Shown here piece after piece: positions 1 to 64,000 of a stretch of 64,000 bases of DNA. This DNA comes from Lysobacter silvisoli (GTDB lineage: Bacteria > Pseudomonadota > Gammaproteobacteria > Xanthomonadales > Xanthomonadaceae), in NCBI RefSeq assembly GCF_003382365.1, contig NZ_QTSU01000002.1, positions 310,001-374,000 of the forward strand, in the 5' to 3' direction. The notes under the pieces are model-generated. The model had not been told where the DNA came from, made no database searches, and was given only the letters and a program-made list of their open reading frames with translations. The first letter of the stretch is position 1. Each line of letters starts with the position of its first letter. The translations under genes were made by a program, and so were the position numbers.

Positions 1-586
1 CGTCCGAGGGCTCGCGGCCCAGCGCGGCGTAACGCTCGCGCAGGTAGGCGATCTCGTCGGCGGCCAGGGCCAGGCCCAGGCGGCCGTTGGCCTGCTCCAG
101 CTCGGCCAGCGGGATGCGCTCGAGTTCGCCGCGCGCGGGCACGGCGAACAGCGCCGCGGCGTCCTCGCGCGCGTCCAGCAGCGACTGCGTCATCGGATCG
201 TGCAGGGCCTTGGCCAGCGCGCCCTGGGTGGCCGCGTCGGCGGGCCAGCCGCCAAGGTCGTAGCGGGTGCCGCGTTCCACGCGCGCCACCGGCTGGCCGG
301 CGCCGCGCAACAGCTCGGTGGCCTTGCTGGCCCAGGGCGACAGGGTGCCCAAGCGCGGGGTCACGTAGCGGGAGACGGCGCCGTCGGCGCGCGCCGCGGC
401 GGCCGGTTCGGCCTGCAGGATGCGGCGCAGGGTGGCGTCGTCGGGCTGCGCGCCCTGATCCGGCCGGACCCAGTACACCGGCCAGGCGTCGATCAGGCGG
501 ACTTCGGGATGGATGGCTTGCAGGCGGGCTTGGAGCCGTTCGCGGCGGAACGGAGACAGGGCCGAAAGGCCCTCGAGGACGATCAT
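1..586 (-). CDS. purL: Phosphoribosylformylglycinamidine synthase, N-terminal part (runs off the window)
   Basis: Only the first 195 codons are present; the gene continues beyond position 1. The ATG at 586 opens MIVLEGLSALSPFRRERLQA, the characteristic amino end of the large single-chain proteobacterial FGAM synthase. This enzyme makes formylglycinamidine ribonucleotide from FGAR, glutamine and ATP in purine synthesis. The following residues (IHPEVRLIDAWPVYWV, then SRYVTPRLGTLSPWASKATE) match the PurS-like N-terminal domain of that family as I remember it. The catalytic synthetase and glutaminase domains lie outside the window. The gene is on the same strand as dsbC but is separated from it by a strong terminator hairpin, so it is probably transcribed on its own. 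I am confident of the family from the N-terminus; completeness of the gene cannot be judged. Confidence 0.9.
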   Translation of the reverse strand, partial: MIVLEGLSALSPFRRERLQARLQAIHPEVRLIDAWPVYWVRPDQGAQPDDATLRRILQAEPAAAARADGAVSRYVTPRLGTLSPWASKATELLRGAGQPVARVERGTRYDLGGWPADAATQGALAKALHDPMTQSLLDAREDAAALFAVPARGELERIPLAELEQANGRLGLALAADEIAYLRERYAALGREPSD

Positions 587-670
587 GTCCGGGGAACCGT
601 GCAACGTCGGGCCCGACATTGTATCCAAGCGCCCGCGCCGCTGCCTTGGCTGGGACGCTTCGGCCGCCCC

Positions 671-705
671 AAAACGGCGAATGCCGCCCCGGGGGCGGCA
701 TTCGC
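671..705 (-). terminator. Intrinsic terminator after dsbC
   Basis: A perfect 12-bp stem (arms 677-688 and 694-705) with a 5-base loop is followed on the minus strand by CGTTTT. It sits between the dsbC stop at 744 and the purL start at 586, so it would end dsbC transcription. The T-run is short, so strength is uncertain. Confidence 0.65.
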
Positions 706-743
706 GACGGCCGGACCCGGCCCGGCGGCCGGGCCGCGGAAGC

Positions 744-1619
744 TCAGGCCCCGCCGGCGGTGGTGGCCGGCACCGCGTCCACCGGGCCGGTGGCGGCCGG
801 CTTGGCGCTGCCGTCGGTGGCCAGCTTGTCCAGGGCCTCGCGCAGCGCGGCCGGCGGCACGTAACCGCCCAGCTGGGTGCCGTCGGCGGCCAGGATCATC
901 GGCGTGCCGGTCAGGCCCACGCGCTGGCCCACGTCGTACTGCATGGTGATGCTGTTCTTGCAGTTCTTGTTCGGCACCGTGTGATCGCTCTTGGCGTCGG
1001 TCAGGGCCTTGCGGCGGTCCGGCGCGCACCACACCGACACCATCTTGTTGAAATCCTGGCTGCCGATGCCGGCGCGCGGGAAGGCCAGGTATTCGATGGC
1101 GATGCCCTGGCGGTTGTACTCGGCGATCTCGCTGTGCAGCTTGCGGCAGTAGCCGCATTCCACGTCGGTGAACACCTGCACGGTGTACTTCGGATTGGCC
1201 GGGGCGAACACGATGCGCTCGCTGGCGGGGATGACCTTGAGGGCCTCCTTGCGCATACCGGCCAGGGCCACTTCGCTGAGGTTCTTCTTGGCGGTGGTGT
1301 CGAACAGGGCGCCGCCCGGGCCCGGCAGGAACAGGTAGCGGCCGTCGTCGCTGACGTAGACCACCTGGCCGGCGACGATCGCCTCGCGGAAGCCCGGCAG
1401 CGGCGCGGCGCCGACGCGTTCGACGGTGACGCGCGAATTGAGTACGCGGATCGCTTCGATCGCGCGCGCGTCCGGGGTGCCGGCGGCGGCCTTGGCGGCC
1501 GCGGGCTGGGCCGCGGCGGCCTGGCCGGCGGGGGCCTTGGCCTCGGCGGCGGGCTTGGGGGCCTCGGCGCAGGCCGACAGGCTGAGCGCTCCGAGCACGG
1601 CGAACAAGGCGTACTTCAT
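744..1619 (-). CDS. dsbC: DsbC-type thiol:disulfide interchange protein, predicted lipoprotein
   Basis: A periplasmic disulfide isomerase/reductase of 291 residues. The thioredoxin-fold active site is CGYCRKLH at about residue 155, preceded by YTVQVFTDVE. A second cysteine pair follows (VWCAPDRR and NKNCKN), as in DsbC, where it forms a structural disulfide. The usual DsbC dimerisation domain precedes the active site. The amino end is a lipoprotein signal (MKYALFAVLGALSLSAC, lipobox LSAC) followed by an Ala/Pro/Lys-rich linker of about 35 residues, which makes the protein about 55 residues longer than E. coli DsbC. It is therefore probably membrane-tethered through lipid rather than free. It should isomerise wrongly paired disulfides in exported proteins and be kept reduced by DsbD. 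Family assignment is firm; the lipid anchor is inferred from the lipobox. Confidence 0.9.
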   Translation of the reverse strand: MKYALFAVLGALSLSACAEAPKPAAEAKAPAGQAAAAQPAAAKAAAGTPDARAIEAIRVLNSRVTVERVGAAPLPGFREAIVAGQVVYVSDDGRYLFLPGPGGALFDTTAKKNLSEVALAGMRKEALKVIPASERIVFAPANPKYTVQVFTDVECGYCRKLHSEIAEYNRQGIAIEYLAFPRAGIGSQDFNKMVSVWCAPDRRKALTDAKSDHTVPNKNCKNSITMQYDVGQRVGLTGTPMILAADGTQLGGYVPPAALREALDKLATDGSAKPAATGPVDAVPATTAGGA

Positions 1620-1910
1620 CGATCGGGTCCTAGGGTCGGGTCGTCGTGGGCTTGGACCGCACGGCGAGGAAGGGGTTCCGCGATTGTCGCACGGCCGGCC
1701 ACCAGGGGCGCCGGGCCGCCCGCCCCCCAGGGCGGACGAGCGCGACGGGGTTGGCGGTTTTGCGACGTTGGGGGTGACGGCTAAAGCAGGCGACAGCGGT
1801 CAGGGGAGCGGCCGCGACCACGCCCCCAACCATCACGCAAGGCACACTAACCCCTTGTAGGAGCTGCGCAAGCTGCGACCGCGAATCCGCAACGACGGCG
1901 CATGCCCAGT
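1620..1910. other. Gene-poor spacer upstream of dsbC
   Basis: No convincing gene. It holds the dsbC upstream region, then at about 1857-1885 one copy of the short repeat TAGGAGCTGCGCAAGCTGCG, a variant of the family seen again near 12.5, 52.3 and 63.1 kb. The reading frames here are GC-driven and lack a ribosome-binding site. Confidence 0.5.
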
Positions 1911-2339
1911 CTTCCGCTTCGCCCTTTGCTTGTCTTCCCCCTTTGACAAAGGGGGATTGAGGGGGATTTGCTTTTGCTCTTAAGCAACAGCAACAGCTTC
2001 CGTCCGCAAGCGGCCGGGTCACTTTCTTTTGATAAGCGTCAAAAGAAAGTAACCAAGGAAAAACGCTTCGCCAGAGCTCCCGTGCGAGAGCGGAGTTGGC
2101 GCGGGGATTTTTCGATGGCACATCCCTGTGCCAGCGAAAAACGGCGCACATCCTGTGCGCCGCCCTTTGGGGTCTTCTATTGGGACAGAGAGTTCGGGGC
2201 CCGAGCGAAGATCAAGAGCATTCGCGCTGCGCGCTCACCCCCTCACCCTAGCCCTCTCCCGCAGGCGGGAGAGGGGACTGATCCGACGCTGTCGCTTTTA
2301 GCCCCTCTCCCGCTTGCGGGAGAGGGGTTGGGGTGAGGG
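1911..2339 (-). repeat. Large structured interspersed element, copy A
   Basis: One of four related elements in the window, in reverse orientation to copies B, C and D. Reading upward it contains the CCGCTT segment, a run of C and G blocks able to pair (about 1937-1965), AGCAACAGCAACAGC, a long hairpin of Ts and As (2018-2053), a hairpin near 2107-2141, a hairpin GGCGCACA/TGTGCGCC (about 2143-2162) and two CTCTCCCGC/GCGGGAGAG palindromes (about 2262-2275 and 2305-2325). No transposase or target duplication is visible. The function is unknown; see findings for the paired changes between copies. Confidence 0.85.
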
Positions 2340-2383
2340 CACGCGACGCCGCAGGCAACAGCGCGAACAACGAATCAGGCCTG

Positions 2384-3352
2384 CTACCCGCGCGGATGAT
2401 GCTTCGCATGCAGCTGCTTCAGCTGCTCGCGGGCGACCAAGGTATAGATCTGCGTCGTCGACAGGGAGCTGTGTCCGAGCAGCATCTGCAGCGCGCGCAA
2501 ATCGGCGCCGCGATTGAGCAAGTGGGTCGCGAAGCTGTGGCGCAGGCCGTGCGGGCTGATGCGGGCAGGGTCGATGCCGGCGGCGCCGGCGTAGCGCTTC
2601 ACCAGTTGCCAGAACTGCTGCCGGCTCGGCGCTTCGCCTTGGGTGCCCAGGAACAACGGCGCCAGCGCGCGCTTGCCGGCCAGCACCGGGCGCGACTGCG
2701 CCAGGTAGCGCTCCAGCCAGTGCTGCGCCTCCTCGCCCAGCGGCACCAGGCGCTCCTTGCCGCCCTTGCCGGTCACGCGCAGCACACCCTGCCGCAGGTT
2801 GACGGCGGTCGCGGGCAGGTGCACGAGTTCGCTCACGCGCAGGCCGGCGGCGTACATCAGTTCCAGCATGGCGCGGTCGCGCAGGCCCAGCGGGCTGTCG
2901 ATATCGGGCGCGGCCAGCAACGCGTCGACCTGGCTTTCGGCCAGCGCCTTGGGCAGCGAGCGCGGCAGCCGCGGCGGTTCCAGCAGCGCGGTCGGGTCGT
3001 CGCTGCGCTCGCCGCGGCGCAGGCGCAGGGCATAGAAGGCGCGCAGCGCCGACAATAGGCGCGCGTTGCTGCGCGGCGAATAACCTTCGCGCGCGCGCCA
3101 GGCCAGGTAGTCGAACAGGGTCGCGCGGTCGGCGCCGGCCAGGCCGCCGTCGCGTCCGCCGCGCCAGCGCGCCAGGCCCTCCAGGTCGCGGCGGTAGCTG
3201 TCCAGGGTCTGCTGGGCCAGCCCGCTCTCGGCCCAGATCGCATCCAGGAACGCGGCGATAGCGCTCTGGTCGGCGTCGGGCAGCGGCGGCAGCGACATCG
3301 CCAGGCTGCGGCGCTCGGCGGGGGTGGATTTACGCGGCTTGGCGGAACTCAT
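2384..3352 (-). CDS. xerD: Site-specific tyrosine recombinase XerD
   Basis: A 322-residue tyrosine recombinase that, with XerC, resolves chromosome dimers at dif. The complete catalytic set is visible: Arg172 ([12 protein letters not shown]), Lys196 ([12 protein letters not shown]), His268 and Arg271 ([12 protein letters not shown]), His294 ([10 protein letters not shown]) and the nucleophile Tyr303 (QIYTLV). The N-terminal SAM-like core-binding domain covers about residues 25-115. XerD is normally about 298 residues, so translation may begin at the internal Met19 (position 3298) instead of 3352. The order xerD-dsbC on one strand is common in proteobacteria, but here a 764-bp gap with repeat copy A separates them. 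XerD rather than XerC is inferred from this neighbourhood and from overall sequence. There is no sign that it belongs to an integrative element. Confidence 0.92.
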
Positions 3353-3421
3353 CGCCGCGAAGGTTCCCCCAGCGGCGGCGTCGCGCGCAAGCGCGCGCTA
3401 CGGTCGGCGCCGCCGGGCCGC

Positions 3422-3427
3422 TATGCT
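3422..3427 (+). promoter_or_regulatory. Candidate -10 box of a leaderless RDD-protein transcript
   Basis: TATGCT ends 6 bases before the ATG at 3434. Transcription would start at or next to the start codon, and no Shine-Dalgarno sequence is present. The same arrangement recurs before pssA, the ATP-grasp gene, the GlcF-like gene and coq7. Confidence 0.4.
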
Positions 3428-3433
3428 TTTGCG

Positions 3434-3907
3434 ATGACCGACACCGCCGCACCCGCTTCCGCCCGCCCTGCCGCCCTGATCGGCTGGCGCCTGCTGGCCC
3501 TGCTCTACGACTTCTGGCCGGTGCTGGCGCTGTGGATGCTGGTCTCGGCCGCGTTCACCGTCGGCTACATCCTGTCCGGCCACGCCGCGCGCGAGAACAT
3601 CGCGCCGCTGAGCGCGCTGCAGTGGCTGCTATGGCTGTGCTGCTGGGCGATCACCGGGGCCTACGCGCTGCTGAGCTGGCGCCGCGGCGGCCAGACCCTG
3701 GGCATGCGGCCGTGGCGCTTGCGCATCGTCGGCGCCGATGGCGCGGCGCCGGGGTTCCAGGCGCTGTTGCTGCGCTATGTCGTGGCCACGGCGTCCACCC
3801 TGGCCGGGGGCCTGGGATTCTGGTGGGCGTGGCTGGACCGCGATCGGCTGACTTGGCACGACCGGGTTAGCGGGACGCGGATGGTGCGGGAGCCTAAGCG
3901 GGGCTGA
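3434..3907 (+). CDS. RDD-family integral membrane protein
   Basis: A 157-residue membrane protein with three hydrophobic segments (about residues 18-45, 55-75 and 105-125). RDD-family signatures are visible: a polar Arg/Asp pattern early in the protein (LIGWRLLALLYDFWPVLAL), the GQTLGMRPWRLRIV loop after the second segment, and the ending LTWHDRVSGTRMV. The physiological role of most RDD proteins is not established; some are linked to ion exchange, but nothing here points to a substrate. The gene is divergent from xerD and convergent with lptG, with repeat copy B in between. Confidence 0.85.
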   Translation: MTDTAAPASARPAALIGWRLLALLYDFWPVLALWMLVSAAFTVGYILSGHAARENIAPLSALQWLLWLCCWAITGAYALLSWRRGGQTLGMRPWRLRIVGADGAAPGFQALLLRYVVATASTLAGGLGFWWAWLDRDRLTWHDRVSGTRMVREPKRG

Positions 3908-3951
3908 CGGGGCGATCGGGTGTACGGCGCGAGCTAGTGGCTTGCGAGCTG

Positions 3952-4371
3952 CCCTCACCCCAACCCCTCTCCCGCAAGCGGGAGAGGGGCTAAAGCAACA
4001 GCGGCGGCGGATGCGCCCCCTCTCCCGTTCACGGGAGAGGGCTAGGGTGAGGGGGGTGAGCGCAAAGCGCGAATGCTCTTGATCCTCGCTCGGGCACCGA
4101 ACTCGCCATGCCAATAGAAGACCCGGAGGGCGGCGCACAGGAGGTGCGCCGTTTTTCGCTGGCACAGGGATGTGCCATCGAAAAATCCCCGCGCCCACTC
4201 CGCTCTCGCACGGGAGCTCTGGGGCAGCGTTTTTCTTTGGTTACTTTCTTTTGACGCTTATCAAAAGAAAGTGACCCGGCCGCTTGCGGACGGAAGCTGT
4301 TGCTGTTGCCCCTAAAAGCAAATCCCCTTCAATCCCCCTTTTACAAGGGGGAAGACAAGCAGAGGCGGAAG
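3952..4371 (+). repeat. Large structured interspersed element, copy B
   Basis: Near-complete element of about 420 bp lying between the convergent RDD gene and lptG, and inverted relative to copy A. In order: CCCTCACCCC plus a CTCTCCCGC palindrome, a second palindrome CTCTCCCGTTCACGGGAGAG, GAGCGCAAAGCGCGAATGC, the hairpin around the GGCGGCGCAC block (about 4131-4150), a long hairpin (4152-4185) whose outer stem is TTTTTCG/CGAAAAA, the A/T hairpin (4240-4275) and the AAATCCCC...GGGGGAAGA tail. It lies in a 500-bp gap that contains no gene. Confidence 0.85.
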
Positions 4372-4407
4372 CCCAGGGGAGCGGCGCGTACGACGGCAGC
4401 GGCCCCG

Positions 4408-5511
4408 TTAGCCCGAGCGCTTTTTGAACAGGAAGGCGGAGACGCCGACCATGATGACGGTAGGCATCAGATAGGCCAGGCGGAAGTCGAACTTGTACAC
4501 GCTGGCCAGCTTCACGAACTGGGTCTGCAGCAGCCAGAACATCAGCGCGAACACGATGCCGACGAACAAACGCTTGCCCATGCCGCCGCTGCGCAGGGCG
4601 CCGAACGCGAACGGGATCGCGGCCAAGCACAGCGCCAGCACGTTGACCGGGTAGAACCAGCGCCCCCAGTAGTGCTCCTTGAACTCGCCGGCATCCAGAC
4701 CGTTGCGTTCGCGGTAGGCCACCGCATGCGCCAGCGCCGCCGAACTCAGGTAACGCGGCCGCTCCGAACCGGCCATCAGCGCCGCGCCGTCGAGCTTGGA
4801 TTCCCAGCGCTCCTGCTTCACGTGCTCCTGGGTCACCGACTTCTCGCCGAAGCGGGTGCGGGTCACGTCGCGCAGCGTCCAGCCGCCGGGGCGGTGCTCG
4901 GCGATGTGCGCGATCGCCGCCGACTTCAGCCGTCCGTCCTGGGCGAACTCGTAGAAGAACACGTCGCGCAGTTCCAGCCAGCTGTCCTGGCCGTTGCTGC
5001 GGTCCTGGCCGCTGCCGGCGTTGAGGATGAAATCGCCCTCGCGCGCCCACAGGCCCGAGTACTGGGCCACGATCATGTTCTTGGACTTGGCCGAGGCCTT
5101 GAGCGCGTCGGCGCTGCGCTGCGCCCAGGGCGACAGGGTTTCGCCGTTGATCACCATCAGCAGGGTCAGCACGGTCAGCGCGCCGGCCACCGCCAGACTG
5201 AGGCGCCGGCGCGACAGGCCCACCGCGCGCAGCGCGGTCAGCTCCGAACTCGCGGCCAACTGGCCCAGCGCCATCAGCGCGCCGATCACCGCCGAGGTCG
5301 GGAACAGCGTGTAGGCGCGGCGCGGGATGGTGTAGAGCATGTAGGTCAGCGCTTCGACCAGGCCGTAGTTGCCCTTGCCGATGTCGCTGAGCTCGCTGCT
5401 GACGAAGCCCAGCATCACGTCCAGGCCGATCATCACCGTCCAGGTCAGCAGCACCGTGCCCAGCACGATGCGGCCGACGTAGACGTCGTGGATTTTCGGA
5501 AACGGCATCAT
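4408..5511 (-). CDS. lptG: LPS export ABC transporter permease LptG
   Basis: Inner-membrane permease of the LptB2FG machine that extracts lipopolysaccharide and passes it to LptC. The product has 367 residues from the ATG at 5511. It shows the family layout: an N-terminal transmembrane segment (YVGRIVLGTVLLTWTVMIGL), two further helices to about residue 115, a large periplasmic beta-jellyroll region, then three C-terminal helices ending with KKRSG. The start is chosen because ATG 5511 overlaps the lptF stop as ATGA, so the two are translationally coupled; the next codon is also ATG (5508). In-frame sequence upstream of 5511 lies inside lptF and is not plausible. The partner genes lptB, lptC and lptA are not in the window. 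Confidence 0.95.
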   Translation of the reverse strand: MMPFPKIHDVYVGRIVLGTVLLTWTVMIGLDVMLGFVSSELSDIGKGNYGLVEALTYMLYTIPRRAYTLFPTSAVIGALMALGQLAASSELTALRAVGLSRRRLSLAVAGALTVLTLLMVINGETLSPWAQRSADALKASAKSKNMIVAQYSGLWAREGDFILNAGSGQDRSNGQDSWLELRDVFFYEFAQDGRLKSAAIAHIAEHRPGGWTLRDVTRTRFGEKSVTQEHVKQERWESKLDGAALMAGSERPRYLSSAALAHAVAYRERNGLDAGEFKEHYWGRWFYPVNVLALCLAAIPFAFGALRSGGMGKRLFVGIVFALMFWLLQTQFVKLASVYKFDFRLAYLMPTVIMVGVSAFLFKKRSG

Positions 5512-6593
5512 GCCAGCGCCCTCGCGCGGCGCAGGCGGCCGTCGCCGAAGTACAGCCACAGCGCCAGCGCCAAGGCCGGCAGCACCAGCCACCACAGGCC
5601 CAGGCCGAGCGCGATCTTGCCGTCCTCGAGCCAGCCGGTGCCGGCGATCATCAGGTTGATGCCGATCACGTACGCCAGGAAGCCCATCAGGATGCGGCCG
5701 TAGCGCGCCTGGCGCGGCATGCTGCGCGCCAGCGGAATGGCCATCAGGGCGAAGGCCAGGGTCAGCAGCGGCGGCGCCAGGCGGTAGTGCAGCTGCGCGC
5801 CGGCCTCGCGGCGGTTGTCGCCGAGCAGATCCAGGGTGCCCATCAGTTCCGGATTCTTGGGGTCGAACTTGGTCTCGCCGGCCGGCAGCAGCAGCTCGTT
5901 GCTGGCGTAATGCATCATGCGGAAATCCAGGCCGTTGTCGCGCGGGCCCTCGACCTGGAAGCCGTTATTGAGGGTGAGGTAGCGGTTGCCGTCGGCGTCG
6001 ACGTTGAGCACGCCGTCGTTGGAGGTGGTGATCTCGCGCCGGTCCTCGCCCTGTCGGTAGACGAACACGCGCTGGAAGCGGCTGCCGTCATTGGACATGG
6101 CGCCCACGTAGATCACCCCGCCCTGCCCGCCCGGCAGCTCGGTGAAGCTGCCCGGCTCCAGGCCGGCCACGATCAGGTTGCGGTTGGCCTCGCTGATCAT
6201 CTGCTTGGACAGGCGCTCGGCCCAGGGGCCCAGCCACAGCGAGCAGGCCGCCACCACCAGCACGATCGGCGCCACCACCATCAGCAGCGGCTTGAGCAGG
6301 CGCTTGGGGCCCACGCCGATCGAGGCGATGACCGGCATTTCCGAGTCGCGGTACAGCCGGCCCACGGCCAGCATCAGGCCCAGCATCAGCGACAAGGGCA
6401 GGATCAGCGGCAGCCACTTCAGCAGGACCAGGCCCAGTTGGGCCAGCATCATCCCCGCCGGCACCCGGCCGCGGGCGATGTCGCCCAGCACGTCGGTGAA
6501 GGCGCCGCCGATGCTGACGATCAGCAGCACCGTCAGGGTGGCGAAGGTCGCCTGGGCGAATTCGCTGAGCAAGTAGCGGTCAAGCTTGGGCAT
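5508..6593 (-). CDS. lptF: LPS export ABC transporter permease LptF
   Basis: The second permease of LptB2FG, 361 residues, first gene of the lptFG operon. It begins MPKLDRYLLSEFAQATFATL, the typical LptF amino end that places the first transmembrane helix. The coupling-helix region VGRLYRDSEMPVIASIGVGP, which docks on LptB, follows at about residue 85. The periplasmic domain spans about residues 130-265, and three C-terminal helices follow. Its TGA overlaps the lptG ATG by one base. It is divergent from pepA, and the 163-bp space between them must carry both promoters. LptF/LptG order and overlap are as in other gammaproteobacteria. Confidence 0.95.
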   Translation of the reverse strand: MPKLDRYLLSEFAQATFATLTVLLIVSIGGAFTDVLGDIARGRVPAGMMLAQLGLVLLKWLPLILPLSLMLGLMLAVGRLYRDSEMPVIASIGVGPKRLLKPLLMVVAPIVLVVAACSLWLGPWAERLSKQMISEANRNLIVAGLEPGSFTELPGGQGGVIYVGAMSNDGSRFQRVFVYRQGEDRREITTSNDGVLNVDADGNRYLTLNNGFQVEGPRDNGLDFRMMHYASNELLLPAGETKFDPKNPELMGTLDLLGDNRREAGAQLHYRLAPPLLTLAFALMAIPLARSMPRQARYGRILMGFLAYVIGINLMIAGTGWLEDGKIALGLGLWWLVLPALALALWLYFGDGRLRRARALA

Positions 6594-6756
6594 GGGGCTT
6601 CGGCATCGTGACGGGGCTTGCGTTAAACTCGGGGGTTCGTTCGACGGCGCGGGACAGCCGGCAACGGGCGCCTAGCCCGCGGCCGCAGCCCCGGAAGCCG
6701 CCCGATTGTACGGAACTCACTTCCTTTCGCTGCACTTTGACTCGGGAATCTGTTGG

Positions 6757-8226
6757 ATGACCCTCGAATTCGACCTGAACCGCGATGCGCCCGCCGCCGT
6801 CAAGACCGATTGCATCGTGGTCGGCGCCTATGCCGACCGCAGCCTGACCGCGGCCGGCCAGGCCCTGGACGCCGCCAGCGGCGGCCGTCTGAGCGCGCTG
6901 CTGGAGCGTGGCGACGTCAGCGGCAAGACCGGCAAGACCACCCTGCTGCACGATCTGGCCGGCGTGACCGCGCCGCGCGTGCTGGTGGTGGGCCTGGGCG
7001 AGGCCGGCAAGTTCGGCGTCCCGCAGTACCTCAAGGCCGCGGCCGACGCCGCCCGCGCGCTCAAGTCGGGCCCGGTCGAACACGCGGTCTTCACCCTGTC
7101 CGAAGCGCCGGTGGCCGGCCGCGACGCCGCCTGGGCGATCCGCCAGGCCGCCATCGCCGCCGACCACGCCTGCTACCGCTACACCGCCACCCTGGGCAAG
7201 AAGAAGGACGACCCCGGCCTGCGCCGGCTGTCGATCGCCGGCAGCGATGCCGCCGCCCTGGCCCAGGGCCAGGCCGTGGCCGCCGGCGTGGCCTTCGCCC
7301 GCGAGTTGGGCAACCTGCCGCCGAACATCTGCAACCCGGCCTACCTGGCCGAGCAGGCGCAGACCTTCGCCGCGCGTTTCCCCACCACCAGCTGCGAAGT
7401 GCTGGACCGCGAGCAGATGCAGGCGCTGGGCATGGGCTCGCTGCTGGCGGTGGCGCGCGGTTCGGCCAACCCGCCCAAGCTGATCGTGCTCAAGTACAAC
7501 AACGGCGGCGACGCCAAGCCCTACGTGCTGGTCGGCAAGGGCATCACCTTCGACACCGGCGGCATCAACCTCAAGGTGCAGGGCGGCATCGAGGAAATGA
7601 AGTTCGACATGTGCGGCGCGGCCACGGTCATGGGCACCTTCGTGTCCGCGGTGGGCATGCAGCTGCCGATCAACCTGGTGGTGGTGGTGCCGGCGGTGGA
7701 GAACATGCCCGACGCCGACGCCTACCGCCCCTCCGACGTGCTCACCAGCATGTCCGGCAAGACCATCGAAGTGGGCAACACCGACGCCGAAGGCCGCCTG
7801 ATCCTGTGCGACGCGCTGACCTACGCACAGCGCTTCGAGCCGCAGGCCCTGCTCGACGTGGCCACCCTGACCGGCGCCTGCGTGGTCGCGCTGGGCAAGT
7901 ACGCCTCGGGCCTGATGAGCAAGGACGACGACCTGGCCGCCGAGCTGCTCGGCGCCGGCGAACAGGTGTTCGACCGCGCCTGGCGCCTGCCGCTGTGGGA
8001 CGAGTACCAGACCCAGCTGGAATCCAGCTTCGCCGACGTCTACAACATCGGCGGCCGCTGGGCCGGCGCGATCACCGCCGGCTGCTTCCTGGCGCGCTTC
8101 ACCGAAGGCCAGCGCTGGGCGCACCTGGACATCGCCGGCGTGGCCAACGACGAAGGCAAGCGCGGCCTGGCCACCGGCCGGCCGGTCGGCATGCTGAGCC
8201 AGTGGCTGCTGGACCGCACGGCCTGA
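6757..8226 (+). CDS. pepA: Cytosol (leucyl) aminopeptidase, M17 family
   Basis: Dinuclear-metal aminopeptidase that releases N-terminal residues from peptides; in E. coli PepA also acts as a DNA-binding accessory protein in Xer recombination and in carAB control. From the ATG at 6757 the protein has 489 residues. The signature NTDAEGRL is at residues 341-348 and the metal/catalytic Lys lies in [13 protein letters not shown] at about 261. Another catalytic segment is [12 protein letters not shown]. An ATG at 6706 would add 17 residues that do not resemble the family, so the internal start MTLEFDLN is preferred. holC follows 20 bp downstream, the same pepA-holC-valS order as in E. coli. Confidence 0.95.
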
Positions 8227-8245
8227 GCTCCGCGGACTGCAGCCG

Positions 8246-8671
8246 GTGGCGCGCGCCGACTTCTACCTGATCACCACCGCGCGTTTCCGCGAGGAACCGC
8301 TGCGGCTGGTGGGCGAGCTGGCGCGCAAGGCCTGCGACGCCGGCCTGTCCACGCTGATCCTGGCCCGCGACGCGGCCCAGGCCGAGGCGCTGGACGACCT
8401 GCTGTGGGACATGGGCGAGGACGTCTACATCCCGCACCAGATCGCCGGCGCCGACGTCGACGAGGACGAGGCCGACGTGCTGATCAGCGCGCCGGACACC
8501 GACGCCGCGCTGCGCCCGCTGGTCATCAACCTGCGCCCGGAAGCCGTGCAGGGCACGTTCGACCGCGTGCTGGAAGTGGTGCCCGCCGACGCCGACGCGC
8601 GCGGCCCGCTGCGCGAGCGCTGGAAGCAGTACCAGGCCCGCGGCTTCGAGTTGAAGAAGCACGATATGTAG
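8246..8671 (+). CDS. holC: DNA polymerase III chi subunit
   Basis: Chi links the clamp loader to single-stranded-DNA-binding protein through the psi subunit. The product has 141 residues and starts with GTG at 8246 (MARADFYLITTARF), with the typical chi pattern LACKLVEKA replaced here by LVGELARKACDAGLSTLILA. The region EALDDLLWDMGEDVYIPHQI matches the chi segment for 'LW' and 'F(I)PH' contacts. It lies 20 bp after pepA and upstream of valS, the conserved pepA-holC-valS order. A candidate psi partner is encoded at 13125-13475. Confidence 0.92.
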   Translation: MARADFYLITTARFREEPLRLVGELARKACDAGLSTLILARDAAQAEALDDLLWDMGEDVYIPHQIAGADVDEDEADVLISAPDTDAALRPLVINLRPEAVQGTFDRVLEVVPADADARGPLRERWKQYQARGFELKKHDM

Positions 8672-8721
8672 CAGTCGGATTCGAGGCTTTGGAACGACGG
8701 CGGCCGGCATGGCCCCGATCC

Positions 8722-8805
8722 GTCATCCCCGCGAAGGCGGGGATCCAGGGCCTCATCCAGGCACGACGCTGAAGTCTCTGGACCCCCGTCTTCGCGGGGA
8801 TGACG
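8722..8805. repeat. Paired palindromic repeat, GTCATCCCCGCG type
   Basis: Two arms (about 8722-8749 and 8777-8805) form a large inverted repeat, each arm also containing its own small palindrome (CCCCGCGAAGGCGGGG). Related pairs occur at 18868-18945 and 59872-59972. It lies in the gap between holC and valS. Confidence 0.75.
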
Positions 8806-8830
8806 AGCAGAAGCGGAAGCCCGGCATCAG

Positions 8831-8885
8831 CTTTTGCAAATTGCGAGCTTTTGCAAATCACGAACCACGAATCACGAATCACGAG
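8831..8885. repeat. Short tandem repeats just before valS
   Basis: GCTTTTGCAAAT occurs twice, followed by four head-to-tail copies of a 6-8 base unit of the form CACGAAT/C. The array ends 10 bases before the valS ATG, so it must lie in the valS leader or promoter. It is markedly more A/T-rich than its surroundings. Confidence 0.7.
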
Positions 8886-8895
8886 CCCCCGCCCT

Positions 8896-11800
8896 ATGTC
8901 CCTCGTCTCCAGCTACGACCCCAAGCAGTTCGAAGCCCGCCTGTACGCGCAATGGGAGAACAGCGGGGTATTCCAGCCGCGCGGCGAGGGCCCGGCCTAC
9001 ACCATCCTGCTGCCGCCGCCGAACGTCACCGGCACCCTGCACATGGGTCACGCCTTCCAGCACACGCTGCAGGACGCGCTGATCCGCTACCACCGCATGC
9101 GCGGCTATCGCACGCTGTGGCAGATGGGCACCGACCACGCCGGCATCGCCACGGAAATGGTGGTCAGCCGCAACCTGGCGATCGAAGGCAAGGGCGACAC
9201 CCGCGACTCGCTCGGCCGCGACCGCTTCATCGGCAAGGTCTGGGAGTGGAAGCAGCACTCCGGCGACACCATCGAGCGCCAGATGCGCCGCCTGGGCGCC
9301 AGCGGCGACTGGTCGCGCAGCGTGTTCACCATGGACCCGATGGCGTCCAATGCGGTCACCGAAGCCTTCGTGCGCCTGCACGAAAAGGGCCTGATCTACC
9401 GCGGCCAGCGCCTGGTCAACTGGGACCCGGTGCTGAAGACCGCGATCTCCGACCTGGAAGTGAGCAGCGAGGAAGAGAACGGCCACATGTGGTCGATCCG
9501 CTACCCGCTGGCCGACGGCGTCACCTACGAATACGTGGAGCGCGACGCCGACGGCAACGAGGTCCTGCGCGAGACCCGCGACTACGTGGTGGTCGCCACC
9601 ACCCGGCCGGAAACCATGCTCGGCGACACCGCGGTGATGGTGCATCCGCAGGACGAGCGCTATACGGCGCTGCACGGCAAGTTCGTCGACCTGCCGCTGA
9701 CCGGCCGCCGCATCCCGGTCATCACCGACGACTACGTCGATCGCGCGTTCGGCACCGGCGTGGTCAAGGTCACCCCTGCGCACGACTTCAACGACTACGC
9801 GGTGGGCCTGCGCCATTCGCTGCTGTCGATCAGCGTCTTCGCGCCCGATGCGTCGGTCTGGACCGCCGCGGGCCCGACCGCGCTCAAGCATGTGCTGTCG
9901 TCGGCCGACCCGAACTTCACCAAGATCGACTTCGACAGCGCCACGCCGCAGCAGAAGCAGTACGCGGACGATTTCGCGTTGTTCAGCGAACACGGCATGG
10001 CCGCGATCGTCGAGAAGTACATTCCGGCGGCTTACCGCGGCCTGGATCGTTTCGAGGCGCGCAAGATGATCGTCGCCGACCTCGACGTGGCCGAGTTGCT
10101 GGTGGAGGTCAAGGCGCACCGCCTGCAGGTGCCGCGCGGCGACCGCAGCGGCCAGGTGATCGAGCCCTACCTGACCGACCAGTGGTTCGTGAAGATGGAC
10201 ACGCTGGCCCAGCGCGGCTTGGAACTGGTCGAGTCGGGCCAGATCAAGTTCGTGCCGTCGAACTGGATCAACACCTACCGCCACTGGCTGGAGAACATCC
10301 AGGACTGGACCATTTCGCGTCAGCTCTGGTGGGGCCACCGCATTCCGGCCTGGAACGTGCGTTCGGGCGAGACGGATTTCACCCTGCTCATCGGCGAGGT
10401 GGTCGCGCGCACCGAGGCGGAAGCCGAGGCGTCCGCGCACGCCTTGCTGCTGGCCAAGCTGGGCCGCGACAACTACGAGAAGGTCAAGGACGGCATCGAG
10501 CTGGTCCAGGACCCGGACGTGCTGGAAACCTGGTTCTCCTCGGCCATGTTCCCGTTCAGCACCCAGGGCTGGCCCAACGAAGACCAGATGGGCGAACTGG
10601 GCTTCGATGTCGCCCTGCCGACCAGCGTGCTGGTCACCGGCTTCGACATCATCTTCTTCTGGGTCGCACGCATGATCATGATGACCGACGAGCTGGTCGG
10701 TCGCGTGCCCTTCCGCGACGTCTACATCACCGGTCTGGTCCGCGACAAGGACGGCCAGAAGATGTCCAAGTCCAAGGGCAATATCCTCGACCCGCTGGAC
10801 ATCATCGACGGCATCACCGCCGAGGCGCTGGTGAGCAAGCGCACCACCGGCCTGATGAAGCCGCAGGACGCGCCGAAGATCGAAAAGGCCACGCGCAAGG
10901 AATTCCCCGACGGCATTCCGGCCTTCGGTGCCGACGCGCTGCGCTTCACCATGGCCGCGCTGGCCGGCCCCGGCCGCGACATCAAGTTCGACCTGGGCCG
11001 CGCCGAGGGCTACAAGAACTTCTGCAACAAGCTGTGGAACGCGACCCGCTTCGTGTTGATGAACACCGAAGGCGCGAGCTACAGCGGCGCGCCGCAGCCC
11101 AAGACCGACGCCGAGCGCTGGATCCTCTCGCGCCTGGCGCAGGTGGCGGCCGAGGCCCACACGCAGTTCGCCGCCTATCGCTTCGACCTGCTCGCGCAGG
11201 CGCTGTACGAGTTCGCCTGGAACGAGTTCTGCGACTGGTTCGTGGAGTTGGCCAAGCCGGCGCTGCAGGGCGAGGACCAGGCCGCCGCCGACAGCACCCG
11301 CCACACCCTGCTGTACGTGCTCGAGCGCCTGCTGTCGCTGCTGCACCCGCTGATTCCGTTCGTGACCGAGGAGCTGTGGCAGCAGGTGGCGCCCAAGCTG
11401 GGCATCGCCGAAACCACGGTGATGCTGCGCCCGTATCCGCAGGCCGGCGACACCGGCGCCGATCACTCGGCGGCCGAAGCCGACGTGGAGTGGCTGAAGG
11501 CGATGGTGACCGCGCTGCGCAAGATCCGCAGCGAGCTCAACGTGGCCCCCGGCAAGACCGTGACCCTGCTGCTGTCCGGCGGCAACGACAGCGACCGCTC
11601 GCGCGCGGCGCGCTTCGATTCGCAGCTGCGCTTCCTGACCCGCCTGGAGCGCGTGGAAGCGCTGGCCGCGGGCGCCGCGAGCCCGGCCGCCGCCACCGGC
11701 GTGGTCGGCGAGCTGACCCTGCTGGTGCCGCTGGAAGGCCTGGTCGACCTGGGCGCCGAACGTACGCGGCTGGACAAGGAACTCAAGCGCGTGCAGGGCG

Positions 11801-11946
11801 AGATCGGCAAATGCGAGGGCAAGCTGTCCAGCGAAACCTTCGTGCAGAACGCCCCGGCGGCGGTGGTCGAACAGGAGCGCAAGCGCCTGGCCGATTGGCG
11901 CCAGCAGCTGGAGGCCTTGCAGGCGCAGCGGGACAAGCTGGGCTGA
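8896..11946 (+). CDS. valS: Valyl-tRNA synthetase
   Basis: Class I aminoacyl-tRNA synthetase charging tRNA-Val. From ATG 8896 ([20 protein letters not shown]) it has 1016 residues. The HIGH-type motif is HMGH at 49-52 and the KMSKS loop is at 622-626 ([11 protein letters not shown]). The CP1 editing domain lies between about 190 and 390, and the C-terminal coiled coil ([19 protein letters not shown]) is intact. The protein is about 60-70 residues longer than the usual 940-955. The extra sequence appears mainly within about residues 303-380, between [10 protein letters not shown] and [11 protein letters not shown], where most family members have about 20 residues. In-frame codons upstream of 8896 lie in the tandem-repeat leader and are not plausible. 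Confidence 0.95.
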
Positions 11947-11974
11947 GGCTGGCCGGCTTTCGAGCCCAAAGCGG

Positions 11975-12419
11975 CCCTCACCCCAACCCCTCTCCCGCAA
12001 GCGGGAGAGGGGCTAAAGCAGGCATCATCACCGCCGACTTCAACCAGCACCCCGGCCCGACCGCATAGCGGTCGGGCGTTCGGTGCGGCGCGAGCCAGTG
12101 GCTCGCAAGCGCCGCCCCTCACCCCGCTTGCGGGAGAGGGCTAGGGTGAGGGGGTGAGCGCAAAGCGCGAATGCTCTTGATCCTCGCTCGAGCGCCGAAC
12201 TCGCTGCGCCAACAGAAGACCCGGAGGGCGGCGCACAGGATGTGTGCCGTTTTTCGCTAGGCCAGGGATGGCCTATCGAAAAATCCCGGCGCCAACTCCG
12301 TTCTCGCACGGGAGCTCTGGCGTAGCGTTTTTCTTTGGTTACTTTCTTTTGACGCTTATCAAAAGAAAGTAACCCGGCCGCTTGCGGACGGAAGCTGTTG
12401 CTGTTGCTTCAAAGCAGCA
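11975..12419 (+). repeat. Large structured interspersed element, copy C
   Basis: Same orientation as copy B. It differs by about 70 bp of unique sequence between its two CTCTCCCGC palindromes (about 12020-12115) and by lacking the final AAATCCCC tail. Its second hairpin (12250-12283) carries the inner stem GGCC/GGCC, where copy B has GGCACA/TGTGCC, yet the outer TTTTTCG/CGAAAAA is kept. The A/T hairpin (about 12338-12373) has a perfect 15-bp stem. It follows valS directly. Confidence 0.85.
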
Positions 12420-12423
12420 CACC

Positions 12424-12618
12424 CACACTCCTTCGCGAGCTCGGAGCTGATCGCGGCTCACGCCGCTCCTACAGAAGGCGCAGATCTCACAGAGACCGGA
12501 GCGTTCGTCGTAATCGCGGGTTCGCGGTCGCAGCTTGCGCAGCTCCTACCCCAAGGCTGGTGGGGACGTCGCAGTAGTTGCGGGTTCGCGGCCGCAGCCT
12601 GCGCAGTACCTACAGGAA
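12424..12618. repeat. Cluster of short GTAGGAGC-type palindromic repeats
   Basis: Three diverged copies of a unit containing GCGGCTCACGCCGCTCCTAC or GCAGCTTGCGCAGCTCCTAC (about 12450-12475, 12525-12550, 12585-12612). With copy C this fills the 684-bp gene-free gap between valS and rimI; no other feature is seen there. Confidence 0.65.
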
Positions 12619-12630
12619 GCGTTCGACCCG

Positions 12631-13128
12631 TTACGGCGCCTCGGGCGGCAGCAGCTCCATCGCCATCACCAGCGCGTCCTCGCGCCCATCGCGGGCCGGG
12701 TAATAGCGTGGGCGCCTGCCGATCTCGTTGAAACCCTCGGCGTGGTACAGCGCGATCGCGTTGGGATTGGACGGGCGCACTTCCAGGAACACGCGCTCAG
12801 CGCCGCGGCCGCGCGCGATCTGCAGCAGCGCCAGCAGCAGGCGACGGCCGTGGCCGTGGCCCTGTTCGTCGGGCGTCACGCAGACGTTGAGCACGTGCGC
12901 CTCGCCGGCGGCCAGGCTCATCAGGAAATAGCCCAGGATGCACTCGCCGCGGTACAGCACCCACGACGGATAATCGGCGCGCAGGCAGTCGCGGAAGATG
13001 CCCAGGGTCCAGGGGAATTCGTAGGCGCGGATCTCGATCGCGTGCACCGCCTCCAGGTCGGCCTCGCGCATCGGGCGCAGGCCGGCGGCCGGCGCCTCGC
13101 GGTCGAGGTCGGCGGCCAGCGCGTTCAC
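12631..13128 (-). CDS. rimI: Ribosomal protein S18 alanine N-acetyltransferase
   Basis: A GNAT-fold acetyltransferase expected to acetylate the N-terminal Ala of ribosomal protein S18. From the GTG at 13128 it has 165 residues. Typical RimI segments are IEIRAYEFPWTLGIFRDC, GYFLMSLAAGEAHVLNVCV and the acetyl-CoA loop DEQGHGHGRRLL, then YHAEGFNEIGRRPRYY with the catalytic Tyr region. The GTG overlaps the stop of the upstream gene as GTGA. In E. coli rimI also follows the DNA polymerase psi gene holD, which matches the context here. An alternative start is the Met 19 codons further in. Confidence 0.9.
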   Translation of the reverse strand: MNALAADLDREAPAAGLRPMREADLEAVHAIEIRAYEFPWTLGIFRDCLRADYPSWVLYRGECILGYFLMSLAAGEAHVLNVCVTPDEQGHGHGRRLLLALLQIARGRGAERVFLEVRPSNPNAIALYHAEGFNEIGRRPRYYPARDGREDALVMAMELLPPEAP

Positions 13129-13475
13129 CTGCGGCGGCTCCGGCGCAGGCCGCGCAGCAGCGGCCACAGCGCGCGCTTGGCCGCGGGCGCACCGCGCAGG
13201 GCGGCCGCGTCGTACAGGGCCAGCACCTGGCTGTCGGGCGCCTCGCCGGCGCGCACGCCGGCCGCGCGCAGCACCGCGCGCAGCAACGGGTCCTGGGCGG
13301 CGGACGCGGGCGGCGCCGCAGCGCGCGCGGGCGCGGCAACCGGTGCCGACGCACGCGGCGGCGGCGACACAGGGGCAGGCTCGGCCGCCCGCACCGGCTC
13401 GGCGCCCGCCAGCACCATCGCCGGATGCCCCAGCGCCTGCAGCCACTCGCGCTGCTGCGCGCTCCACAAACTCAC
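13125..13475 (-). CDS. Hypothetical protein at the holD position, possible DNA polymerase III psi
   Basis: A 116-residue product from the GTG at 13475, overlapping pssA upstream (GTGA) and rimI downstream (GTGA). It begins VSLWSAQQREWLQALGH, which resembles the psi amino end of E. coli (WQLQQLGI), the segment that binds chi. Then comes an Ala/Pro-rich linker (about residues 28-60) and a short C-terminal domain (DPLLRAVLRAAGV ... LYDAAALRG). Position next to rimI supports psi, because holD-rimI is the E. coli order. The similarity I can judge by eye is limited to about 15 residues, so the function is a hypothesis. Confidence 0.6.
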   Translation of the reverse strand: MSLWSAQQREWLQALGHPAMVLAGAEPVRAAEPAPVSPPPRASAPVAAPARAAAPPASAAQDPLLRAVLRAAGVRAGEAPDSQVLALYDAAALRGAPAAKRALWPLLRGLRRSRRR

Positions 13476-14257
13476 GGGGACGTCCCCACGTCGGCCGGCG
13501 GCAGCCGGCGCGCACGCCGGTACAGCGCGTACACCGGCCCGGACAGCGCATAAGGCGCGAAGATCAGCAGCAACACGCTGGGCGGATCGATGGCGATGGC
13601 GATCACCACCACCACCACGATCAGGATCGCCAGGAACGGCACCCGGTCGTGCTTGGGGCCGCCGCCCTTGAAGCTGAAGTAACGCAGCCGGCTGACCATC
13701 AGCAGGCCGGCGATCACGGTCACGGCCAGGGCGAAATAGCGCAGCTCCTCGCCGGTCCAGCCCAGTTCGTCGCAGGTCCAGACGAAGCTGGCCACCAGCC
13801 CCGCCGCGGCCGGGCTGGCCAGGCCGATGAACCAGCGCTTGTCGACCTGGCCCACCTGGGAATTGAACCGCGCCAGGCGCAGCGCGGCGCAGGCGGCGTA
13901 CAGGAAGGCGGCGATCCAGCCGATTTTGCCGGGCATGGGGCCGTCGTGTTTCATCGACTCCAGCGCCCAGTGGAACATCACCAGGGCCGGCGCCAGGCCG
14001 AAGCTGATCAGGTCGGCCAGCGAGTCGTACTGCACGCCGAACTCGCTCTGGGTGTTGGTCAGGCGCGCGACGCGGCCGTCCACGCCGTCCAGGATGGCGG
14101 CGATGAAGATGGCCACGCAGGCGGTGCCGTAGCGCCCCTGGGTGGCGGCGATGATGGCGTAGAAACCGGCGAACAGGCCGCCGGTGGTGAACAGATTCGG
14201 CAGCAAATAGATGCCGCGTCCGCGCGGTCGGGGCGTAGGCGTAGGCATGGGTTCCAT
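13472..14257 (-). CDS. pssA: CDP-diacylglycerol-serine O-phosphatidyltransferase
   Basis: Integral membrane CDP-alcohol phosphatidyltransferase making phosphatidylserine, the precursor of phosphatidylethanolamine. The product has 261 residues from ATG 14257 (or 258 from ATG 14248). The CDP-OH-PT signature is visible at about residues 57-80: DGVDGRVARL, then GVQYDSLADL with the metal-binding Asp residues. About seven or eight hydrophobic segments follow. It is the type II (membrane) class as in Bacillus and many proteobacteria, not the E. coli type I peripheral enzyme. A -10-like TACACT ends 6 bases before ATG 14257, which favours that start and a leaderless mRNA. It is the first gene of the pssA / psi-like / rimI set. 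Confidence 0.92.
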   Translation of the reverse strand: MEPMPTPTPRPRGRGIYLLPNLFTTGGLFAGFYAIIAATQGRYGTACVAIFIAAILDGVDGRVARLTNTQSEFGVQYDSLADLISFGLAPALVMFHWALESMKHDGPMPGKIGWIAAFLYAACAALRLARFNSQVGQVDKRWFIGLASPAAAGLVASFVWTCDELGWTGEELRYFALAVTVIAGLLMVSRLRYFSFKGGGPKHDRVPFLAILIVVVVVIAIAIDPPSVLLLIFAPYALSGPVYALYRRARRLPPADVGTSP

Positions 14258-14263
14258 AACCGA

Positions 14264-14269
14264 AGTGTA
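14264..14269 (-). promoter_or_regulatory. Candidate -10 box for a leaderless pssA transcript
   Basis: TACACT on the minus strand, ending 6 bases from the ATG at 14257. No clear -35 match is seen. It belongs to the recurring pattern described in the findings. Confidence 0.4.
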
Positions 14270-14353
14270 GCGCTTGCCTGCGCGGCGGCGCGGTGCTGCA
14301 ATCGGCATTCCCCCGCAATACCCGTTCCAGCACCGTCCTGCCCGGAGCCGACC

Positions 14354-14776
14354 ATGACCCGCCCCATTCCCCCTGCCCTCGCCCGTGCGCTGCGTTCGAC
14401 GTGGCTGGGCGCCGCGCTGTGCGCGCTGGCGCTGCCCGCCCTGGCCGGCGAGGTGTACCAGTGGAAGGACGCCAACGGCGTCACCCACTACTCCGATTCG
14501 CCGCCGCCGAACCAGGGCAACGCCAAGAGCCGCCTGATCGTGCCCAAGACCGGCACGCCCTCGGTCACCCAGGCCAAGACCGCCGAAAGCGCCGACTGCA
14601 CCACCGCGCGCACCAACCTCAAGCAGCTGCAGGGCACCACCCCGCTGGGCCTGGACGCCGACAAGGACGGCAAGGCCGACGCGGTGTTCACCTCCGAGCA
14701 GCGCGCCGCGCAGACCAAGCTGGCCGAGGCCTCGGTGGCGGCATATTGCAAGCCGGCGGTGCCGGCGGCTCAGTAA
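14354..14776 (+). CDS. Exported DUF4124 domain protein
   Basis: A 140-residue secreted protein. The signal peptide covers about residues 1-31 (hydrophobic run LGAALCALALPALAG, cleavage after Ala). The mature protein starts with the DUF4124 core, GEVYQWKDANGVTHYSDSPP, a domain frequent in gammaproteobacterial periplasmic proteins with no established role. Two cysteines (TAESADCTTARTN and AAYCKP) could form a disulfide. A Shine-Dalgarno GGAG is 6 bases before ATG 14354. It is divergent from pssA. Confidence 0.8.
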   Translation: MTRPIPPALARALRSTWLGAALCALALPALAGEVYQWKDANGVTHYSDSPPPNQGNAKSRLIVPKTGTPSVTQAKTAESADCTTARTNLKQLQGTTPLGLDADKDGKADAVFTSEQRAAQTKLAEASVAAYCKPAVPAAQ

Positions 14777-14824
14777 CGAGCAGTCGCGAGCGGCGTCCGC
14801 GCCGCTCCCAAGCAATTCTCCGAA

Positions 14825-15030
14825 CCTGCCTCCCCCTTTAAAAGAGAGGGGGATCGGAGGGGGATTTGCTCTTTGGCGCCCCGCCGCCATCCGAGCGAAA
14901 AAAGCAAATCCTCCCCAGCCCGCCCAGCCGGCAAGCTGGGCTTGCCGGCGCTCGACCGTGCGCGAACCTGCGGTTCGCAAACGCACGCTCTCCCCCTTTT
15001 TCAAAGGAGGGAGCAAAACGCAAAGCCACT
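14825..15030. repeat. Fragments of the AAATCCCCC/GGGGGA repeat in a 361-bp gap
   Basis: Between the DUF4124 gene and proS lie a run of C then G blocks (about 14829-14866) ending in GGGGGATTTGCTCTT, a reversed AGCAAATCC copy near 14901, palindromes GCCGGCAAGC/GCTTGCCGGC (about 14929-14950) and CGAACCTGCGGTTCG, and a final TCCCCCTTTTTCAAAGGAGG. These match the tail of copies A, B and D of the large element. No gene is seen. Confidence 0.6.
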
Positions 15031-15137
15031 CAAGAGGCCCCTGAGCCTCGGCCAGGCAGGTTTTTACCCCACCCCATTCGCGCCCAAGCCCCGCGCACGG
15101 CAAAATGGCCGCTTCCCTACTTGCCCAGCCCCCGCCG

Positions 15138-16856
15138 ATGCGTCTGTCGCAGTTCCACCTCCATACCAGCAAGGAAACCCCCGCCGAAGCCGAAATCGTC
15201 AGCCACAAGCTGATGCTCAAGGCCGGCATGATCCGCAAGCTCGCCGCCGGCCTGTACACCTGGTCGCCGCTGGGCCTGCGCGTGCTGCGCAAGGTCGAGC
15301 GCGCGGTGCGCGAGGAAATGGACGCCGCTGGCGCGATCGAGGTGCTGATGCCCTCGGTGCAGCCCAAGGAACTGTGGGAGGAGACCGGGCGTTGGGAGAA
15401 GTTCGGCGGCCAGCTGCTGAAGATCCAGGACCGCAAGGAAGCCTGGTACTGCTACGGCCCCACCGCCGAGGAAGTCATCACCGACTTCGCCCGCACCGAA
15501 CTGGCCAGCTACAAGCAGCTGCCGGTGAATTTCTACCAGGTGCAGACCAAGTTCCGCGACGAGATCCGCCCGCGCTTCGGCGTGATGCGCGCGCGCGAAT
15601 TCCTGATGAAGGACGCCTATTCCTTCCACGTCAGCGACGAGGACCTGGGCCGCGAATACCGCAACATGTACGACACCTACGGCCGCATCTTCACCCGCCT
15701 GGGCCTGAAGTTCCGCGCCGTATTCGCCGATACCGGCGCCATCGGCGGCAGCGCTTCGCACGAGTTCCACGTGCTGGCCGACTCCGGCGAGGACGCCATC
15801 GCCTTCTCCGACGGCTCCGATTACGCCGCCAACGTGGAACTGGCCGAGGCGGTCTCGCCCGGCCCGCGCCCGGCCGCCGCCGAGGCCCTGCGCCGCGTCG
15901 ACACGCCCACCCAGAAGACCTGCGAGGACGTGGCCGCGCTGCTGGGCATCGCCCTGCAGCGCACGGTCAAGTCGGTGGCCATCGTCGGCGCCGACGGCGA
16001 AGGCCAGCCGCAGTTCGCCCTGGCCCTGGTGCGCGGCGACCACACGGTCAACGAGATCAAGCTGTCCAAGCTGGCGGGTCTGGGCGAGTACCGCCTGGCC
16101 ACCGAGGCCGAAATCCTCGAGCACCTGGGCGCCAACCCGGGCTTCCTGGGCCCGGTCGCGCCGGCCAAGCCGATTCGCGTGATCGCCGACCGCAGCGTGG
16201 CGGCCCTGGCCGACTTCGTGGTCGGCGCCAACGACAACGGTTACCACTTGGCTGGCGTGAACTGGGGCCGCGACCTGGCCGAACCCGGCGAGGTCGCCGA
16301 CATCCGCAACGCCGTGGCCGGCGACCCCTCGCCCGACGGCCAGGGCACCCTGGGCATCGCCCGCGGCATCGAGGTCGGCCACGTGTTCCAGCTGGGCCGC
16401 AAGTACGCCGAGGCGATGAAGCTGACCGTGCTGGACGAAACCGGCAAGGCCGCCACCCCGGCCATGGGCTGCTATGGCATCGGCGTGTCGCGCATCGTCG
16501 CCGCGGCGATCGAGCAGAACCACGACGAGGCCGGCATCTGCTGGCCCGAGGCGATGGCGCCGTGGGCGGCCGTGGTCTGCGTGATCAACCCCAAGAACGA
16601 CGCCGCCGTGGCCGAGGCCGCGCTGGCGCTGTACCGCGACCTCAACGCCGCCGGCGTGGAAACCGCGCTCGACGACCGCGGCCTGCGCCCGGGCGCGATG
16701 TTCGCCGACATGGAATTGATCGGCGTGCCGCACCGGATCGTGGTGTCCGAACGCGGCCTGGCCGCGGGCACCTACGAATACCGCCAGCGCCGCGCCGCCG
16801 AGGCCGAAAACCTGGACCGCGAGCGCCTGTTCCAGCGCCTGGGCCAGCCGGCCTAA
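15138..16856 (+). CDS. proS: Prolyl-tRNA synthetase (bacterial type with editing domain)
   Basis: Class II synthetase charging tRNA-Pro. From ATG 15138 ([20 protein letters not shown]) it has 572 residues, the usual length. Motif 2 is seen as [22 protein letters not shown] and motif 3 near [19 protein letters not shown]. The YbaK-like editing (INS) domain is inserted at about residues 230-390 ([20 protein letters not shown] ... [16 protein letters not shown]) and would clear Ala-tRNA-Pro. The C-terminal anticodon-binding domain is complete. An upstream in-frame ATG at 15105 adds 11 residues without family resemblance. There is no nearby co-directional partner. Confidence 0.96.
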
Positions 16857-16986
16857 GTCCCCCGGCAAACCCCCGCACCCCCTGGGAAAACCCCCAGGGA
16901 GATTTACGCCGCGCGCGCCCCCGATTATTATCCGGGGGCATGCCATGGACCGGCCGATTATCCACCCCCATTATTCCGGAGGCTCC

Positions 16987-17361
16987 ATGTCGATCGACCT
17001 GAACTCGCTGTCCGCGAAAGAACTCGAATCGCTGATCGCGCAGGCGAAAAAGCGCAAGACCACGCTGAACAAGCGCAAGCCGATCGCCACGGTGCGCAAG
17101 AAGCTGACCCAGCTGGCCAAGGCCGAGGGCTACGACATCGCCGAGCTGTTCGGCAACGGCGCCGCCCCGCGTGCGGCCAAGTCCGCCGCCGCCAAGCCGG
17201 CCGCCGCGCGCAAGGCGCGCAAGCCGCTGGGCAAGGTCGCCCCCAAGTACCGCAATCCGGCCAACACCGGCGAGACCTGGACCGGCCGCGGCAAGCAGCC
17301 GCGCTGGCTGGCCGCCTACACCGGCGCCGGCCGCAAGCTCGACGAATTCCTGATCAAGTGA
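16987..17361 (+). CDS. H-NS family DNA-binding protein
   Basis: A 124-residue nucleoid-associated protein. The N-terminal third is a helical oligomerisation segment (LNSLSAKELESLIAQAKKR). A flexible Ala/Lys-rich linker (about residues 60-80) follows, then the C-terminal H-NS DNA-binding domain, with YRNPANTGETWTGRGKQPRW; this TWTGRGKQPRW core is the AT-hook-like loop that reads the minor groove. Xanthomonads carry H-NS-type proteins of this length (XrvA-like), which silence AT-rich genes and affect virulence. The ATG at 16987 has a strong Shine-Dalgarno (GGAGG) 6 bases upstream. A good terminator follows, so the gene is probably monocistronic. Confidence 0.92.
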   Translation: MSIDLNSLSAKELESLIAQAKKRKTTLNKRKPIATVRKKLTQLAKAEGYDIAELFGNGAAPRAAKSAAAKPAAARKARKPLGKVAPKYRNPANTGETWTGRGKQPRWLAAYTGAGRKLDEFLIK

Positions 17362-17381
17362 GCCGTTAAGGCCCGCTTGCG

Positions 17382-17412
17382 AAAACGCCGGCGCAAGCCG
17401 GCGTTTTTGTTT
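17382..17412 (+). terminator. Intrinsic terminator after the H-NS gene
   Basis: Stem ACGCCGGC/GCCGGCGT with a 4-base loop (GCAA), followed by TTTTTGTTT, 20 bp after the stop codon. Preceding AAAA gives the reverse strand a T-tail as well. Confidence 0.85.
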
Positions 17413-17488
17413 GCGTTTCCTGGATTATCTACGGGATAAATCTGGCCGACCCGTCCGATATGCGGCCGATTATTTCGCCCTGTTCGGC

Positions 17489-18739
17489 TCAGAGATTCCG
17501 CCGCGCCGGCAGCAACAAATTGCCGAACAGCAGGCCGGCGATCAGCGCCAGCAATATGTTGATCACCGCCAGCACCGCGTCCTGGCCGACCTCCATGTCC
17601 TGCTGCTGGATCAGGGTCAGCAGGCCGCGCAGGCTCACGCTGCCGGGCACCAGCATGATGATGCCGGGCACGCGCACGATCGCGCCCGGGCGCTTGCCCC
17701 AGCGCGCGTAGGCATTGCCGGCCGCGGTCAGGCACAGCGCGGCCAGGAAGATGCCGGCCGGGCTGCCCCAGGCCTCGCCGGCGAAGCGCGAAATCAGATA
17801 ACCGCCGGCCGCGGCCGCCATCACCTTGGGGTAATCGCTGCGGTGGGCGCGGAACAGCACCGCGAAGGCGTAGGCGGCCAGGGCCAGGCCCACCCACTCC
17901 ACCCAGGCCGGCTGCGGCCGCGAGGCCTGGATCAGCGGCTTGAGCCCGAGCAGGTCGGCCAGGTACAGGGCGATGATGGTGCCCACGGCCAGCTTGACCA
18001 CCGTGGTCAGCGCGCCGGCGAAGCGCGCGGTGCCGGAGACCAGGTGCTGGCTGGTGAGTTCGTTGACCGCATTGGTCAGCGCCATGCCGGGCAGCAGCAC
18101 GATCAGCGAGGCGATGATCACGGTGTTCTGGTTGAGCGGGCCGACGAAGCTGGCCACCAGCACCGCCATGCCCGCGGCGAGCATCGCCGCCACCGCGTCC
18201 ACCGCTTCCTTCAGGCGCGGGCGCATGCCGGACAGTTCGATCAGCAGGCCGATCATCAGGCCGTTGACGCCGGCCACGGCGATGTCCAGCCACGGCAGCC
18301 GCAGCAGCGCGCCCACCGCCGCCGCGGCCAGGCCGAAGGCGATCACCTGCATCGCCCGCCAGCGCGCGCTGCGCGGCCGGTCCAGCGCCTGCAGCGCGGC
18401 GTGGCCCGCGGCCAGGTCCAGGCGGCCGGCCATCACGTCTTCGGCGATGCGGTCGGTTTCGCTGAGCTTGTACAGGTCGTTCTCGCCCGGCGGCATCCGG
18501 ATCACCCGGGTGGTGTCGCTTTCGCCGGGCGCGCGGTGGGGATCGCTGAAGGTCAGGATCAGGCCGGTGGGGTTGGACCAGGGCTCACATTCCAGGCGCA
18601 GGCGTTGCGCCACCGCGGTGACCGCGCCCTCCAGGCGCTGGGCGGTGGTGCCGTAGGCGTGCAGGCGCTCGGCCAGCTCGACCACGAACGCGATGCGTGC
18701 GGCGTAACTGGTCGCGCTCAAAGGGGCGGGCGTGGACAT
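17489..18739 (-). CDS. Threonine/serine exporter family protein (ThrE-like)
   Basis: A 416-residue membrane protein fusing the two ThrE domains: an N-terminal DUF1212 half (cytoplasmic start, then helices from about residue 125) and a C-terminal DUF3815 half with about five helices. Recognisable segments are LAERLHAYGTTAQRLEG and PLNQNTVIIASLIVLLPGMALTNAVNELTSQHLVSG (cut here into shorter reading), and VPGIIMLVPGSVSLRG near the end. Corynebacterium ThrE exports threonine and serine; the substrate here is inferred from family alone. The ATG at 18739 is preferred over ATG 18751. A GATGCT hexamer 7 bases upstream could be a -10 box. Confidence 0.82.
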   Translation of the reverse strand: MSTPAPLSATSYAARIAFVVELAERLHAYGTTAQRLEGAVTAVAQRLRLECEPWSNPTGLILTFSDPHRAPGESDTTRVIRMPPGENDLYKLSETDRIAEDVMAGRLDLAAGHAALQALDRPRSARWRAMQVIAFGLAAAAVGALLRLPWLDIAVAGVNGLMIGLLIELSGMRPRLKEAVDAVAAMLAAGMAVLVASFVGPLNQNTVIIASLIVLLPGMALTNAVNELTSQHLVSGTARFAGALTTVVKLAVGTIIALYLADLLGLKPLIQASRPQPAWVEWVGLALAAYAFAVLFRAHRSDYPKVMAAAAGGYLISRFAGEAWGSPAGIFLAALCLTAAGNAYARWGKRPGAIVRVPGIIMLVPGSVSLRGLLTLIQQQDMEVGQDAVLAVINILLALIAGLLFGNLLLPARRNL

Positions 18740-19047
18740 GCGCGAAAGCATCGCATGCGCCGGCCGGTTTGGGACGGCCGGATAGGCGGCGTGGGCGCAA
18801 CGCTGCCGTCGCATGGCGATGTTGGTTCATCGAAGCAGGGCGATGGGAGGCATGCCGCTGAAGCCACTGGATTCCCGCGTTCGCGGGAATGACGGTTGTG
18901 GAATTCGCCGCGCCCCACCCACCGTCGTTCCCGCGAACGCGGAAACCCAGGGCTGCATCCAGGCATGACACCGAGGTCTATCCGCCCCCAAGCCCACAAC
19001 TTGCTCACCTGGCCATGGCTAGCCTGTATCCTGCGCCCCGAGGCCCT
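18740..19047. repeat. 308-bp gap with a GTCGTTCCCGCG-type repeat pair
   Basis: The space between the divergent exporter and mlaE genes. It carries two facing copies of the palindromic repeat (about 18869-18895, with TTCCCGCGTTCGCGGGAA, and about 18921-18945). Related copies are at 8722-8805 and 59872-59972. The rest shows no gene. Confidence 0.65.
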
Positions 19048-20166
19048 ATGACCGAACCGTCCACGCACGCGCCGCAGATCGCCGCCGACGCCCAGACGCC
19101 GTCGCGGTTGCGCCTTTCCGGGCGTTGGACCCTGGACCACGCGCACGCCATCTCCGCCGCGCTGCACGGCGCGCCCGCGGGCGAGGTCAGCGTGGACGCC
19201 ACCGGCGTGGAGCGGCTGGACTCGCTGGGCGTGCTGCAGCTGATGCGCTTCGCGCGCCGGCGCGAGCTGGACTTCGACGCCTTCGAATTCCACGAAGCGC
19301 ACCGCGCCCTGGTCGTGGCGATCGAGGACGTGGCCGACGAGCGGCCCAAGAAGAAGCGCGAGTACGGCGTCTACGCGGCGCTGGCGCGCCTGGGCTACGC
19401 GGTCACCGACAACTGGAAGGAAGTGCTGGCCCTGGTCGCCTTCTTCGGCGAAACCCTGGTCAAGATGCTGCGCCTGTTCAAGGAGCCCGGCCGCTTCCGC
19501 CCCACCGCCACCGTCCACCACATGGAGCAGGTGGGCCTGGATGCGGTGCCGCTGATCGCGCTGCTGTGCTACCTGGTCGGCGCGGTGGTGGCGTTCCTGG
19601 GCGCGACCATCCTGCGCGACTTCGGCGCCACCATTTTTGTGGTCGAACTGGTCAGCATCGCCTTCCTGCGCGAGTTCGGCGTGCTGCTGACCGCGATCGT
19701 GCTGGCCGGCCGCACCGCCAGCGCGTTCACCGCGCAGATCGGCGCCATGGTCAGCCGCGAGGAAGTGGACGCGATCCGCACCCTGGGCATGGACCCGATC
19801 GACCTGCTGGTGATCCCGCGCGTGCTGGCGCTGCTGGTGATGCTGCCGCTGCTGACCTTCATCGCCATGATCGCCGGCCTGCTCGGCGGCCTGACCGTGG
19901 GCGCCTACAACCTGGATATTCCGCCGCAGCAGTACCTGGCGCGGATGCACGACACCATGGAGCTGCGCCACGTGCTGGTGGGCCTGTCCAAGGCGCCGAT
20001 CTTCGCCCTGCTGATCAGCCTGATCGGCTGCCTGGAAGGCCTGCAGGTGCAGGGCACCGCGCAGTCGGTGGGCGAACGCACCACCTCCAGCGTGGTCCAG
20101 GCGATCTCGCTGGTGATCGTGATCGACGCCTTCGCCGCGATCTGGTTCATGGAGGTCGGGTTCTGA
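19048..20166 (+). CDS. mlaE: MlaE-type lipid-transport permease with fused STAS domain
   Basis: Permease of an MCE/Mla phospholipid transporter in the inner membrane, 372 residues from ATG 19048. Residues about 10-95 form a STAS domain (LRLSGRWTLDHAHAISAAL ... VEVDATGVERLDSLGVLQLM by pattern), the job done by separate MlaB in E. coli. The permease part follows with MEQVGLDAVPLIALLCYLVG and the MlaE signature REFGVLLTAIVLAGRTASAF plus EEVDAIRTLGMDPI, which is the coupling helix. It is followed without a gap by mlaF, then by a CPBP gene, mlaD and an auxiliary lipoprotein gene: one operon. An upstream ATG at 19015 is possible. MlaA and MlaC are not present nearby, so it may be an Mla-like rather than canonical Mla system. 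Confidence 0.9.
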   Translation: MTEPSTHAPQIAADAQTPSRLRLSGRWTLDHAHAISAALHGAPAGEVSVDATGVERLDSLGVLQLMRFARRRELDFDAFEFHEAHRALVVAIEDVADERPKKKREYGVYAALARLGYAVTDNWKEVLALVAFFGETLVKMLRLFKEPGRFRPTATVHHMEQVGLDAVPLIALLCYLVGAVVAFLGATILRDFGATIFVVELVSIAFLREFGVLLTAIVLAGRTASAFTAQIGAMVSREEVDAIRTLGMDPIDLLVIPRVLALLVMLPLLTFIAMIAGLLGGLTVGAYNLDIPPQQYLARMHDTMELRHVLVGLSKAPIFALLISLIGCLEGLQVQGTAQSVGERTTSSVVQAISLVIVIDAFAAIWFMEVGF

Positions 20167-20999
20167 GCCACGCCCGCGCCGACGACGCCCCCCATCCCGC
20201 GCCTGCCGACGACGGCGCGCCGATCATCCGCGTGCGCGGTCTGGTCAACCGCTTCGGCGAACAGACCGTGCACGACGGCCTGGACCTGGACGTGCGCCGC
20301 GGCGAAATCATCGGCGTGGTCGGCGGCTCGGGCACCGGCAAGTCGGTGCTGATGCGCTCGATCCTGGGCCTGCGCCGGCCCGATGAAGGCGACATCCAAG
20401 TGCTCGGCATCGACGCGCGCAGCGACGATCCGGCGCGGCGCCGCGAGATCGAGCGCAACACCGGCGTGCTGTTCCAGGACGGCGCGCTGTTCTCGTCGCT
20501 GACCGTGGGCGAGAACGTGCAGGTGCCGCTGAAGGAGTATCACGGCGACCTGCCCGACACGCTGCGTTACGAGCTGGCCCTGCTCAAGGTCAAGCTGGCC
20601 GGCTTGCCCGCGGACGCGATCAACAAGCTGCCCTCGCAGCTGTCCGGCGGCATGCGCAAGCGTGCCGGCCTGGCGCGCGCGCTGGCGCTGGACCCGCCGC
20701 TGCTGTTCCTGGACGAACCCACCGCCGGCCTGGACCCGATCGGCGCGGCGGCGTTCGACCGTTTGATCCGCACCCTGCAGCAGGCGCTGGGCCTGACCGT
20801 GTTCCTGATCACCCACGACCTGGACACCCTGTACGCGATCTGCGACCGCATCGCGGTGCTGGCCGACAAGAAAGTGATCGCCTGCGCGCCGATGGCCGAG
20901 ATCGAACAGCTCGACCATCCCTGGGCGCACGAGTATTTCCACGGCCCGCGCGCACGCGCCGCGCAGGTCGCGCGCGAGCGCAACGCCCGTTCCGCCTGA
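20163..20999 (+). CDS. mlaF: MlaF-type ABC transporter ATPase, apparent CTG start
   Basis: ATPase of the MCE lipid transporter, 278 residues. Walker A is GVVGGSGTGKSVL, the signature is LSGGMRKRAGLARA, Walker B is LLFLDEPTAGLDP and the switch His is in LITHDLDT. The frame begins right at the end of mlaE. The first beta strand (PIIRVRGLVNRF) must be included, and between it and the mlaE stop there is no ATG, GTG or TTG in frame. The best start is CTG 20163, which overlaps the mlaE TGA (CTGA) and lies 7 bases after a perfect GGAGG (20151-20155). Starting at GTG 20232 would cut the nucleotide-binding domain's first strand. Function is firm; the start is inference. Confidence 0.9.
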   Translation: MSHARADDAPHPAPADDGAPIIRVRGLVNRFGEQTVHDGLDLDVRRGEIIGVVGGSGTGKSVLMRSILGLRRPDEGDIQVLGIDARSDDPARRREIERNTGVLFQDGALFSSLTVGENVQVPLKEYHGDLPDTLRYELALLKVKLAGLPADAINKLPSQLSGGMRKRAGLARALALDPPLLFLDEPTAGLDPIGAAAFDRLIRTLQQALGLTVFLITHDLDTLYAICDRIAVLADKKVIACAPMAEIEQLDHPWAHEYFHGPRARAAQVARERNARSA

Positions 21000-21025
21000 C
21001 CGAAACCCCGCAAGGACGCCCCCGT

Positions 21026-21898
21026 TTGCCTTCGCTGCTGTCCGACCACCTCACGCCTCTCGCCCACCTGCCCTGGGCCCTGCTCGCGCTGGCCTCGCTG
21101 CTGCTGTGGTGGCCCAAGCTGCGCGCTGCCAGCCTGGCGCTGCTCGCGGCCGCGGGCGCGGCCGGCTTCGCCCTGGGCCAGCTCGACGCGCGCGCGCTGA
21201 TCGCGCTGGCGCTGCTGGCCCTGGCCGGCTGGATGATCGCGCCGACGCGGGCGCGCGCGGCGCGCATAGGCGGGCATGCGCTGTTCGTGCTGGTGGCGCT
21301 GGCGCTGGGCTTCCACGTCGCGCCGGGCTTCCACAACGCACTGGCGGTGCCGCCCACGCGCATCACCGCCGACGCGATCGAATTCAGCATGTACCTCAAC
21401 CTGGACAAGCCGCTGGTCGGGTTCTGGCTGCTGCTGGTTTGGGGCGGCGCGCAGCGCGCGCGGCCGCCGGTCGACTGGTTCAAAGCCGCGCTGCCGGCCG
21501 GCCTGGGCGCGGCGCTGCTGTGTTTGGGCATCGCCTATGTGCTGGGCTTGGTCGCCTGGGCACCGAAATGGCCTGCCTGGGGCACGCTATGGGCGCTGAA
21601 CAACCTGTTGCTGGTGACCCTGGCCGAGGAAGCGCTGTTCCGCGGTTACCTGCAGGAAGGCCTGATGCGGCGCTGGCGCGAACGGCGCTGGGGCGATGCC
21701 GCCGCGATCGCGGTGGCCGCGGTCGCCTTCGGCCTGGTGCACTGGGCCGGCGGCTGGGCCTGGGCGCTGCTGGCCACCGCGGCCGGCGCGGGCTACGGCC
21801 TGGCCTACCGCCGCGGCGGCCTGCAAGCGGCCATGCTGGCGCACTTCGGCCTGAACCTGATTCACTTCACCGCGCTCAGCTATCCCATGCTGGCATGA
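21026..21898 (+). CDS. CPBP-family intramembrane metalloprotease
   Basis: A 290-residue polytopic protein of the CAAX-protease/bacteriocin-processing (CPBP) family. The diagnostic motifs are EEALFRGYLQE at about residue 202 (Glu-Glu plus Arg), FGLVHWAGG at about 236 (His) and AHFGLNLIHF at about 272 (His/Asn). About eight hydrophobic helices are visible. It starts with TTG 21026, preceded by AAGGA, 26 bp after mlaF and 46 bp before mlaD, so it sits inside the MCE operon, which is unusual. Bacterial CPBP proteins process peptides or act as scaffolds; no substrate can be named. Confidence 0.85.
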   Translation: MPSLLSDHLTPLAHLPWALLALASLLLWWPKLRAASLALLAAAGAAGFALGQLDARALIALALLALAGWMIAPTRARAARIGGHALFVLVALALGFHVAPGFHNALAVPPTRITADAIEFSMYLNLDKPLVGFWLLLVWGGAQRARPPVDWFKAALPAGLGAALLCLGIAYVLGLVAWAPKWPAWGTLWALNNLLLVTLAEEALFRGYLQEGLMRRWRERRWGDAAAIAVAAVAFGLVHWAGGWAWALLATAAGAGYGLAYRRGGLQAAMLAHFGLNLIHFTALSYPMLA

Positions 21899-21944
21899 TG
21901 ACCGTCACGATCCGCCCCCCGGCGTTCCCCGTTGCAGGTGCCTG

Positions 21945-22871
21945 ATGGAAACCAAGGCCAATTACGTCCTCATCGGTGCGTTCACGATCATCGTGACGCT
22001 GTTCCTGCTGCTGTTCGCGCTGTGGGCCGCCAAGTACTCCTCGGAGAAGAGCTGGCGCGAGTACGCGGTGATCTTCAACGAGCCGGTCACCGGCCTGTCC
22101 GAAGGCAGCAGCGTGCAATACAACGGCATCTCGCTGGGCACGGTGCAGGCGCTGCGGCTGGCGCCGGACGACCCGCGCCGGGTGATCGCGCAGCTGCGCC
22201 TGCAGGCCGACGCGCCGATCAAGGCCGACACCCGCGCCAAGCTGTCGATGACCGGCATCACCGGCAGCCCGATCATCCAGCTCACCGGCGGCAGCCCCGG
22301 CAGCCCGGCGCTGGCCGACGTCGACCGGCGCGAGATTCCGGTGATCCAGACCGAGGCCTCGGCGCTGCAGAACATCGCCGACACCGCCAACCGCCTGGTC
22401 GCGCGCCTGGACCAGGTGCTCAGCGACGAGAACGTGAAGCGGGTGTCGAACACGCTCAGCAACATCGAAGCCATGACCGGCTCCATCGCCGACCAGCGCG
22501 AGGACCTGCGCGCGCTGATCGTCAACGCGCGCAAGTCCAGCGAACAGCTGTCGGCCACCCTGGCCACCACCGACCAGGCGGTGAAGAGCGTGGACCGCGA
22601 ACTGGTGGCCAAGCTGCCGGGCCTGATCGCCAAGCTCGACAGCACCCTGGGCCGGCTTGACTCGGCCGCCAACGGCGCCAACAACCTGCTCAACGACAAC
22701 CGCGCGGCGATCAACAGTTTCGCCAACGACGGTCTGGCCCAGCTCGGCCCGACGCTGTCCGAGCTGCGCGTGCTGGTGCGCGACCTACGCCGCATCAGCG
22801 ACCGCCTGGAAAGCAACCCGACCCGTTACCTGCTCGGCCGCGACGCCCAGAAGGAGTTCGAGCCGCAATGA
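21945..22871 (+). CDS. mlaD: MlaD-type MCE domain protein
   Basis: Substrate-binding MCE protein anchored in the inner membrane, 308 residues. One N-terminal transmembrane helix (YVLIGAFTIIVTLFLLLFALW) is followed by an MCE domain (about residues 38-120: FNEPVTGLSEGSSVQYNGIS, then GSPIIQLTGG). The rest is a long helical region (about 130-290), which in related proteins forms a needle or barrel tip across the periplasm. E. coli MlaD is only 183 residues, so this is the longer type with an extended helix. Its stop overlaps the next ATG (ATGA), so the lipoprotein downstream is its likely partner. Confidence 0.92.
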   Translation: METKANYVLIGAFTIIVTLFLLLFALWAAKYSSEKSWREYAVIFNEPVTGLSEGSSVQYNGISLGTVQALRLAPDDPRRVIAQLRLQADAPIKADTRAKLSMTGITGSPIIQLTGGSPGSPALADVDRREIPVIQTEASALQNIADTANRLVARLDQVLSDENVKRVSNTLSNIEAMTGSIADQREDLRALIVNARKSSEQLSATLATTDQAVKSVDRELVAKLPGLIAKLDSTLGRLDSAANGANNLLNDNRAAINSFANDGLAQLGPTLSELRVLVRDLRRISDRLESNPTRYLLGRDAQKEFEPQ

Positions 22872-23530
22872 CCACGCGCCCCCTCGCCCCCCGCCGCCTG
22901 CTCGGCGCCGCGCTGCTGCTGGCCCTGGCCGGTTGCTCGCTGCTGGGCGACAAGCCCAAGGAACGCTCCACCATCTACGCGCCGGACCCGCGCGTGCAGG
23001 CCGATCCGTCCTGGCCGCAGGCGAGCTGGCAGCTGTCGCTGACCCCGCCCAGCGCCGCGCGCATGATCGACAGCCTGCGCATCGCGGTACGGCCCACGCC
23101 CAACGAGCTGCAGGTCTACAAGGGCGCCAACTGGGCCAAGCCGCCGGGCGAGATGCTGCAGGACGCGCTGCTGCGCGCGCTGGAGGATTCCGGCCGGATC
23201 GGCGCGGTCGCGCGCCAGGGCAGCGGCATCGCCGCCGACTATAAGCTGGTGCTGGACCTGCGCCGTTTCGAATCCGACTACGCCGGCGAGGAACTGCCTT
23301 CGGCCACCATCGAGGTCAGCGCCAAGCTGCTGCACAGCAGCGACCAGCGCATCGCCGCCGCGCGCACCTTCGTCCAGCGCCAACGCGCGACCAGCACCGC
23401 GGTGCCCGACGTGGTGAACGCCTTCGACGGCGCGCTGTCGGCGCTGACCCGCGACATGGGCGGCTGGATCCTGAGCAGCGGCAACGAGCACGAGCGCAGC
23501 GAGCATTCGCGGCCGGCGGCGCGGCGCTGA
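22868..23530 (+). CDS. ABC-type transport auxiliary lipoprotein (PqiC/ABC_trans_aux type)
   Basis: A 220-residue lipoprotein with signal MTTRPLAPRRLLGAALLLAL and lipobox LAGC. The mature part resembles the ABC_trans_aux family found after MCE genes (YAPDPRVQADPSWP, LRIAVRPTPNELQVYKGANW, then LQDALLRALEDSGRIG, YKLVLDLRRFESDY). In E. coli PqiC is the outer-membrane lipoprotein partner of the PqiB MCE protein. Here it would help MlaD connect with the outer membrane and may replace MlaC/MlaA. Last gene of the operon. Assigned from pattern and context; no structure-based check was possible. Confidence 0.82.
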   Translation: MTTRPLAPRRLLGAALLLALAGCSLLGDKPKERSTIYAPDPRVQADPSWPQASWQLSLTPPSAARMIDSLRIAVRPTPNELQVYKGANWAKPPGEMLQDALLRALEDSGRIGAVARQGSGIAADYKLVLDLRRFESDYAGEELPSATIEVSAKLLHSSDQRIAAARTFVQRQRATSTAVPDVVNAFDGALSALTRDMGGWILSSGNEHERSEHSRPAARR

Positions 23531-23535
23531 GGCTG

Positions 23536-23725
23536 GGAAGCAACAGCAAAAGCAAATCCCCCGTCGTCCGCTGCGCGGACGCCCGCCCCCTTTTTCTAAG
23601 GGGGCTAAAGAGCGGCACATCGCTCATGTCTATCGCTATCCGCCCCCTTCGCATCTGTTCCCCCCTTTGAAAAAGGGGGGCTAGGGGGGATTTGCTGTTG
23701 CTGTTGCTGTTGCCGTTGCTTCCCC
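23536..23725. repeat. AAATCCCCC/GGGGGA repeat cluster with GCTGTTGCTGTT microsatellite
   Basis: Begins with AGCAACAGCAAAAGC and AAATCCCCC, contains two runs of C-rich then G-rich sequence (about 23579-23606 and 23670-23695), and ends with four to five copies of GCTGTT/GCCGTT. The elements match the tail of the large repeat. The last part, 23681-23725, is also the 3' end of the reading frame of the phosphopantetheinyl transferase gene on the minus strand. Confidence 0.7.
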
Positions 23726-24499
23726 AACCCGCAACACCCGCCCCAAATCCACCCCCGCATACGGCAACGCCGCCACCCGCTCGACCGCAACCGTATCCGC
23801 CGCCACGCGCCGCCGCCGCAGCGCGATCGCGCCCACATAGTCCACATCCAGGCGAAAACTCCAGAACCGCCACGCCGGCGCGGCCGCTCGCTCGCCCAGC
23901 CAACGCGGCGTCCCACCCTCGCCGTCGAACGCGAACGCCAACCGCCGCAGCGGCAGCCGCAGACCGCGGCCGCCGGCCTTGGCGCAGGCCTCCTTCAGTG
24001 TCCAATGGCGCAGGAACGCATCGCCGCGCTGCGCCTGCGGCAGCGCCAGCAGCGCCTCACGTTCGCGCGGGTCCAGGCTCGGGCCCTGCCAAAGCTCGGA
24101 GGTGTCGCTGCCGCGCCGCTCCAGATCCAAGCCCGCGCGGCCGCCGGGCGCGACCAGGCAGCCGACCCGGCCGGCGCAGTGCGACAGGCTGAAACCCCAG
24201 CCCCCGGCGTCCAGCGCGCGCGGCGCGCCATACGGCCCGCGCGCGTAGCGCCAGTCCTGCGGCGCACGCGGCACGCAGGCCGACAGCGCGTGGCGCACCA
24301 GCAAGCGCGCCACCAGCGCCTCGCGGCGCACCTCGGGCAGCCGCAGCCGTTCCAGCCGCGCGCGCTCCTGCGCGTCCAGCAGACCCAGCTGCGCCTCGTA
24401 CAGCGGATCGTGCGCCGGGTCGACCTCCGCCAGGAACAGCCGTGCCGCGCCGGCCGCGCGGCCGGGGGTGGGCGTGATCGGGGTGGCGGTTGAGGTCAT
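23681..24499 (-). CDS. 4'-phosphopantetheinyl transferase, Sfp type
   Basis: Transfers phosphopantetheine from CoA to carrier proteins, here probably for secondary-metabolite synthases (NRPS/PKS) typical of Lysobacter. 272 residues from ATG 24499. The metal-binding motif GLDLERRG is at about 123-130 and the catalytic WTLKEACAKAGGRGL at about 166-180; FSLSHCAGRVGCLVA is the CoA-binding segment. The end (about residues 255-272, VGEATATATATANPP) is encoded by the GCTGTT microsatellite of an intergenic repeat, so the protein seems to have lost its original stop and run into the repeat. It stands alone, with no synthase gene in the window. Confidence 0.88.
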   Translation of the reverse strand: MTSTATPITPTPGRAAGAARLFLAEVDPAHDPLYEAQLGLLDAQERARLERLRLPEVRREALVARLLVRHALSACVPRAPQDWRYARGPYGAPRALDAGGWGFSLSHCAGRVGCLVAPGGRAGLDLERRGSDTSELWQGPSLDPREREALLALPQAQRGDAFLRHWTLKEACAKAGGRGLRLPLRRLAFAFDGEGGTPRWLGERAAAPAWRFWSFRLDVDYVGAIALRRRRVAADTVAVERVAALPYAGVDLGRVLRVGEATATATATANPP

Positions 24500-24602
24500 G
24501 CGCGGGCTCTGAGGCGCCGTCGCCGAGCATACCGGCGCCGCCCGGCTTTGAGTCGGCGGCGCAAACCCGCGACAATTCGGCCTCAGCAAGCGGAGAGCCA
24601 GC

Positions 24603-26231
24603 ATGAGCGAACACAGCCCCCACCCCGCCGAGGTCGAGCGCGACGTCATGGAGTACGACGTCGTCACCGTCGGTGCCGGTCCGGCCGGCCTGTCGTTCGC
24701 GATCCGCCTGAAGCAGCTCAACCCCGACATTTCGGTCTGCGTGATCGAAAAGTCCAGCACCATCGGCGCGCACATCCTGTCCGGCGCGGTCATCGAGACC
24801 GGCCCGCTGGACGCGCTGCTGCCGAACTGGCGCGACAACCCGCCGCCGATCTGCGTGCCCGCGACCGAGGACGAGTTCTGGCTGCTGTCCAAGACCGGCG
24901 GACGCAAGCTGCCGCTGCCGCCGGGCATGCACAACAAAGGCAACGTGATCGTAAGCCTGGGCGCCATGTGCGCCTGGCTGGCGCCGCAGGCCGAAGCGCT
25001 GGGCGTGGAGATCTACCCCGGCTTCGCCGCGTCCGAAACCTTGCACGACGCCGACGGCCGCGTGCTGGGCGTGCGCATCGGCGACATGGGCGTGGCCAAG
25101 GACGGATCGCACAAGCCCGGCTACACCGCCGGCATCGACATCCGCGCCAAGGTCACCGTGTTCGCCGAAGGCGCGCGCGGCCACCTGACCAAGCGCCTGA
25201 TCAAGCGCTTCGGCCTGGACGCGAACAGCGATCCGCAGGGCTATTCGATCGGCATCAAGGAACTGTGGCAGGTGCCGGAAGACCGGGTCACGCCCGGCAA
25301 GATCGTGCACAGCTTCGGCTGGCCGGCCGACAGCCGCATCTACGGCGGCAGCTTCCTCTATCACCTGGACAAGGGCCGCATCGCCCTGGGCTACGTCAGC
25401 GGCCTGGACTACGCCGACCCCGAGTACAAGCCCTGGGAAGCGTTCCAGCAGTGGAAGAACCACCCCATGGTCAAGCCGCTGCTGGACGGCGGCAACCTGG
25501 TCTCGGCCGGCGCGCGCGCCATCGTCACCGGCGGCTGGCAGTCGCTGCCCAAGGTCGAGATGCCCGGCGCCTTGTTGATCGGCGACACCGCCGGCCTGCT
25601 CAACGTGCCCAAGATCAAGGGCACCCACCAGGCGATCCGTAGCGGCATGCTCGCCGCCGAGCACCTGGCCGCCTCCGAGCTCGCGCCGGAAGGCTTCGAC
25701 GCCAAGCTGCGCGCCTCGCCGGCGATGGACGAACTGAAGAAGGTGCGCAACATCAAGCCCGGCTTCAAGCGCGGCCTGTGGTGGGGCATGCTCAACGCCG
25801 CCTGGGAAACCGTCACCGGCGGCCTGTCGCCGTGGACGCTGAAGAACAAGGCCGACTGGTCCTCGCTGGACAAGCTCAAGGACGCCGAAAGCCCCAAGCG
25901 CGACTACAGCGAACGCACGCTCGCCCCGCGCGACCGCCTGGCCGGCGTCTACTTCGCCGCCACCGAGCACGACGAAGACCAGCCCGCGCACCTGAAGGTG
26001 GCCGACACCTCGGTCTGCGTGACCCGCTGCGCCGAGGAATACGACAACCCCTGCACCCGCTTCTGCCCGGCCGGCGTGTACGAGATCGTCGAGGACGCCG
26101 AAGGCAAGCGCCTGCAGATCAACGCCGCCAACTGCGTGCACTGCAAGACCTGCGACATCAAGGACCCCTACGAGATCATCACCTGGGTCACGCCGGAAGG
26201 CGGCTCGGGGCCGAATTACCAGAATCTGTAA
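24603..26231 (+). CDS. Electron transfer flavoprotein-ubiquinone oxidoreductase
   Basis: Membrane-associated FAD and [4Fe-4S] enzyme passing electrons from reduced ETF to ubiquinone, linking fatty- and amino-acid oxidation to respiration. 542 residues. The FAD-binding GxGxxG-type motif is VGAGPAGLSFAIRLK near residue 24. The cluster cysteines are in the C-terminal ferredoxin-like domain: NPCTRFCPAGVYEI and NAANCVHCKTCDIKDP. The end (EGGSGPNYQNL) is typical. Its electron donors, EtfB and EtfA, are at 33083-34767. A Shine-Dalgarno GGAG precedes ATG 24603. A two-way terminator follows. Confidence 0.95.
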   Translation: MSEHSPHPAEVERDVMEYDVVTVGAGPAGLSFAIRLKQLNPDISVCVIEKSSTIGAHILSGAVIETGPLDALLPNWRDNPPPICVPATEDEFWLLSKTGGRKLPLPPGMHNKGNVIVSLGAMCAWLAPQAEALGVEIYPGFAASETLHDADGRVLGVRIGDMGVAKDGSHKPGYTAGIDIRAKVTVFAEGARGHLTKRLIKRFGLDANSDPQGYSIGIKELWQVPEDRVTPGKIVHSFGWPADSRIYGGSFLYHLDKGRIALGYVSGLDYADPEYKPWEAFQQWKNHPMVKPLLDGGNLVSAGARAIVTGGWQSLPKVEMPGALLIGDTAGLLNVPKIKGTHQAIRSGMLAAEHLAASELAPEGFDAKLRASPAMDELKKVRNIKPGFKRGLWWGMLNAAWETVTGGLSPWTLKNKADWSSLDKLKDAESPKRDYSERTLAPRDRLAGVYFAATEHDEDQPAHLKVADTSVCVTRCAEEYDNPCTRFCPAGVYEIVEDAEGKRLQINAANCVHCKTCDIKDPYEIITWVTPEGGSGPNYQNL

Positions 26232-26250
26232 CAGCGCGCCACAACCGCGC

Positions 26251-26280
26251 AAAAAAAGCCGCCCGAAGGCGGCTTTTTTT
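26251..26280 (+). terminator. Bidirectional intrinsic terminator
   Basis: AAAAAAAGCCGCC, loop CGAA, GGCGGCTTTTTTT, symmetrical, between the convergent ETF-QO gene and scoB. It would stop transcription from both sides. Confidence 0.92.
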
Positions 26281-26296
26281 GCTGAGACGCTGCCGC

Positions 26297-26929
26297 TCAG
26301 GCGCGCTTGAACGCCACGCCGGTCTTCTCGCGCAGTTCGTCCTCGCTCACGTCCGGCGCGATTTCCACCAGCACCAGGCCGTCGGCGGTGACGTCCATCA
26401 CCGCCAGCTCGGTGATGATGCGGTTGACCACGCCCAGGCCGGTCAGCGGCAGGGTGCACTCGGGCAGGATTTTGTGCTCGCCGTTCTTGGCGCTGTGCTC
26501 CATCAGCACCACCACGCGCTTGACGCCGGCCACCAGGTCCATGGCGCCGCCCATGCCCTTGACCATCTTGCCGGGCACCATCCAGTTGGCCAGGTCGCCC
26601 TTGTCGGTGACCTGCATGGCGCCCAGGATGGCCAGGTCGATGTGGCCGCCGCGGATCATCGCGAAGCTGTCGTGGCTGCCGAAATAGCTGGCGCCGTCGC
26701 GCGCGGTCACGGTCTGCTTGCCGGCGTTGATGAGGTCGGCGTCGACCTCGTCCTCGGTCGGGAACGGGCCGATGCCGAGCAGGCCGTTCTCGGACTGCAG
26801 CCACACGTCCATGCCCTCGGGGATGAAGTTGGCCACCAGCGTCGGCAGGCCGATGCCGAGGTTGACGTAGGCGCCGTCGGTGAGTTCCTGCGCGGCGCGC
26901 TGCGCCATTTGATCGCGGGTCCAAGCCAT
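26297..26929 (-). CDS. scoB: 3-oxoacid CoA-transferase subunit B
   Basis: Beta subunit of succinyl-CoA:3-ketoacid CoA transferase, 210 residues ([20 protein letters not shown]). The catalytic Glu is in [12 protein letters not shown] at about residue 47, and [19 protein letters not shown] is typical of the family. Together with subunit A, 36 bp upstream, it interconverts acetoacetate and acetoacetyl-CoA during breakdown of ketone bodies, leucine, tyrosine or polyhydroxybutyrate. The fumarylacetoacetate hydrolase at 58759-59745 would release acetoacetate, so the two may work in one route. The product could also be annotated AtoA or LpsJ, which are the same family. Confidence 0.92.
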
Positions 26930-26965
26930 GTCGAATTCCTTGGTAAGTGTTCGCGCGTCAGCGCG

Positions 26966-27703
26966 TCAGGCGCGCACGGTGCGCTGTTCGATGCGCTTTT
27001 CGGGCGCGGCATTGAGCACGATGCGGTCGACGTAGATGCCTGGCAGGTGCACGTGGTCGGGATCGATCTGGCCGACTTCGACGATTTGCTCGACCTCGGC
27101 CACGCAGACCTTGCCGGCCATCGCGCAGGCGGGATTGAAGTTGCGCGCGGTCTTGCGGAACACCAGGTTGCCGGCCTTGTCGGCCTTCCAGGCCTTGACC
27201 AGCGACACGTCGGCCTTGAGCGCGGTTTCCATCACGTAGTGGTGGCCGTCGAACTCGCGCGTCTCCTTGCCGTCGGCCACTACGGTGCCGTAGCCGGTGC
27301 GGGTGTAGAACGCCGGGATGCCCGCGCCGCCAGCACGCAGGCGTTCGGCCAGGGTGCCCTGCGGGTTGAATTCCAGTTCGAGTTCGCCGGACAGGAACTG
27401 GCGCTCGAACTCCTTGTTCTCGCCCACGTAGGACGAAATCATCTTCTTGATCTGGCGCGTGGTCAGCAGCAGGCCCAGGCCGAAACCGTCGACGCCGGCG
27501 TTGTTGGAGATCGCGGTCAGGCCCTTGACGCCGCTGTCGCGCAATGCGGCGATCAGCGCCTCGGGGATGCCGCACAGGCCGAAGCCGCCCACGGCCAGGG
27601 TCTGGCCGTCGGCGACCAGGCCGCGCAGGGCCTCGTCGGCATTGGGAAACACCTTGTTCTTCGCGGCGCCGGCGCTGCGCGTCGCGGCAATGGCCTGAGC
27701 CAT
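26966..27703 (-). CDS. scoA: 3-oxoacid CoA-transferase subunit A
   Basis: Alpha subunit of the same CoA transferase, 245 residues from ATG 27703 ([20 protein letters not shown]). Key family segments are [19 protein letters not shown] (the CoA-binding glycine-rich loop), [16 protein letters not shown] and [17 protein letters not shown] further in-frame Met at 27730 gives nine extra residues and has no better context. An AGGAGTTCC Shine-Dalgarno lies just upstream of ATG 27703. It is the first gene of the scoAB operon. Confidence 0.92.
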
Positions 27704-27807
27704 GGGGGAACTCCTGTCGGGGACCGGCACAGTTTACCGTGCCGGGCGGCAGGGCCCCACCGGCCATTGGTGCAATGGCCCGCTCGTTTCCCGACACGCG
27801 CCGCGGC

Positions 27808-27813
27808 TAGACT
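27808..27813 (+). promoter_or_regulatory. Candidate -10 box for a leaderless ATP-grasp transcript
   Basis: TAGACT ends 6 bases before ATG 27820, and no Shine-Dalgarno is visible. Confidence 0.4.
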
Positions 27814-27819
27814 CGGCGT

Positions 27820-28740
27820 ATGAGCCGACTCGCCCTCGCCACCGCCATCGCCGCCACCGGAACCGACACCGATATGGTGCCGCTGCTCGACGCCTGCGCA
27901 CGCGCCGGGCTGTCGGCGGACGTGCGCGCCTGGGACGACCCCACCGTGGCCTGGTCACGATACGACGCCGTACTGCTGCGTTCGCCCTGGGACTACACCC
28001 AGCGGTTGCCGGAGTTCCTGGACTGGTGCGCGCGCGTGGACGCGCAATCGCGCCTGCTCAATCCACTGGCGGTGGTGCGCTGGAACACCGACAAGCATTA
28101 TCTGGCCGACCTGGCCGCGCGCGGCGTACCGGTGGTGCCCAGCGCCTTCGTCGAACCCGAAGGCGAGGAACCGTTGCCCGCGCTGCAGGCCTTCCTGGCT
28201 ACGCACGCCGACGCCGCCGAATACGTGGTCAAGCCCACCGTCAGCGCCGGCTCGCGCGACACCCAGCGTTATTCGCGCGCGCAGGAATTCGCCGCCGCCA
28301 ACCACATCGCGCGCCTGCTCGACGCCGGTCGCAGCGTGCTGCTGCAGCCGTACCTGGCCTCGGTCGACCGAGATGGCGAAACCGCGCTGCTCTACTTCGA
28401 CGGCGTCTACAGCCATGCCATTCGCAAAGGCGCCCTGCTGCGCCCCGACGACGGCGCCACCGAGGCGCTGTTCGCGCCGGAGCAGATCGTGGCGCGCGAA
28501 CCCGGCGACGACGAACGCACGCTGGCCCAGCGCGTGCTGGAAGCCGCCGCGGCCGCGCTGAACCTGGACGCACCGCTGCCCTATGCGCGCGTCGACCTCA
28601 TCCGCGACAGCGACGGCGCGCCGCGCCTGCTGGAGCTGGAGTTGTGCGAACCCTCGCTGTTCTTCCCGCACGGCGAAGGCAGCGCCGACCGGTTCGTGGC
28701 GGTGCTGCAGCGGGCCATAAAAATCAGCGCCACATCCTAG
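27820..28740 (+). CDS. ATP-grasp domain protein of unknown substrate
   Basis: A 306-residue cytoplasmic protein of ATP-grasp fold, distantly like glutathione synthetase and RimK. The pattern includes an N-terminal pre-ATP-grasp domain (RYDAVLLRSPWDYTQRLPEF), the lysine of the ATP subdomain (AEYVVKPTVSAGSRDTQRY, about residue 135), and metal-binding residues near the end (LPYARVDLIRD ... LLELELCEPSLFF). ATP-grasp enzymes join a carboxylate to an amine or thiol; no substrate can be read here. No partner gene is adjacent. Its TAG stop shares the palindrome CTAG with the stop of the convergent gene that follows. Confidence 0.75.
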   Translation: MSRLALATAIAATGTDTDMVPLLDACARAGLSADVRAWDDPTVAWSRYDAVLLRSPWDYTQRLPEFLDWCARVDAQSRLLNPLAVVRWNTDKHYLADLAARGVPVVPSAFVEPEGEEPLPALQAFLATHADAAEYVVKPTVSAGSRDTQRYSRAQEFAAANHIARLLDAGRSVLLQPYLASVDRDGETALLYFDGVYSHAIRKGALLRPDDGATEALFAPEQIVAREPGDDERTLAQRVLEAAAAALNLDAPLPYARVDLIRDSDGAPRLLELELCEPSLFFPHGEGSADRFVAVLQRAIKISATS

Positions 28741-28940
28741 GAAACCTCCAGGACAGCGCAGCAGGTGTCGTCATCGGTGGCCGTCCAATCTTGCGGATTA
28801 TCGTTGAGCTTTTCAGCCTGCAGCTTGTCGTATGGCCCACGTCGCAGCAACACCTTGAACTCGACCCCAGCGTGCTCAAGAGCATTTTCTTTTGCTCTTA
28901 CTTGTTCCTTTTTTCCAGTGAAAATCATGATCCTGGACAT
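28737..28940 (-). CDS. Small hypothetical protein, 67 residues
   Basis: Unrecognised. MSRIMIFTGKKEQVRAKENA begins the protein; it is mixed alpha/beta and charged, with no signal peptide, and ends TCCAVLEVS. A good Shine-Dalgarno (AGGGGG) precedes ATG 28940. The gene starts 20 bp after the stop of the lipoprotein gene upstream, so the two probably form one operon. Codon use is less G/C-biased than that of neighbouring genes. The stop overlaps that of the convergent ATP-grasp gene by 4 bp. Confidence 0.6.
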   Translation of the reverse strand: MSRIMIFTGKKEQVRAKENALEHAGVEFKVLLRRGPYDKLQAEKLNDNPQDWTATDDDTCCAVLEVS

Positions 28941-28960
28941 TGCTGCCCCCTAGCAAAAGA

Positions 28961-30310
28961 TTATCGAGTCGCTTCTGCGAGACGATTTGCCTCTGATGTG
29001 GTCAATTTCGCCACCACCACCCTCATGTCGGACAAGCTTTTGACAGCTAGGAAATCAAGCCGATCGGTGTGCGCAAGCGGCACCCCGGCCTTTGCCGCCA
29101 GCGCATCCAACCTCACCGCGTCGAGCTTACTACCCTGCCCAAAGTAGGCCCAAAGCATGTCGCTTTGATCAGCTATGCCTTTTTGATAGGCCGATTGAAA
29201 CTTCGACACCAAAGCGTTGTATTCCGCCTCCTCGCTTTCGGCCTTAGCTCTCTGCGTCTGCGCCAGCTGTTTAACCAGGCCCAGGCATGCATCGTAGAAC
29301 TCCTTGTCCCCGTCTCCTATCTTCAGGCCGTTGCGAAGACGAACCACGCAGGTCATCTCGATCTCGTTGAAGTCATCGCTCTGACGCACGATCTCCAGCA
29401 CCGTCTGCGCGATCTCCCTACCCGCCGCCGGCGCGTTGTTATGCGCCGAACTCGCCGCACCCCACGCGGCCACCAAGGCCTCGCCCTGCCGCTGCAACGC
29501 TGTCGCTAACGTTGCCTGATATGCGGCAGCTTCCTTGTGCGCAGCAGCCGCACCATCGGCCGCATCGCATTTGGCCTTCTTTTCCTTGATCTGCGCATCG
29601 GTGACGGCTCCGCTGGCGGCTTTCGGCGCGCTCGCGCATTCGCCTTCGGGCGCCTGATCGAATGCTGCCTTGGCCGCGGCCGCGCTGGCCTTCTTGGCAT
29701 CGGCCTCGCGCTGACGCGCGCCATCGAGCAGCTTGATGGTTTCTTCCGTGGTGCCCGCGTCGGTGGCCTTGGCCAGCGTGGTCAAGGCGGTGGACTGCGC
29801 GCGGGCCACGCCGGTGATCTGTTCGATCGCCAGGATATGCACCATCGCACGCTGATCGCGCGCGGCCTGCACGATGAACTCGTCGGTACTGACCGCACCG
29901 CTGAGATAGCGCTCGCAATTGCGGAACATCGCCTCGCGCAGGATGTTGATCGTCTGAGTGCGCTCGATGGTCGCTGCATTTTCCGACAGGGCGTGTTTGA
30001 TCTCCCCGCTCAGCGCCTGGGCTTTGTCGGCCGAGAACGTGGCTTCGGCCCCCGCCGAAAGGCTGGTAGCCAAGGCCGTGAACACATCCGGCGGTGGCTC
30101 CGAACAAAAGCGGCGATAAGTCTTGCCATCGACGGGCTGACCCATCGCGCTGATTACGTTGCGTTGCTTCGCGTCGATGCTGAGGATGTGCGCCCGATTA
30201 CCCCAAGGCGTCGAGCTGCGATGTATCGACGTCGCGCACCCCAACAGGGCGCAAGGCAGCAGGATCCATAGTAAAGCGCGAATAGCGGCGATATGCCGAC
30301 GGCCGTCCAT
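28961..30310 (-). CDS. Hypothetical lipoprotein, helical, 449 residues
   Basis: Not a family I recognise. It has a lipoprotein signal (ALLWILLPCALLGC, lipobox LLGC) and a mature part that is mostly helical, with Ala/Lys/Glu/Gln-rich stretches (about residues 190-275: EAKKASAAAAKAAFDQAPEG). Six to eight cysteines occur, including FCSEPPPD, NCERYL and TCVVRLRN. No enzymatic motif is visible. SD AGGGGAAGG precedes ATG 30310. It is in an operon with the 67-residue gene at 28737. Its GC content is clearly lower than that of the flanking genes (by eye 55-60%), which suggests recent acquisition. Envelope location is inferred from the lipobox. Confidence 0.7.
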   Translation of the reverse strand: MDGRRHIAAIRALLWILLPCALLGCATSIHRSSTPWGNRAHILSIDAKQRNVISAMGQPVDGKTYRRFCSEPPPDVFTALATSLSAGAEATFSADKAQALSGEIKHALSENAATIERTQTINILREAMFRNCERYLSGAVSTDEFIVQAARDQRAMVHILAIEQITGVARAQSTALTTLAKATDAGTTEETIKLLDGARQREADAKKASAAAAKAAFDQAPEGECASAPKAASGAVTDAQIKEKKAKCDAADGAAAAHKEAAAYQATLATALQRQGEALVAAWGAASSAHNNAPAAGREIAQTVLEIVRQSDDFNEIEMTCVVRLRNGLKIGDGDKEFYDACLGLVKQLAQTQRAKAESEEAEYNALVSKFQSAYQKGIADQSDMLWAYFGQGSKLDAVRLDALAAKAGVPLAHTDRLDFLAVKSLSDMRVVVAKLTTSEANRLAEATR

Positions 30311-30565
30311 AGCCTTCCCCTATGCTGGCAGCGTTGTCGTCCATGACCGACCAGGGATGGGATTCGTCAGTACCGCTCAGATCTGCACGAATTCGCGTTC
30401 GCCCGTATCGGATCCCCCGCGCTTGGATTAACCCAGCGCGGGAGGCTTGACAAGCGATCGGCGATGAACGGTAGGCCGGGCGCGCAAGAAGCGCGCAAGC
30501 CGAACATATGTTTGACGCGAAAACGGTGGCGCACCGGACAAATTCGCCGCGCCACTGAGCTGGGG
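30311..30565. other. 255-bp gap upstream of the lipoprotein operon
   Basis: No gene seen. It contains an imperfect hairpin CGCGCTTGG/CCCAGCGCG (about 30418-30440) without a T-run, and AAGCGCGCAAG direct motifs near 30487. The promoter of the lipoprotein operon and the end of the manC transcript must lie here. Confidence 0.4.
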
Positions 30566-31978
30566 TCAACTGCGCCCGTACACATCCTCGAGCCGGACGA
30601 TATCGTCCTCGCCCAGGTAACCGCCGGACTGCACCTCGATCAGTTCCACCGGCTCGCTGCCGCGGTTGCGCAGGCGGTGCACGCTGCCGCGCGGGATGTA
30701 GGTGCTCTCGTTCTCGCGCAGTTCGAACACGCGTTCGTCGCAGGTGACCTCGGCCACGCCCGAAACCACGATCCAGTGTTCGGCGCGGTGCTCGTGCTTC
30801 TGCAGGCTCAGCGCGGCGCCGGGCTTGACCACGATCTTCTTGACCTGGAAACGCGGACCCACGCCGATGGAGTCGTAGCTGCCCCAGGGGCGGTAGACCT
30901 TGCGGTGGAACAGGTGCTCGGTGCGGCCGGCGGCCTTGAGCTGATCGACGATGATCTTGACGTCCTGCACGCGGTCCTTGCGCGCCACCAGGGTCGCGTC
31001 GGCGGTGTCCACGATCACCAGGTCCTCGACGCCGAGGGTGGCGATCATGCGCCGGTCGGAGGCGCGCACCAGGCTGTCGCGGGTGTCGACCGAGATCACG
31101 TCGCCTTCGTGGCGGTTGCCGTCGGCGTCGCGCTGCGCCACCGACCACAGCGACGACCAGGAACCGATGTCGCTCCAGCCGCAGCTTACCGGCACCACCG
31201 CGGCGCGGTCGGTCTTCTCCATCACCGCGTAGTCGATCGAATCGCTGGGACTGGCGGCGAAGGCATCGGCGTCCAGGCGCAGGAAATCCAGGTCGGCGTG
31301 GGCGGCGTCGAAGGCCGCGCGCGCGGCGGCGTGGATCGCCGGCGCGCGTTGCGCCAGTTCGTCCAGGTAGCTGCGCGCGCGGAACAGGAACATGCCCGAG
31401 TTCCAGGCGTAGGTGCCCTCGTCCAGGTAGCGCTGCGCGGTGGCCAGGTCGGGCTTTTCGACGAAGCGCTCGATGCGGTAGCTGTCCTCGCCCAGCGCCG
31501 CGCCGCGCAGGATGTAGCCGTAGCCGGTTTCGGCGTAGTCGGGGCGGATGCCGAACGCGACCAGCCAGTGCTCGTCGCCGAGCCGGCGCGCGGCGGACAC
31601 GGCTTCGCGGAACGCGGCCTCGTCCTCGATCAGGTGATCGGCCGGCATCACCAGCAGCAGCGCGTCCGGGTCGCCGGCCAGCGCGTGCAGGGCGGCGGCG
31701 GCGATCGCCGGCGCGGTGCTGCGCGCCACCGGTTCCAGCAGGATGCCGCCGCTGCGCACGCCGATGGCCTGCAACTGCTCGCCGACCATGAAGCGGTGAT
31801 CGTCGGCGCAGACCGTGATCGGCGGCTGCGCGTCGGGCAGGGCGTTGGCGCGCAGCACGGTTTCCTGGAACAGCGAGTGGTCCCCGATCAGCGACAGGAA
31901 CTGCTTGGGTTGGTTCTGTCGCGAAAGCGGCCACAATCGGGTACCGCTACCGCCGCTGAGGATGACCGGGTGCAACAT
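30566..31978 (-). CDS. manC: Mannose-1-phosphate guanylyltransferase / mannose-6-phosphate isomerase
   Basis: Bifunctional enzyme (XanB/AlgA type, 470 residues) making GDP-mannose for surface polysaccharides. The nucleotidyltransferase signature GGSGTRLWPLSRQNQPKQFL begins at residue 9, and FVEKPDLATAQRYL and WNSGMFLFRA follow. The C-terminal type II PMI/cupin domain includes YRPWGSYDSIGVGPRFQVK, HEHRAEHWIVVSG and YIPRGSVHRLRN. In Xanthomonas, xanB serves both xanthan and LPS. Its position 2.5 kb from etfB and close to the O-antigen locus suggests that it supplies GDP-mannose (or GDP-fucose/rhamnose precursors) to that locus. No xanA or gmd is in the window. Confidence 0.93.
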   Translation of the reverse strand: MLHPVILSGGSGTRLWPLSRQNQPKQFLSLIGDHSLFQETVLRANALPDAQPPITVCADDHRFMVGEQLQAIGVRSGGILLEPVARSTAPAIAAAALHALAGDPDALLLVMPADHLIEDEAAFREAVSAARRLGDEHWLVAFGIRPDYAETGYGYILRGAALGEDSYRIERFVEKPDLATAQRYLDEGTYAWNSGMFLFRARSYLDELAQRAPAIHAAARAAFDAAHADLDFLRLDADAFAASPSDSIDYAVMEKTDRAAVVPVSCGWSDIGSWSSLWSVAQRDADGNRHEGDVISVDTRDSLVRASDRRMIATLGVEDLVIVDTADATLVARKDRVQDVKIIVDQLKAAGRTEHLFHRKVYRPWGSYDSIGVGPRFQVKKIVVKPGAALSLQKHEHRAEHWIVVSGVAEVTCDERVFELRENESTYIPRGSVHRLRNRGSEPVELIEVQSGGYLGEDDIVRLEDVYGRS

Positions 31979-32112
31979 TTCGACTCCGCATGGGGATTAC
32001 GCCGTGAAGGGTACCGGATCGGGGCCGCGCACCGCCGGCTTCGGGCCAGGCCGGCCGGCGCCACCGCTCAGGCCGCAGTCACCCGGCTTGTGCGCAGGAC
32101 GGCGCGGATCGC

Positions 32113-32904
32113 ATGAGCGACATCGTCGAACTGCAGGGCCCGGATGGCGCCACCGCGCGCGTTTGCGCCCACGGCGGCCAGTTGCTGTCCTGGGTCTGCG
32201 CCGGCCACGAGCGCCTGTACCTGAGCCCGCGCGCCCGCCACGCCTCCGGTCAGGCCATCCGCGGCGGCGTGCCGGTGATCTTTCCCCAATTCGGCGACCG
32301 CGGCCCCGGCCCGCGCCACGGTTTCGCCCGCGTGCGCGCCTGGACCCCGGCCGGCGAGGGCCGCTGGCGCCTGCGCGACGACGACGCCACGCGCGCCCTG
32401 TGGCCGCACGGCTTCGAGCTCGAACTGACGGTGTCGCTGCAGGCGCGCGCCCTGAGCGTCGGCCTGGACGTGGCCAACACCGGCGATGACGCCTTCGCGT
32501 TCACCGCTGCCCTGCACACCTATCTGGCGGTGGATGCGCTGGCAGGCTCCCATCTGCACGGCCTGGGCGGGCGCGCCTATTACGACGCGGCCCGCGGCGG
32601 CACGCGCGCGACCCAAACCGAAGCGGCCCTGGCCTTCGCCGGCGAACTCGACCGCCTCTACCCCGGCGCGGCCGGCGGCCTGGCGCTCGACGACGACGGC
32701 CGCCGCCTGCGCATCGACGCCGAGGGCTTCCCCGACACCGTCGTCTGGAACCCGGGGCCGGCGTTGGCCGTCGAGTTGGCCGACCTGGGGCCCCGCGAGC
32801 ACGAGCGCTTCGTCTGCGTGGAGGCCGCCGCCGCGGCGCAGCCGCTGCGATTGGGCCCCGGCGAGCGCTGGCACGGCCGCCAGACCCTGACCGTACCGGA
32901 TTGA
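32113..32904 (+). CDS. D-hexose-6-phosphate mutarotase / aldose 1-epimerase family
   Basis: A 263-residue beta-sandwich enzyme of the YeaD type, equilibrating alpha and beta forms of hexose 6-phosphates. Family segments are GGVPVIFPQFGDRGPG, RHGFARVRAW (catalytic His) and FTAALHTYLAVDAL (second His), with a Glu near ALAVELADLGPREHERF and the late sequence VCVEAA. It is divergent from manC, with 134 bp between, so it may share control with it. The exact sugar substrate is not determined by sequence. An N-terminal start at ATG 32113 fits family length. Confidence 0.85.
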   Translation: MSDIVELQGPDGATARVCAHGGQLLSWVCAGHERLYLSPRARHASGQAIRGGVPVIFPQFGDRGPGPRHGFARVRAWTPAGEGRWRLRDDDATRALWPHGFELELTVSLQARALSVGLDVANTGDDAFAFTAALHTYLAVDALAGSHLHGLGGRAYYDAARGGTRATQTEAALAFAGELDRLYPGAAGGLALDDDGRRLRIDAEGFPDTVVWNPGPALAVELADLGPREHERFVCVEAAAAAQPLRLGPGERWHGRQTLTVPD

Positions 32905-33013
32905 GCCCTTAGGCACGGATCCAAGCACGTTGCCAGCACACTGACGGCATTTAGCCCGCGCCTGCCTGCCGTCTCCGGTATCGTGCCGGCCTGCGCCGCG
33001 CGACGGTCTCCGC

Positions 33014-33019
33014 TAGAAT
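33014..33019 (+). promoter_or_regulatory. Candidate etfBA -10 box
   Basis: TAGAAT in GCTAGAATTGGCGG, 64 bases before the etfB ATG. The same CTAGAAT-type core occurs in front of CBS (54711-54716, minus) and metB (50684-50689, minus). No good -35 is visible. Confidence 0.35.
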
Positions 33020-33082
33020 TGGCGGTTCTCGGCCCCCGGGCCGCGCACCCCCACTAGGGCATTCCCAAGGAACCCCCGCACG

Positions 33083-33829
33083 ATGAAGATCCTCGTCGGC
33101 TATAAGCGCGTGGTGGACTACAACGTCCGCATTCAGGTCAAGCCGGATGGCTCCGGCGTGGTCACCGATGGCGTCAAGCTGTCGGCCAATCCCTTCGACG
33201 AAATCGCCCTGGAAGAAGCGCTGCGCCTGCGCGACAAGGGCGTGGCCACCGAGGTCGTGGTCGCCACGATCGCCCCGGCCGACGCCCAGGCGCACCTGCG
33301 CAACGGCCTGGCCATGGGCGCCAACCGCGCCATCCACGTGGTCAGCGACCAGCCGATCCAGCCGCTGACCGCCGCGCGCACCCTGCTCAAGCTGATCGAG
33401 AAGGAACAGCCGGACATCGTGATCCTGGGCAAGCAGGCCATCGACGACGACGCCAACCAGACCGGCCAGATGCTGGCCACGCTGTGGGGCCGGCCGCAGG
33501 CCACCTTCGCCTCCAAGCTCGAAGTAGCCGACGGCAAGGCCACCGTGACCCGCGAAGTCGACGCCGGCCTGGAAACGCTGGAAGTCGAGCTGCCGGCCGT
33601 GGTCACCACCGACCTGCGCCTGAACGAACCGCGCTTCATCAAGCTGCCCGACATCATGAAGGCCAAGAGCAAGCCGCTGGAGACCGTGCAGTTCGCCGAC
33701 CTCGGCGTGGATGTCGGCGACACGCTCAAGACCACCCATTACGCCCCGCCGCCGAAGCGCAGCAAGGGCGTGATGGTCAAGGACGCGGCCGAACTGGTCG
33801 CCGCACTCAAGGCTAAGGGGCTGCTGTGA
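33083..33829 (+). CDS. etfB: Electron transfer flavoprotein beta subunit
   Basis: Beta subunit of ETF, 248 residues, binding AMP and carrying electrons from acyl-CoA dehydrogenases. It starts [20 protein letters not shown], and the ETF-beta signature is [26 protein letters not shown] (shown in two pieces: [13 protein letters not shown] and [12 protein letters not shown]). SD AAGGA precedes the ATG. It overlaps etfA at TGATG. Partner of etfA and of the oxidoreductase at 24603. In Xanthomonas the etf genes mark one end of the O-antigen locus. Confidence 0.95.
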
Positions 33830-34767
33830 TGAGCAAGGTTCTTATCGTCGCCGAACATCTGGACGGCAAGCTCAACGCGTCCACCGCCAAGTGCGTGTCC
33901 GCCGCGCAGGCGCTCAAGCCCGAGTCCATCGACGTGGTCGTGCTCGCCGCCGACCCGGCCGCCGTGGCCGCCGAGGCCGCGCAGATCGCCGGCGTGGCCA
34001 AGGTGCTGACCGTGGCCAACGCCGCCAACACCAACGCCATCGCCCAGGTGCAGGCGCCTCAGATCGCCGCGCTGGCCGCCGGCTACAGCCACGTGTTCGG
34101 CCCCTCGACCACCTTCGGCAAGGACCTGATGCCCTGCGTGGCCGCGCTGCTGGGCGTGGCCCAGGTCTCGGACGTGATGGCCGTGGAAGGCAGCCACACC
34201 TTCAAGCGCCCGATCTACGCCGGCAACGCCATCGTCACCGTCGAGGCTCCGGCCGATCACGCCGTGGTCGCCACCGTGCGCACCGCGTCCTGGCCGGAAG
34301 CGGGCAAGGGTGGCAGCGCCACGGTCGAAGCCGCCTCGGTCGACGCCGCCCTGCCCAGCCACACCCGCTATATCGGCCTGGCCGCCGGCAAGTCCGACCG
34401 CCCCGACCTGCAGAGCGCCAAGCGCGTGGTCTCCGGCGGCCGCGGCGTGGGCTCGCAGGAGAACTTCAAGATCATCTACGACTTCGCCGACAAGCTCGGC
34501 GCGGCGGTCGGCGCCTCGCGCGCGGCGGTCGACGCCGGCTACGTGCCCAACGAGCTGCAGGTCGGCCAGACCGGCAAGATCATCGCCCCCGAGCTGTACG
34601 TGGCGGTGGGCATCAGCGGCGCGATCCAGCACCTGACCGGCATCAAGGACGCCGGCACCATCGTGGCCATCAACAAGGACGGCGACGCGCCGATCTTCGA
34701 GATCGCCGACATCGGCCTGGTGGGGGATCTGTTCCAGTTGCTGCCGGAGCTGGAAAAGGCGCTGTAA
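33829..34767 (+). CDS. etfA: Electron transfer flavoprotein alpha subunit
   Basis: FAD-binding alpha subunit, 312 residues from ATG 33829. The FAD domain is well conserved near the C-terminus: [20 protein letters not shown], then [40 protein letters not shown] and [24 protein letters not shown] at 33826 is a possible alternative. The etfB stop codon TGA at 33827-33829 overlaps the ATG by one base, so coupling is likely. A terminator follows at once, closing the etfBA operon. Confidence 0.96.
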
Positions 34768-34787
34768 GCCGCAACGCGCACGCCAAG

Positions 34788-34815
34788 AAAAAGGCCGCCC
34801 CAGGGCGGCCTTTTT
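34788..34815 (+). terminator. Bidirectional intrinsic terminator
   Basis: AAAAAGGCCGCC, loop CCAG, GGCGGCCTTTTT between convergent etfA and the metalloprotease gene. Confidence 0.9.
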
Positions 34816-34859
34816 CGTTTCGCGCCGCCGCGGATGCGCGGGCGGCGTGTGGACCGCAC

Positions 34860-37217
34860 TCAGGGTTGCAGCGTCCAGTCCGCGCCGTATTGGCCGATCT
34901 GCGACTCGTTGAACGCGCCGCTGGCGTTGGTCCACAGGAACAGGCCGCGGTCGCTGGGGCGCTGCCAAATCAGGTCGGCGAAGCCGTCGCCGTTGTAGTC
35001 GCCGCTGGTGGCGAAGACGTAGTTGGTCGGCGTGCCCTGCGCGTAGGAGCCCATGTAGGTCGCGCCGTCCATGCGCCAGTAGGCCACGTAGTTGTTGGTG
35101 GTGTTGCGCCACAACAGGTCGGCCTTGCCGTCGCCGGTGACGTCGGCTGCGCCGATCAGACGCCAGTCGGCGCCGTACTGGCCGATCTGCGACACCGAGA
35201 AGCCCGAGCCCACGCTGATCCACATCGACATGGTGCGCGCGCCCGGCGAGTTCCAGACGATGTCGACGCGGCCGTCGGCGTTGAAGTCGGCGATCGCCGC
35301 GATCAGGTACTCCGGCGGCGGCGTATAGGTCTGGCCGCCCTTGTACACCGGGCCGTCCATCAGCCAGTAGGCGAAATAGCCCGCCACCGGATGGCGCCAG
35401 AAGATGTCGTCCTTGCCGTCGCCGTCGATGTCGCCCTGGCCGGCCACGACCCAGCCGTCGCCGTAATTGCCGACGTTGTACTGGACGAAGCCCTGCGGCT
35501 GCGACTGGAACGAGAACATCATCCGGTCGGAGGTGCGCCGCATCAGGATGTCGGCGCGGCCGCTGGTGGTGGAGCGGCCGATGGTCGACGGCGTCAGCGT
35601 GGCGCCCAGGCCCTGGTTGTAGCCGTTGGCGATCTGCGCGCCGTTCATGCTCCAGTACGCCAGGATGCCCAGGCCCTGGTTCCACCACACCAGATCGGAA
35701 CGGCCGTTGCCGTCCATGTCGTTGGCGGCGCGGGTCGGGTTGGTCGGGATCACGTTGGCGCGGAACGCGGCGATCAGCGGCATGGTCTGGACCAGGCTGC
35801 GCACGTTGTCGGCGGTGGCGCTGCCGGTCGGACGGCCCTGGAAGCTGACGTTGGGATTGCCGAAGTAGCGGATCGCGCTCTGGTTGCTGCTGGCCAGGCG
35901 GTAGGCCATGACGGTGTAGAAGCCGTCGTTGGTCGCCTCGCGGTAGCCGTAGGAGTACGAGTGCGCGCCGGTGCCGCTGCTGTCTTCCGGGTTGTGGGCC
36001 TGGCCCATGTTGTGGCCCAGTTCGTGGGCGAAGGTTTCTTCGCGGCAGAAGTAGGTCTTGTTGTCGTTCTCGTTAACGTCGGTACCGTCGCTGACCACCG
36101 AGTAGCCGAACGGCGCGTCGCTGTTGTCGATGCCGCTGCCGCCGCCGCCGAGCAACCAGGCGATGCCGCAGCCGTCGTTCTCGGGGGTGCGGAACTTGCG
36201 CACCACGGACACCAGGTCGGCGCCGACCTGATCGCGGGTCGCACGCAGGGTGGTGAAGGCCGGGTCGACCGGGATGGTGCCGGTGCCGGACTTGTAGCCG
36301 GTCAGCTTCTCCAGGGTGTCGCCGTTGTCGGTGGCGTCGGCGTAGTTGACCTGCAGGCTGCCGACCAGGCGCAGCGTGGCCGGCACCTGGCTGTTGAGGT
36401 AGGCCTGGTTGGTGATGTCGACCAGGTTGTTGAGGCGGGTGACCGCCTGCGACTGGCCGCCCAGGAAGGTGGCCAGACCGTTGGTGTAGCCCACCAGCAC
36501 GTCGACCGTGGTGCCGGCGGCAGCGACGGCGCCCTCGGCCTGCGCGCCGGCCGCGGCGGGGCCGCCGGCCTTGCGGGCCGCGATCGCACCGGCCAGGGAC
36601 GGGGCGACGAGGTAGTCGGGCTCGTCGCCGGCGGCATCCTGCAGGCCCGGCAGCTTGCTGCGGTCGGTGGACACGAACCAGGAACGGCCCTGCGCCATGG
36701 TCAGGCGCAGGTTGTTGCCGTCGCCTTCGGGAATCACACCGAACACCGCCTTCTCGCCGAAGGTGATCACGGCCTCGTTGCCCACGCCGGCGCCGTCGAG
36801 ACGGCCGACCCAGGTCCAGTTGCCGTCGGGATGTTCGACGTGGCGCTCGTAGTTCAGCTGCAGGTTGCGGCCATCGGGCGTGGTCACGGTCATCCGGCCG
36901 TCGGCGATCGCTCGCATCGCGTGCTCTTCGCTGATCGCCACCGGATAGGAGGTGTAGGCGCCTTCGCGGCGGATCGCGGCGCGGCGATCGTAGCCCAGCA
37001 GCACGCCGGTGTCGGCGAGCTTGGCGTAACCGGCGCGGGCCGGCTGCGGCACGAAACGCGCGGCCTGCGAACCGGACCGGGCGCGTTGCGGCTGCGGCGC
37101 CGCGGACGGCGCATCGCCGCGCGCGGCGACGCCGGCGGCGGTGTGTTCGGAATCGGCGGAATCCATGCTGCAGGCGGCGAGGCCCAGCAGGGTGACGGCC
37201 AAGACTAGATGTCGCAC
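34860..37217 (-). CDS. Secreted zinc metalloprotease (reprolysin-like) with FG-GAP repeats
   Basis: 785 residues. The signal [16 protein letters not shown] has a lipobox (LAAC), so the protein may be a lipoprotein. A propeptide-like region (about residues 20-195) is followed by the catalytic domain with [12 protein letters not shown] at about 396-407 (HExxHxxGxxH zinc site) and a Met-turn, YTVMAYR, at about 430. Residues about 497-785 hold five to six FG-GAP/VCBS-like repeats with calcium loops such as [24 protein letters not shown] and [12 protein letters not shown], which normally build a beta-propeller. It should be an exported protease with a calcium-dependent propeller for binding. It is the first gene of the segment between etfA and metB but has no obvious link to polysaccharide synthesis. 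Confidence 0.85.
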
Positions 37218-37389
37218 GGTTGTATACCCCGGAGTCTGGCCCGCGCGGTTCGGCGGGCTGGGCTCAAGGATAGCGCCAAAATTAACGTGTCAATGCGACG
37301 TCAGCGGCAAACTGCGCCGGCCGTCGGCCTTTGCGCCGAACCGCCGGCCGCAGCGCCAATCTGAATGGCGCCGACGGCGGCGCCCGGGT

Positions 37390-38361
37390 TCAGCCGCGCA
37401 GCGCGATGCTGGGCAGCTGGCGCAGGTCGTGCTGCCAGGAATGCTCGAAGATGTAGCCGCCGTTTTCGGCGCAGATCACGCCCTGCTCCGGCGCGCCCGG
37501 CTTGAGGAACGCCGGCGGGTAGGCGCCCAGCGAGGTGTAGTGGGTGACGTAGGACATGCGGGTCAGCGCCTGATCGCGGATCGCCGTGCCCTCGTGGGCC
37601 AGATTGCCGTGCCAGATCAGCGCATCGCCCTTGCGCGGCAGGAACACCCGCGGCTGCACCTGCATTTCGCGCATGCGCGCGTACAGGTACTCGGCGAACT
37701 GGGTCGGGTTCTTGTCGCTGTCGGGCTCCAGCAGGATCGAGCCCTGGCCCCAGTCGAAGAAGTCCGAGACGTCGGGACGGTGCGAGCCCGGGTAATAGGC
37801 CAGCGGGCCGGCATCGGGATGGATGTCCTCCAGCGGAATCCAACTGGCCGCCAGGTGCGCCAGCTTGGTCTGGGTGCGCACGTAGGGGTAGTCGATGTGG
37901 ATCGGCTGCTGGCTGCCCTTGTAAAAAGTCAGCGACTGGGTCGCGCAGGGCGCGTCGTCGAAGACCACGCGCAGGAACTGCATCAGTTCGCGGGTCAGGC
38001 TGAGCTTGGCCGCGGCGTAGGAAATGGTCTGGATGCTGTTGAACTTGACCCCGTCCGATTCCAGGTCGGCGGCGCTGAAGTCGCGCACGTGGCCCTGCTG
38101 GCCTTTCAGCTCGGCCAGCAGATCGAAGTCCATGTGGTGCTTGCGCAGGTAGTCGATGTCGCTGAACAGGGCGTCGATCAGGCGCGGGTCGACGATGTTC
38201 TCGAAGATCACGATGCCGTCGCGCTGCCAATCCTTGAGCTTCTGCTCCAGGTCGAAGTCGCAGGCCTGCGAATACTTGTCCAGGTAGCGCTTGAAATCGG
38301 GACCGTCGCGGTCGATCCAGGGCTGCGAAGCCATCCACTCGTTCTTGCCGATCACCGCCAT
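37390..38361 (-). CDS. Phytanoyl-CoA dioxygenase (PhyH) family protein
   Basis: A 323-residue Fe(II)/2-oxoglutarate-dependent dioxygenase. The iron ligands are visible: His and Asp in PIHIDYPYVR (about residue 162) and a distal His in HGNLAHEGTAIRD (about 269), with the 2-oxoglutarate-binding Arg after it (RDQALTRMSY). PhyH-like proteins in O-antigen or natural-product loci hydroxylate or otherwise oxidise small molecules. The ATG 38361 start gives MAVIGKNEWMASQPWIDRDG; further upstream in-frame starts (38415) look unsupported. Context among methyltransferase and sugar genes suggests modification of a sugar or an attached group; this is inference. Confidence 0.85.
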   Translation of the reverse strand: MAVIGKNEWMASQPWIDRDGPDFKRYLDKYSQACDFDLEQKLKDWQRDGIVIFENIVDPRLIDALFSDIDYLRKHHMDFDLLAELKGQQGHVRDFSAADLESDGVKFNSIQTISYAAAKLSLTRELMQFLRVVFDDAPCATQSLTFYKGSQQPIHIDYPYVRTQTKLAHLAASWIPLEDIHPDAGPLAYYPGSHRPDVSDFFDWGQGSILLEPDSDKNPTQFAEYLYARMREMQVQPRVFLPRKGDALIWHGNLAHEGTAIRDQALTRMSYVTHYTSLGAYPPAFLKPGAPEQGVICAENGGYIFEHSWQHDLRQLPSIALRG

Positions 38362-38451
38362 AACCACTGCTCCGATTGATACGTACTCGTAGGCGGGCGG
38401 ACCCGCCGGAAACACCGGCCGCGCCGTAGCGCGCGCAGCCGTTCGCCGCCG

Positions 38452-39060
38452 TTACTTGACGTTGGCCACGCCCAGGCCGAACCAGTCGCACCAATGCACG
38501 CCGTTGGCCTCGTCCACCTCGACCTTCAGGCGCGAGGCCTTGCTGGTGTCCACGTCGATGGTGGCGGCATAGCCGCGATCCACCGCGACCTCGTTCGGGC
38601 TGCCGCCGTCCAGGCTCCAGCGCATGCGCACCACGCCGGCTTCGGGATTGCCGTCGCAATCGGGGATGGTGCTGAAGTCGGCGATGTAGGGCGACAGCGT
38701 CAGCGACTGCAGGCCCTTGACGTCGAATTCGATGCTGGCGTTCTTGCCGGTGTCCGGATGCAGCGAATAGCGGTCGTCCTGGCGCGGCGCGACTTTTTCG
38801 TAGGCATCGCCGGTGGCGACCACGCGCGGCGCGATCGCGGCCAGGCCGGCCTTGAGGTCCGCGGCGGCGACCGGATCGACCTTGGCCGGCTTCGCCGGCG
38901 CGGCCGGCGCGGCCGGCGCGGGCTCGGGCGCTGCCGGCGCCGCGGCGGGGGCCGGCGCGGCGTCGGTCTTGGCCGCGTCGGACGAGTTGTCCTTCCAGCA
39001 GCCGGCGGTCGCGGCGATCGCGAAAGCGCCGGCCAGGCCCAATGCAAGCTTCTTGTTCAT
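38452..39060 (-). CDS. Lipoprotein with possible carbohydrate-binding (NPCBM-like) domain
   Basis: 202 residues from ATG 39060 (MNKKLALGLAGAFAIAATAG, then Cys: lipobox TAGC). A Pro/Ala-rich linker (about residues 30-65) precedes a C-terminal beta domain. Its pattern, DDRYSLHPDTGKNASIEFDV, LSPYIADFSTIPDCDGNPEA and SRLKVEVDEANGVHWCDWFG, resembles NPCBM/NEW2-type sugar-binding modules, though I could not confirm it. It lies 90 bp from the dioxygenase gene upstream and 75 bp from a methyltransferase gene, all on the minus strand. An outer-membrane lipoprotein that binds the polysaccharide is conceivable. Confidence 0.7.
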   Translation of the reverse strand: MNKKLALGLAGAFAIAATAGCWKDNSSDAAKTDAAPAPAAAPAAPEPAPAAPAAPAKPAKVDPVAAADLKAGLAAIAPRVVATGDAYEKVAPRQDDRYSLHPDTGKNASIEFDVKGLQSLTLSPYIADFSTIPDCDGNPEAGVVRMRWSLDGGSPNEVAVDRGYAATIDVDTSKASRLKVEVDEANGVHWCDWFGLGVANVK

Positions 39061-39135
39061 GGTCGTCATGTCTCGATTCGTTCGCCGATACGCGGCGGTG
39101 GTGCGGGGCCGGCGCCGCGGCGCCGCCGGCCGGGT

Positions 39136-39909
39136 TCAGGCCCAGGATTCATCATAGGACGGGCGGCCGTACACGATCACGTCCTGGTGATCGGCCCAGG
39201 CGCGCTCGTTGTAGGAGAACAGACGCACGCCCTGGATCGGTTCCAGCAGGCGCATCATCGCCTGCGGTTTGGCCATCGAAATGCCGTAGTTGCCAGGCAC
39301 GTATTGGCTGGATTCGGCCTGCACGTAGTCGGCGTAGCCGTAACCACGAGCGTTGTAGCCGGCCATCACCTGCGGCCAGCGGTCGGCGCCCAGGTAGGGG
39401 CTGCGGCGGTTGACGTGCTCGCTCCAGCGGCCATGCATGGTCGCCACCACGATGCCGTTGGGCGCCAGGAAGCGCGCCAGGTGCGCCAGCCAGCGTTCGG
39501 TCTGCTCTTCGGCCACGTGGGTGAACAGCGAGCCGACCCAGATCAGTTCGAACTGGGTGCCGAAATCGACCTCGGTCAGCTCCGGCTTGGACACCACCGG
39601 CACCGCGTTGTAGCGCTGCGCGCAGTAGGCCACGCCATCGGTGTCCAGATCGCATGCGTGGAACTGCGCATGCGGGAACATCCGCACCAGATGGCGCAGC
39701 ACGCGACCGTGCCCGCAGGGCAAGTCCAGCACGCGGTCCACACGGTGCACGTAGCTGGCCATCATGCCGGCCAGGATCACCTCGACCGCGCTGCGGCCGA
39801 CCTCGAAATACCACTGGTTGTTCATCAGGTCGTTCGGAGCGATCTCCGTGTCGACCGCATAGGCGTTGTAGTCGGCGACGGTCTTGCCGATCAGATCGAG
39901 GTTGTACAT
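39136..39909 (-). CDS. Class I SAM-dependent methyltransferase
   Basis: 257 residues. The SAM-binding glycine-rich loop is VLDLPCGHGRVLRHLVRMFP at about 59-78, followed by an acidic residue (HACDLDTDGVAYCAQ) and a post-I motif FELIWVGSLFTHVAE. The C-terminal half is a substrate domain without diagnostic features. It is not matched to a specific substrate. The gene is in a run of minus-strand genes of the polysaccharide locus with short spacers (28 bp to the next methyltransferase). O-methylation of sugars is a common end-group change in this pathway type. Confidence 0.82.
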   Translation of the reverse strand: MYNLDLIGKTVADYNAYAVDTEIAPNDLMNNQWYFEVGRSAVEVILAGMMASYVHRVDRVLDLPCGHGRVLRHLVRMFPHAQFHACDLDTDGVAYCAQRYNAVPVVSKPELTEVDFGTQFELIWVGSLFTHVAEEQTERWLAHLARFLAPNGIVVATMHGRWSEHVNRRSPYLGADRWPQVMAGYNARGYGYADYVQAESSQYVPGNYGISMAKPQAMMRLLEPIQGVRLFSYNERAWADHQDVIVYGRPSYDESWA

Positions 39910-39937
39910 GGACGGTCCTGGTCGGGAATGGGCCGGA

Positions 39938-40807
39938 TCAGCCCTTGCGCTTCAATGCGAAGCAGGCCTGGTCGTACTTGCCGCCGTCGAAATAGCCGGC
40001 GACGAATTCGAACTGGTCGCCGAACTGGCTGCGCGCGTACTGCTCGGGAATCCAGGTCTCGCCGTAGAAGCTCTCGTCGCGCGGACCGCCGCCGCCGACA
40101 CCGGCCGACGACGCGTGGACGATGCGGCCCTGACGGTAGGCTTCACGGGCCGCATCCAGGTCGGGGAACAGCTGGCCCAGCGCGGCGATGTACGGCGACA
40201 CCGAGGCATCCTGGGTCTTGGCCCACGCGCAGAAGTCGAAGAAGGTCTCGTGGCGCGTGGTGAAAGCGACCATGCCGCCGGGCTTGAGCAGACGCGCGAA
40301 CTCCTGCATCCAAGCCTGGCACGCGGCCTCGGACAGGTGCGAGAACACCGAGTAGGAGTAGATCAGGTCGAAGGACGCGTCGGCGTGCGCCGACGGCGGG
40401 AACGGCGCGCAGGCCTGGAACTGGTCGGACTTGAACAGGTCGCGGGTGATGTCGACGAACCAGGGGTCCACATCCAGGCCATGGATGTTGTGCACGCTCA
40501 GGTGCTGCATGAACACGCGCGAGATGCGGCCCCAGCCGAAGCCGAAGTCCAGAGCGCGAGTGTTGCGGTCCAGCGGCAGGCCGATGCGCGCAGCGGCATC
40601 GGTCACGTTCTCGTAGAACGCGTAGGCCTGGCGCAGCGCGGCCTCCGACGACAGGCCGGTGGTGTTGCGCTGCAGCTCTTCGGTCGGAAACGCCGGCAGC
40701 TGCTCGCCCAGAGGGCTGAGCTGGGTCGAATTGAGGCTCTGGATCAGGGTGCCCAGCCAGGCTTCGCCGGCCGAAGTGGAATTCGCGGTGCTGCGGTTGT
40801 GATCCAT
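39938..40807 (-). CDS. Class I SAM-dependent methyltransferase (second copy, distinct)
   Basis: 289 residues. Motif I reads ALDFGFGWGRISRVFMQHLS at about 89-108, then DVDPWFVDITRDLF and the post-I segment FDLIYSYSVFSHLSEAACQAW. Late segment: SSAGVGGGGPRDESFYGETWIP. It is not closely related to its neighbour at 39136. It overlaps no gene and is separated by 37 bp from the epimerase gene upstream. The substrate is unknown. Location suggests sugar methylation in the O-chain. Confidence 0.82.
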   Translation of the reverse strand: MDHNRSTANSTSAGEAWLGTLIQSLNSTQLSPLGEQLPAFPTEELQRNTTGLSSEAALRQAYAFYENVTDAAARIGLPLDRNTRALDFGFGWGRISRVFMQHLSVHNIHGLDVDPWFVDITRDLFKSDQFQACAPFPPSAHADASFDLIYSYSVFSHLSEAACQAWMQEFARLLKPGGMVAFTTRHETFFDFCAWAKTQDASVSPYIAALGQLFPDLDAAREAYRQGRIVHASSAGVGGGGPRDESFYGETWIPEQYARSQFGDQFEFVAGYFDGGKYDQACFALKRKG

Positions 40808-40844
40808 GGGGTTCTCTTCGTTTCCGCTTGAAAGGGGCGTTCCG

Positions 40845-41756
40845 TTACTGCGCTTGCAGGGCTTGCCAGGTCCGCTCGATGCCGTCGCGCAGCGGCACCC
40901 GCGGCGCCCAGCCGAAACGGCTGCGCGCGGCCTGGATGTCGAGCACGATTTCCGACACGTCGAAATCGCGGCCCGGCAGATACTCGACGGGCAACGGCCG
41001 GCCGGTCAATTCTCGCACGAGCGCGCAAAGCTCATTCAACGACTGGCCGCAGCCGCTGCCCGCGTTGTAAATGCCGCAGGCGTCGCTGGCGCCCGCGCGC
41101 ACGGCCAGCTCGACCAGGTCGTCGATGTAGAGGTAGTCGCGCACGATGCCGCCGTCGCCCCAGATGCTCACCCCCTCTCCGGCCCGGGCCTTGCCCAGGA
41201 AGGCGCCGATCGCGCCCTGCATGCCGGAGGTGGACTGGCGCGGGCCGTAGGGATTGGACGGGCGCAGAATCAGTGGATCCAATGCACCTAAACGCTGATA
41301 CATCAGCAGGTAATTCTCGATCGCCACCTTGACCACGCCATAGGACGAGATCGGCCGCAGAGGGTGGTCTTCGTGCACCGGCAGCCGCTCGGGGTTGCCG
41401 TAGACGGTGCCGCCGGAGGAGAAGAACACGATCCGACGCACGCCGTTGTCGGCCATGGCCTGGATCAGGCGCAGGCTGCCGAGCAAGTTGCTGGACACGT
41501 CGTAGGCGGGGTCGCGGTTGGAACTGCCGGGCACGGTGGTGCTGGCCAAATGGTAGACGCGATCCACACCGGCCAGCGCTTCGGCCAAAACGCCGGCGTC
41601 GTCCAGGCCGCCATGGCGGTAGTCCACGCCGGCCCAATCCAGGTCCGCGCGCGGCGCGCTCACGTCGAGCACGCGCACCGCGGCACCGGCGGCGCGCAGC
41701 CCTTCGACCAGGCTGGAACCGAGGAACCCGTTGCCGCCGATCACCAGCACGCTCAT
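40845..41756 (-). CDS. NAD-dependent NDP-sugar epimerase/dehydratase (GalE-like SDR)
   Basis: Extended SDR of 303 residues. The Rossmann motif GGNGFLGSSLVEGLRAAGA begins at residue 7. The catalytic set is Ser in FFSSGGTVYG and SYGVVKVAIE (Tyr-x-x-x-Lys) with RPSNPYGPRQ. It should epimerise or dehydrate an NDP-activated sugar used by the polysaccharide enzymes around it. The exact sugar cannot be read. It is separated by 3 bp from the glycosyltransferase fusion gene upstream, consistent with an operon. Confidence 0.88.
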   Translation of the reverse strand: MSVLVIGGNGFLGSSLVEGLRAAGAAVRVLDVSAPRADLDWAGVDYRHGGLDDAGVLAEALAGVDRVYHLASTTVPGSSNRDPAYDVSSNLLGSLRLIQAMADNGVRRIVFFSSGGTVYGNPERLPVHEDHPLRPISSYGVVKVAIENYLLMYQRLGALDPLILRPSNPYGPRQSTSGMQGAIGAFLGKARAGEGVSIWGDGGIVRDYLYIDDLVELAVRAGASDACGIYNAGSGCGQSLNELCALVRELTGRPLPVEYLPGRDFDVSEIVLDIQAARSRFGWAPRVPLRDGIERTWQALQAQ

Positions 41757-41759
41757 GGC

Positions 41760-44700
41760 TCAGCTGGTCTCCAGATCGTGCTCGGGCAGGCCGAAGTGCG
41801 CGCGCAGCGAGCGCGCATAGGCCTCGGCCGCGGCGCGGGTGCGCGCGTCGACCGGGAACAGGGCGCGGGCGGCGGATTGCACGCGCGCCACTTCGTCGTA
41901 GTGCAGGCGCGCGGCCGAGCCCAAGGTCACGCTGGAGGCGTGCCGGCGATGGCGGTTGCAGGCGCTGGCCTCGAACGCCAGCTTGCCGTGCTGCAGCAGG
42001 CGCAGGTAGACCAGCCAGTCGCCGGCGATGCGGTAGCCGGCGATCTCGTCGATGTGCTCGCGCAGCACCCGCAGCAGCGGTTCGCGCCGGAACAGCGCGG
42101 CGCTGACGTTGGGCACCGTGTTCTTCACCGCCAGGCCCGCGCCGACCTCGTCGGCACCGCTGGCGACGTAGTTCTCCAGCCAGCGCGTGGTCGACAGTTC
42201 GTCCGTGTAGCCCAGGTAGTCCGGCGCCAGCACCTGGCCGTATTCGTCGATCTGCTCGGACTGGCTGTAGGCCATCACCGCGTCGGGGTGGCTGTGCAGC
42301 AGCTGGCTCAGCCGCTCCAGGAACTCGGGCTTGGACAGGTCGTCCGCCTCGGCGATCCAGACGTAGTCGCCGCGCGCCAGCTCCACGCCCTTAAGCCACT
42401 GGCGGAACACCGAACCGCTGTTGCGCTCGGCCGGCACCACCCGCGGCTCCGGCCGGATCCGGCTGCGCAGACGCTGCAGCTCGGCCAGGCTGTCGTCGGA
42501 GGAGCAGTCGTCGAGCACGATGATCTCGTACACCGGCAGGTTCTGCTCGGCGATCGAGGCCAGGCGTTCGGCCATGTAGTGGGCGTAATTGTAGTTCGGC
42601 ACCACCACCGATACCCGCGGCAGCCCGTTGCCGCCCAGCGCGAGCAGGTCCATGGCGTAACCGCGGAAAGAGTATTCCGCGTCGATCAGCGCGGCGCCCG
42701 CAGCGCCCAGGCGCGCGCGCAAGGCGCGGTCGCCGGCCACGCGCAGCAGCGCATCGGCATAGGCATCCACGTCGAACGCGGGCACCACCAGACCACCCGT
42801 GTGGGCGACCAGATCGGCGCCGCCGCCGGTTCCGGCGAAAGCGACCACCGGAGTGCCCACCGACAGGCTTTCCAGCACCACCGACGGGAACGGATCTTCG
42901 CGCGAGGCCAGCGCATAGACGTCGGCGCCGGCGTAGTAGTCGTCGGTATCGAAATCCAGGCCCATGAAATGGAAGCGCGACGCGCAGCCGCCCCGCTCCA
43001 GGATCGCGTCGATGCGCCGCTCCAGATCGACGTCGCGGTGGCCGACCCAGACCACATGCAGGTCTGGATCGCGCGCGCAGGCCAGCACTGCGGCCTCGGC
43101 CAGCAGGTCCACGCCCTTGCGCAGGTCGGCATAGCCCACGGTGAGCGCGATCTTGGCTCGCTCGGGCAGATCCAGCCGCGCGCGCAGACGGTGCCGCGCC
43201 TCGCCCATGTCGTCCAGGCCGCGGTAACGGCTGCGGGTGAACAGGCCTTGCGGGCGCGTGACCAGCTCGGCGCGCATCGCGGCGCGGTCGACGAATTCGG
43301 CCAGTCCGTCGCTGACCGCCTGGGACGCGACCACGATGCGGTCGGCGTCGCGGGCGATCGCACGCACCGCTTCCTCCAGGCCGTACTGGCGGATCACGCC
43401 GGGCAGTTCGTGCACCAGCGCGACGATGCGCATGCCCGCCGCGCGCAGCGGCTGCACCACGCGTCCGGCCACGGCGGTGTTGGCGATGGCCAGGCCGAAG
43501 CCCTGGCGGTACAGCGACGTGGCCAGCGCAGCCACGTCCTCGCCTGTTTCGTAGGGCTTGTGCACTTTGGCCAGCGCGGCGAAATCGCCCTCCAGGCGGC
43601 CGCCGCCCTGCAGCAACACCTCCACCTCGACGCCCACGTCCCGGACCAGCTCGCGCACCAGGTTCAGCGCCAGGTACTGGGCGCCGTGCGGATGCGCGTC
43701 GTGCGAGACCACCAGCACCTTGCGCCGCGCGGTATCGCCGGCCAGCGCGTCGCGGGTGGCCTGCAGGTAGCCGTAGCCGTAGCGGCGGTCGGGCTCAAGA
43801 TGCGCGCCTTCGGCCCACTCGTTCCAGGCGTTGATGAAGACCACGCTCTCGCCGCAAACCGGATGCTCGCGCGAGTACGCCACCGCGTGCTCCAGCCACT
43901 CGCGGTAACGCGCCGGCGTGGAGTGGGCGAAGCTGTAGCCCTTGCCCGGCTTGCGCGCCTCGTTGTCCCAACGCGGCACCACGCCCTTGAACAGCGGGTA
44001 CTTCGGCACTGGCCAGTGCTTGCCGCGGTCGGCCAGTTCGTTGTAATCGAGCACGTGCCCGGTGTAACCGGGATTGACGATGTCCAGGGTGTGGTTGATC
44101 GAGCGCAGGCCGCGACCGAGCTTGTGCGGCGGGAATTCCAGGGCCGCGTCGAAGCCCATGGGCACCGGATCGTCGAGGTCGAACTGGACCATCGCCAGGA
44201 AGATCTCGCCCAGCCCCTGCTCGCGGCAATAGTCGCGCCACACCTGCAGGGTCTGCTTGCAGTCGGGCAGCAGCGAGGGCCGGTACACGATCAGCAGCGG
44301 CCGCCCGTCGATGCGGATGTAGCGCGCGTCGCGCAGGTAAGGCAGCGCGTCGCGGATGAAGTTCAGGTCGTTGTCGTGGGAGTAGTCCTGGCCGAGCAGG
44401 ATGTCCTCGTCGTGGCCATCCCAGCGCCGGGTCCAGTTCTCGTTGGCCCAGCACAGGCAGAACGGCAGGTCGATGTCCGGGTTTGCGATCAGCTGATCGA
44501 GCGGGCGCTCCAGCAGGCGGCGGCCGGAGAACCAGTAGTGATGGAAGCAGAAGCCGTGCAGGCCGTAGAGCTTGGCCAGCTCGGCCTGGCGGCGCATCAC
44601 GTCGACCACGCGCAGGTCGTAGTAGCCCAGCTCGCCCGGCAGGTGCGGCTGGTGGTGGCCGACGAACTGCGGCAGCGCCTTGGACACGTTGGTCCATTCG

Positions 44701-45155
44701 GTGAAGCCGCGCCCCCACCACTCGTCGTTCTCGGCGATGGGGTGGAACTGCGGCAGGTAGAAGGCGATGGCCTTGGCCGCCAGTTGCGCCGGCGCGGTCA
44801 GTGCGGCCGGCATCGGCACGTAGTCCGGGCCCGGCGCGGTCGCCGAATGCGCGCGCAGTTCCTCGACGTGGCGCGCCAGCACCGCGGCGGTCTTCGGCGA
44901 CGGCGTCGGCACCGCGGCCGTCACCGGCGCGATCGCGTGCATAGTGGCCGGTACCGGCGCCGCGAGCGCGGCCGGCCGCCGCGGCAGGCCGCCGCCGTAG
45001 TCCTGCCAGCGCTGGTAGGCATTGGTCTTGCCGAACACGAAACGGAAATTACGGAACAACCAATCCTTGACCGCCAGCCGCTGCTCCCAATCGAACGGCA
45101 GCCCACGGTAGGTCGCTTGCAGCGACCGGCCGATCCATGACCTCAACTTACCCAT
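41760..45155 (-). CDS. Trimodular glycosyltransferase: WbsX-like + GT4-like + GT2
   Basis: 1131 residues with three catalytic modules. About 128-450 is a WbsX domain ([39 protein letters not shown], then [20 protein letters not shown]), found in O-antigen clusters. About 479-830 is a GT4/GT-B module ([20 protein letters not shown] ... [16 protein letters not shown]-type UDP-binding end, seen as [20 protein letters not shown]). About 846-1120 is a GT-A/GT2 module starting [20 protein letters not shown] with [13 protein letters not shown] and an acidic motif in [16 protein letters not shown]. It is probably the main assembly enzyme of the O-chain. Start ATG 45155 overlaps the end of the upstream gene by 8 bp. 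Confidence 0.88.
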
Positions 45156-46509
45156 GGGCTCTCCCGAGCAGGTGCTGCGACATCCAACGCAAGGGCTTGG
45201 TCAGGCGCCAGCTCAAGGAGTTGAAGACTTCGGTCAGTTCGCCCTGCCGCTGCAGCAGGTCCTGCTGCAGTTCGGCCTCATGCTGGTGCGACACGTCCAG
45301 CTCGGCATGCAGGCGTTCCAGCGAGGACAGCGATTCCGCGCCCTGCCGCGCCAACGCCTCCAGGCGTTCGTTCAAGTCCGACACGTGCTCGCTCAAGGTC
45401 GCCAGCTGCGAACCCTGACGGTCGGCGATATGAGTGGTGCCGAGCAGCTCACGCTCCTTGTCGCTGAGCACTTCCGACAGCGCCACCAGTTCGGCGCCCT
45501 GACGGTCGAGCTTCTTGCGCAGCGATTCGAGCTGTTGCTGCAGTTCGGGCAGCGCGTTGGCGCGCTCGTCGGCGCGGTCCACGCGCTTGAGCACGTTGGC
45601 CTGGTAGCTGTCGAGCTCGCCCTTGAGCTGGGCGATCAGCTCCTCGCGCGCGACCGATTCGCGGCCATGGGCGGCCAGCTGCGCGTCGCGGTCGGCGAGG
45701 CCTTGGTCGAGTTGGCCGATCCGCGCTTCGTGTTCCTTGATCACGTGCAGGTAGTGGCCGATATGGCTATCGCGCTCGATCACGCCCGCGCTCATCACCT
45801 CGGCGGTTTCGGCGTTGCGCACGCCATTGCCCAGCGATTCGAACAGCGCGTTGACCATGGTCCCCGCCTCGCTCTTGTCCAGCTCGGCCAGGCGGCGCAC
45901 CGAATCGGGCAGATCGTCGCCCACCAGCAACACCCCCAGGCCATGGGTATGGCGGAACTCGAACGAAGGATAGCGCGCGCTCAGCTCGTCCCACAGCCGC
46001 CACACGCCGAAGTTGCGCTCGCGAACCTGGGTGTCGTGGAAAAGGATCACGCCGCGCCTGGACATCTTGGGCAGCCAGGTGTCGAAGTCGTGCTTGACCG
46101 CTTCGTAAGTATGCAGGCCGTCGATGTGCAGCAGGTCGACGGTGCCGTCTTCGAAGCAGGCCAACGCCTCGTCGAAGGTCATGCGCAGCAGCTGCGAGAA
46201 GCCGGCGTAGTGCTTCTGGTGGTAATTGAACAGGGTTGCGAACACGTCCTCGCCGTAGTGGCCGGCATGCTCGTCGCCCTGCCAGGTGTCGACGGCGAAG
46301 CAGTTGGTCGCCAGCGCGTTGCCCTTCACCGCCTGGCAGAACGCCAGGTAGGAGGCGCCGTTATGGGTTCCCAGCTCGACCAGCATCGAGGGCTTGAGCT
46401 CCTCGACCAGCCAGGCGGCGAACGGAATATGCCCCTGCCAGGCGCTGGGAGGCAGCTTGGCCGGGCGTATGCACATGCTGGCGTTGAGCTGGAATCCGGT
46501 CATGGTCAT
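45148..46509 (-). CDS. Methyltransferase with long C-terminal coiled coil (WbdD-like architecture)
   Basis: 453 residues from ATG 46509, which overlaps the stop of the gene upstream (ATGA). Residues about 38-200 form a class I SAM methyltransferase ([46 protein letters not shown], then FHDT). Residues about 250-425 form a coiled coil rich in Leu/Gln/Glu/Arg, with two near-copies of a 28-residue unit starting DRQGAEL (335) and DRQGSQL (363). The end has [16 protein letters not shown], a tail seen in other polysaccharide enzymes. In E. coli O9a, WbdD joins a methyltransferase/kinase to a coiled-coil ruler that sets O-chain length. A kinase part is not seen here. Confidence 0.82.
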
Positions 46510-47096
46510 GCGCTCTTGTGCAGTCGGAACGCGGCCCGCATCGCCGCCTGGAACGCGCGTGCGCGCAGCCCCAGCGCCGGCTTGCGGAACACGCCCACGG
46601 TATCGCCCCAATCGCGGCTGCTGGGGTCGTGGTGATCCAGGGTCCAGTCCGTGGTCACTTCCAGCAGCTCGCAGCCCCCGAACTTCGCCAGCGCCCGGTA
46701 ACCGTCCGGGTAGAACCGCCAGCAATCTTGCGGGTAGCGGTGTTCGGGACCGCGTGAAGGCGCGATCAGAAAGATGCGGCCGCCGGGCTTGAGCACCCGC
46801 ACCATCTCCAGCCAGCTCATCCAGAAGTACTCCACGTGCTCGAAGGCCTGGCCGGAAATGACCAGGTCTACCGAGCCGCTGGCGAACGGCAGGCGGTAGG
46901 GCGAGCTGAGCACCACGTCCACGCCCGGGCCGGCCTCCAGGTCGATGCCGGTGTAGGACCACTTGGCGTTGCCGAACAGGGTCCGGTAGGAACCGTTGAC
47001 GTCGTAGGAACCGATGTCCACGACCGAAAGCGGTTGCTGCGCGTCCAGATGGCGGGCCACCAGGTCCTGCATGTGTTCGTACGAGCTGACGTGCAC
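46506..47096 (-). CDS. Class I SAM-dependent methyltransferase, small
   Basis: 196 residues. Motif I is LSVVDIGSYDVNGSYRTLF at about 23-41, then YTGIDLEAGPGVDVVLSS, LVISGQAFEHVEYFW (post-I) and MVRVLKPGGRIFLIAPSRGP. This pattern resembles methyltransferase domain 11/23 proteins associated with glycan clusters. It is in the operon with the coiled-coil methyltransferase downstream (ATGA overlap). It lies 74 bp after wzt. The substrate is unknown. Confidence 0.85.
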   Translation of the reverse strand: MHVSSYEHMQDLVARHLDAQQPLSVVDIGSYDVNGSYRTLFGNAKWSYTGIDLEAGPGVDVVLSSPYRLPFASGSVDLVISGQAFEHVEYFWMSWLEMVRVLKPGGRIFLIAPSRGPEHRYPQDCWRFYPDGYRALAKFGGCELLEVTTDWTLDHHDPSSRDWGDTVGVFRKPALGLRARAFQAAMRAAFRLHKSA

Positions 47097-47170
47097 TTAA
47101 GCGCTCCGAAGGGCCGGACGCGCGCGGCGGCCGGGCTTGGCGGGGGAATGGGGGTGCGAGGGGGACGCGC

Positions 47171-48586
47171 TCATGCCGCGCCCTCCCGGGCCTGCAGGCT
47201 GATCTCGCGGAACGGAATACCGACCAGCCCGGTGGACACGCGCGAACTGTGCGATTCGATCACCAGGCCGTCGTGGACCCAGTCGGCCTGTTCGTGTTCC
47301 AGGTGGGTGCCGTCGGCGACGGCGATGTCGAAGGTGTAGTGGCCGGGTGGCAGGATCGGCATCGCGAACTCGAACCGCGCCGACAGCGCGCCGCCCGCCC
47401 CCACCCGCACCGGCTGGTCCTGGTAACTCAGGTAGGTGTTGTCGCCGAACAGCGGCTGCCCCAGCCGGTCCTTGAGCAGGAAGCCGACGATGGGGCTGGC
47501 CAGTTCGCGGTGGACCTCGATCTCGACCTCCAGCCGCACCACCTCGCCGCCGACGATCCACGGCATGGGCTCGCCGTCCGCGTCGGTCAGACGCGCATCG
47601 GCGATGGTCGCCGCGCCCGTGCCGAAACCGGCGCGATCGGCGTCGAAGCGGAACACCTCGATGTCGTTGCGCAGCGCCGAGCGGTTGACCCGCTCGGTGC
47701 GCACGTCCTGGCGCGCCGGCTCGGCCGCGCCGCGCTCGCTCGCGCGGCGCGCGCCCGGCGTGCGCACGGACTGATCGTAGGTGGCCGCGTGGTAAGCCTC
47801 GCACACGGTCTTGGCGTCGCCGCTCATGCGCACCTGCCCGGCCTCCATCAGCACCGCTCGTTCGCACAGCGCGGTCACCGCGGTGGCGTCGTGGCTGACG
47901 AAGATCACCGTGCCGGTTTCCTGGAACTTGCGCAGGAAACGCATACACTTCTGACCGAAGAACACATCGCCCACCGACAAGGCCTCGTCGATGACCAGGA
48001 TGTCGGCGTCGGCATGGGCGATGACCGCGAACGCCAGGCGCACGTACATGCCGCTGGAGTAGGTCTTGACCGGCTGCTCGATGAACTCGCCGATGTCGGC
48101 GAAAGCGACGATGTCGTCGAAGCGCTGCGCGACCTGCTCCTGGGTCAGGCCCAGCACCACGCCGCTCATGTAGACGTTCTCGCGCCCGGTGAATTCCGGA
48201 TTGAAGCCCGCGCCCAGTTCCAGCAACGCGGCCACCCGGCCGTTGACGTCGATGCGTCCGGCGGTGGGGGTCAGCGTGCCGCAGATGGTCTGCAACAGGG
48301 TCGACTTGCCCGAGCCGTTGCGGCCGATGATGCCCACGGTCTCGCCGCGGCGGATCTCCAGCGACACGTCGCGCAGCGCCCAGAACTCGCGGAAGTACGC
48401 GCGCGGACGCCGGCCGACCAGACGCTGCAGGCGCGGCACGATCGACTGCTTGAGCCGGTCTTCGGGGCGGGCGTAGACCTGGTAGCACTTGGACACCGAC
48501 TCGACCCGGATGGCGACCTCGCGGTCGTCCGCACCGGCCGCGGGCGACGGTTCGTTTGCGCTCATGGCGGGGGGTTCAGACGACAT
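47171..48586 (-). CDS. wzt: Polysaccharide ABC transporter ATP-binding protein with C-terminal sugar-binding domain
   Basis: 471 residues from ATG 48586 (alternatives 48598 and 48565). Walker A is GIIGRNGSGKSTLLQT, the signature is YSSGMYVRLAFAVIAH and Walker B is ILVIDEALSVGD. Residues about 285-470 are an added beta-sandwich domain (RNDIEVFRFDADRAGFGTG, then GGEVVRLEVEIEVHRELASP), the Wzt C-terminal type which in E. coli O9a recognises the non-reducing-end cap of the O-chain. A cap-recognising Wzt fits with methyltransferase capping enzymes here. It exports undecaprenyl-linked chains together with Wzm, whose gene is 11 bp overlapped upstream. Confidence 0.92.
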   Translation of the reverse strand: MSSEPPAMSANEPSPAAGADDREVAIRVESVSKCYQVYARPEDRLKQSIVPRLQRLVGRRPRAYFREFWALRDVSLEIRRGETVGIIGRNGSGKSTLLQTICGTLTPTAGRIDVNGRVAALLELGAGFNPEFTGRENVYMSGVVLGLTQEQVAQRFDDIVAFADIGEFIEQPVKTYSSGMYVRLAFAVIAHADADILVIDEALSVGDVFFGQKCMRFLRKFQETGTVIFVSHDATAVTALCERAVLMEAGQVRMSGDAKTVCEAYHAATYDQSVRTPGARRASERGAAEPARQDVRTERVNRSALRNDIEVFRFDADRAGFGTGAATIADARLTDADGEPMPWIVGGEVVRLEVEIEVHRELASPIVGFLLKDRLGQPLFGDNTYLSYQDQPVRVGAGGALSARFEFAMPILPPGHYTFDIAVADGTHLEHEQADWVHDGLVIESHSSRVSTGLVGIPFREISLQAREGAA

Positions 48587-49406
48587 CGGCGAATCCATTG
48601 CGGCTGCGCTGGAACCACCAGTAGCCGGCCCAGGCGAACACCACCGCCAGCGCGGCGTACACCGCCAGGCCCAGCCAGTCCGGCAATTGCCCCGCGATCA
48701 GCACCGCGCGGCTTTGCTCGATGATGAAGGTCAGCGGGTTCAGCAGGATGTAGGGGCGCACGTGCTGGGGCAGCGCCGACAGCGGATAGAACACCGGCGC
48801 CAGGAACATCAGCGCGGTGGTGAACAGGCCGGTGATCATGGCGATGTCGCGCACATAGACCGAGGTGGCGGCCAGGATCCAGCCGAAGCCCATGGCCACG
48901 AACACCAGCGGCAGCACCACCACCGGAAAGAACACCGCCGTCCACGGAATGGCGTGGCCCAGCGCCAGCTGCGCCACCATCAACACGATGAAGCTCACCA
49001 GCGCGTGGAACAGCGCCGAGCCGATCGCGACCCAGGGCAGCACCTCCAGCGGGAACACCACGCGCTTGACGTAGCTGACGTTGCTCAGGATCAGGCTGGG
49101 CGCCTTGATGATGCATTCGGCCAGCAGGCCATGGACAATCACGCCGACGAACAGGATCGCGGCGAAGCCCGCGCGGGTGTCCTCGTGGCCCACGCCCCAG
49201 CGCGCCTTGAAGATGGTCGAGAACACGAAGGTGTAGATCGCCAGCATCAGCAGCGGGTTGAAGAACGACCAGGCCAGGCCGATCAGCGAACCGCGGTAGC
49301 GGCTGATCACGTCGCGCTTGGTCATCTGCGCGATCAGCTGCCAGTTGCGGCGCAGGCTGCCGAACATCGACACCAGGCCCGAGGGATGGCGCAGGTGCGG
49401 ATTCAT
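48576..49406 (-). CDS. wzm: Polysaccharide ABC transporter permease
   Basis: 276 residues from ATG 49406 (MNPHLRHPSGLVSMFGSLRR), with a GGGAGGG Shine-Dalgarno 6 bases upstream. Six hydrophobic helices of the ABC-2 type follow, with YRGSLIGLAWSFFNPLLMLA near the start and RPYILLNPLTFIIEQSRAVL near the end, both well-known motifs of Wzm/KpsM/TagG-like permeases. It pairs with Wzt to flip long polysaccharide chains to the periplasm. In-frame starts further upstream (49511) overlap the metB end and lack ribosome-binding sites. Confidence 0.93.
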   Translation of the reverse strand: MNPHLRHPSGLVSMFGSLRRNWQLIAQMTKRDVISRYRGSLIGLAWSFFNPLLMLAIYTFVFSTIFKARWGVGHEDTRAGFAAILFVGVIVHGLLAECIIKAPSLILSNVSYVKRVVFPLEVLPWVAIGSALFHALVSFIVLMVAQLALGHAIPWTAVFFPVVVLPLVFVAMGFGWILAATSVYVRDIAMITGLFTTALMFLAPVFYPLSALPQHVRPYILLNPLTFIIEQSRAVLIAGQLPDWLGLAVYAALAVVFAWAGYWWFQRSRNGFADVV

Positions 49407-49467
49407 CGGCGCGCCCTCCCGGCCCGCGCGCCGGCGCGGGCAGCGCGCGTTGCGGTCGACGGCGCCA

Positions 49468-50646
49468 TCAGGACAGGGCGTCCTGCAACTCGGCGCGCAG
49501 ATCCGCGACATCCTCCACGCCCACGCTCAGGCGCACCAGGTTGTCGGCGATGCCCAGCGCGGCGCGGCGGTCGGGCGGGATCGAGGCGTGGGTCATCAGT
49601 GCCGGATGGTTGATCAGGCTTTCCACGCCGCCCAGGGACTCGGCGATGGCGAACAGTTTGCAGCGCTCCATCATCCTGCGCGCGCCGTCCAGGCCGCCCT
49701 TGACGTAGATGCTGACCATGCCGCCGTAGCCGTGCATCTGGCGCTTGGCCAGCGCGTGCTGCGGGTGCGCGGCCAGGCCCGGGTAGATCACTTTCTCCAC
49801 CGACGGGTGCGACTGCAGCCACTCGGCCAGCGCCTGCGCGTTCTCGCAGTGCGCCTTCATGCGCAGGTGCAGGGTCTTCAGGCCGCGCAGGGCCAGGAAG
49901 CTGTCGAACGGGCCCTGCACGCCGCCGACGGCGTTCTGCAGGAAGGTCAGCTGCTCGGCCAGGCCGGCATCGTCGCCGACCACGACCATGCCGCCGACGA
50001 TGTCGGAGTGGCCGTTGAGGTACTTGGTGGCCGAATGCATGACCAGATGCGCGCCCAGTTCCAGCGGGCGCTGCAGGATCGGCGAGCTGAAGGTGTTGTC
50101 CACCACCACGATCAGGCCGCGCTTGCGCGCGAGGGTGGCGATGCGTTCGATGTCGACCAGCTTGAGCAGCGGGTTGGTCGGCGTTTCGATCCAGACCAGG
50201 CGGGTCTCGGGACGGATCGCGGCCTCGAACGCGGCGACGTCGCTGAGGTCGACCCAGCTGAAGTCCAAGCCCGCCGAACGGCGGCGCACGCGCTCGAACA
50301 AGCGGTAGGTGCCGCCGTAGACGTCGTCCATGGCGATCACATGGCTGCCCGAGTCCAGCAGTTCCAGGATCGTGGAGGTGGCGGCCAGGCCCGAAGCGAA
50401 GGCGTAGCCGCGGCTGCCGCCTTCCAGGCCGGCGACGCAGCCTTCGTAGGCGAAACGGGTGGGATTGTGGCTGCGCGAGTATTCGAACCCCTGGTGCACG
50501 CCCGGGCTGCTTTGGGCGTAGGTCGAGGTGGCGTAGATGGGCGTCATCACCGCGCCGGTGCTGGGGTCGGGCGACTGGCCGGCATGGATGGCGATCGTGC
50601 CGAGTCCGGGCTTGTGCGCGCCGCCATCCGCGTTTCGTTCAGTCAT
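49468..50646 (-). CDS. metB: Cystathionine gamma-synthase
   Basis: A PLP-dependent trans-sulfuration enzyme (392 residues) joining O-succinyl/acetylhomoserine with cysteine to give cystathionine. Key sequences: YSRSHNPTRFAYEGCVAGLE, the PLP-lysine in MHSATKYLNGHSDIVGG at about 210, and SLGGVESLINHPALMTHASI. The family also contains cystathionine gamma-lyase, and xanthomonad annotations often say lyase; sequence alone does not fully separate the two. Cystathionine beta-synthase is encoded nearby at 53290. In Xanthomonas metB bounds the O-antigen locus, matching its place next to wzm here. Confidence 0.92.
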   Translation of the reverse strand: MTERNADGGAHKPGLGTIAIHAGQSPDPSTGAVMTPIYATSTYAQSSPGVHQGFEYSRSHNPTRFAYEGCVAGLEGGSRGYAFASGLAATSTILELLDSGSHVIAMDDVYGGTYRLFERVRRRSAGLDFSWVDLSDVAAFEAAIRPETRLVWIETPTNPLLKLVDIERIATLARKRGLIVVVDNTFSSPILQRPLELGAHLVMHSATKYLNGHSDIVGGMVVVGDDAGLAEQLTFLQNAVGGVQGPFDSFLALRGLKTLHLRMKAHCENAQALAEWLQSHPSVEKVIYPGLAAHPQHALAKRQMHGYGGMVSIYVKGGLDGARRMMERCKLFAIAESLGGVESLINHPALMTHASIPPDRRAALGIADNLVRLSVGVEDVADLRAELQDALS

Positions 50647-50683
50647 TGCATCCTTCCGCTTCGGCTAGCATGGGCAAACGCGA

Positions 50684-50689
50684 ATTCTA
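50684..50689 (-). promoter_or_regulatory. Candidate metB -10 box
   Basis: TAGAAT on the minus strand (ATTCTA in the listed strand), 37 bases before the metB ATG. A TAGCAT on the plus strand at 50666-50671 could serve the divergent gene. The 52-bp intergenic region is therefore a compact divergent promoter. Confidence 0.4.
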
Positions 50690-50698
50690 CCATCGCCC

Positions 50699-51736
50699 AT
50701 GCATTCGACCCGGCGTTTGCCGCCCGACTTCAGTCACAGTGCAGCCTTCCCGTTGTTCGCTTTCGACGCGGCCGGAGGGCGCGGCTGGGTGCTGCATTTC
50801 GAGCCCGCGGATTACCGCCGCGCCAGCTTTCTGGACCGGCGCGCCCTGCATCACCGAGATATCCCCGGCTGGGAGGTGGGACTGGAGGAAATCGAGGTCG
50901 CGCTGGCCGATCCGGCTCCCGCCGCCGCCCTGCCCCCGAGCCGCTGGATTTTCCATATAGGCCATTGTGGCTCCAGTTTAGTCAGCAAATTGCTGGATTT
51001 GCTACCGGGCGTCCTAGGGCTGCGCGAGCCCCTGCCCCTGCTCGCTCTGGCCCACGGCGCGGCCGATCCGGCCACGGCGCGTTGGCTTGCGCCGACCCGG
51101 CGCTTGCTGAACAGGGGATTCGCCGACACCCGTGCCGTGGTCATCAAGCCCACCAGCGTGGTCACCACCCTCGCCGCGTCACTGCTGGACGGCCACCCGG
51201 ATCGCGCCTGCCTGCTCTGGATCGACCTGCGCAGCTGGCTGGCGACCATGCTGCGCGACCCGGGCCTGCGCGCGGACACTCTGGCGACCGAGCCGCTGCG
51301 GCTGGCCGGATTCGGCACCGATGAACTGCCTGCGGCGGACGGCGACGGCCCACGCCTGGCGCGGCTGTGGCTGGCCGAACAGCTGCGTTGGCAGCGCCTG
51401 AGCACGCAGCCCGGCCTGGCCGGCCGGCTCACCCACCTGGACTTCGCCGACGTGCTGGCCGACCCCGTCGGCGCGACCGCAGGGCTGGCGGCGCATTTCG
51501 GCCTGACGGTGCCGGAGGACTGGGCGCAACGCATCGGCGGCTCCGGCTTGCTGCAGCGCTATGCCAAGGATCCGGAGCAGGCCTACGACGCGGATGCACG
51601 CACGCGCGAATTGGACGCGGCGGCGCGGGCGCATGCGCTGGAGATCGAGGCAGGATTGCGCTGGGCCGACTCGGCGTTGCCGGCGGAGCATGCGCAGAGC
51701 GTGCTGCGGCGACTGGATCGAACCGCAAGGACTTAG
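50699..51736 (+). CDS. Sulfotransferase-like P-loop protein
   Basis: 345 residues. The centre has FHIGHCGSSLVSKLLDLLPG, a PAPS-type P-loop (G-x-x-S-x-S), followed by LREPLPLLALA and a second feature VIKPTSVVTTLAAS, patterns seen in bacterial sulfotransferase-like proteins. No second P-loop ATPase motif exists. It could use PAPS to sulfate a surface or small molecule, but the assignment rests on the P-loop and general shape. Its neighbours, metB divergently and CBS/2OG genes downstream, handle sulfur amino acids, but no PAPS-synthesis gene is present. Start ATG 50699; a GTG could lie further in. Confidence 0.55.
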   Translation: MHSTRRLPPDFSHSAAFPLFAFDAAGGRGWVLHFEPADYRRASFLDRRALHHRDIPGWEVGLEEIEVALADPAPAAALPPSRWIFHIGHCGSSLVSKLLDLLPGVLGLREPLPLLALAHGAADPATARWLAPTRRLLNRGFADTRAVVIKPTSVVTTLAASLLDGHPDRACLLWIDLRSWLATMLRDPGLRADTLATEPLRLAGFGTDELPAADGDGPRLARLWLAEQLRWQRLSTQPGLAGRLTHLDFADVLADPVGATAGLAAHFGLTVPEDWAQRIGGSGLLQRYAKDPEQAYDADARTRELDAAARAHALEIEAGLRWADSALPAEHAQSVLRRLDRTART

Positions 51737-51782
51737 GAGGGCGGTCGAGCGCTGCGCGCGAATAGCACCGCAGGTTCGCGCG

Positions 51783-52209
51783 CCCTCACCCCAACCCCTC
51801 TCCCGCGAGCGGGAGAGGGGCTAAAAGCAGCAACGTCGGATCTGTCCCCTCTCCCGTTTACGGGAGAGGGTTAGGGTGAGGGGGTGAGCGCAACGCGCGA
51901 ATGCTCTTGATCCTCGCTCGGGCACCGAACTCGCCGCTCCAATAGAAGACCCGGAGGGCGGCGCACAGGACGTGCGCCGTTTTCCGCTCGGGCAGGATGC
52001 CCGATCGGAAAATCCCCGCGCCTACTCCGATCTCGCAGGGGAGCTCTGTCCAAGGGCAGCGTTTTTCTTTGGTTACTTTCTTTTGACGCTTATCAAAAGA
52101 AAGTTACCCGGCCGCTTGCGGACGGAAGCTTTTGCTGTTGCTTGGAGCTAAAAGCAAATCCCCCTCACCCCCCCCTTTTTCAAAGGGGGAAGACAAGCTA
52201 AAGCGGAAG
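51783..52209 (+). repeat. Large structured interspersed element, copy D
   Basis: Same orientation as B and C, about 427 bp. Its main hairpin (51980-52012) has outer stem TTTTCCG/CGGAAAA and inner stem CGGGC/GCCCG, where copy B has TTTTTCG/CGAAAAA and GGCACA/TGTGCC: both arms changed together. The A/T hairpin (about 52068-52105) and AAATCCCC ... GGGGGAAGA tail are present. With the following repeats it fills the 615-bp gap downstream of the sulfotransferase-like gene. Confidence 0.85.
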
Positions 52210-52224
52210 CAAAAGAGAACTTGA

Positions 52225-52345
52225 GTTGCGGCGTAGGTGGGGATTCGCGTCGCAGCTTGCGCAGCTCCTACGGGAGGCCATCGCAGCATTTGTCGTAGCC
52301 GGGGTATGCGGTCGCGGCTTACGCCGCTCCTACCCCAAAGCGGCG
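52225..52345. repeat. GTAGGAGC-type palindromic repeats
   Basis: Two units: GTCGCAGCTTGCGCAGCTCC (about 52250-52272) and GTCGCGGCTTACGCCGCTCC (about 52311-52332). They match units near 12.5 and 63.1 kb and end just before the stop of the 2OG oxygenase gene. Confidence 0.65.
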
Positions 52346-52351
52346 GTGCGG

Positions 52352-53293
52352 TCAGGACAGGAAGGTGGTCATCGCGTAGCGGGTGCCGCGGCGCACGGGG
52401 CGCACTTCGTGCAGCAGCGAGCAGGAGAACACCAGGGCCGAGCCCACCGGCGGCGAATACAGGTGCGGGCCGAACTCGGGGTAGCGGAACTCGCCGCCTT
52501 CGTAGGCGCCGCTGTTGAGGTTCACCGACAGCGCGAAACGGCGATAAGCCACGTCCGGCGTTTCGTTGTCGCGATGGGCGTGGAAGTAGCCCGCGCCCTC
52601 GGGATAGGCCAGCAGCTTGAACGGATCGCGCCTGGCGACCTGGAACTGGAACACCCGCGCGATCTCCGGCAGCGCGCGCCGCAGCAGGCGCTCGTGCATG
52701 CGCGCGTCCAGCGCGGCATCGCGCGGGAAGCTCTCGCGGCGCAGCTTGACCGACGGGTCCAGCTCGAAGCGCTGCTCGCCGTTCTCCAGCACCAGCACGC
52801 CGGAGGCGTCGCCGCCGCCGCAGTCCTGGTCCAGGTGGCGGATCAGCTCGGCGCAGAAGTCGCGCTCGAACACATCCGGAATCTGCAGCACCGGCGCCGC
52901 GGCCAGGGTCTGCGCGGGCAGCAAGGCCGGCGCGGGATCGCCGGGCAGCGGCGGCTCGCCGGCCGGCAGCGCGCGGGCGACCTGCAGGCGCAGGTTGGCG
53001 TCGGCCAGCCACAGCACGCCCGCGCCCAGCGCGGCCAGCCAGCGCGGATCGGCGGTGTAGGCGCGCCAGCCCGGCGCCGCGGTCAGCGCGCTGGTGCCCA
53101 GGCACAGCGCCAGCATGCCCGCCGGCGGCGGCGGCAATGCGGCGGCCGCGGCCGGATCGGCGGGCGTGGCCAGCCACAGCGGCGCGCCCGCGCATTCGGC
53201 GTGCAGGCTCAGGCCCGCGCCCTCGGCGTCGCGCAGGCGCGCGTCGGGCAGGCGGTCGCCCGGCAGCCAGCGTTCGGCCGCCGCGGCGCTCAC
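52352..53293 (-). CDS. Fusion of degenerate thioredoxin-fold domain and 2OG-Fe(II) oxygenase
   Basis: 313 residues from GTG 53293, whose GTGA overlaps the CBS stop. Residues about 5-110 look like a peroxiredoxin/AhpC-type fold (ERWLPGDRLPDARLRDAEGA) without the usual reactive cysteine pair. Residues about 130-313 are a prolyl-hydroxylase-like dioxygenase: iron ligands in YFHAHRDNETPD (His, Asp), SVNLNSGAYEGGEFRYPEFG, and the distal His in FSCSLLHEVRPVRRGTRYAM with the 2-oxoglutarate Arg. Possible substrates are a protein residue or a small molecule. Tight overlap with CBS suggests co-expression. Fusion architecture occurs elsewhere in proteobacteria as far as I recall. Confidence 0.8.
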   Translation of the reverse strand: MSAAAAERWLPGDRLPDARLRDAEGAGLSLHAECAGAPLWLATPADPAAAAALPPPPAGMLALCLGTSALTAAPGWRAYTADPRWLAALGAGVLWLADANLRLQVARALPAGEPPLPGDPAPALLPAQTLAAAPVLQIPDVFERDFCAELIRHLDQDCGGGDASGVLVLENGEQRFELDPSVKLRRESFPRDAALDARMHERLLRRALPEIARVFQFQVARRDPFKLLAYPEGAGYFHAHRDNETPDVAYRRFALSVNLNSGAYEGGEFRYPEFGPHLYSPPVGSALVFSCSLLHEVRPVRRGTRYAMTTFLS

Positions 53294-54660
53294 TGCACGC
53301 GCCGCCGCAGGAAGTTGAGCAGGTCGATACGGGTGATCAGGCCCAGGAACCGGTCGCCGTCGACCACGATGGCGACGTGGCCGCGGTCGAACACCGGCAG
53401 CAGGGTCTCGATCGGCGAATCCACCGCCACCTTGTCCAGCTTGCTGACCATGGCCGTGGACACCGGATCGCGGAAACGCGCCTCGTCGCCGTACACGTGC
53501 AGCAGCACGTCGCTCTCGTCGACGATGCCGACGATGCTGTCGCCGTCCATCACCGGCAGCTGCGAGACGTCGTACAGCTTCATGCGCTGGTAGGCGGTGA
53601 CCAGCAGGTCGTTGGGCCCCACCACCACGGTGTCGCGCTGCGAGTACGGGCGCAGGATCAGGTCACGCAGGTCGCCGTGCTGCTGGCGCTGGATGAAGCC
53701 GTTGTCCAGCATCCAGTAGTCGTTGTACATCTTCGACAGGTACTTGTTGCCGGTATCGCAGACGAACACCAGCACGCGCTTGGGCTGGGTCTGCTCGCGG
53801 CAGTATTTCAGCGCCGCCGCCAGCAGGGTGCCGGTGGACGAACCGCCCAGGATGCCCTCCTTCTCCAGCAGCTCGCGCGCGGTCAGGAAGCTTTCCTGGT
53901 CGCTGATGGCATAGGCCCGCTTGACCCGGGTGAAGTCGGAGATCGGCGGCAGGAAGTCCTCGCCGATGCCCTCGACCATCCAGCTGGCGGACTTGTCCGA
54001 CAGCGTGCCGCGGTTGATGTACTCCTCCAGGATCGAACCCACCGGATCGGCCAGCACCAGCTCGGTGCCGGGCGAGAGCTTGGCGAAGGCGCGCGACAGG
54101 CCGGTCATGGTGCCGGAGCTGCCGCAGCCGAACACGATCGCGTCGAGTTGGCCGCCCATCTGCTCGAGGATTTCCGGGCCGGTGCCGAACTCGTGCGCGG
54201 CCGGGTTGTCGGGGTTGCCGAACTGGTTGATGAAGTAGGCGCCGGGGGTTTCGCGGGCGATGCGCTCGGCCAGGTCCTGGTAGTAATCCGGATGGCCCTT
54301 GGCCACGTCCGAACGGGTCAGCACCACCTGCGCGCCCATGGCCTTGAGGTTGAAGATCTTCTCGCGGCTCATCTTGTCCGGCACCACCAGCAGCAGCTTG
54401 TAGCCCTTCTGCTGCGCGACCAGGGCCAGGCCGATGCCGGTGTTGCCGGCGGTGCCTTCCACCAGGGTGTCGCCGGGCTTGATCTTGCCGGCCTTCTCCG
54501 CCGCTTCAATCATCGACAGGCCGATGCGGTCCTTGATCGAGCCGCCGGGGTTCTGCGATTCCAGCTTCAGGTACAGCTCGCACACGCCGGTGTCCAGGCG
54601 CTGGGCTTTGACGATCGGGGTCTGGCCGATCAGTTCGAGTACGGATTGGTGAATGGCCAT
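53290..54660 (-). CDS. Cystathionine beta-synthase
   Basis: 456 residues. The PLP-dependent catalytic domain starts MAIHQSVLELIGQTPIVKAQ, with PLP lysine in NPGGSIKDRIGLSM (residue about 42), the loop EGTAGNTGIGLALVA and late GILGGSSTGTLLAAAL. Two CBS domains follow at about 335-456 (SQLPVMDGDSIVGIVDESDV and DRGHVAIVVDGDRFLGLITR), which usually bind adenosyl ligands. It condenses serine and homocysteine to cystathionine, forming with metB a transsulfuration set. A -10-like TAGAAT (minus, 54711-54716) lies about 50 bases upstream. The 2OG-oxygenase gene follows with overlapping GTGA. Confidence 0.92.
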   Translation of the reverse strand: MAIHQSVLELIGQTPIVKAQRLDTGVCELYLKLESQNPGGSIKDRIGLSMIEAAEKAGKIKPGDTLVEGTAGNTGIGLALVAQQKGYKLLLVVPDKMSREKIFNLKAMGAQVVLTRSDVAKGHPDYYQDLAERIARETPGAYFINQFGNPDNPAAHEFGTGPEILEQMGGQLDAIVFGCGSSGTMTGLSRAFAKLSPGTELVLADPVGSILEEYINRGTLSDKSASWMVEGIGEDFLPPISDFTRVKRAYAISDQESFLTARELLEKEGILGGSSTGTLLAAALKYCREQTQPKRVLVFVCDTGNKYLSKMYNDYWMLDNGFIQRQQHGDLRDLILRPYSQRDTVVVGPNDLLVTAYQRMKLYDVSQLPVMDGDSIVGIVDESDVLLHVYGDEARFRDPVSTAMVSKLDKVAVDSPIETLLPVFDRGHVAIVVDGDRFLGLITRIDLLNFLRRRVQ

Positions 54661-54824
54661 GCGCTAGGCGGACTCTGCTGGGCCGCGCTGGACGCGGCGG
54701 GACTGGGCCCATTCTAGCGGCGCTCGCGCACCCAGCGCCCTGCCGCGGACGGCATCGGCATGGGCTTATGGGATTCGGGAGAAAAACCGGTCGCGGGCGC
54801 CGGCGCGGCGCCGGTCCGGTAGCC

Positions 54825-54865
54825 GCGGGCGGTGGCGGCCGACGAGGATGGCCGCCACCGCCCGC
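54825..54865. repeat. Perfect 16-bp hairpin
   Basis: Arms 54825-54840 and 54850-54865 are perfectly complementary, with a 9-base loop. No T-run on either side. It lies just after the DUF465 stop (minus strand) and could be a transcript end or an RNA-stabilising structure. The rest of the 217-bp gap between DUF465 and CBS shows other GC-rich palindromes but no gene. Confidence 0.6.
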
Positions 54866-54877
54866 GCTGAAGAAGAT

Positions 54878-55096
54878 TCAGTGGTGTTGCGCGTCGTACA
54901 GGTGGGTCAATCGGTCTTTCGCCGCCAGTTTCTCGCGCTTCATCTGCGACAGGGTGACATCGTCGATGGGCAACACGCCCAGCTCGGCGTCCATCACCTT
55001 CTTGTCGAGTTCCTTGTGCCGCTGGTAGAGCTGCTTGAACTCGGGGTTGCTCTTGATGAGCGCGTCGATCTCGGGCTGCGGTCGTTCTTCGAACAT
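54878..55096 (-). CDS. DUF465 (YdcH-type) small protein
   Basis: 72 residues from ATG 55096, preceded by an excellent AAGGAGG 6 bases upstream. The sequence MFEERPQPEIDALIKSNPEF, then QLYQRHKELDKKVMDAELG and LSQMKREKLAAKDRLTHLYD is the DUF465 pattern: a short helical hairpin found widely in proteobacteria, without defined function. The upstream ATG at 55126 lacks a ribosome-binding site. It is 30 bp from a terminator-like hairpin, see findings. Confidence 0.88.
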   Translation of the reverse strand: MFEERPQPEIDALIKSNPEFKQLYQRHKELDKKVMDAELGVLPIDDVTLSQMKREKLAAKDRLTHLYDAQHH

Positions 55097-55125
55097 GAAA
55101 GCCTCCTTCAGCAGAAATGCAAGCA

Positions 55126-55162
55126 CCCCAAATAGAAACGCCCCGGCCTAAAGACCAGGGCG
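55126..55162 (-). terminator. Terminator or attenuator upstream of DUF465
   Basis: On the minus strand CGCCCTGG, loop TCTTTAGG, CCGGGGCG (one G-U pair) followed by TTTCTATTT. It is downstream of the OmpA-like gene and only 30 bases before the DUF465 start. It may simply end the upstream operon, or act on DUF465 expression. Confidence 0.6.
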
Positions 55163-55273
55163 TCGCGGGGGGTCCGTGAGGGGCGCCAGGCGGGGCGCGG
55201 GGCCGACCTGATGCAGGCCGGCCACCGACTGGCTTGCGGTGGCGGGATCCTGCGGGATGGTCGTTTGCGTCAT
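55148..55273 (-). other. 41-codon open frame in the DUF465 leader (doubtful)
   Basis: ATG 55273 opens MTQTTIPQDPATASQSVAGL and the stop at 55148 lies within the loop of the terminator-like hairpin. No clear Shine-Dalgarno sequence is seen. The 343-bp region 55097-55439 also holds a hairpin AAGCGG/CCGCTT (about 55294-55316). Leader peptide or chance frame; not counted as a gene. Confidence 0.25.
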
Positions 55274-55439
55274 CGGCCTGGCTCTCGCCAAGCGGAAATC
55301 GAGCCGCTTGGGTATCCGACCCTACTCCTCCTTTTCGGGTCCGGCAAGGCCGGCCGTCGCGTTTCCGCCGATGCGGCACAGCCGGCGTGCCGTCGCGGTG
55401 CCACGGCGCGCCTTATACCGCCAACTTACTGATTTTTAA

Positions 55440-56327
55440 CTATTTCTGACCGAGCACGATGTCGAGCTTGTCGCCCTTGCCGGCCTTGCCGCTGACCGCG
55501 ATCTTGGCCGCGGGCGTGCCGCCGGCGACCAGCGCGTCGCGCACCGCTTCGGCGCGGCGCTGGGCCAGCTTGGCGTCGCCGGCCTGGGCCTCGACCCGCA
55601 CGCTGCCGGCCGGCAGCGCCTCGACGTAGGCGGCCACGGTGCGCACCTGGGTGGCGGCGCCACCGCCCAGGCTGGACTTGCCGGCAGCGAAGGCATCGCG
55701 GCCCAGGCTGAAGACTTCGCCGCGGGCCTCGCGCCTGGACGCCGGCAGCTTGCCGCCGCCGACCAGTTCGGCCTCCTGCCGCGCCAGCGCCGCCTCGCGC
55801 TCGCGCGCGGCGTTGAGCTTGGCGGTCTGCGCATCGGTGACGGTGGCCAGGGCGGCGTCGGCGTCCTGGATCGCCAGCGCGTCGGCGGCGGCCTGGGCGC
55901 GCAGGCGCTCGGCCTCCTCGGCCTGCATCTGCGCCTGCAGGCGCAGGCGTTCGGCTTCGGCGCGCGCGCGCTCGGCGTCGCGGCGGCTGGCTTCCACCAG
56001 CAGGTCGCTGCGCTCGCGGTCCAGGCGGTCGACCTCGCGCTGCGCGGCCTGGCTGCGGGCGACGATCTCGGCCACCTGCACCCGGCGCTCGGCCACGTAG
56101 TAGGCGCCGTCGCGGTCGCGGCGGCCGGCTTCGGCCAGGGCCTGGATCGCCTGGCGCGCCTGCAGGCGCTCGTAGGCGCCGAAGGTGTTGAGCGAGGGGT
56201 CGGCCTCGAGCGTGGACAGGCGGCGCGACAGCCGCGCCACCTCGGGGTCTTCGGCCGCCTGCGCCGGCAGGGCGGCGCCCAGGGCCGCGGCCAGCAGCAT
56301 GCACAGCAGGGTCTGGCGCAGCTTCAT
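55440..56327 (-). CDS. DUF4398/OmpA-like exported protein with coiled coil
   Basis: 295 residues. Signal peptide MKLRQTLLCMLLAAALGAAL ... AQA. Residues about 30-185 form an Ala/Arg/Glu-rich coiled coil (RLDRERSDLLVEASRRDAER, then ERLRLQAQMQAEEAERLRAQ). Residues about 205-295 resemble a reduced OmpA-C domain: VFSLGRDAFAAGKSSLGG, then LAQRRAEAVRDALVAGGTPA, the latter typical of OmpA. The classical Asp in NxDxxG of the peptidoglycan site is missing. Start ATG 56327 overlaps the stop of the DUF4398 gene as ATGA. Role in envelope attachment is inferred. Confidence 0.75.
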   Translation of the reverse strand: MKLRQTLLCMLLAAALGAALPAQAAEDPEVARLSRRLSTLEADPSLNTFGAYERLQARQAIQALAEAGRRDRDGAYYVAERRVQVAEIVARSQAAQREVDRLDRERSDLLVEASRRDAERARAEAERLRLQAQMQAEEAERLRAQAAADALAIQDADAALATVTDAQTAKLNAAREREAALARQEAELVGGGKLPASRREARGEVFSLGRDAFAAGKSSLGGGAATQVRTVAAYVEALPAGSVRVEAQAGDAKLAQRRAEAVRDALVAGGTPAAKIAVSGKAGKGDKLDIVLGQK

Positions 56328-56704
56328 CGGGCGTCTCCGTTCTGCAGGCGGCGGCGCAGGTCGGCGATCTCGGCGCGACGCTGGGCCAGTTCGGCGTTGA
56401 TCACCGCATCGCGGCTCTTGGCCCAGGCCAGGTCGGCATCGGCGGCGGCCGACACGGCCAGGCGCCGGGCCTCGTCCTCGCGGCCGCTGGACATCGCGCC
56501 CTGGGCGCGGCCCAGCGCGCTGCGCGCGGCGGCCAGATCCTGCGGCGCGTACTGGTCGGCATCGGCGCCGTCGGCGCGCGTGACCGCCTGCTGGGCCGCC
56601 GACAGTTCCGAGGTCGGCGGCGGCAGCGAGGCGCAGGCGCTCAGTGCCGAAGCGAGAACTAGGGCCAGCAGCGGGAAACGGAAGTGTGCGAAGCTTGCGG
56701 TCAT
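56324..56704 (-). CDS. DUF4398 domain lipoprotein
   Basis: 126 residues from ATG 56704. Lipoprotein signal MTASFAHFRFPLLALVLASA with lipobox LSAC; then SLPPPTSELSAAQQAVTRAD and YAPQDLAAARSALGRAQ, the DUF4398 pattern (a helical hairpin found near OmpA-like proteins), and a C-terminal helix ending LRRRLQNGDAR. It overlaps the OmpA-like gene downstream (ATGA). The pair probably forms an outer-membrane/periplasmic unit. It is divergent from pilU, with 94 bp between. Confidence 0.82.
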   Translation of the reverse strand: MTASFAHFRFPLLALVLASALSACASLPPPTSELSAAQQAVTRADGADADQYAPQDLAAARSALGRAQGAMSSGREDEARRLAVSAAADADLAWAKSRDAVINAELAQRRAEIADLRRRLQNGDAR

Positions 56705-56798
56705 AGGGGTTGCCGTGACGTAAGGAGTGCGCGCGGCCATTGTCGGAAGCCGGCGGCGTGCTTGCAACGGTACGCGGCCGACAACAAGGGGTGCATGC

Positions 56799-57914
56799 AT
56801 GGACATCGGCTATTTCCTGAAGCTGATGACGGAAAAGAACGCGTCGGACATGTTCCTGACCACCGGGGCGCCGGTCTACATCAAGGTCGAGGGACGGCTG
56901 TACCCGCTGGGCAACACCGGCCTGCCCCCCGGCATGGTCAAGAAAATCGCCTATTCGCTGATGGACGAGGGCCAGGTGCCCCAGTTCGAGCGCGACCTGG
57001 AGCTGAACATGGCCCTGGCGCTGCCCGATGCCGGCCGTTTCCGCATCAACGTGTTCAAGCAACGCGGCGAAGTCGGCATGGTGATCCGCGCCATCCGCAG
57101 CATCATCCCCAGCATCGAGGAGCTGCAGCTGCCGCAGGTGCTCAAGGACATCATCATGGCCCCGCGCGGCTTGGTGCTGATCGTGGGCTCCACCGGTTCG
57201 GGCAAGTCGACCACGCTGGCGTCGATGATCGACCACCGCAACAGCAACACTTCGGGCCACATCCTCACCATCGAGGACCCGATCGAATACCTGCACAAGC
57301 ATAAGAAGTCGATCGTGAACCAGCGCGAAGTCGGCCTGGACACCCACGCTTTCCACAACGCGCTGAAGAACGCGATGCGCGAAGCGCCGGACGTGATCCT
57401 GATCGGCGAAATCCTCGACGCCACCACGATGGAGGCGGCCATCGCCTTCGCCGAAACCGGCCACCTGTGCCTGGCCACGCTGCATTCCAACAACGCCGAC
57501 CAGACCCTGGAACGCATCCTCAACTTCTTCAACGAGTCGGCGCACAAGAACGTGCTGATGAACCTGGCGCTGAACCTCAAGGCGGTGATCTCGCAGCGTC
57601 TGGTGGTCGGCACCGACGGCCGGCGCCTGCCCGCGGCCGAGATCCTCATCAACACCCCGCACGTGCGCGACCTGATGCGCCGCGGCCAGGTGCACGAGAT
57701 CAAGCAGGCCATGGAAGAGTCGCTGGAAGAAGGCATGGAGTCGTTCGACCAGTGCCTGTTCCGCCTCTACAAGGAAGGCAAGATCGAGATGGAGGAGGCG
57801 CTCAAGGCCGCCGACTCGCGCGACGGCCTGGCGCTGAAGTTCCGCCTGTCCGAGGGCGGCAGCGGCGAGCACGATCCGTACGCGGACATGTACGACGCCA
57901 ACGCCGCGCATTGA
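56799..57914 (+). CDS. pilU: Twitching-motility ATPase PilU
   Basis: Hexameric secretion-type ATPase assisting PilT in type IV pilus retraction, 371 residues from ATG 56799 (MDIGYFLKLMTEKNASDMFL). Walker A is IVGSTGSGKSTTLASM, the Asp box is TIEDPIEY, Walker B is DVILIGEILDATTMEAAIAF and the His box is TGHLCLATLHSNN. The segment FAETGHLCLATLHSNNADQT is PilU-like rather than PilT-like. The normal GE(I/M)RD has Leu in place of Arg here (GEILD). The long C-terminal tail (ESLEEGMESFDQCLFRLYKE) also fits PilU. pilT is not adjacent. A strong terminator follows. Confidence 0.92.
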   Translation: MDIGYFLKLMTEKNASDMFLTTGAPVYIKVEGRLYPLGNTGLPPGMVKKIAYSLMDEGQVPQFERDLELNMALALPDAGRFRINVFKQRGEVGMVIRAIRSIIPSIEELQLPQVLKDIIMAPRGLVLIVGSTGSGKSTTLASMIDHRNSNTSGHILTIEDPIEYLHKHKKSIVNQREVGLDTHAFHNALKNAMREAPDVILIGEILDATTMEAAIAFAETGHLCLATLHSNNADQTLERILNFFNESAHKNVLMNLALNLKAVISQRLVVGTDGRRLPAAEILINTPHVRDLMRRGQVHEIKQAMEESLEEGMESFDQCLFRLYKEGKIEMEEALKAADSRDGLALKFRLSEGGSGEHDPYADMYDANAAH

Positions 57915-57936
57915 GCGCGGCGGCAAGTCAGCAACG

Positions 57937-57967
57937 AAAAAGCCGGGCGAATCGCCCGGCTTTTTTT
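57937..57967 (+). terminator. Bidirectional intrinsic terminator
   Basis: AAAAAGCCGGGCG, loop AAT, CGCCCGGCTTTTTTT between the convergent pilU and maiA genes. Confidence 0.92.
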
Positions 57968-57999
57968 CGACCCGCTGCCCAGTCTCCAGCGCCGGCCGC

Positions 58000-58662
58000 T
58001 CACTCCGGCGGACGATCGGGCTGGTTCTCCGGCCGCGCCGCGTCGAACGCGGGCAGCTCCAGGCAGGCCTGCTCGATGCGCACGATGGTCGGGAACTCGT
58101 CCAGCGGCACGCCGAAGCGGCGCGCGTTGTAGACCTGCGGCACCAGGCAGCAGTCGGCCAGGGTCGGGGTGTCGCCTTCGCAGTAGCGGCCGGTGGAGGG
58201 GTGATCGGTCAGCATGGCCTCGATCGCGCGGAAGCCCTCGCCCACCCAGTGCTTGACCCAGTCCTCGCGCTCGGGGTGCGGCACGTTCCAGGTGCGGTCG
58301 AAGTACTGCAGCACGCGCAGGTTATTGAGCGGGTGGATGTCGCAGGCGATGGTCTGGGCCAGCGCGCGCACGCGCTGGCGGTCGCGCGCGACCGCCGGCA
58401 GCAGCGCCGGCTCGGGCCAGGTCTCGTCCAGGTACTCCAGGATCGCGATCGACTGGCGCAGCTTGCGGTGGCCGTGCTCCAGCACCGGCACCAGGCCCAG
58501 CGGATTGACCTCGCGGTAGCTCTCGCTGTGCTGCTCGCCGCCGTTGCGCACCAGGTGCACGGGCGCGATCTCGTACGGCAGGCCCTTGAGGTTCAGGCCG
58601 ATGCGGACGCGATAGGCCGCGCTGGAACGCCAATACGAATACAGCCGGAGTTGCTCGCCCAC
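58000..58662 (-). CDS. maiA: Maleylacetoacetate isomerase (zeta-class GST)
   Basis: Glutathione-dependent isomerase turning maleylacetoacetate into fumarylacetoacetate in tyrosine breakdown. 220 residues from GTG 58662, with AAGGA 6-8 bases upstream. The zeta-GST motif is RSSAAYRVRIGLNLKGLPYE at about residues 13-32, and the second domain has IACDIHPLNNLRVLQYF. Start GTG is preferred to an ATG at 58704 whose encoded extension lacks family resemblance. It lies 96 bp from fahA upstream on the same strand; both act in succession, probably as one operon. Confidence 0.9.
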   Translation of the reverse strand: MGEQLRLYSYWRSSAAYRVRIGLNLKGLPYEIAPVHLVRNGGEQHSESYREVNPLGLVPVLEHGHRKLRQSIAILEYLDETWPEPALLPAVARDRQRVRALAQTIACDIHPLNNLRVLQYFDRTWNVPHPEREDWVKHWVGEGFRAIEAMLTDHPSTGRYCEGDTPTLADCCLVPQVYNARRFGVPLDEFPTIVRIEQACLELPAFDAARPENQPDRPPE

Positions 58663-58758
58663 TGCCTGTCCTTGGATCTGCCGTCGTGCCGGATCGCCCG
58701 CCACCTTAGCCGGTGGCGGGCGCGGCGGCGATACCTCTCGTCCGCCGCGGCGCTGCCG

Positions 58759-59745
58759 TCAGGCGGACTGGCGTTCGATGCGCTGTTCGATCGCGCCGAA
58801 AATGCTGTTGCCCTGCGCGTCCAGCATCTCGATGCGCACGCTGTCGCCGAACTTCATGAACGGCGTCTGCGGCTTGCCCAGGGTCAGGGTCTCGACGGTG
58901 CGGCGCTCGGCGAAGCACGAGGCGCCCAGCGAGGTGTCCTCGTTGGCCACGGTGCCGGAGCCGACGATGGTGCCGGCCGACAACGGACGGGTCTTGGCCG
59001 CGTGCGCCACCAGCTGGGCGAAATCGAACTGCATGTCCACGCCGGCTTCCGGCGCGCCGAACCACTCGCCATTGATGTGGGTCAGCAGCGGACGGTGCAC
59101 CTTGCTGCCCTGCCAGGCCTCGCCCAACTCGTCCGGGGTCACGAACACCGGGCTCAGCGCCGAACGCGGCTTGGATTGCAGGAAGCCGAAGCCCTTGCCC
59201 AGCTCGTCCGGAATCAGATTGCGCAGCGACACGTCGTTGACCAGGCCGATCAGCTGGATGTGGCCGGCCGCCTGCTCGGGCGTGACCGCCATCGGCACGT
59301 CGTCGGTGACGATCACCACCTCGGCCTCCAGGTCGATGCCGTAGTCCTCGCTGACCACGCGCACCGGATCGCGCGGGCCGTAGAAGCCGGCGCTGACCGC
59401 CTGGTACATCAGCGGATCGACGTAGAAGCTCTCCGGCACGGTGGCGCCGCGCGCGCGGCGCACGCGCTCCACGTGCGGCAGGTAGGCGCTGCCGTCGACG
59501 AATTCGTAGGCGCGCGGCAGCGGCGCGGCCAGCGCGGCCGGGTCCAGCTCGAAGGCGCCGTCGGCACTGCCGGCGTTGAGCGCGTCGGACAAGGCGTTCA
59601 GGCGCGGCGCGATGTTGGACCAATCCTCCAGCGCGCGCTGCAGCGTGTCGGCGATGCCGGCCGCGCGCACGGCGCGGGTCAGGTCGCGCGAGACGACGAT
59701 CAGCGTGCCGTCGCGGCCGCCTTCCTTCAGGGAACCCAGCTTCAT
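58759..59745 (-). CDS. Fumarylacetoacetate hydrolase family protein
   Basis: 328 residues; starts MKLGSLKEGGRDGTLIVVSR. FAH-fold features are visible: metal-binding acidic residues in YGIDLEAEVVIVTDD, then LVNDVSLRNLIPDELGKGFG, and the catalytic His nearby in SAYLPHVERV. Later segments are TRPLSAGTIVGSGTVANEDT and GDSVRIEMLDAQGNSIFGAI. It cleaves fumarylacetoacetate to fumarate and acetoacetate, the latter a substrate for ScoAB at 26297-27703. This is the shorter bacterial class, close to FahA. A GAGG sequence precedes the ATG. hmgA and hppD are not in the window. Confidence 0.9.
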   Translation of the reverse strand: MKLGSLKEGGRDGTLIVVSRDLTRAVRAAGIADTLQRALEDWSNIAPRLNALSDALNAGSADGAFELDPAALAAPLPRAYEFVDGSAYLPHVERVRRARGATVPESFYVDPLMYQAVSAGFYGPRDPVRVVSEDYGIDLEAEVVIVTDDVPMAVTPEQAAGHIQLIGLVNDVSLRNLIPDELGKGFGFLQSKPRSALSPVFVTPDELGEAWQGSKVHRPLLTHINGEWFGAPEAGVDMQFDFAQLVAHAAKTRPLSAGTIVGSGTVANEDTSLGASCFAERRTVETLTLGKPQTPFMKFGDSVRIEMLDAQGNSIFGAIEQRIERQSA

Positions 59746-60018
59746 CGAGACCTCAATCGCAGGCGCCGCAGCGCAATGGTTTCAATTGTAACCGAATCGC
59801 GGCGAGGGGACCGCCGCGCGAGCGGTACAGGATCGCGCAATCCCGTGGCCTTGCGCAGCGTTTCTCCGATCCGTCATTCCGGCGAAAGCCGGAACCCATG
59901 TTGACGTTGCCCTGGAACCAGCAGCCGCAACCGCCCCAGCGCCATGGGTTCCGGCTTTCGCCGCAACGACGGTTGTGCACAACCGGAAGCGGGCCGCCCA
60001 AACGCGCCAAAACGCGGC
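59746..60018. repeat. Gap with GTCATTCCGGCG-type palindromic repeat pair
   Basis: Two facing copies (59872-59901 containing GGCGAAAGCC, and about 59941-59972) make a large inverted repeat with a 40-base spacer. No gene is seen in this stretch of the 342-bp space between fahA and the tRNA gene. Confidence 0.7.
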
Positions 60019-60048
60019 CAACAAAAAACCCGCCTTGCGGCGGGTTCT
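60019..60048 (-). terminator. Terminator after tRNA-Gln
   Basis: Minus strand: AACCCGCC, loop GCAA, GGCGGGTT followed by TTTTGTTGG. It lies about 40 bases after the tRNA 3' end. Confidence 0.8.
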
Positions 60049-60087
60049 TCGTTTCCGGATCGCGCCCGAAGGAACGTTCCGTCTGTT

Positions 60088-60162
60088 TGGCAGCCCCGGA
60101 TGGATTCGAACCACCGAATGCCTGAGTCAGAGTCAGGTGCCTTACCGCTTGGCGACGGGGCT
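60088..60162 (-). tRNA. tRNA-Gln (anticodon CTG)
   Basis: 75 nt including encoded CCA (60088-60090). Acceptor AGCCCCG/CGGGGCT, D-stem GCC/GGC, anticodon stem CCTGA/TCAGG with loop CTCTGAC (anticodon CTG at 60128-60130), T-stem GGTGG/CCATC with TTCGAAT loop. All stems close. It follows the rpsI stop by 27 bases on the same strand, so it may be co-transcribed with rplM-rpsI, though TACACT in that gap could be a separate -10 box. Confidence 0.96.
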
Positions 60163-60189
60163 ATGGAACTGAGTGTAGCAAAAAACCGA

Positions 60190-60582
60190 TTAGCGCTTCG
60201 AGAACTGCGTGGCGCGACGCGCCTTGTGCAGACCGACCTTCTTACGCTCGACTTCGCGGGCGTCGCGGGTCATGAAGCCGGCCTTGCGCAGCTCGGGCTT
60301 CAGCGACTCGTCGTACTCGACCAGCGCGCGGGCGATGCCCAGGCGGATGGCGCCGGCCTGGCCGGTGATGCCGCCGCCGGAGACGGTGACGGTGACGTCG
60401 AACTTGTCGCCCGACTGGGTCAGCTCGAGCGGCTGGCGCACGATCATGCGCGCAGTCTCGCGACCGAAGAACTCTTCGATCGAACGCTGGTTGATGGTGA
60501 TCTTGCCGTCGCCCTTGCGCAGGAACACTCGCGCGGTGGAGGACTTGCGGCGGCCGGTGCCGTAGTTCTGCTGGATAGCCAT
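60190..60582 (-). CDS. rpsI: 30S ribosomal protein S9
   Basis: 130 residues, starting [20 protein letters not shown], with the S9 signature [19 protein letters not shown] and the conserved basic end [10 protein letters not shown], whose last residues contact the P-site tRNA. It follows rplM by 10 bp, the universal rplM-rpsI operon. Confidence 0.98.
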
Positions 60583-60592
60583 GTTCGTAACC

Positions 60593-61021
60593 TTAGATGT
60601 CCAGCGGCTGCGGCTGCTGGGCGGTGTGAGGATGCTCGGAGCCCTTGTAGACCTTGAGCTTGCGATACATGGCGCGGCCGAGCGGATTCTTCGGCAGCAT
60701 GCCCTTCACGCCGATCTCGATGACGCGCTCCGGGTGGCGCTCCAGCGCCTGGCCGAGGGTCTCGCTCTTCAGGTTGCCGACGTAACCGGTGAACCGGTGG
60801 TACATCTTGTCCTGGAGCTTGTTGCCGGTGACGGCGATCTTTTCGGCGTTGATCACCACGAGGTAATCGCCGGTATCGACATGGGGGGTGTAGACGGGCT
60901 TGTGCTTGCCGCGCAGGCGGCGCGCGAGTTCGGAGCACAAGCGGCCGAGCGTCTTGCCCGACGCGTCGACGACGTACCAGTCGCGCTGGACGGTCTCGTT
61001 CTTGGCGGTGAAAGTCTTCAT
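60593..61021 (-). CDS. rplM: 50S ribosomal protein L13
   Basis: 142 residues: [40 protein letters not shown], then the L13 signature region [19 protein letters not shown]. First gene of the rplM-rpsI operon. In E. coli L13 represses this operon by binding its own leader; the 5' region here was not analysed for that fold. Confidence 0.98.
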
Positions 61022-61114
61022 CGGAGTTCTATGGATACCTGGTCGGGCTCGTTTCGGGCGGCGCTGGGCCGGCGAAAGCTCGCCTCGCGTTGTGGGTGGA
61101 ACAAAAGAGGCGGA

Positions 61115-61143
61115 ATGATAGCGGCCCCGCCGGGCCGGCGCAA
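61115..61143 (-). promoter_or_regulatory. Candidate rplM-rpsI promoter
   Basis: Minus strand: TTGCGC (61138-61143) and TATCAT (61115-61120) with a 17-base spacer; a 5/6 match to the -10 consensus. The predicted transcript leader is about 85-90 bases. It lies in the 156-bp divergent region with the GlcF-like gene. Confidence 0.5.
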
Positions 61144-61163
61144 GCCGCCCGGGGCCTGCGTGC

Positions 61164-61169
61164 TAGCAT
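61164..61169 (+). promoter_or_regulatory. Candidate -10 box before the GlcF-like gene
   Basis: TAGCAT ends 8 bases before the ATG at 61178; no Shine-Dalgarno is visible. Part of the leaderless pattern. Confidence 0.38.
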
Positions 61170-61177
61170 CGCCGGCC

Positions 61178-62362
61178 ATGTCCGCCGCCCGCCCGCCTAC
61201 TGCCGACCCGCTGGTGGCGCTGGCCGACCAGTGCGTGCAATGCGGGCTCTGCCTGACGGCCTGCCCCACCTACGGCCGCGAGCGGATCGAATCCGAGTCC
61301 CCGCGTGGGCGCATCGCCCTGGCCCGGGCCTGGGCCCTGGGCACGGTCCCGCCCACCGAACCCGCCGACGCCCACCTGGACCACTGCTTGGGCTGCCGCA
61401 GCTGCGAGGCCGTATGCCCGGCCGGGGTGCGCTACGGCGAGCTGCTGACCCTGGCCCGCGGCCACCAGCGCGAGCGCCGCGCGCCCTCGCGCCGGCAGCG
61501 CTGGGCCGAGGCCTTGGCCGCGCGCCCAGCCGCGCTGGGCGCGCTGTTGCGCTTCTACCGGCTCGCCTATCCGGCCCTACCCCAGGCGTGGCGCGCCCTG
61601 CCGCGGCCGCCGTCGGCACGGGCGGCCGCGGCCACGCCTGCGCCGCCGCCCGCCCCACGCGGCCGGGTGGCGCTGTTCGCGGGCTGCGTCGCAAACGTCT
61701 ATGAGAATGAACTGCGCACCGCCGTCGCCGGCCTCTGCGCCCACCTCGGCTACGCGGTGGACACCAGCACGCGCGACACCTGCTGCGGCAGCCTGCACGC
61801 CCACGCCGGCGACCTGGTGCGCGCCACCGCACTGGGCCAGACCACGCGCGCAGCCTATGCGGGCGCAGACACCGTGCTGACCCTGGCCAGCGGCTGCCAC
61901 GAGTCGGTCGCGCACGCGCTGGACGGCCAGGCCCGCACCCAGGACGCGATCGCCTTCCTCGACGCGCAGGCGCCGCAGCTGCGCCTGCGCGCGCGCCGCG
62001 AGCGCGTGGCCCTGCACCTGCCCTGCACCCAACGCAACGTGGTCGGCTCGGTGCCGGCGCTGCGCCGCCTGCTCGCGCGCGTGCCGGAGCTGGAGGTGGT
62101 GGAACTGCGCGCGGGCCAGGGTTGCTGCGGCGCGGCCGGCACCCAGATGCTCACCGACGCCGCGCGCGCGGCCGACTTCCGCGCGCCGCTGCTGCGCGAG
62201 TTCGCCGCCAGCGGCGCCACCCGCCTGCTCAGCGCCAACATCGGCTGCCGTTTGCACCTGGGCGCGGCGCTGACCGCGCCGGTGCAGCACCCGCTGCAAT
62301 TCCTGGCCGAACTGGCGCAGCCCGCCGCGGCTACACCGGCGGCTAACGGCGCGACGACGTAA
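61178..62362 (+). CDS. GlcF-like (Fe-S)-binding protein
   Basis: 394 residues. Two [4Fe-4S] ferredoxin motifs occur at the N-terminus: CVQCGLCLTACPTYGRE (about 21-37) and CLGCRSCEAVCPAG (about 71-84). Two CCG/heterodisulfide-reductase-type domains follow, seen as RDTCCGSLHAHAGD and GQGCCGAAGTQM. This matches the iron-sulfur subunit of glycolate oxidase (GlcF) and the LutA family. GlcD and GlcE partners are not adjacent, so the substrate is uncertain. The ATG at 61178 is chosen because earlier in-frame codons lie antisense to rplM. It is divergent from rplM and is followed by coq7 after 9 bp. Confidence 0.85.
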   Translation: MSAARPPTADPLVALADQCVQCGLCLTACPTYGRERIESESPRGRIALARAWALGTVPPTEPADAHLDHCLGCRSCEAVCPAGVRYGELLTLARGHQRERRAPSRRQRWAEALAARPAALGALLRFYRLAYPALPQAWRALPRPPSARAAAATPAPPPAPRGRVALFAGCVANVYENELRTAVAGLCAHLGYAVDTSTRDTCCGSLHAHAGDLVRATALGQTTRAAYAGADTVLTLASGCHESVAHALDGQARTQDAIAFLDAQAPQLRLRARRERVALHLPCTQRNVVGSVPALRRLLARVPELEVVELRAGQGCCGAAGTQMLTDAARAADFRAPLLREFAASGATRLLSANIGCRLHLGAALTAPVQHPLQFLAELAQPAAATPAANGATT

Positions 62363-62365
62363 ACT
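62360..62365 (+). promoter_or_regulatory. Candidate -10 box for coq7
   Basis: TAAACT overlaps the end of the GlcF-like gene's stop region and ends 6 bases before the coq7 ATG. Confidence 0.4.
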
Positions 62366-62371
62366 GCGCGC

Positions 62372-63016
62372 ATGACCACGACCCGTGCGTTGACCCCGCT
62401 GGACCGCTTGCTCGACGACGCGCAGCGCGCCCTGGACACCGTGTTCGGCCGCCCTTACGCCGAACGCCCCAATCCCGCCGCCGACACCGCCCAGATCGAA
62501 CTGGACGACGCCGAACGCCGGCATTCGGCCGGGCTGATGCGCATCAACCACGTCGGCGAGGTGTGCGCGCAGGCGCTGTACTGCGGCCAGGCCGCGGTGG
62601 CGCGCGATGCCGCCACCCGCGCCCACCTGCTGGAAGCCGCGCAGGAAGAAACCGACCACCTGGCCTGGTGCGCGCAGCGCCTGGACGAACTGGACAGCCG
62701 CCCCAGCCTGCTCAACCCGCTGTGGTACGCCGGCAGCTACGCCATAGGCGCGCTGGCCGGGCTGCGCGGCGACGGTTGGAACCTGGGCTTCGTGGTCGAG
62801 ACCGAACACCAGGTGGAAGCGCACATCGACGAGCACCTGGAATCGCTGCCGCCGGCCGACGCGCGCAGCCGCGCGATCCTGCGCACCATGAAGGACGACG
62901 AGGCCCGCCACGCCGCCAACGCCGAAGCGGCCGGCGCGCGCGTGCTGCCGCCGCCGGTACCCAGCCTGATGGCAGCGGCGTCGAAGCTGATGAAGGCGGT
63001 CGCTTACCGGGTGTAA
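62372..63016 (+). CDS. coq7: Ubiquinone biosynthesis monooxygenase Coq7
   Basis: A di-iron hydroxylase (214 residues) that adds the 6-hydroxyl group to demethoxyubiquinol. The ferritin-like fold's iron ligands are seen in [30 protein letters not shown], then [20 protein letters not shown] and [10 protein letters not shown]. This replaces the flavin-type UbiF of E. coli, as in other Xanthomonadaceae and Pseudomonas. It follows the GlcF-like gene by 9 bp. Confidence 0.94.
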
Positions 63017-63135
63017 GCCGGTCTGCGGAAGCCGCGCGCCCTGCGGAAGCTGCGGGGGCGACGACGGCCACTGTGGGAGCGGATTGTCCGATCGCGGCTC
63101 ACGCCGCTCACACGCAGAGCAAAAACCGTTGCCTT

Positions 63136-63210
63136 GGGGTAGGAGCGGCGTGAGCCGCGACCACGTCGTGGCCGAAGTGGCGCGGTCGCGGCTCACGCCG
63201 CTCCTACCCC
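63136..63210. repeat. Perfect 27-bp inverted repeat, GTAGGAGCGGCGTGAGCC type
   Basis: Arms 63136-63162 and 63184-63210 are exactly complementary, each a unit of the GTAGGAGC family. A diverged third unit lies at about 63075-63105. With the terminator this fills the 264-bp gap after coq7. Confidence 0.85.
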
Positions 63211-63236
63211 GAAGCGGTTGCGCCGGCGCCGCAACG

Positions 63237-63263
63237 AAAAAGGCCGGCTTGCGCCGGCCTTTT
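63237..63263. terminator. Intrinsic terminator between coq7 and speD
   Basis: AAAAAGGCCGGC, loop TTGC, GCCGGCCTTTT between convergent genes; T-runs on both strands, so it may work both ways. Confidence 0.88.
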
Positions 63264-63280
63264 CGCTAACGAGCTTGCGC

Positions 63281-64000
63281 TCAGTCGGCCAGATTGCGGC
63301 CGTGGTACAGCTCTTCGATCTCCCGCTTCAAGCGCGCTTCGATCTTCATGCGCTCCTTGAACGACAGGTTCTTGGCCTTCTCCTCGAACAGATAGGTGTC
63401 GAGGTCGAATTCCTTCAGGTGCATCTTGGTGTGGAAGATGTTTTCCTGGTAGACGTTGACGTCGAGCATCTCGTAGCGCGACTTCACGTTCTTGGCCAGG
63501 TAGTCCTGGATCGAATTGATCTTGTGGTCGATGTAGTGCTTGCGGCCCTTCACGTCGCGGGTGAAGCCGCGCACGCGGTAGTCCATGATGACGATGTCGG
63601 ACTCGAAGCTTTCGATCAGGTAGTTCAAGGCCTTCAGCGGCGAGATCACGCCGCAGGTGGCCACGTCGATGTCGGCGCGGAACGTCGCGATGCCGTTGTC
63701 CGGGTGAGTCTCCGGATACGTGTGCACGGTGATGTGCGACTTGTCCATGTGCGCGACCACGGCGTCGGAGATCAGCTCCTTGCCCGCATCCTTCTTGTCG
63801 ATCACCGGCTCTTCCGAGATCAGGATCGTCACCGACGCGCCCTGCGGATCGTAGTCCTGGCGCGCGATGTTGAGGATGTTGGCGCCGATGATCTCCGCCA
63901 CATCCGTGAGGATCTGGGTCAGGCGGTCGGCGTTGTAGGCCTCGTCGATGTACTCGATGTAGCGCTGTCGCTCGTCTTCGGACGTGGCGAAGCAAACATC
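63281..64000 (-). CDS. speD: Adenosylmethionine decarboxylase (5' end outside window)
   Basis: The last 239 codons of a proenzyme that is about 264 residues in E. coli, so about 25 codons are missing. The frame runs unbroken to position 64000 ([20 protein letters not shown] at its visible start). A nominal start at 63901 is only an internal GTG. The pyruvoyl-forming Ser is in [15 protein letters not shown], and the catalytic residues in [15 protein letters not shown]. It decarboxylates S-adenosylmethionine for spermidine synthesis after self-cleavage. It is the E. coli class (AdoMetDC type 1). Confidence 0.94.

Follow-up and report, generated by a model that had tools for sequence, protein, structure and literature searches.

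A low-GC lipoprotein gene and its small partner in Lysobacter silvisoli: a mobile pair with a possible role in phage exclusion

We analyzed a stretch of 64,000 nucleotides from Lysobacter silvisoli (contig NZ_QTSU01000002.1, positions 310,001 to 374,000; here called the window) that contains two genes on the same strand, 20 bp apart, encoding a lipoprotein of 449 residues and a protein of 67 residues (Table 1). The initial annotation, made from the sequence alone, had described these two open reading frames (ORFs) as an island of lower GC content in which each gene has its own ribosome-binding site, and the description holds on each count. The lipoprotein gene is preceded by GGGGAAGG and the small gene by AGGGGG, and the island, 1.57 kb long, has the lowest GC content in the window (60.4% compared to 69.0% window-wide), with 0.08% of equal-sized segments falling below it and the next lowest separate stretch at 65.0%. 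GC at third codon positions (GC3) is 0.733 in the lipoprotein gene and 0.603 in the small gene, compared to 0.873 to 0.957 in the eight neighboring genes for which it was computed. The small gene converges on an ATP-grasp-like gene, and the 3' ends of the two overlap by 4 bp (positions 28737 to 28740), a detail absent from the initial annotation. Roughly 100 bp upstream of the lipoprotein gene, probably a regulatory region, are better conserved than most coding sequence when compared with G015, the one other genome of the genus that carries the island. No sigma-70 consensus promoter was found within positions 28600 to 30600, and no phage gene was recognized by eye in the immediate flanks of the window copy.

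Table 1. Features of the two-gene island and its flanks, with positions counted from the first nucleotide of the window
Feature	Position	Strand	Basis or remark
Flanking ATP-grasp-like gene	27820..28740	+	Assigned by eye, no Pfam match; convergent with the island
Small partner protein, 67 aa	28737..28940	-	ORF, alignment of relatives, Shine-Dalgarno (SD) site, model, dN/dS
Ribosome-binding site of the small gene, AGGGGG	28946..28951	-	
Lipoprotein, 449 aa	28961..30310	-	ORF, family alignments, AF2 model
Variable, fast-diverging C-terminal region, residues 321-449	28961..29350	-	Starts with Cys321 and includes Cys342
Best-conserved part, residues 44-170	29801..30181	-	Mean pairwise identity 54% over 15 loci
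Upstream region, probable regulatory region	30311..30414	-	About 93% identical to G015 (sliding identity)
Ribosome-binding site of the lipoprotein gene, GGGGAAGG	30313..30320	-	
Inverted repeat, 11 nt, 91% complementary, 5-nt loop	30416..30442	.	Near the upstream edge of the island
Flanking manC-type gene	30566..31978	-	Nucleotidyl transferase and mannose-6-phosphate isomerase domains

The larger protein carries a signal peptide (residues 1 to 24, assigned by eye) and the lipobox LLGC at residues 22 to 25, with Cys25 as the lipid-attachment residue and alanine at the +2 position. By inspection rather than by a predictor, the lipobox cysteine is present in 39 of 40 aligned relatives, where it is followed by Ala (27), Ser (7), Gly (3), Asp (1), or Thr (1). 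The residue after the lipidated cysteine is used to predict sorting to the outer membrane (the +2 rule), and by this rule the residues found here suggest an outer-membrane destination. It is strongly supported that the protein has a lipobox and a +2 residue of outer-membrane type. Cys69 and Cys132 occur in all 40 relatives, Cys321 and Cys342 in 38 each, and Cys225 in 20, all of them within the first 22 alignment rows; the conserved cysteines may be joined in disulfides. Conservation falls steeply toward the C terminus, with a mean pairwise identity of 17% for residues 331 to 449 over 15 loci. The window and G015 lipoproteins are 71% identical overall, 81% over residues 1 to 320 and 43% over the rest. 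In four homologous pairs, dN/dS of 0.07 to 0.25 indicates purifying selection on residues 1 to 320, and in all four the dN of the C-terminal region exceeds that of residues 1 to 320. The C-terminal regions of four close pairs nevertheless remain 42 to 81% identical, with no swap for an unrelated domain. The AF2 model (mean pLDDT 78, pTM 0.50) comprises a β-rich N-terminal part, with four strands in residues 30 to 70, followed by long helices and a compact helical C terminus, whose residues 401 to 449 reach block-mean pLDDT values of 95 to 98.

For the small protein, a structure model of modest confidence (pLDDT 72, pTM 0.55) predicts a β-α-β-β fold. Read by eye rather than by a predictor, the protein has no visible secretion signal, so that it is probably retained in the cytosol, in contrast to the exported lipoprotein, and the two are probably active in separate compartments. 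Periplasmic immunity is no more likely a role for it than that of chaperone, regulator, or cytosolic antitoxin. Small genes were located at 29 loci (28 in relatives and the window's own). Sixteen of the partners, 63 to 82 residues long and from different lipoprotein subgroups, can be aligned over their full length and share a layout of N-terminal strand, helix, second strand, variable loop, and hydrophobic C-terminal stretch (e.g., YCLVLEV, YVLVARI, or FVALAYK). A second set of 43 to 52 residues (L041, L055, L058, L061, L066, and L073) looks distinct and is tied to the other partners by position and size alone. The window protein is 29% identical to its G015 counterpart. The small gene has a dN/dS below 1 in all four homologous pairs tested (0.37, 0.14, 0.80, and 0.20), where the value of 0.80 is weak evidence alone and the dS of 1.9 for the window pair is near saturation.

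Pairing of the two genes was scored at 52 deduplicated loci, from which 2 at a contig end were removed, leaving 41 long forms (at least 400 aa and not at a contig end) and 9 short forms. A small ORF with an SD core lies directly downstream of 27 of the 41 long lipoprotein genes, compared to 19 of 267 control genes (7%), which were the other genes of the same loci as called by a simple script, some of them in the wrong frame. The corresponding Fisher p value (~1e-16) is uncorrected for relatedness and overstated, because some of the loci are close relatives. Among the 27 picks, those at L015 and L065 are doubtful and that at L036 is in the wrong frame (a correct one exists); the partner at L049 was missed in scoring, and L044 and L049 look like a separate class. 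Three of the 9 short forms also scored, with ORFs that are unrelated. An SD core precedes 28 of the 29 hand-picked small genes, compared to 24% of shuffles, the start codons having been picked by hand. Over 15 loci, identity between partners is correlated with identity between lipoproteins (Mantel r = 0.71 for residues 44 to 170, 0.64 for the middle, and 0.62 for the C-terminal region; p = 0.0001 in each of the three tests). These correlations fit common descent and do not mark out the C-terminal region as partner-linked. A search with the partner profile gave matches in 3 of 101 genomes, all already represented in the profile, and no partner without a lipoprotein appeared in this sample. Among the neighboring genes listed, none besides the partner recurs widely as a third member. 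High-GC DNA gives many chance ORFs, and the small ORF could in principle be one of them, the island then being a compositional quirk around a single lipoprotein gene; given the excess over controls, the SD sites, the dN/dS values, the alignable partners, and the positional counterparts in other genomes, we assign this reading a negligible probability. It is strongly supported that the small gene is real, that it is found with most long forms, and that the two proteins diverge together.

The ATP-grasp-like gene is present in all 20 genomes of the genus. In 18 of these it is followed by manC, with some 60 to 610 bp between the ends of the two alignments, a gap too short for the island, which is therefore absent from them; in the window's own genome (G000) and in G015, manC lies beyond the island. 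As in the window, GC3 of the G015 island (0.739 and 0.746) is below that of its flanks (0.863 to 0.919 in three genes). Trees of two flanking genes place G000 outside a group formed by G015 and the island-free G011, G012, and G013, with branching inside that group differing between the two genes, which implies either a single gain and subsequent loss or independent acquisitions at a shared site. Between G000 and G015, dS is higher for lipoprotein residues 1 to 320 (0.83) than for the flanks (0.29 and 0.41), an excess that could also stem from codon bias being weaker in the island. Elsewhere in the genus, G001 holds a distant member of the lipoprotein family at another place, beside a creD-like gene, and also a partial duplicate that adjoins the full ATP-grasp-like gene on its upstream side (L097). 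G015 has a second, short member (L017:8167-8877) about 3.4 kb before a gene with GH19 and peptidoglycan-binding domains.

Beyond the genus, an alignment scan of public genomes brought the lipoprotein family to 47 loci, from 66 pattern matches, while a single-protein scan of the same contigs found no relative. With the own genome counted, a 7-row profile matched 14 of 397 genomes of the order, and a 40-row profile matched 10 of 369 in the class and 17 of 398 in the phylum; many of the matches are short forms, and several of the weakest, which cover the coiled coil only, are possibly false. Relatives of the pair come from records named as Gammaproteobacteria, Alphaproteobacteria, and Betaproteobacteria and from one Desulfuromonadales metagenome-assembled genome (MAG); the first and third relatives to carry a name are Lysobacterales/Lysobacteraceae MAGs. 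The GC content of the pair, measured over the small gene and the preceding 1.5 kb, is below that of the rest of the locus at 24 of 28 partner loci. Matches among plasmid records numbered 13 for the window lipoprotein, all below 60% identity and at 24 to 33% coverage, and 1 for the L066 protein. Presence in all relatives at the same locus with host-like composition, which the initial annotation had named as the outcome that would speak against it, is thus far from what was found (2 of 20 genomes, both with atypical composition). Two of its further suggestions are supported too: that the two genes are a functional pair agrees, as regards pairing, with the contrast between long forms and controls and with the correlated divergence, and that the larger product is an envelope protein agrees with the lipobox and the conserved cysteines. 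An inhibitor or immunity role for the small protein, which it raised by analogy, is no more than a possibility. The mobility and the pairing of the two-gene module are well supported.

Neither window protein has a convincing match in Pfam, NCBIfam, PADLOC, or PHROGs or by fold, in line with the initial annotation, which had recognized no family. The best family-library match was DUF5089 (E = 0.024, below its cutoff), and no family of PADLOC-DB 2.0.0 was matched by either protein at E values up to 10. Among the models listed for 40 lipoproteins, none was common to more than 5, and the best was of coiled-coil type (E = 2e-4); 16 partners had no Pfam match at E values up to 1. Sequence searches of the PDB returned coiled-coil or chance matches (best SMC4, E = 7e-4). 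By structure, the lipoprotein model matched AhlB best in the PDB (Foldseek E = 0.41) and a viral model at E = 0.06, with VIA Z scores of at most 8.7 and an rmsd of 17.9 over 171 residues, within the range for helical proteins; the small protein reached E = 0.12 at best and a VIA Z score of at most 4.5. Such weak fold matches are no proof of a new fold in either protein. The motif CAEPSPD and the module as described were not found in the literature searched. As far as these library scans and literature searches reach, the pair is unnamed.

In polymorphic toxin and immunity modules, a conserved N-terminal part is joined to a variable C terminus and a small gene follows directly downstream. The window pair shares all three features, and one could read its N-terminal part as displaying a variable C-terminal effector against which the small gene provides immunity or an antitoxin. 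The higher dN of the C-terminal region in four of four pairs and a directly downstream gene that diverges along with that region would fit. So would weak leads to α-pore-forming toxins, namely, the AhlB match and a match of the NheB model to 1 of 40 relatives (E = 0.0035, in a coiled-coil protein), although helical coiled coils could explain both; the helical body of the window protein invites comparison with Ahl-type toxins or BAR-type folds, at the E value of 0.41 given above. However, the family libraries revealed no toxin domain in the window lipoprotein, the C terminus diverges gradually in the closest pairs, divergence of the partner tracks the N-terminal part at least as well as the C-terminal part, and here a lipoprotein is coupled to an apparently cytosolic partner lacking a visible secretion signal. 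On balance we regard a toxin of this kind as improbable. Less probable by far is an intracellular toxin-antitoxin-like pair in which the lipoprotein signal is incidental. Tight gene order would suit such a pair, as would VapC/PIN and antitoxin-like genes in the vicinity of L080 (annotated) and of L071 and L073 (by eye), but a lipobox cysteine in nearly all relatives, a +2 residue that is mainly alanine, and the conserved cysteines argue against it.

Relatives were found in 12 distinct viral contigs (the individual runs returned 9 loci, the L114 contig alone, none, and 7 loci, 3 of them new), while five queries against 50,697 phage records gave no match. On the L114 viral contig, a complete pair lies on the opposite strand at 51% GC within a stretch of 69.5% GC, flanked by tail and connector genes at one end and by an endolysin gene and two phage genes with weak matches at the other, which is the arrangement of a phage moron. 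In Vibrio sp. Of7-15 (L066), a pair is found downstream of repressor, Cox-like, and CII-like genes, a setting that reads as a P2-like prophage. On a further contig with antirepressor and integrase genes (L121), a small gene follows a frame-broken lipoprotein gene. Short relatives, which in these contigs lack a matching partner, also have phage and defense genes as neighbors. On a phage-like contig with portal and head genes (L122), a Gabija-like pair (L122:1863-4719; GajA, E = 1e-214; GajB, E = 5e-130) lies upstream of a short relative and ends some 1.2 kb before it; others have as neighbors a PDC-S20 gene and a tape-measure gene (L117) or PDC-M45A, PDC-M45C, and endolysin genes (L116), and one follows terminase and portal genes on a contig that we read as P2-like (L115). 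Neighbors were scanned in 7 of the 12 viral contigs, chosen by eye, and 6 of 10 neighbors scanned in four viral loci matched PADLOC models, a proportion that, the genes having been picked by eye, we do not offer as an enrichment. The viral relatives beside defense genes have no matching partner, so these neighbors bear on the lipoprotein family and not on the complete pair. Taken with the surveys above, it is strongly supported that the pair is sparse, compositionally atypical, and found in phage and prophage settings.

An alternative hypothesis is that the lipoprotein serves envelope maintenance or niche adaptation, in a structural or stress-related role, with the partner regulating or chaperoning it, and that the pair has spread horizontally with no link to phage exclusion. 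After the lipoprotein genes of L014 (7241-8893) and L016 (6196-7560), a gene for a creD-like membrane protein, assigned by eye, takes the place of the small partner, suggesting a physiological role for some members; at L014, response regulator and sensor kinase genes lie upstream of the lipoprotein gene (by eye). Many chromosomal loci lack recognized defense or phage genes, phage genes having been sought there by eye with a minority of neighbors scanned, and the purifying selection on residues 1 to 320 would also suit such a role. A sparse distribution, the lower GC content in 24 of 28 loci, carriage by phages, and the defense-gene neighbors of relatives weigh against it, and we consider this alternative unlikely, if still a serious contender. 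Other neighbors were observed at single loci or in small groups: one and the same module, a protein of 124 to 152 aa with a large protein that looks ATPase-like by eye, close to the pair in two different genomes (L037:9631-12723 and L046:3520-7896), a 995-aa ORF about 0.4 kb after the pair (L012:4710-7697) that looks like an α/β-hydrolase by eye and has no Pfam match, and hydrolase-like genes, again by eye, near L071 and L078. Hydrolases of GH19/M15 type near L017, L055, L058, L070, and L116 raised the idea of a lysis cassette, which was rejected, as they occur at few loci and in some cases more than 3 kb away.

Carriage on the opposite strand of a phage and the defense-gene neighbors of short relatives fit exclusion at the level of the envelope, as does a conserved N-terminal part with a fast-changing C-terminal end combined with outer-membrane-type sorting; it is from such features that we infer the job of this mobile, paired, envelope-directed module. 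We therefore put forward, as a tentative reading that may well prove wrong, that the pair is mobile envelope cargo with a dedicated small partner, phage exclusion being the leading candidate for its function. The two genes would form a self-contained cassette that moves horizontally. The lipoprotein would sit on the periplasmic face of the outer membrane and hinder the entry of rival phages or of other mobile DNA, in the manner of superinfection exclusion, with the fast-changing C-terminal region as its variable working part. The cytosolic small protein would be its dedicated chaperone, regulator, or antitoxin; it may steer the lipoprotein, hold it in check, or control it until it is exported, or it may contribute to the same process from within the cell. 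A more specific version of the proposal, which we hold to be doubtful, is that of a Proteobacterial phage-exclusion system in which a lipoprotein of the outer membrane, its C-terminal head variable, travels as prophage or island cargo together with a tiny, co-changing cytosolic partner, and of which the lipoprotein-only phage forms are a stripped version. Among cargo carried by phages, the combination of a lipoprotein with a co-diverging small partner is unusual, and the 29 small genes provide material for direct tests of exclusion. Should exclusion fail, the pair would still be a cleanly delimited unknown envelope module.

Among known systems, Llp of phage T5 is a phage-encoded superinfection-exclusion protein with a lipoprotein anchor. 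SieA of phage P22 is a phage-encoded superinfection-exclusion protein of the envelope, according to PMC10883804. Like both, the family described here is predicted to lie in the envelope and is carried by a phage or prophage in relatives L114 and L066, and it shares the lipoprotein anchor with Llp. It differs in that our searches gave no sequence or fold match to them, in the larger, coiled-coil window protein with its small partner, and in that exclusion is here only predicted. A second comparison is with the P2-like phages of E. coli, whose gpA-gpQ region (replication gene A to portal gene Q) is described in PMC9122126 and PMC9519451 as an antiviral hotspot with old, tin, and other genes as cargo. 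The window pair differs from such cargo in having no PADLOC match. PMC9519451 names "a lipoprotein" among its systems, and the present family was compared with it through the PADLOC scan alone. The likeness lies in position: the L115 relative follows a portal gene, and the L066 pair is in a Vibrio prophage with P2-like regulators.
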